Shown piece by piece: positions 1 through 5,789 of a stretch of DNA of 5,789 nucleotides (its first letter is position 1; the number at the start of each line of letters is the position of its first letter). The notes below the pieces were generated by a model. The model was not told the origin of the DNA. It saw only the letters and a program-made list of their open reading frames with translations, and did not search any database. This DNA comes from Bacteroidota bacterium. GTDB lineage: Bacteria > Bacteroidota > Bacteroidia > NS11-12g > UBA9320. Location: assembly GCA_003484585.1 (NCBI GenBank), contig DNBZ01000036.1, positions 1 through 5,789 of the forward strand, given 5' to 3'. A program made the position numbers and the translations under genes.

Positions 1-40
1 CGAGACAGGAGGGCATGTCTGCCAGTTTCATCACCCTACA
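1..40 (-). tRNA. 5' part of a tRNA, cut by the left edge
   Basis: Read on the minus strand from position 40, the sequence fits the first 40 bases of a tRNA. There is a 7-base acceptor strand (TGTAGGG), U8 and G9, and a short D arm with stem ATG/CAT. The D loop carries the invariant GG and A (AAACTGGCAGA), followed by an anticodon stem CCCTC and the loop CTGTCTC with U33. That loop places GTC (Asp) at 34-36. It is close to the usual Asp loop CTGTCAC but has an unusual T at position 37. The D arm itself resembles tRNA-Leu more than tRNA-Asp, so the amino acid identity is uncertain. The 3' half lies outside the window. The gene starts 26 bases after the nuclease stop codon on the same strand, so it is probably co-transcribed with it. 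Confidence 0.7.
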
Positions 41-66
41 ATAAGTTATAGGCAAATATAATAAAT

Positions 67-807
67 TTAATTATAATCCAACATATTTTGTATCTCTTTT
101 CTGTAGTCGGCGCATTCTATTAATCTGTAAGAATCATTTTTCTCATTAAACCACACAATAAAGCACTTCTTTATATCAATGTTTGTTTCTAATTCTATAA
201 TGTATCTGTAAAGGGAAAGTTGTAGTGAGTAGGTTGTAAACTCACATTCAGGTAGGTGGGATATTGGATCTAGCATCCAATTATTGTACTTACTTTTGTA
301 ATCTATTTTTTTGTTAGTTTTCCAGTCAAATATGACAAACCCGTCAAGAGGTGTTGAATAGTAGAGCTGGTCAACCATACCACAAATCCCATGCTTGCTA
401 GACCCAACGCAAAGCTCAGAGCAAATAGGTATAAGGTTTTCTTTTGAATCTTCATAAAATTTTAAAAAGTGGGACTCAATTTTATTATACGCTTCTAAAT
501 CTAAATCAGAATCATATATTGTATTATTAAGTATCTTATTATTAATGTAGTCTTCAGCAAATGCGTGAAACTTACTTCCTTTATTACAAGCTCGCGTACT
601 AATTGAATCCCACTTATTTAAGATCTCCTCAACGGTTTTGTTTTCTTTCTTGGCACTACGCTGTGCCCAAAATTCCTTTATAAAAGGTTTTTTGAATTGT
701 CCAATGAATGTGGTTACAGATGTTGCAGGGTTTCCTTCTATAGTATACGTGTGCCCTTCCTCTGTAAATACCACATCCTTGAACTTATTTAATTCTTTGA
801 AAATCAT
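67..807 (-). CDS. PD-(D/E)XK superfamily nuclease (RecB/Cas4-like)
   Basis: This 246-aa protein has the motif order of a PD-(D/E)XK nuclease. A GSKFHAFAEDYI segment (about residues 77-88) matches the G-x-x-x-H helix of RecB/Exo VIII-type enzymes. E131 comes next, then D146 in GMVDQLYY. The catalytic strand FVIFDWKTNKK has D161 and K163, and YSLQLSLYRYI has Q196 and Y200, the QxxxY helix. All expected metal-binding and catalytic residues are present, so an active metal-dependent DNA exo- or endonuclease is likely. No cysteine cluster for an iron-sulfur centre, as in Cas4, is evident. Such enzymes in phages serve replication, recombination or host DNA degradation; which applies here is unknown. 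The ATG overlaps the end of the upstream MazG-like gene by 23 bases, indicating one transcript, and a tRNA follows 26 bases after the stop. Confidence 0.88.
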   Translation of the reverse strand: MIFKELNKFKDVVFTEEGHTYTIEGNPATSVTTFIGQFKKPFIKEFWAQRSAKKENKTVEEILNKWDSISTRACNKGSKFHAFAEDYINNKILNNTIYDSDLDLEAYNKIESHFLKFYEDSKENLIPICSELCVGSSKHGICGMVDQLYYSTPLDGFVIFDWKTNKKIDYKSKYNNWMLDPISHLPECEFTTYSLQLSLYRYIIELETNIDIKKCFIVWFNEKNDSYRLIECADYRKEIQNMLDYN

Positions 808-976
808 CTAAAAGTTTTTCTATATAAACACATGCATCCATTAGTTCTTCTTGTAGATGTACGAGCCACTGCTCTTTGGAGAGATCTTTACGCTCCATTG
901 TAACACCATACTTATTTTCACCAACTTTTGCTCTCTCTTCTATCTTCTTACAGACTCTTTCTTCTATCTTACTCAT
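785..976 (-). CDS. MazG-like small protein (putative all-alpha NTP pyrophosphohydrolase)
   Basis: This 63-aa, probably all-helical protein carries a pattern common in small phage MazG-like proteins. It has a charged helix ending in RAKVGENKYGVTMERKDLS (about 15-33), then a helix with QEELMDACVYIEKL (about 42-55). The EELMD segment corresponds to the E-E-x-x-D metal-binding part of all-alpha NTP pyrophosphatases, which hydrolyse (d)NTPs to (d)NMPs and pyrophosphate. It is shorter than full MazG domains (about 100 aa), so it would have to work as an oligomer or may have lost catalysis. Its ATG overlaps the TGA of the preceding 52-aa gene in an ATGA arrangement, and its 3' end overlaps the nuclease gene by 23 bases, so translation is probably coupled. 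A nucleotide-pool role is inferred from family resemblance only. Confidence 0.75.
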   Translation of the reverse strand: MSKIEERVCKKIEERAKVGENKYGVTMERKDLSKEQWLVHLQEELMDACVYIEKLLDDFQRIK

Positions 977-1131
977 GAACCACAGTTTTCACAATCTGGG
1001 TTGTCTATTGAACAAGCCTCTGGTTGTTCTTTATCTTCTAAGTCAGTTAACCAAGAGTCAAATGTATTATCTCTTGATTCATCTGCTTTCTTAGCTAAAT
1101 CTTTTAAGTACTCTTGATCATTTGTTGCCAT
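973..1131 (-). CDS. 52-aa acidic protein with a C-terminal cysteine cluster
   Basis: An open frame on the minus strand runs from ATG at 1131 to TGA at 973 and is supported mainly by context. Its stop overlaps the start of the MazG-like gene as ATGA, the usual sign of translational coupling. The protein is acidic and helical for about 35 residues (MATNDQEYLKDLAKKADES at the start). It ends in a tail with C40, C47 and C50 (spacing C-x6-C-x2-C, CENCGS at the end), which could bind a metal ion. No signal peptide or membrane segment is seen and I do not recognise a family. It is the first gene of the leftward operon, so its start lies next to the structured intergenic region. A structural or regulatory partner of the next gene is possible but unproven. 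Confidence 0.7.
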   Translation of the reverse strand: MATNDQEYLKDLAKKADESRDNTFDSWLTDLEDKEQPEACSIDNPDCENCGS

Positions 1132-1160
1132 AAATATACGCATTTAATTGTTAAAAGAAA

Positions 1161-1208
1161 AGTGGCTAAAAGAAAACCAAATTGAAACGCCACTAACTTT
1201 TCAATTGG
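1161..1208. other. Candidate H-type pseudoknot
   Basis: Two interleaved stems are visible. Stem 1 pairs AGTGGC (1161-1166) with GCCACT (1189-1194). Stem 2 pairs CCAAATTGAAA (1177-1187) with TTTCAATTGG (1199-1208), giving ten pairs with a single bulged A at 1181. The 3' strand of stem 1 lies in the loop of stem 2, which is the H-type pseudoknot order. Both stems are fully Watson-Crick, so the strand cannot be told. On the minus strand it would sit 29 to 77 bases upstream of the ATG of the 52-aa gene, where it could control translation of the leftward operon. It may also simply be two alternative hairpins. Confidence 0.45.
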
Positions 1209-1333
1209 GAGAGTCATTGCTGGTTCAACTCTCAAACATCATTACATGAAGGGACTTATCTGATCCAACAGCCGTTGCTGACTGAAGTGTCGGTTCGGTA
1301 ACCCAGATTGCAAATCTAGATAAAAAAATCTAG
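1209..1333. other. Cluster of four short hairpins
   Basis: Following the pseudoknot candidate are four inverted repeats. GAGAGT (1209-1214) pairs with ACTCTC (1228-1233). CAGC (1269-1272) pairs with GCTG (1277-1280). GGTT (1292-1295) pairs with AACC (1300-1303). CTAGAT (1316-1321) pairs with ATCTAG (1328-1333) around an A-only loop. AGATT (1305-1309) can also pair with AATCT (1313-1317), which competes with the last hairpin. Single short stems like these arise by chance in AT-rich DNA; their density is the reason for listing them. Confidence 0.35.
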
Positions 1334-1364
1334 TTAGTACTACAAAATTTTAAAAAAATTTTAT

Positions 1365-1396
1365 AAAAAAATATCCCCCTCGAAATGAAGGGGATA
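1365..1396 (-). terminator. Rho-independent terminator reading leftward
   Basis: On the minus strand a GC-rich hairpin is formed by TATCCCC and GGGGATA (plus-strand arms 1372-1378 and 1390-1396). It is followed at once by seven T residues (complement of 1365-1371) and more AT-only DNA. This is a classic intrinsic terminator for leftward transcription; on the plus strand no T run follows. It lies upstream of the leftward operon, not after a gene, so it implies leftward transcription starting to its right. It could act as an attenuator in the operon leader, as the end of a small RNA, or as a block to antisense reading. Confidence 0.75.
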
Positions 1397-1409
1397 CAAA
1401 CCATGAGAA

Positions 1410-1454
1410 ACTGTTATGAAAACATTGTCACTTAAAAGTGACACACAAAACAGT
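1410..1454. other. Nested hairpin
   Basis: An outer stem pairs ACTGTT (1410-1415) with AACAGT (1449-1454). Inside it GTCACT (1427-1432) pairs with AGTGAC (1437-1442) around a TAAA loop. A competing pairing exists between CATTGT (1423-1428) and ACAATG (1455-1460). No T run follows on either strand, so it is not a terminator. All pairs are Watson-Crick and give no strand information. Confidence 0.4.
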
Positions 1455-1518
1455 ACAATGATACAAAACTTTTATTTATAAACCAAAACATTTTAAAAAT
1501 TTTATGAGAGAATGAGTT

Positions 1519-1590
1519 AGTGGACCTCCTAGCCTGATACCCCTACCAATGTCTGAGCGGATCAGACACCCCCGGGTGTCTTAGTCCACT
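1519..1590 (+). ncRNA. Three-tier structured RNA element in the leader of the 188-aa gene
   Basis: A long hairpin can be drawn in three tiers. The base is AGTGGAC (1519-1525) with GTCCACT (1584-1590). The middle is GATACCC (1536-1542) with GGGTGTC (1574-1580), including one U-G pair at 1538/1578. The top is GTCTGA (1551-1556) with TCAGAC (1562-1567) closing the loop GCGGA. The wobble pair works only in the plus-strand RNA, which favours that strand. An alternative stable hairpin, GACACC (1565-1570) with GGTGTC (1575-1580), uses bases from both upper tiers and excludes them, so the element could switch between two folds. It is GC-rich in an AT-rich setting and ends 70 bases before the start of the 188-aa gene. 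I do not recognise a known riboswitch or ribozyme; boundaries and function are unknown. Confidence 0.5.
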
Positions 1591-1603
1591 CCGATCGTGA
1601 AAG

Positions 1604-1630
1604 GCAGTAACGGTTGCTAGCCGTTGCTGC
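1604..1630 (+). promoter_or_regulatory. Ten-pair hairpin 30 bases before the 188-aa gene
   Basis: GCAGTAACGG (1604-1613) pairs along its full length with CCGTTGCTGC (1621-1630), closing a 7-base loop. One pair is U-G (1608/1626) in the plus-strand RNA and would be A-C in the minus-strand RNA, so a rightward transcript is favoured. It is followed by about 30 bases of AT-rich DNA and then the ATG at 1661, so it could protect the 5' end of the mRNA or affect its translation. Its 3' arm contains the word AGCCGTTGCTG seen also at 1270-1280. Confidence 0.5.
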
Positions 1631-1660
1631 TATATTTATTAACCCTAAATTATATATGTT

Positions 1661-2227
1661 ATGGGAAATTTAGCAAAAGGAGCTACGACTCCAAAGTCAA
1701 TTAAGAAAGCTGCTGCCAAAGTAGCTAAGATTATGGATGCTGCAGAGTCTAGCGCTCAACGTCAGTACAATGTCAACAAGCTTGGCGTACGTAAGGAACT
1801 TGATGAGTTCTTCCGAGTTGCAAAGATTGTAGAGTCAAGTAACTCTGACTACTACATGTTGCACTTGGTTGAAGGCACTAAGAAGTACGATCCTTTCAAG
1901 GTATCTGTACCTATCCTTGCAAGTGACTTAAGCTTTAACTATGTAGGACAAACCTACTTAGATAAGAGCATGACAGTCGCTGATGTAGATCACAAGTCTA
2001 TGGTGTCCTTACTTGAGGTAGCTGATAAGCACCTTAATGAGGCGTTCATCAGTGATGAGTACTACATCTATGGGTTCCAAGTGTTGCGTTACTTTGTAAC
2101 TGAGAAACCTACTGAGAAGTGGTCTTCAGTTGACATTGTTGATGACAATGGTGATGTGTTACACCAAGGTGTGTACATCAAAAAGCGATTGGTTCGTGCA
2201 GATGGTAGTGCACTAGACCAAGAGTAG
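1661..2227 (+). CDS. 188-aa protein of unknown function, probably highly expressed
   Basis: I do not recognise this protein. Residues 1-35 are rich in Lys and Ala (SIKKAAAKVAKIMDAAES) and probably form a basic amphipathic helix. The rest mixes strands and helices, with aromatic-rich stretches such as DEYYIYGFQVLRYF (about 132-145) and an acidic loop DIVDDNGDV. No signal peptide, membrane segment or catalytic motif is evident. Codon use differs from the neighbours: lysine is mostly AAG, GC content is visibly higher and the stop is TAG. This fits either strong expression or a separate origin. It stands alone, with a long structured leader before it and a strong terminator 12 bases after its stop, which favours an abundant, separately controlled product such as a DNA-binding or structural protein (inference). 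ATG at 1661 lacks a Shine-Dalgarno motif and follows AT-rich DNA. Confidence 0.88.
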   Translation: MGNLAKGATTPKSIKKAAAKVAKIMDAAESSAQRQYNVNKLGVRKELDEFFRVAKIVESSNSDYYMLHLVEGTKKYDPFKVSVPILASDLSFNYVGQTYLDKSMTVADVDHKSMVSLLEVADKHLNEAFISDEYYIYGFQVLRYFVTEKPTEKWSSVDIVDDNGDVLHQGVYIKKRLVRADGSALDQE

Positions 2228-2238
2228 GCTGGCTAATT

Positions 2239-2269
2239 AAGGGATATACTATGTATGTCCCTTTTTTTT
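2239..2269 (+). terminator. Rho-independent terminator after the 188-aa gene
   Basis: AGGGATATAC (2240-2249) pairs with GTATGTCCCT (2253-2262) around a 3-base loop, with one U-G pair (2245/2257). It is followed by a run of eight T (2262-2269). The U-G pair and the T run both fit rightward transcription. It should end the transcript of the 188-aa gene. Confidence 0.9.
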
Positions 2270-2270
2270 A

Positions 2271-2301
2271 ATCTCGCCTTTGACTCCTACTAATTTTTGA
2301 G
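2271..2301 (+). repeat. Imperfect 31-base direct repeat, copy 1
   Basis: This copy matches 2330-2360 at 25 of 31 positions with no gap, at an offset of 59 bases. The most conserved part is the 12-base block ACTCCTACTAAT (2283-2294), flanked by ATCTC at the left and TTGAG at the right. It begins directly after the T run of the terminator. A pair of operators, or RNA elements in the leader of the 56-aa gene, are the simplest readings. Confidence 0.7.
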
Positions 2302-2329
2302 CGGGAGGGTATCCGTAGATTGTAATAAA

Positions 2330-2360
2330 ATCTCACCGATAACTCCTACTAATCATTGAG
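2330..2360 (+). repeat. Imperfect 31-base direct repeat, copy 2
   Basis: This is the second copy of the element at 2271-2301, with the same core ACTCCTACTAAT (2342-2353). Its ends can pair (TCTCA 2331-2335 with TGAGA 2357-2361), placing the core in a hairpin loop; the first copy pairs less well. It ends 27 bases before the ATG of the 56-aa gene. Confidence 0.7.
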
Positions 2361-2387
2361 AGTAATCAAACTGTAAAAGAAAAGCAA

Positions 2388-2558
2388 ATGAAACAACCAG
2401 AACTAAATCTGTTGTATGTCAAAGAGAAGAACATGCATCAGTTTGCTTGTAACAAAGCAACCAAGACAAGAGTAGAGCGAGTTAATGACGTTATTAGTAG
2501 TGCAATAGAGCATGCCAGGCAACTAAGGCACTCTAAGACACTAAAAGCAACATTCTAA
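2388..2558 (+). CDS. Small 56-aa basic protein of unknown function
   Basis: An open frame from ATG at 2388 to TAA at 2558 encodes a basic, largely helical protein. A polar N-terminus (MKQPELNLLYVKEKNMHQFA) is followed by NKATKTRVERVNDVISSAIE (about 22-41), with a regular hydrophobic spacing typical of an amphipathic helix, and a basic tail. I recognise no family. Support for a real gene comes from the clean AT-rich start region, position between a terminator and the next small gene (30 bases further on), and the paired direct repeats just upstream that could control it. Small helical basic proteins in phages are often regulators or host-takeover factors, but nothing here shows which. Confidence 0.62.
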   Translation: MKQPELNLLYVKEKNMHQFACNKATKTRVERVNDVISSAIEHARQLRHSKTLKATF

Positions 2559-2588
2559 TAATGCCTTACATTATAAATATAGCTAATT

Positions 2589-2744
2589 ATGAAAAATAGC
2601 ACATTTATCGACATACTAATGGCTGCATACTTATTTATACTCGCAGTCTTTACAATAACACTATTTGTAGTAGGTAACAACCTAATACTAATTGCATGCT
2701 TACCAGTATTATTCTACGGAATATACTTATTACTAAACAAATAA
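2589..2744 (+). CDS. 51-aa membrane protein with two predicted helices
   Basis: ATG at 2589 opens a frame ending at TAA 2744. After a short polar N-terminus (MKNSTFIDI) nearly the whole chain is hydrophobic. One segment is about residues 9-28 (LMAAYLFILAVFTITLFVV), and a second is about 31-49 (NLILIACLPVLFYGIYLLL), joined by a short GNN turn and ending in NK. This is a helical hairpin in the inner membrane. It is similar in size to phage holins, superinfection-exclusion and other small membrane proteins, but no lysis gene is nearby and the surroundings are replication genes, so I assign no function. The start follows AT-rich DNA and lies 30 bases after the 56-aa gene, so the two probably share a transcript. 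Confidence 0.72.
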   Translation: MKNSTFIDILMAAYLFILAVFTITLFVVGNNLILIACLPVLFYGIYLLLNK

Positions 2745-2806
2745 AGTAGAACTAACCTATACATAAACTGCCCGTTTAACGTATAATATAAACTCTACTT
2801 TACACC

Positions 2807-2848
2807 GAGTGTATGGTATTAACATAGGTTCGATTCCTATGCACTCAC
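2807..2848 (+). ncRNA. tRNA-like minihelix (T arm plus acceptor-like stem)
   Basis: A perfect tRNA T arm is present: ATAGG (2824-2828), loop TTCGATT, then CCTAT (2836-2840), matching the GGTTCRAnYCC consensus. It is directly followed by GCACTC (2841-2846), which pairs with GAGTGT (2807-2812; last pair U-G, as suits a plus-strand RNA). Only 11 bases (2813-2823) separate the 5' acceptor-like strand from the T arm, so there is no D arm or anticodon arm. It is not a normal tRNA. It may be a relic, an attachment-site core, or a processing signal in the leader of the 99-aa gene 30 bases downstream. A small competing hairpin, TACAC/GTGTA (2801-2813), overlaps its 5' side. Confidence 0.5.
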
Positions 2849-2878
2849 TAAATTATTAATCACTTAAACATTAAACAC

Positions 2879-3178
2879 ATGCGCAAGTATAAACTTATAC
2901 CAAACAAACAAGGAGTGTTAGAACTTGATCCGTCATGTCCTAGTGTTCCAACAACAATTGATGTACCTACAATAGAAGCTGTACAAACATTAGATTGCAG
3001 TGATCAACCTAAAGCTTACTATGCAATAGCAGAGCATCCAAAACAAGTACTTGAACTATTATCAAGAGCTAACTATTGGATAGGGTTTAAAGAAAGACAC
3101 ATTAACACAACCTCTCCATCATTCTTAGCTATTGATGGCTATGAAGAGTGGACTAAAATATCAAAGAAAGATGCCTAA
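2879..3178 (+). CDS. 99-aa protein of unknown function
   Basis: A well-formed gene with no family I recognise. The N-terminal third is probably extended, with prolines (LIPNKQGVLELDPSCPSVP, about 6-24). The middle has helical segments (PKQVLELLSRANYWIGFKER, about 54-73), and the C-terminus ends basic (WTKISKKDA). There is no signal peptide, membrane helix or catalytic motif. ATG at 2879 follows an A-rich, Shine-Dalgarno-free sequence; the tRNA-like minihelix lies in its leader. Its stop codon overlaps the start of the next gene by 8 bases (ATGCCTAA), so the two are translated from one message that ends at the terminator near 3407. Confidence 0.82.
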   Translation: MRKYKLIPNKQGVLELDPSCPSVPTTIDVPTIEAVQTLDCSDQPKAYYAIAEHPKQVLELLSRANYWIGFKERHINTTSPSFLAIDGYEEWTKISKKDA

Positions 3179-3332
3179 GAAAAAGAAATATCACCTCAAA
3201 CTAGCTGAAGGAGAATTCATTTTTGAGGACGAAGAGTACTACAAACTATGTATGGAGCTAGGCAGATTAAACTTTAATCTACGTATAAAACTTTGCGACA
3301 AAGACACAGAAGTACTAGAAATATCAATCTAA
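3171..3332 (+). CDS. 53-aa charged protein of unknown function
   Basis: I chose ATG at 3171, which overlaps the stop of the preceding gene by 8 bases. A frame extension to a TTG at 3132 would overlap that gene by 47 bases and adds residues with no clear role. The protein starts with a lysine cluster (MPKKKKYHLKLAEGEFIFED), continues with an acidic helix (DEEYYKLCMELGRLN) and ends in alternating hydrophobic residues, suggesting a small alpha/beta fold. No family is recognised. A hairpin, ATTAGC/GCTAAT, begins at its stop codon (3332-3350) and a terminator follows at 3356, closing the operon. Confidence 0.72.
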   Translation: MPKKKKYHLKLAEGEFIFEDEEYYKLCMELGRLNFNLRIKLCDKDTEVLEISI

Positions 3333-3350
3333 TTAGCTTGCATGGCTAAT
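3332..3350 (+). promoter_or_regulatory. Hairpin between the 53-aa gene and its terminator
   Basis: ATTAGC (3332-3337) pairs with GCTAAT (3345-3350) around a 7-base loop. It starts at the last base of the stop codon and precedes the terminator by five bases. It may stabilise the 3' end of the message; no T run follows, so it is not itself a terminator. Confidence 0.4.
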
Positions 3351-3355
3351 AAAAG

Positions 3356-3407
3356 AAGAGAGAGCACTAGAGAGGTAACCTATTACACTACCCTGCTCTC
3401 TCTTTTT
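3356..3407 (+). terminator. Rho-independent terminator after the 53-aa gene
   Basis: AAGAGAGAGC (3356-3365) pairs perfectly with GCTCTCTCTT (3395-3404), and the T run reaches 3407. The 29-base loop holds a smaller stem, GGTA/TACC (3374-3377 with 3389-3392). The GAGAGAG stem resembles that of the next terminator at 3989. Confidence 0.85.
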
Positions 3408-3465
3408 ACTTAACAAGTTTACACACAATCAATCAATTTATTAATTAATCAACAGTTATCCCAAG

Positions 3466-3981
3466 ATGGAAACAAACACAAACACAACAGCAGCTCCCGT
3501 AATGGTTGAGCAAATCTTATCAACTCGTAACCCTGAAATCTTTCAGTTAATGCTACGCCAAGAGGTAGAAAAGCCTGCGGCAGCAAATCCGCTTGGATTC
3601 TTCTTAGAAGGATACCCAGGAGTAGGAGATGGCATTGAACGTCGAGTATCTTATCAATCTGTATCAAAGCATGTTATGGAAAAATACAACATCACTGAAG
3701 GTGTTGACTTTTCTATTGCTATTGGTAAATCATGTAAATTGCTTGTAACAGAGACGTTTGAACAAAGAACTTGGACAAACTCTGACGGTACAAAAGGTGC
3801 ACAAAATCCTAAAGTTAATCCTTCTACAGCAGAATCATTAACTCAAGGTGGTAAACCAATTTACCGTAATTGTACTGTTACATTTGACTTAGCTACAGAA
3901 GACACATTTATTGCCCATGACAAGGCAGGTGTGGCACAGGCTTCGCCATTTGTGAGCACAGTAGATGACTTAACAGTCTAA
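3466..3981 (+). CDS. 171-aa protein of unknown function; possible single-stranded DNA-binding protein
   Basis: The N-terminus is Thr/Ala-rich and probably disordered (METNTNTTAAP). It is followed by a helix (VEQILSTRNPEIFQLMLRQE, about 14-33), a glycine-rich segment (NPLGFFLEGYPGVGDG, about 41-56) and a long beta-rich part. The beta-rich part contains VDFSIAIGKSCKLLVTETFE (about 80-99) and RNCTVTFDLATEDTFIAHD (about 134-152). A beta-rich core with aromatic residues near a replicative polymerase is compatible with an OB-fold single-stranded DNA-binding protein, but the typical short acidic-aromatic tail is absent, so this is a weak guess. It has a terminator on each side and therefore its own transcript, as expected for an abundant protein. 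ATG at 3466 follows AT-rich DNA without a Shine-Dalgarno motif. Confidence 0.87.
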   Translation: METNTNTTAAPVMVEQILSTRNPEIFQLMLRQEVEKPAAANPLGFFLEGYPGVGDGIERRVSYQSVSKHVMEKYNITEGVDFSIAIGKSCKLLVTETFEQRTWTNSDGTKGAQNPKVNPSTAESLTQGGKPIYRNCTVTFDLATEDTFIAHDKAGVAQASPFVSTVDDLTV

Positions 3982-3988
3982 ATTATTA

Positions 3989-4017
3989 AGAGAGAGTCAT
4001 AATGGCTCTCTCTATTT
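3989..4017 (+). terminator. Rho-independent terminator after the 171-aa gene
   Basis: AGAGAGAGTC (3989-3998) pairs with GGCTCTCTCT (4004-4013), including one U-G pair (3997/4005), around a 5-base loop. It is followed by ATTTC, a weak T tail. Stem sequence is close to that of the terminator at 3356, so the two may be copies or convergent. Some read-through to the next genes is likely. Confidence 0.75.
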
Positions 4018-4042
4018 CTAACTTATTAAACTAAACCATATT

Positions 4043-4294
4043 ATGGAAACAATTTTTATAGCTTGCGTAAGCATAGCATTATTTTGTTCAGTATTCTCTA
4101 TTGTCTTAACACTCATACTTAAAAATGAATTAGGTAGAACAAACAACGAAATATTAGAGTGTGCTACAAGAACACATCTACTTAAATTAGAGATAAGCAC
4201 ATTAGAAACTAAGCTTAATCCTCCTAAAAAACGTAGAGGTAGACCAAGAAAAAATGTACAACCTAAAGTAGTTCATAGCCTTGGAGAGCTCTAA
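4043..4294 (+). CDS. 83-aa single-pass membrane protein with an AT-hook tail
   Basis: Three parts are visible. A hydrophobic helix spans about residues 4-26 (IFIACVSIALFCSVFSIVLT). A helical, heptad-like linker follows (about 28-58, with HLLKLEISTLETKL). The tail is basic with KKRRGRPRKN at about 62-71; RGRP is the core of the AT-hook, which inserts in the minor groove of AT-rich DNA. With one N-terminal helix and a basic end likely to stay in the cytoplasm, the protein could tether AT-rich phage DNA to the membrane through a coiled-coil spacer. This function is inferred; no known family is recognised, and the basic tail could instead bind RNA or lipid. It overlaps or nearly abuts the next gene and lies two genes before the polymerase. 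Confidence 0.82.
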   Translation: METIFIACVSIALFCSVFSIVLTLILKNELGRTNNEILECATRTHLLKLEISTLETKLNPPKKRRGRPRKNVQPKVVHSLGEL

Positions 4295-4310
4295 AGAATT
4301 TATAACTCGC

Positions 4311-4595
4311 ATGATGCTCATGATCAACGAATTACCAGAAGAAAAGAAGCGTGATCAATACGCGCTTCTTTCTTTATTAAGCTTTCAACTTAAAGGTAGA
4401 GATAGAGAAATAATGCGTACTTTTGTACGTAGAACACTCCATTCCGTTGAAGAAAGTCCAAACATGCCTAGAAGATTTAAAGATGAAGTCAGAAAGAAAA
4501 TTAGAAGTGTCTGCAAATCAGCTGAATATACTTTTGCGCTTCCACAGATTGACAAAAAAGCGTTGGAAGAAATACTGGGCAAGCAGGCAGATTAA
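4311..4595 (+). CDS. 94-aa basic helical protein of unknown function
   Basis: I chose ATG at 4311, 16 bases after the stop of the AT-hook gene. An in-frame TTG at 4281 would give 104 aa and a 14-base overlap and cannot be excluded. The product appears all-helical and strongly charged. It has LPEEKKRDQYALLSLLSFQL (about 8-27), an arginine-rich stretch GRDREIMRTFVRRTL (about 29-43), PRRFKDEVRKKIRSVCKS (about 53-70) and a C-terminal helix KKALEEILGKQ. The basic helices suggest nucleic-acid or protein binding, but no family is recognised. It lies 30 bases before the polymerase gene on the same strand, with no terminator between, so the two are probably co-transcribed and may act together in replication. 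Confidence 0.8.
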   Translation: MMLMINELPEEKKRDQYALLSLLSFQLKGRDREIMRTFVRRTLHSVEESPNMPRRFKDEVRKKIRSVCKSAEYTFALPQIDKKALEEILGKQAD

Positions 4596-4625
4596 TAAAA
4601 TTCTTAAACTACTAAACAAATAGGT

Positions 4626-5789
4626 ATGATAAACTTTATAGGTAATCCTAGACTTTTGAAATGCTGCGCAACAAGTACAGATTTACAACTTGCAGTGAAC
4701 TACTGTAAAGACAAAAAAATACTTGCAGTAGATACAGAGACTACAGGGTTAAATCATACTGAAGATAAAATGATAATGTTACAAATAGGTGATCAAGATG
4801 CACAATTTGTAATAGACACTCGTTATGTAGACATCAGTCCCTTGAGAGCGATACTTGAGAGTAATAGCATAGTAAAGATTTTACACAATGTAAAGTTTGA
4901 CTACAAGTTCATTATGAACTATAACATCAGACTTAATAATGTGTGGGATACTATGCTAACTTCTCAAGTTATTAATTGTGGTAAACAGATGTCTCACAGT
5001 CTTAACAATGTATTGTCAAGAGAGCTTGAAATACAAATAGATAAGAGTGTTAGATCTAATTTTATTGGTAAAAGTAGTGTAGAGTTTACAGACTCAGAAA
5101 TACTATATGGTGCAAAAGATGTAGAATATCTTGTACAACTGTATGATAAACAGCATGATAGAGCAACAGCTTTAGAATTGCTTAATACAGTGGCACTAGA
5201 AAACAATGCAGCTTTAGCATTTGCTGACATTGAGTATAATGGTATTGGCTTAGACATATCTAACTGGAATAAGCTTGCAAAAAAAGCAAAGCAAGAAGTA
5301 ATCAACATGCAAGACTCACTAGATGAGTTTATAGAAAATAATACAAAGCTTTATAACTTTGTAGATTCTCAAGTGCAAGGTGATTTATTTATACCAGTTG
5401 AAGATATACGTAAGGTAAATGTTAAATGGAGTTCACCAAAACAAGTGTTAGATGTGTTTACAACATACGGTCTAGATGTAGAAGATGTAAATGCAAAGAA
5501 TTTACATGTACACAGTAAAGACAAGTTTGTTAAAACGTACATAAAATACAAAGAGCAGGCAAAGCTTGCCACTAGTTATGGTGAAAAGTTCTTAGATAAT
5601 GTAGATAACGACGGTAGAATCCGTACGGGCTTTAAACAAATACTAAATACAGGTAGAGTTGCATCAGGAAAACCGAATATGCAACAGATACCTGCAGATA
5701 ATGATTATCGTAATTGCTTTATCAGTGGTTATGATGATTGGGTATTTGTATCAGGCGACTACAGTTCACAAGAACTATGTATTATAGCC
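4626..5789 (+). CDS. polA: Family A DNA polymerase with 3'-5' exonuclease domain (partial, right edge)
   Basis: The first 388 residues of a phage replicative polymerase of the Pol I/T7 type are present; the frame stays open to the window end. The 3'-5' proofreading domain comes first, with all three motifs intact: Exo I LAVDTETTGL (D36, E38), Exo II HNVKFDYKF (D92) and Exo III YGAKDVEYL (Y161, D165). The polymerase domain follows: a thumb region, then the conserved TGRVASGKPNMQQIP (about 342-356) and motif A SGDYSSQELCIIA with catalytic D378 and E383. In motif A the arginine usual after Glu-Leu (DYSQIELR in E. coli Pol I) is Cys385. There is no 5'-3' exonuclease domain, as in other phage enzymes. 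Motifs B and C lie outside. ATG at 4626 follows A-rich DNA. It should copy the phage genome. Confidence 0.96.
   Translation, partial: MINFIGNPRLLKCCATSTDLQLAVNYCKDKKILAVDTETTGLNHTEDKMIMLQIGDQDAQFVIDTRYVDISPLRAILESNSIVKILHNVKFDYKFIMNYNIRLNNVWDTMLTSQVINCGKQMSHSLNNVLSRELEIQIDKSVRSNFIGKSSVEFTDSEILYGAKDVEYLVQLYDKQHDRATALELLNTVALENNAALAFADIEYNGIGLDISNWNKLAKKAKQEVINMQDSLDEFIENNTKLYNFVDSQVQGDLFIPVEDIRKVNVKWSSPKQVLDVFTTYGLDVEDVNAKNLHVHSKDKFVKTYIKYKEQAKLATSYGEKFLDNVDNDGRIRTGFKQILNTGRVASGKPNMQQIPADNDYRNCFISGYDDWVFVSGDYSSQELCIIA

Follow-up and report, generated by a model that had tools for sequence, protein, structure and literature searches.

The 529-base gap at positions 1132-1660 of the window (the whole stretch of DNA analyzed, 5789 bases, which is all of contig C65) is predicted to hold two separate conserved elements that are read as RNA in opposite directions. 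The left element is, with a probability of about 0.5, a leader of roughly 153-181 nt acting as a transcription attenuator of a terminase-carrying operon, and it is likely the gate that decides when the phage late genes are read. The right element is likely a separate plus-strand 5' leader of the rightward, replication-side operon. A sequence-only reading of the same DNA had proposed either one large structured noncoding RNA or a double leader between divergent operons, and it is the latter alternative, two divergent leaders, that fits best. The gap itself is real: it parts divergent operons and is without a credible gene.

The assembly from which the contig comes is 70% complete and consists of 376 contigs. 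The window is phage DNA, its leftward genes including an exonuclease (PHROG 298) and its rightward ones a family-A DNA polymerase. A contig near-identical to it, L001, extends the leftward genes via a GroES-like protein to a large terminase on the same strand. The best match of this terminase was to Cellulophaga phage phi14:2 (38.8%), whose record places it under Crassvirales, while the top match of the window polymerase was uncultured phage cr108_1, which we take to be a crAss-like phage, the next distinct match being a Leptolyngbya phage. Since the L001 terminase is nearest to phi14:2 and the polymerase to cr108_1, the window phage is most likely a relative of Crassvirales. The sigma factor of the assembly is similar to primary sigma factors and is presumably of the Bacteroidota type; the bin in which the contig was placed is no proof of the phage host.

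The gap as a whole folded better than its dinucleotide shuffles on either strand (z -6.6 on the plus strand and -4.0 on the minus strand), and inverted repeats, of which the sequence-only reading had counted at least eight, are indeed abundant, with 37 pairs in 1100-1700. Comparison with relatives split it in two. In the first four relatives compared that cover the left part besides the near-identical L001 (L004, L005, L006, and L008), BLAST aligned it at 81-89% DNA identity, while the right part aligned in some relatives only. In these same four the left element is present, the right one is absent or only partly alignable, and a different gene comes next on the right.

On the right side, the stretch before p4 showed 81-86% DNA identity over 162-167 bases in L059, L025, L009, and L021, where the p4 protein itself is 46-62% identical, and 76% over 129 bases in L010. 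The region 1507-1632 folds in the window with z -4.5. The three-tier hairpin that had been described there does form in the window, but its outer and inner tiers are not conserved in relatives, which keep another helix (the first listed for the right leader in Table 1) together with the hairpin at 1604-1630. Across six sequences the two helices pair, with four pairs changing on both sides, and the plus-strand cells comprise 91 Watson-Crick pairs, 11 G-U, and no A-C, a count that includes an innermost pair unable to form in the window and L059, where it would leave a two-base loop. The first rightward gene varies among the phages, being p4, an unrelated 99-aa protein (L004 5641-5937, L005 4516-4812, and L008 4002-4298), or others in L012 and L017, and the leader before it differs along with that gene. 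An 11-base repeat common to both leaders (AGCCGTTGCTG), which would allow them to pair, was rejected as it is not kept in relatives such as L059.

The left element was found in 35 IMG/VR contigs (one of them truncated) as well as in the window by nhmmer on the fetched loci, one copy each. When all 2.9 million viral contigs were scanned with exact and IUPAC patterns, every matching contig occurred once, contigs of 80-96 kb included, and the scans after the first added no contig beyond those of the exonuclease search. That search was considered for the best 80 of 122 relatives. Among these, 42 loci have an exonuclease at 63% identity or above. The element is present in 34 of them (truncated in one), and the remaining eight (L037, L044, L047, L052, L057, L062, L063, and L067) have their contig end 0-723 bases ahead of the matched gene, the 723 bases being those between gene and contig end in L044. 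The covariance model R1 scored the window at 183.5 bits, the window being among the sequences behind the model. It found no element in the 38 loci of distant exonuclease relatives from the same best 80 (37-48% identity; L069-L106) and no copy in 38 kb of the 100-kb phi14:2; weak R1 matches at E 0.28 and above were taken as chance. A blastn search of a group-A element against 50,697 phage records gave three short matches only (E 0.8), and a pattern scan of the genome collection gave no match to the left element.

Thirty-one distinct copies were aligned, 24 of them window-like (group A) and 7 with a longer helix in place of the first hairpin and a larger P2 loop (group B); L036, which lies at a contig end, and identical or contained copies were omitted. 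Two group-A copies with a long insert in P2, L013 and L034, were kept out of alignment A5, which contains the other 22 of the 24. With identical rows merged for the pair counts, 21 rows were left in A5 and 29 in the core alignment of all 31 copies. The element is more conserved than its surroundings. In 19 group-A relatives the identity of the core to the window was 85-96%, against 54-71% for the third codon positions of the exonuclease. The corresponding figures were 95-99% and 89-98% for the nearer relatives L001, L012, and L017, and 71% and 44-45% for the most distant copies, L065 and L066. The adjacent exonuclease gene could be measured in 29 relatives, and in 27 of them the core identity was higher than even the whole DNA identity of that gene, the exceptions being L001 (98.6 versus 99.3) and L017 (94.9 versus 94.9); L021, whose fetched stretch is without an exonuclease, stood outside this comparison. 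The unpaired stretches of the element are highly conserved as well. Two crossing ORFs of the left half (1148-1249 plus and 1104-1235 minus; 33 and 43 codons) were rejected as a small protein because L004 and five of the seven copies in group B have a one-base deletion that shifts the frame.

Conservation of this kind was accompanied by conserved pairing. On the minus strand, the A5 model has 40 pairs in eight helices, one of them a pseudoknot, within 156 nt, and 99.4% of the cells pair; when the partners were slid, pairing dropped to 22-47%. Both-side changes occur in 5 of the 40 pairs, a number matched by 3 of 500 shuffles, and the covariation score was reached by none of 500, while the number of pair types was not above the shuffles (356 of 500 reach it). 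The element thus exceeds the shuffles on four of five measures, an excess that is not a probability because the copies are related. The figures were similar without the pseudoknot stem. In the core of all 31 copies (29 distinct), 24 pairs were 99.4% paired, with both-side changes in four. Both-side changes were found in both halves of the gap, in the right one among six sequences, when the search for homologues and covariation that had been suggested for it was carried out by pair counting in place of R-scape. As a single sequence, the left element folds no better than chance (z +0.6), and the support for it is comparative.

The strand was read from the wobble pairs. G-U and A-C cells on the minus strand stood at 46:3 in A5 (five pair positions versus two), in a count that has one base in two helices, with the shifted pairs being C-G in every A5 copy, and at 14:4 in A4, where one shifted pair arising from the same double placement supplies 2 of the 4 A-C cells. 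This excess of G-U over A-C marks the minus strand as the putative RNA strand of the left element. A plus-strand RNA has the slightly better single-sequence fold (z -0.9), yet the wobble pattern opposes it, and it was rejected.

Table 1. Features of the divergent gap and its flanks (coordinates are those of the window)
Feature	Position	Strand	Details
Left leader RNA	1151..1306	-	Predicted to start at 1306/1305 and to end within the second U-tract; model R1; alignments A4/A5, pair counts
Promoter-like box TAGATTTG, Bacteroidota -7 type (TAnnTTTG), AT-rich tract before it	1311..1318	-	31/31 copies
Hairpin P1, GGUU-ACCG-AACC	1292..1303	-	Outer pair G-U, G-C, or A-U; longer helix instead in group B
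P2, ACUU/AAGU + CAGUC/GGCUG, 11-nt bulge UUGGAUCAGAU	1254..1288	-	Two pairs change on both sides
P3 hairpin, GAGAGUUG/CAA-UGA-CUCUC, loop AACCAG	1209..1233	-	GAGAG, GAAGG, GAAAG with matching partners
P4, first terminator-like hairpin, CCAAUUGAAA/UUUCAAUU-U-GG	1177..1208	-	-6.7 kcal/mol
First U-tract UUUUCUUUU	1168..1176	-	8/9 U in 31/31 copies
P5, pseudoknot stem AGUGGC (1194-1189)/GCCACU (1166-1161), second terminator-like stem	1161..1194	-	5/6 pairs invariant
Second U-tract UUUUCUUUUAA	1151..1161	-	8/9 U in 31/31 copies
First gene of leftward operon, small protein	973..1143	-	Predicted start 1143 or 1131
Canonical terminator, upstream of promoter box	1371..1397	-	11 pairs then T-run, -16.5 kcal/mol
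Right leader, before p4	1507..1632	+	Helices about 1565-1570/1575-1580 and 1604-1613/1621-1630
p4, first gene of rightward operon, unknown function	1661..2227	+	

The individual helices differ in how they are supported. The nine-pair helix that replaces P1 in group B was registered by hand; four of its pairs differ on both sides between L065/L066 and the other copies and stay intact, a fifth differs likewise but is disrupted in L053, and four of the seven copies have A-C at one pair. In P2, three pairs have one or two unpaired copies. P4 shows both-side changes in L011 and in L065/L066 and G-U elsewhere, with one mismatch and one gap in addition in L065/L066. The pseudoknot already noticed in the window is present: the stems 1208-1199/1187-1177 and 1194-1189/1166-1161 interlock, and both were also found in relatives. 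Its second stem, P5, links the P4 loop to bases past the first U-tract; it is without covariation support because it is invariant in A5, and its innermost pair is broken in L065/L066. A further pairing, of the RNA 5' end (CUGGGUU) with the P3 loop, was rejected, loop changes being uncompensated and group B being without the 5' partner.

The element is framed by a promoter-like box and terminator-like ends. In PMC6847099, the -7 element of Flavobacterium johnsoniae is given as TAnnTTTG, refined to TAHHTTTG, with transcription starting 4-5 nt later and with AT-rich motifs upstream. Since F. johnsoniae starts fall 4-5 nt after this element, transcription of the left leader is predicted to start at 1306 or 1305. 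In 28 of the 31 copies one of the two H positions of the box is G, a base avoided there in the F. johnsoniae promoters of that source. It is the only TAnnTTTG in 1132-1660 on either strand, so that none is found on the plus strand of the gap; in the whole window the motif is not enriched (9 versus 7.6 expected). Hairpins with T-runs similar to the canonical terminator upstream of the box occur in relatives too.

At the other end, the odd base of the U-tracts differs among copies (C, A, or G), and its position is shifted in L065/L066. Judged as intrinsic terminators, which have a GC-rich hairpin and a U-tract of 7-8 nt, the U-tracts fit, while the hairpins are weak and have long loops: the P4 loop is 11 nt, and P5 has -6.2 kcal/mol with a loop of 22 nt. 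Both hairpins are less stable than the canonical terminator upstream of the box (-16.5 kcal/mol). A terminator scan limited to loops of 3-8 listed neither. The fetched loci, many of which overlap, were scanned over 2.3 million strand-bases for the composite of hairpin, U-tract, interlocking stem, and U-tract; it occurred only here and, in group B, within the AT-rich zone of this gap, and L065 and L066 fell below the thresholds. All 31 copies have, 6-32 nt past the leader, the first ATG of an ORF of 25 or more codons, and none has a second TAnnTTTG between leader and ATG. In L021 the usual small first ORF is swapped for an unrelated 48-aa one with a hydrophobic stretch, and the leader stays.

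From these features we infer transcription, termination, and readthrough of the left leader. Transcription by the host polymerase would begin at the TAnnTTTG box, yield the leader, and then run into two overlapping stops, P4 with its U-tract followed by P5 with the second U-tract. Most transcripts would go no further than P4 or P5, and a full operon mRNA would need readthrough of both, because the first ATG follows so closely and no second TAnnTTTG lies in between. P1-P3 together with the UUGG-A-CAG bulge would be the likely docking site for whatever allows readthrough, be it a protein of the phage, one of the host, or the polymerase. The terminase and structural genes would in this way be held back until late infection, much as at lambda PR'-tR'. 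By eye, we saw no conserved antiterminator pairing in the left element.

The genes downstream are consistent with such a role. According to a review (PMC10136315), early and middle genes of crAss-like phages are read by a virion polymerase and late genes, the terminase included, likely by the host enzyme. That the gap has a host-type box only on its leftward side agrees with late genes read by host polymerase. The late-gene content rests on the terminase and GroES of L001, with the timing taken from that review of other crAss-like phages; the leftward operon also includes the exonuclease and PhoH, which are not necessarily late.

A pseudoknot directly before a start codon is a usual site of translational control. 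The main rival to the attenuator, which we consider unlikely, is that every mRNA of the operon carries the leader, which controls translation or stability, its pseudoknot setting ribosome access or protecting the 5' end and its U-tracts serving as an unstructured ribosome landing sequence. The closeness of the first ATG in all 31 copies speaks for this reading, and the weakness of both stems (-6.7 and -6.2 kcal/mol) keeps it alive. It leaves unexplained why a tract with eight U in nine bases comes right after each stem, when its odd base is variable and in two copies shifted.

Also unlikely in our view is that the leader would dispense with a separate factor, the conserved 5' domain folding onto the host polymerase while the enzyme is leaving the late promoter, and so forming an RNA-only antiterminator that carries the enzyme past the pseudoknotted double terminator. 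If this were true, the leader itself would gate the hand-over from virion polymerase to host polymerase.

A stand-alone small RNA of 153-181 nt acting in trans, with the late mRNA arising by occasional readthrough or from elsewhere, we regard as rather improbable. The promoter-like box, the terminator-like end, and the very high conservation, which extends to unpaired stretches, would all suit it, but in all 31 copies an ORF begins 6-32 nt further on and no TAnnTTTG separates the two. Still less probable is a ligand-sensing riboswitch with P1-P3 as the aptamer (for instance for a nucleotide-pool signal in replication) and P4/P5 as the expression platform. The order of the parts, a conserved domain and then terminator-like stems, resembles one, and bulge and loop sequences are nearly invariant; against this, the window gave no Rfam riboswitch match up to an E of 5, inspection by eye showed no antiterminator stem of the mutually exclusive sort, and the element is found here in one phage group only. 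Finally, the idea of the whole gap as one giant ornate RNA of the GOLLD/ROOL kind, to which gap length, fold z-scores, phage origin, and the GOLLD RNAs of sister phages had lent appeal, is hardly credible and was rejected because the strand evidence differs between the halves, whose wobble pairs lie on opposite strands, with the right half absent from relatives that keep the left and no Rfam family matching.

The Rfam comparison was made as the sequence-only reading had advised. The scan of the window against Rfam 15 at E up to 5 reached no family, neither GOLLD, ROOL, nor a riboswitch: it returned five weak matches, all far below gathering scores, which were taken as chance (one of them, JA04 at 1356-1428 minus, lies over the upstream terminator). 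Among 29 sources from relatives no riboswitch scored above gathering, and only GOLLD and Pistol were found, both elsewhere. GOLLD exceeded its gathering score in four sister phages (L008 6333-6722, L005 6424-6819, L006 5178-5597, and L050 1579-1972 minus), on the rightward side and about 2-3 kb from the leader. The suggestion of a new RNA family holds in part: an element that is conserved, RNA-like, and unmatched by Rfam occupies the left half, and the single large RNA is unsupported.

Other RNAs were noted in the neighborhood. The tRNA said to lie nearby was not borne out, as ARAGORN called no tRNA gene in the window. At 2807-2846 on the plus strand we saw by eye a tRNA-like minihelix with an acceptor-like stem and a T arm only, without an anticodon arm. 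Similar minihelices lie at L004 6362, L009 4898, L012 12255, and L118 1490/1380/1167 (minus), and in others, with two or three of them in L050 and L118; they have a UUCGAUU-type T loop, end in ACUA or ACCA, and are possibly RNase P processing sites. A Pistol ribozyme is located at L050 3184-3253 (minus), between the divergent gap and GOLLD; L050 is from the same contig as L011. ARAGORN called a tRNA-Sec-like gene with anticodon TCA at L117 178-273 (minus), a possible stop-codon suppressor.

Among the matches listed from open-licence papers, none describes a leader RNA of crAss-like phages, and none describes a cis-element behind their change from virion to host polymerase. A leader with a terminator close to its promoter is of a known kind, and it is the left RNA element with its interlocked double stop that is new to the literature searched; what it adds is an RNA of this build that is unmatched in Rfam 15. 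A compact conserved leader at the divide of two operons would make the polymerase switch directly testable in a reporter.

Four known kinds of RNA element bear comparison with the left leader. GOLLD (RF02032) is likewise a phage RNA and occurs in four sister phages while being absent from the window; many of its members exceed 800 nt (PMC12286853), and where a GOLLD or ROOL RNA would run as one strand through the gap, the G-U asymmetry points to the minus strand on the left and to the plus strand on the right. Riboswitch and attenuator leaders share with the left element a conserved domain and a terminator-like platform before an operon, and differ in that the left element has no Rfam 15 riboswitch match and no antiterminator stem that we could see. 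The putL and putR elements of phage HK022, as presented in PMC9378689, are about 70 nt long, have two stem-loops, and serve early genes. Like the left element as read here, put is a structured phage RNA downstream of a promoter, and it acts on RNA polymerase, suppressing termination by itself by way of the beta' zinc-binding domain; its two stem-loops in about 70 nt contrast with the left element, which has eight helices, a pseudoknot among them, over 156 nt. The PR' promoter, the tR' terminator, and the Q antiterminator of the lambda-type late leader are described in PMC6606751. Its arrangement, a promoter, a leader, and a terminator followed by late genes, is the one predicted for the left element from its promoter-like box and weak terminator-like stems. 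In Q systems the specificity element is promoter DNA, whereas here it would be RNA-like, conserved and covarying, and would include two terminator-like stems that interlock. The lambda-type late leader measures one to two hundred bases, and the left leader is predicted to be about 153-181 nt long.
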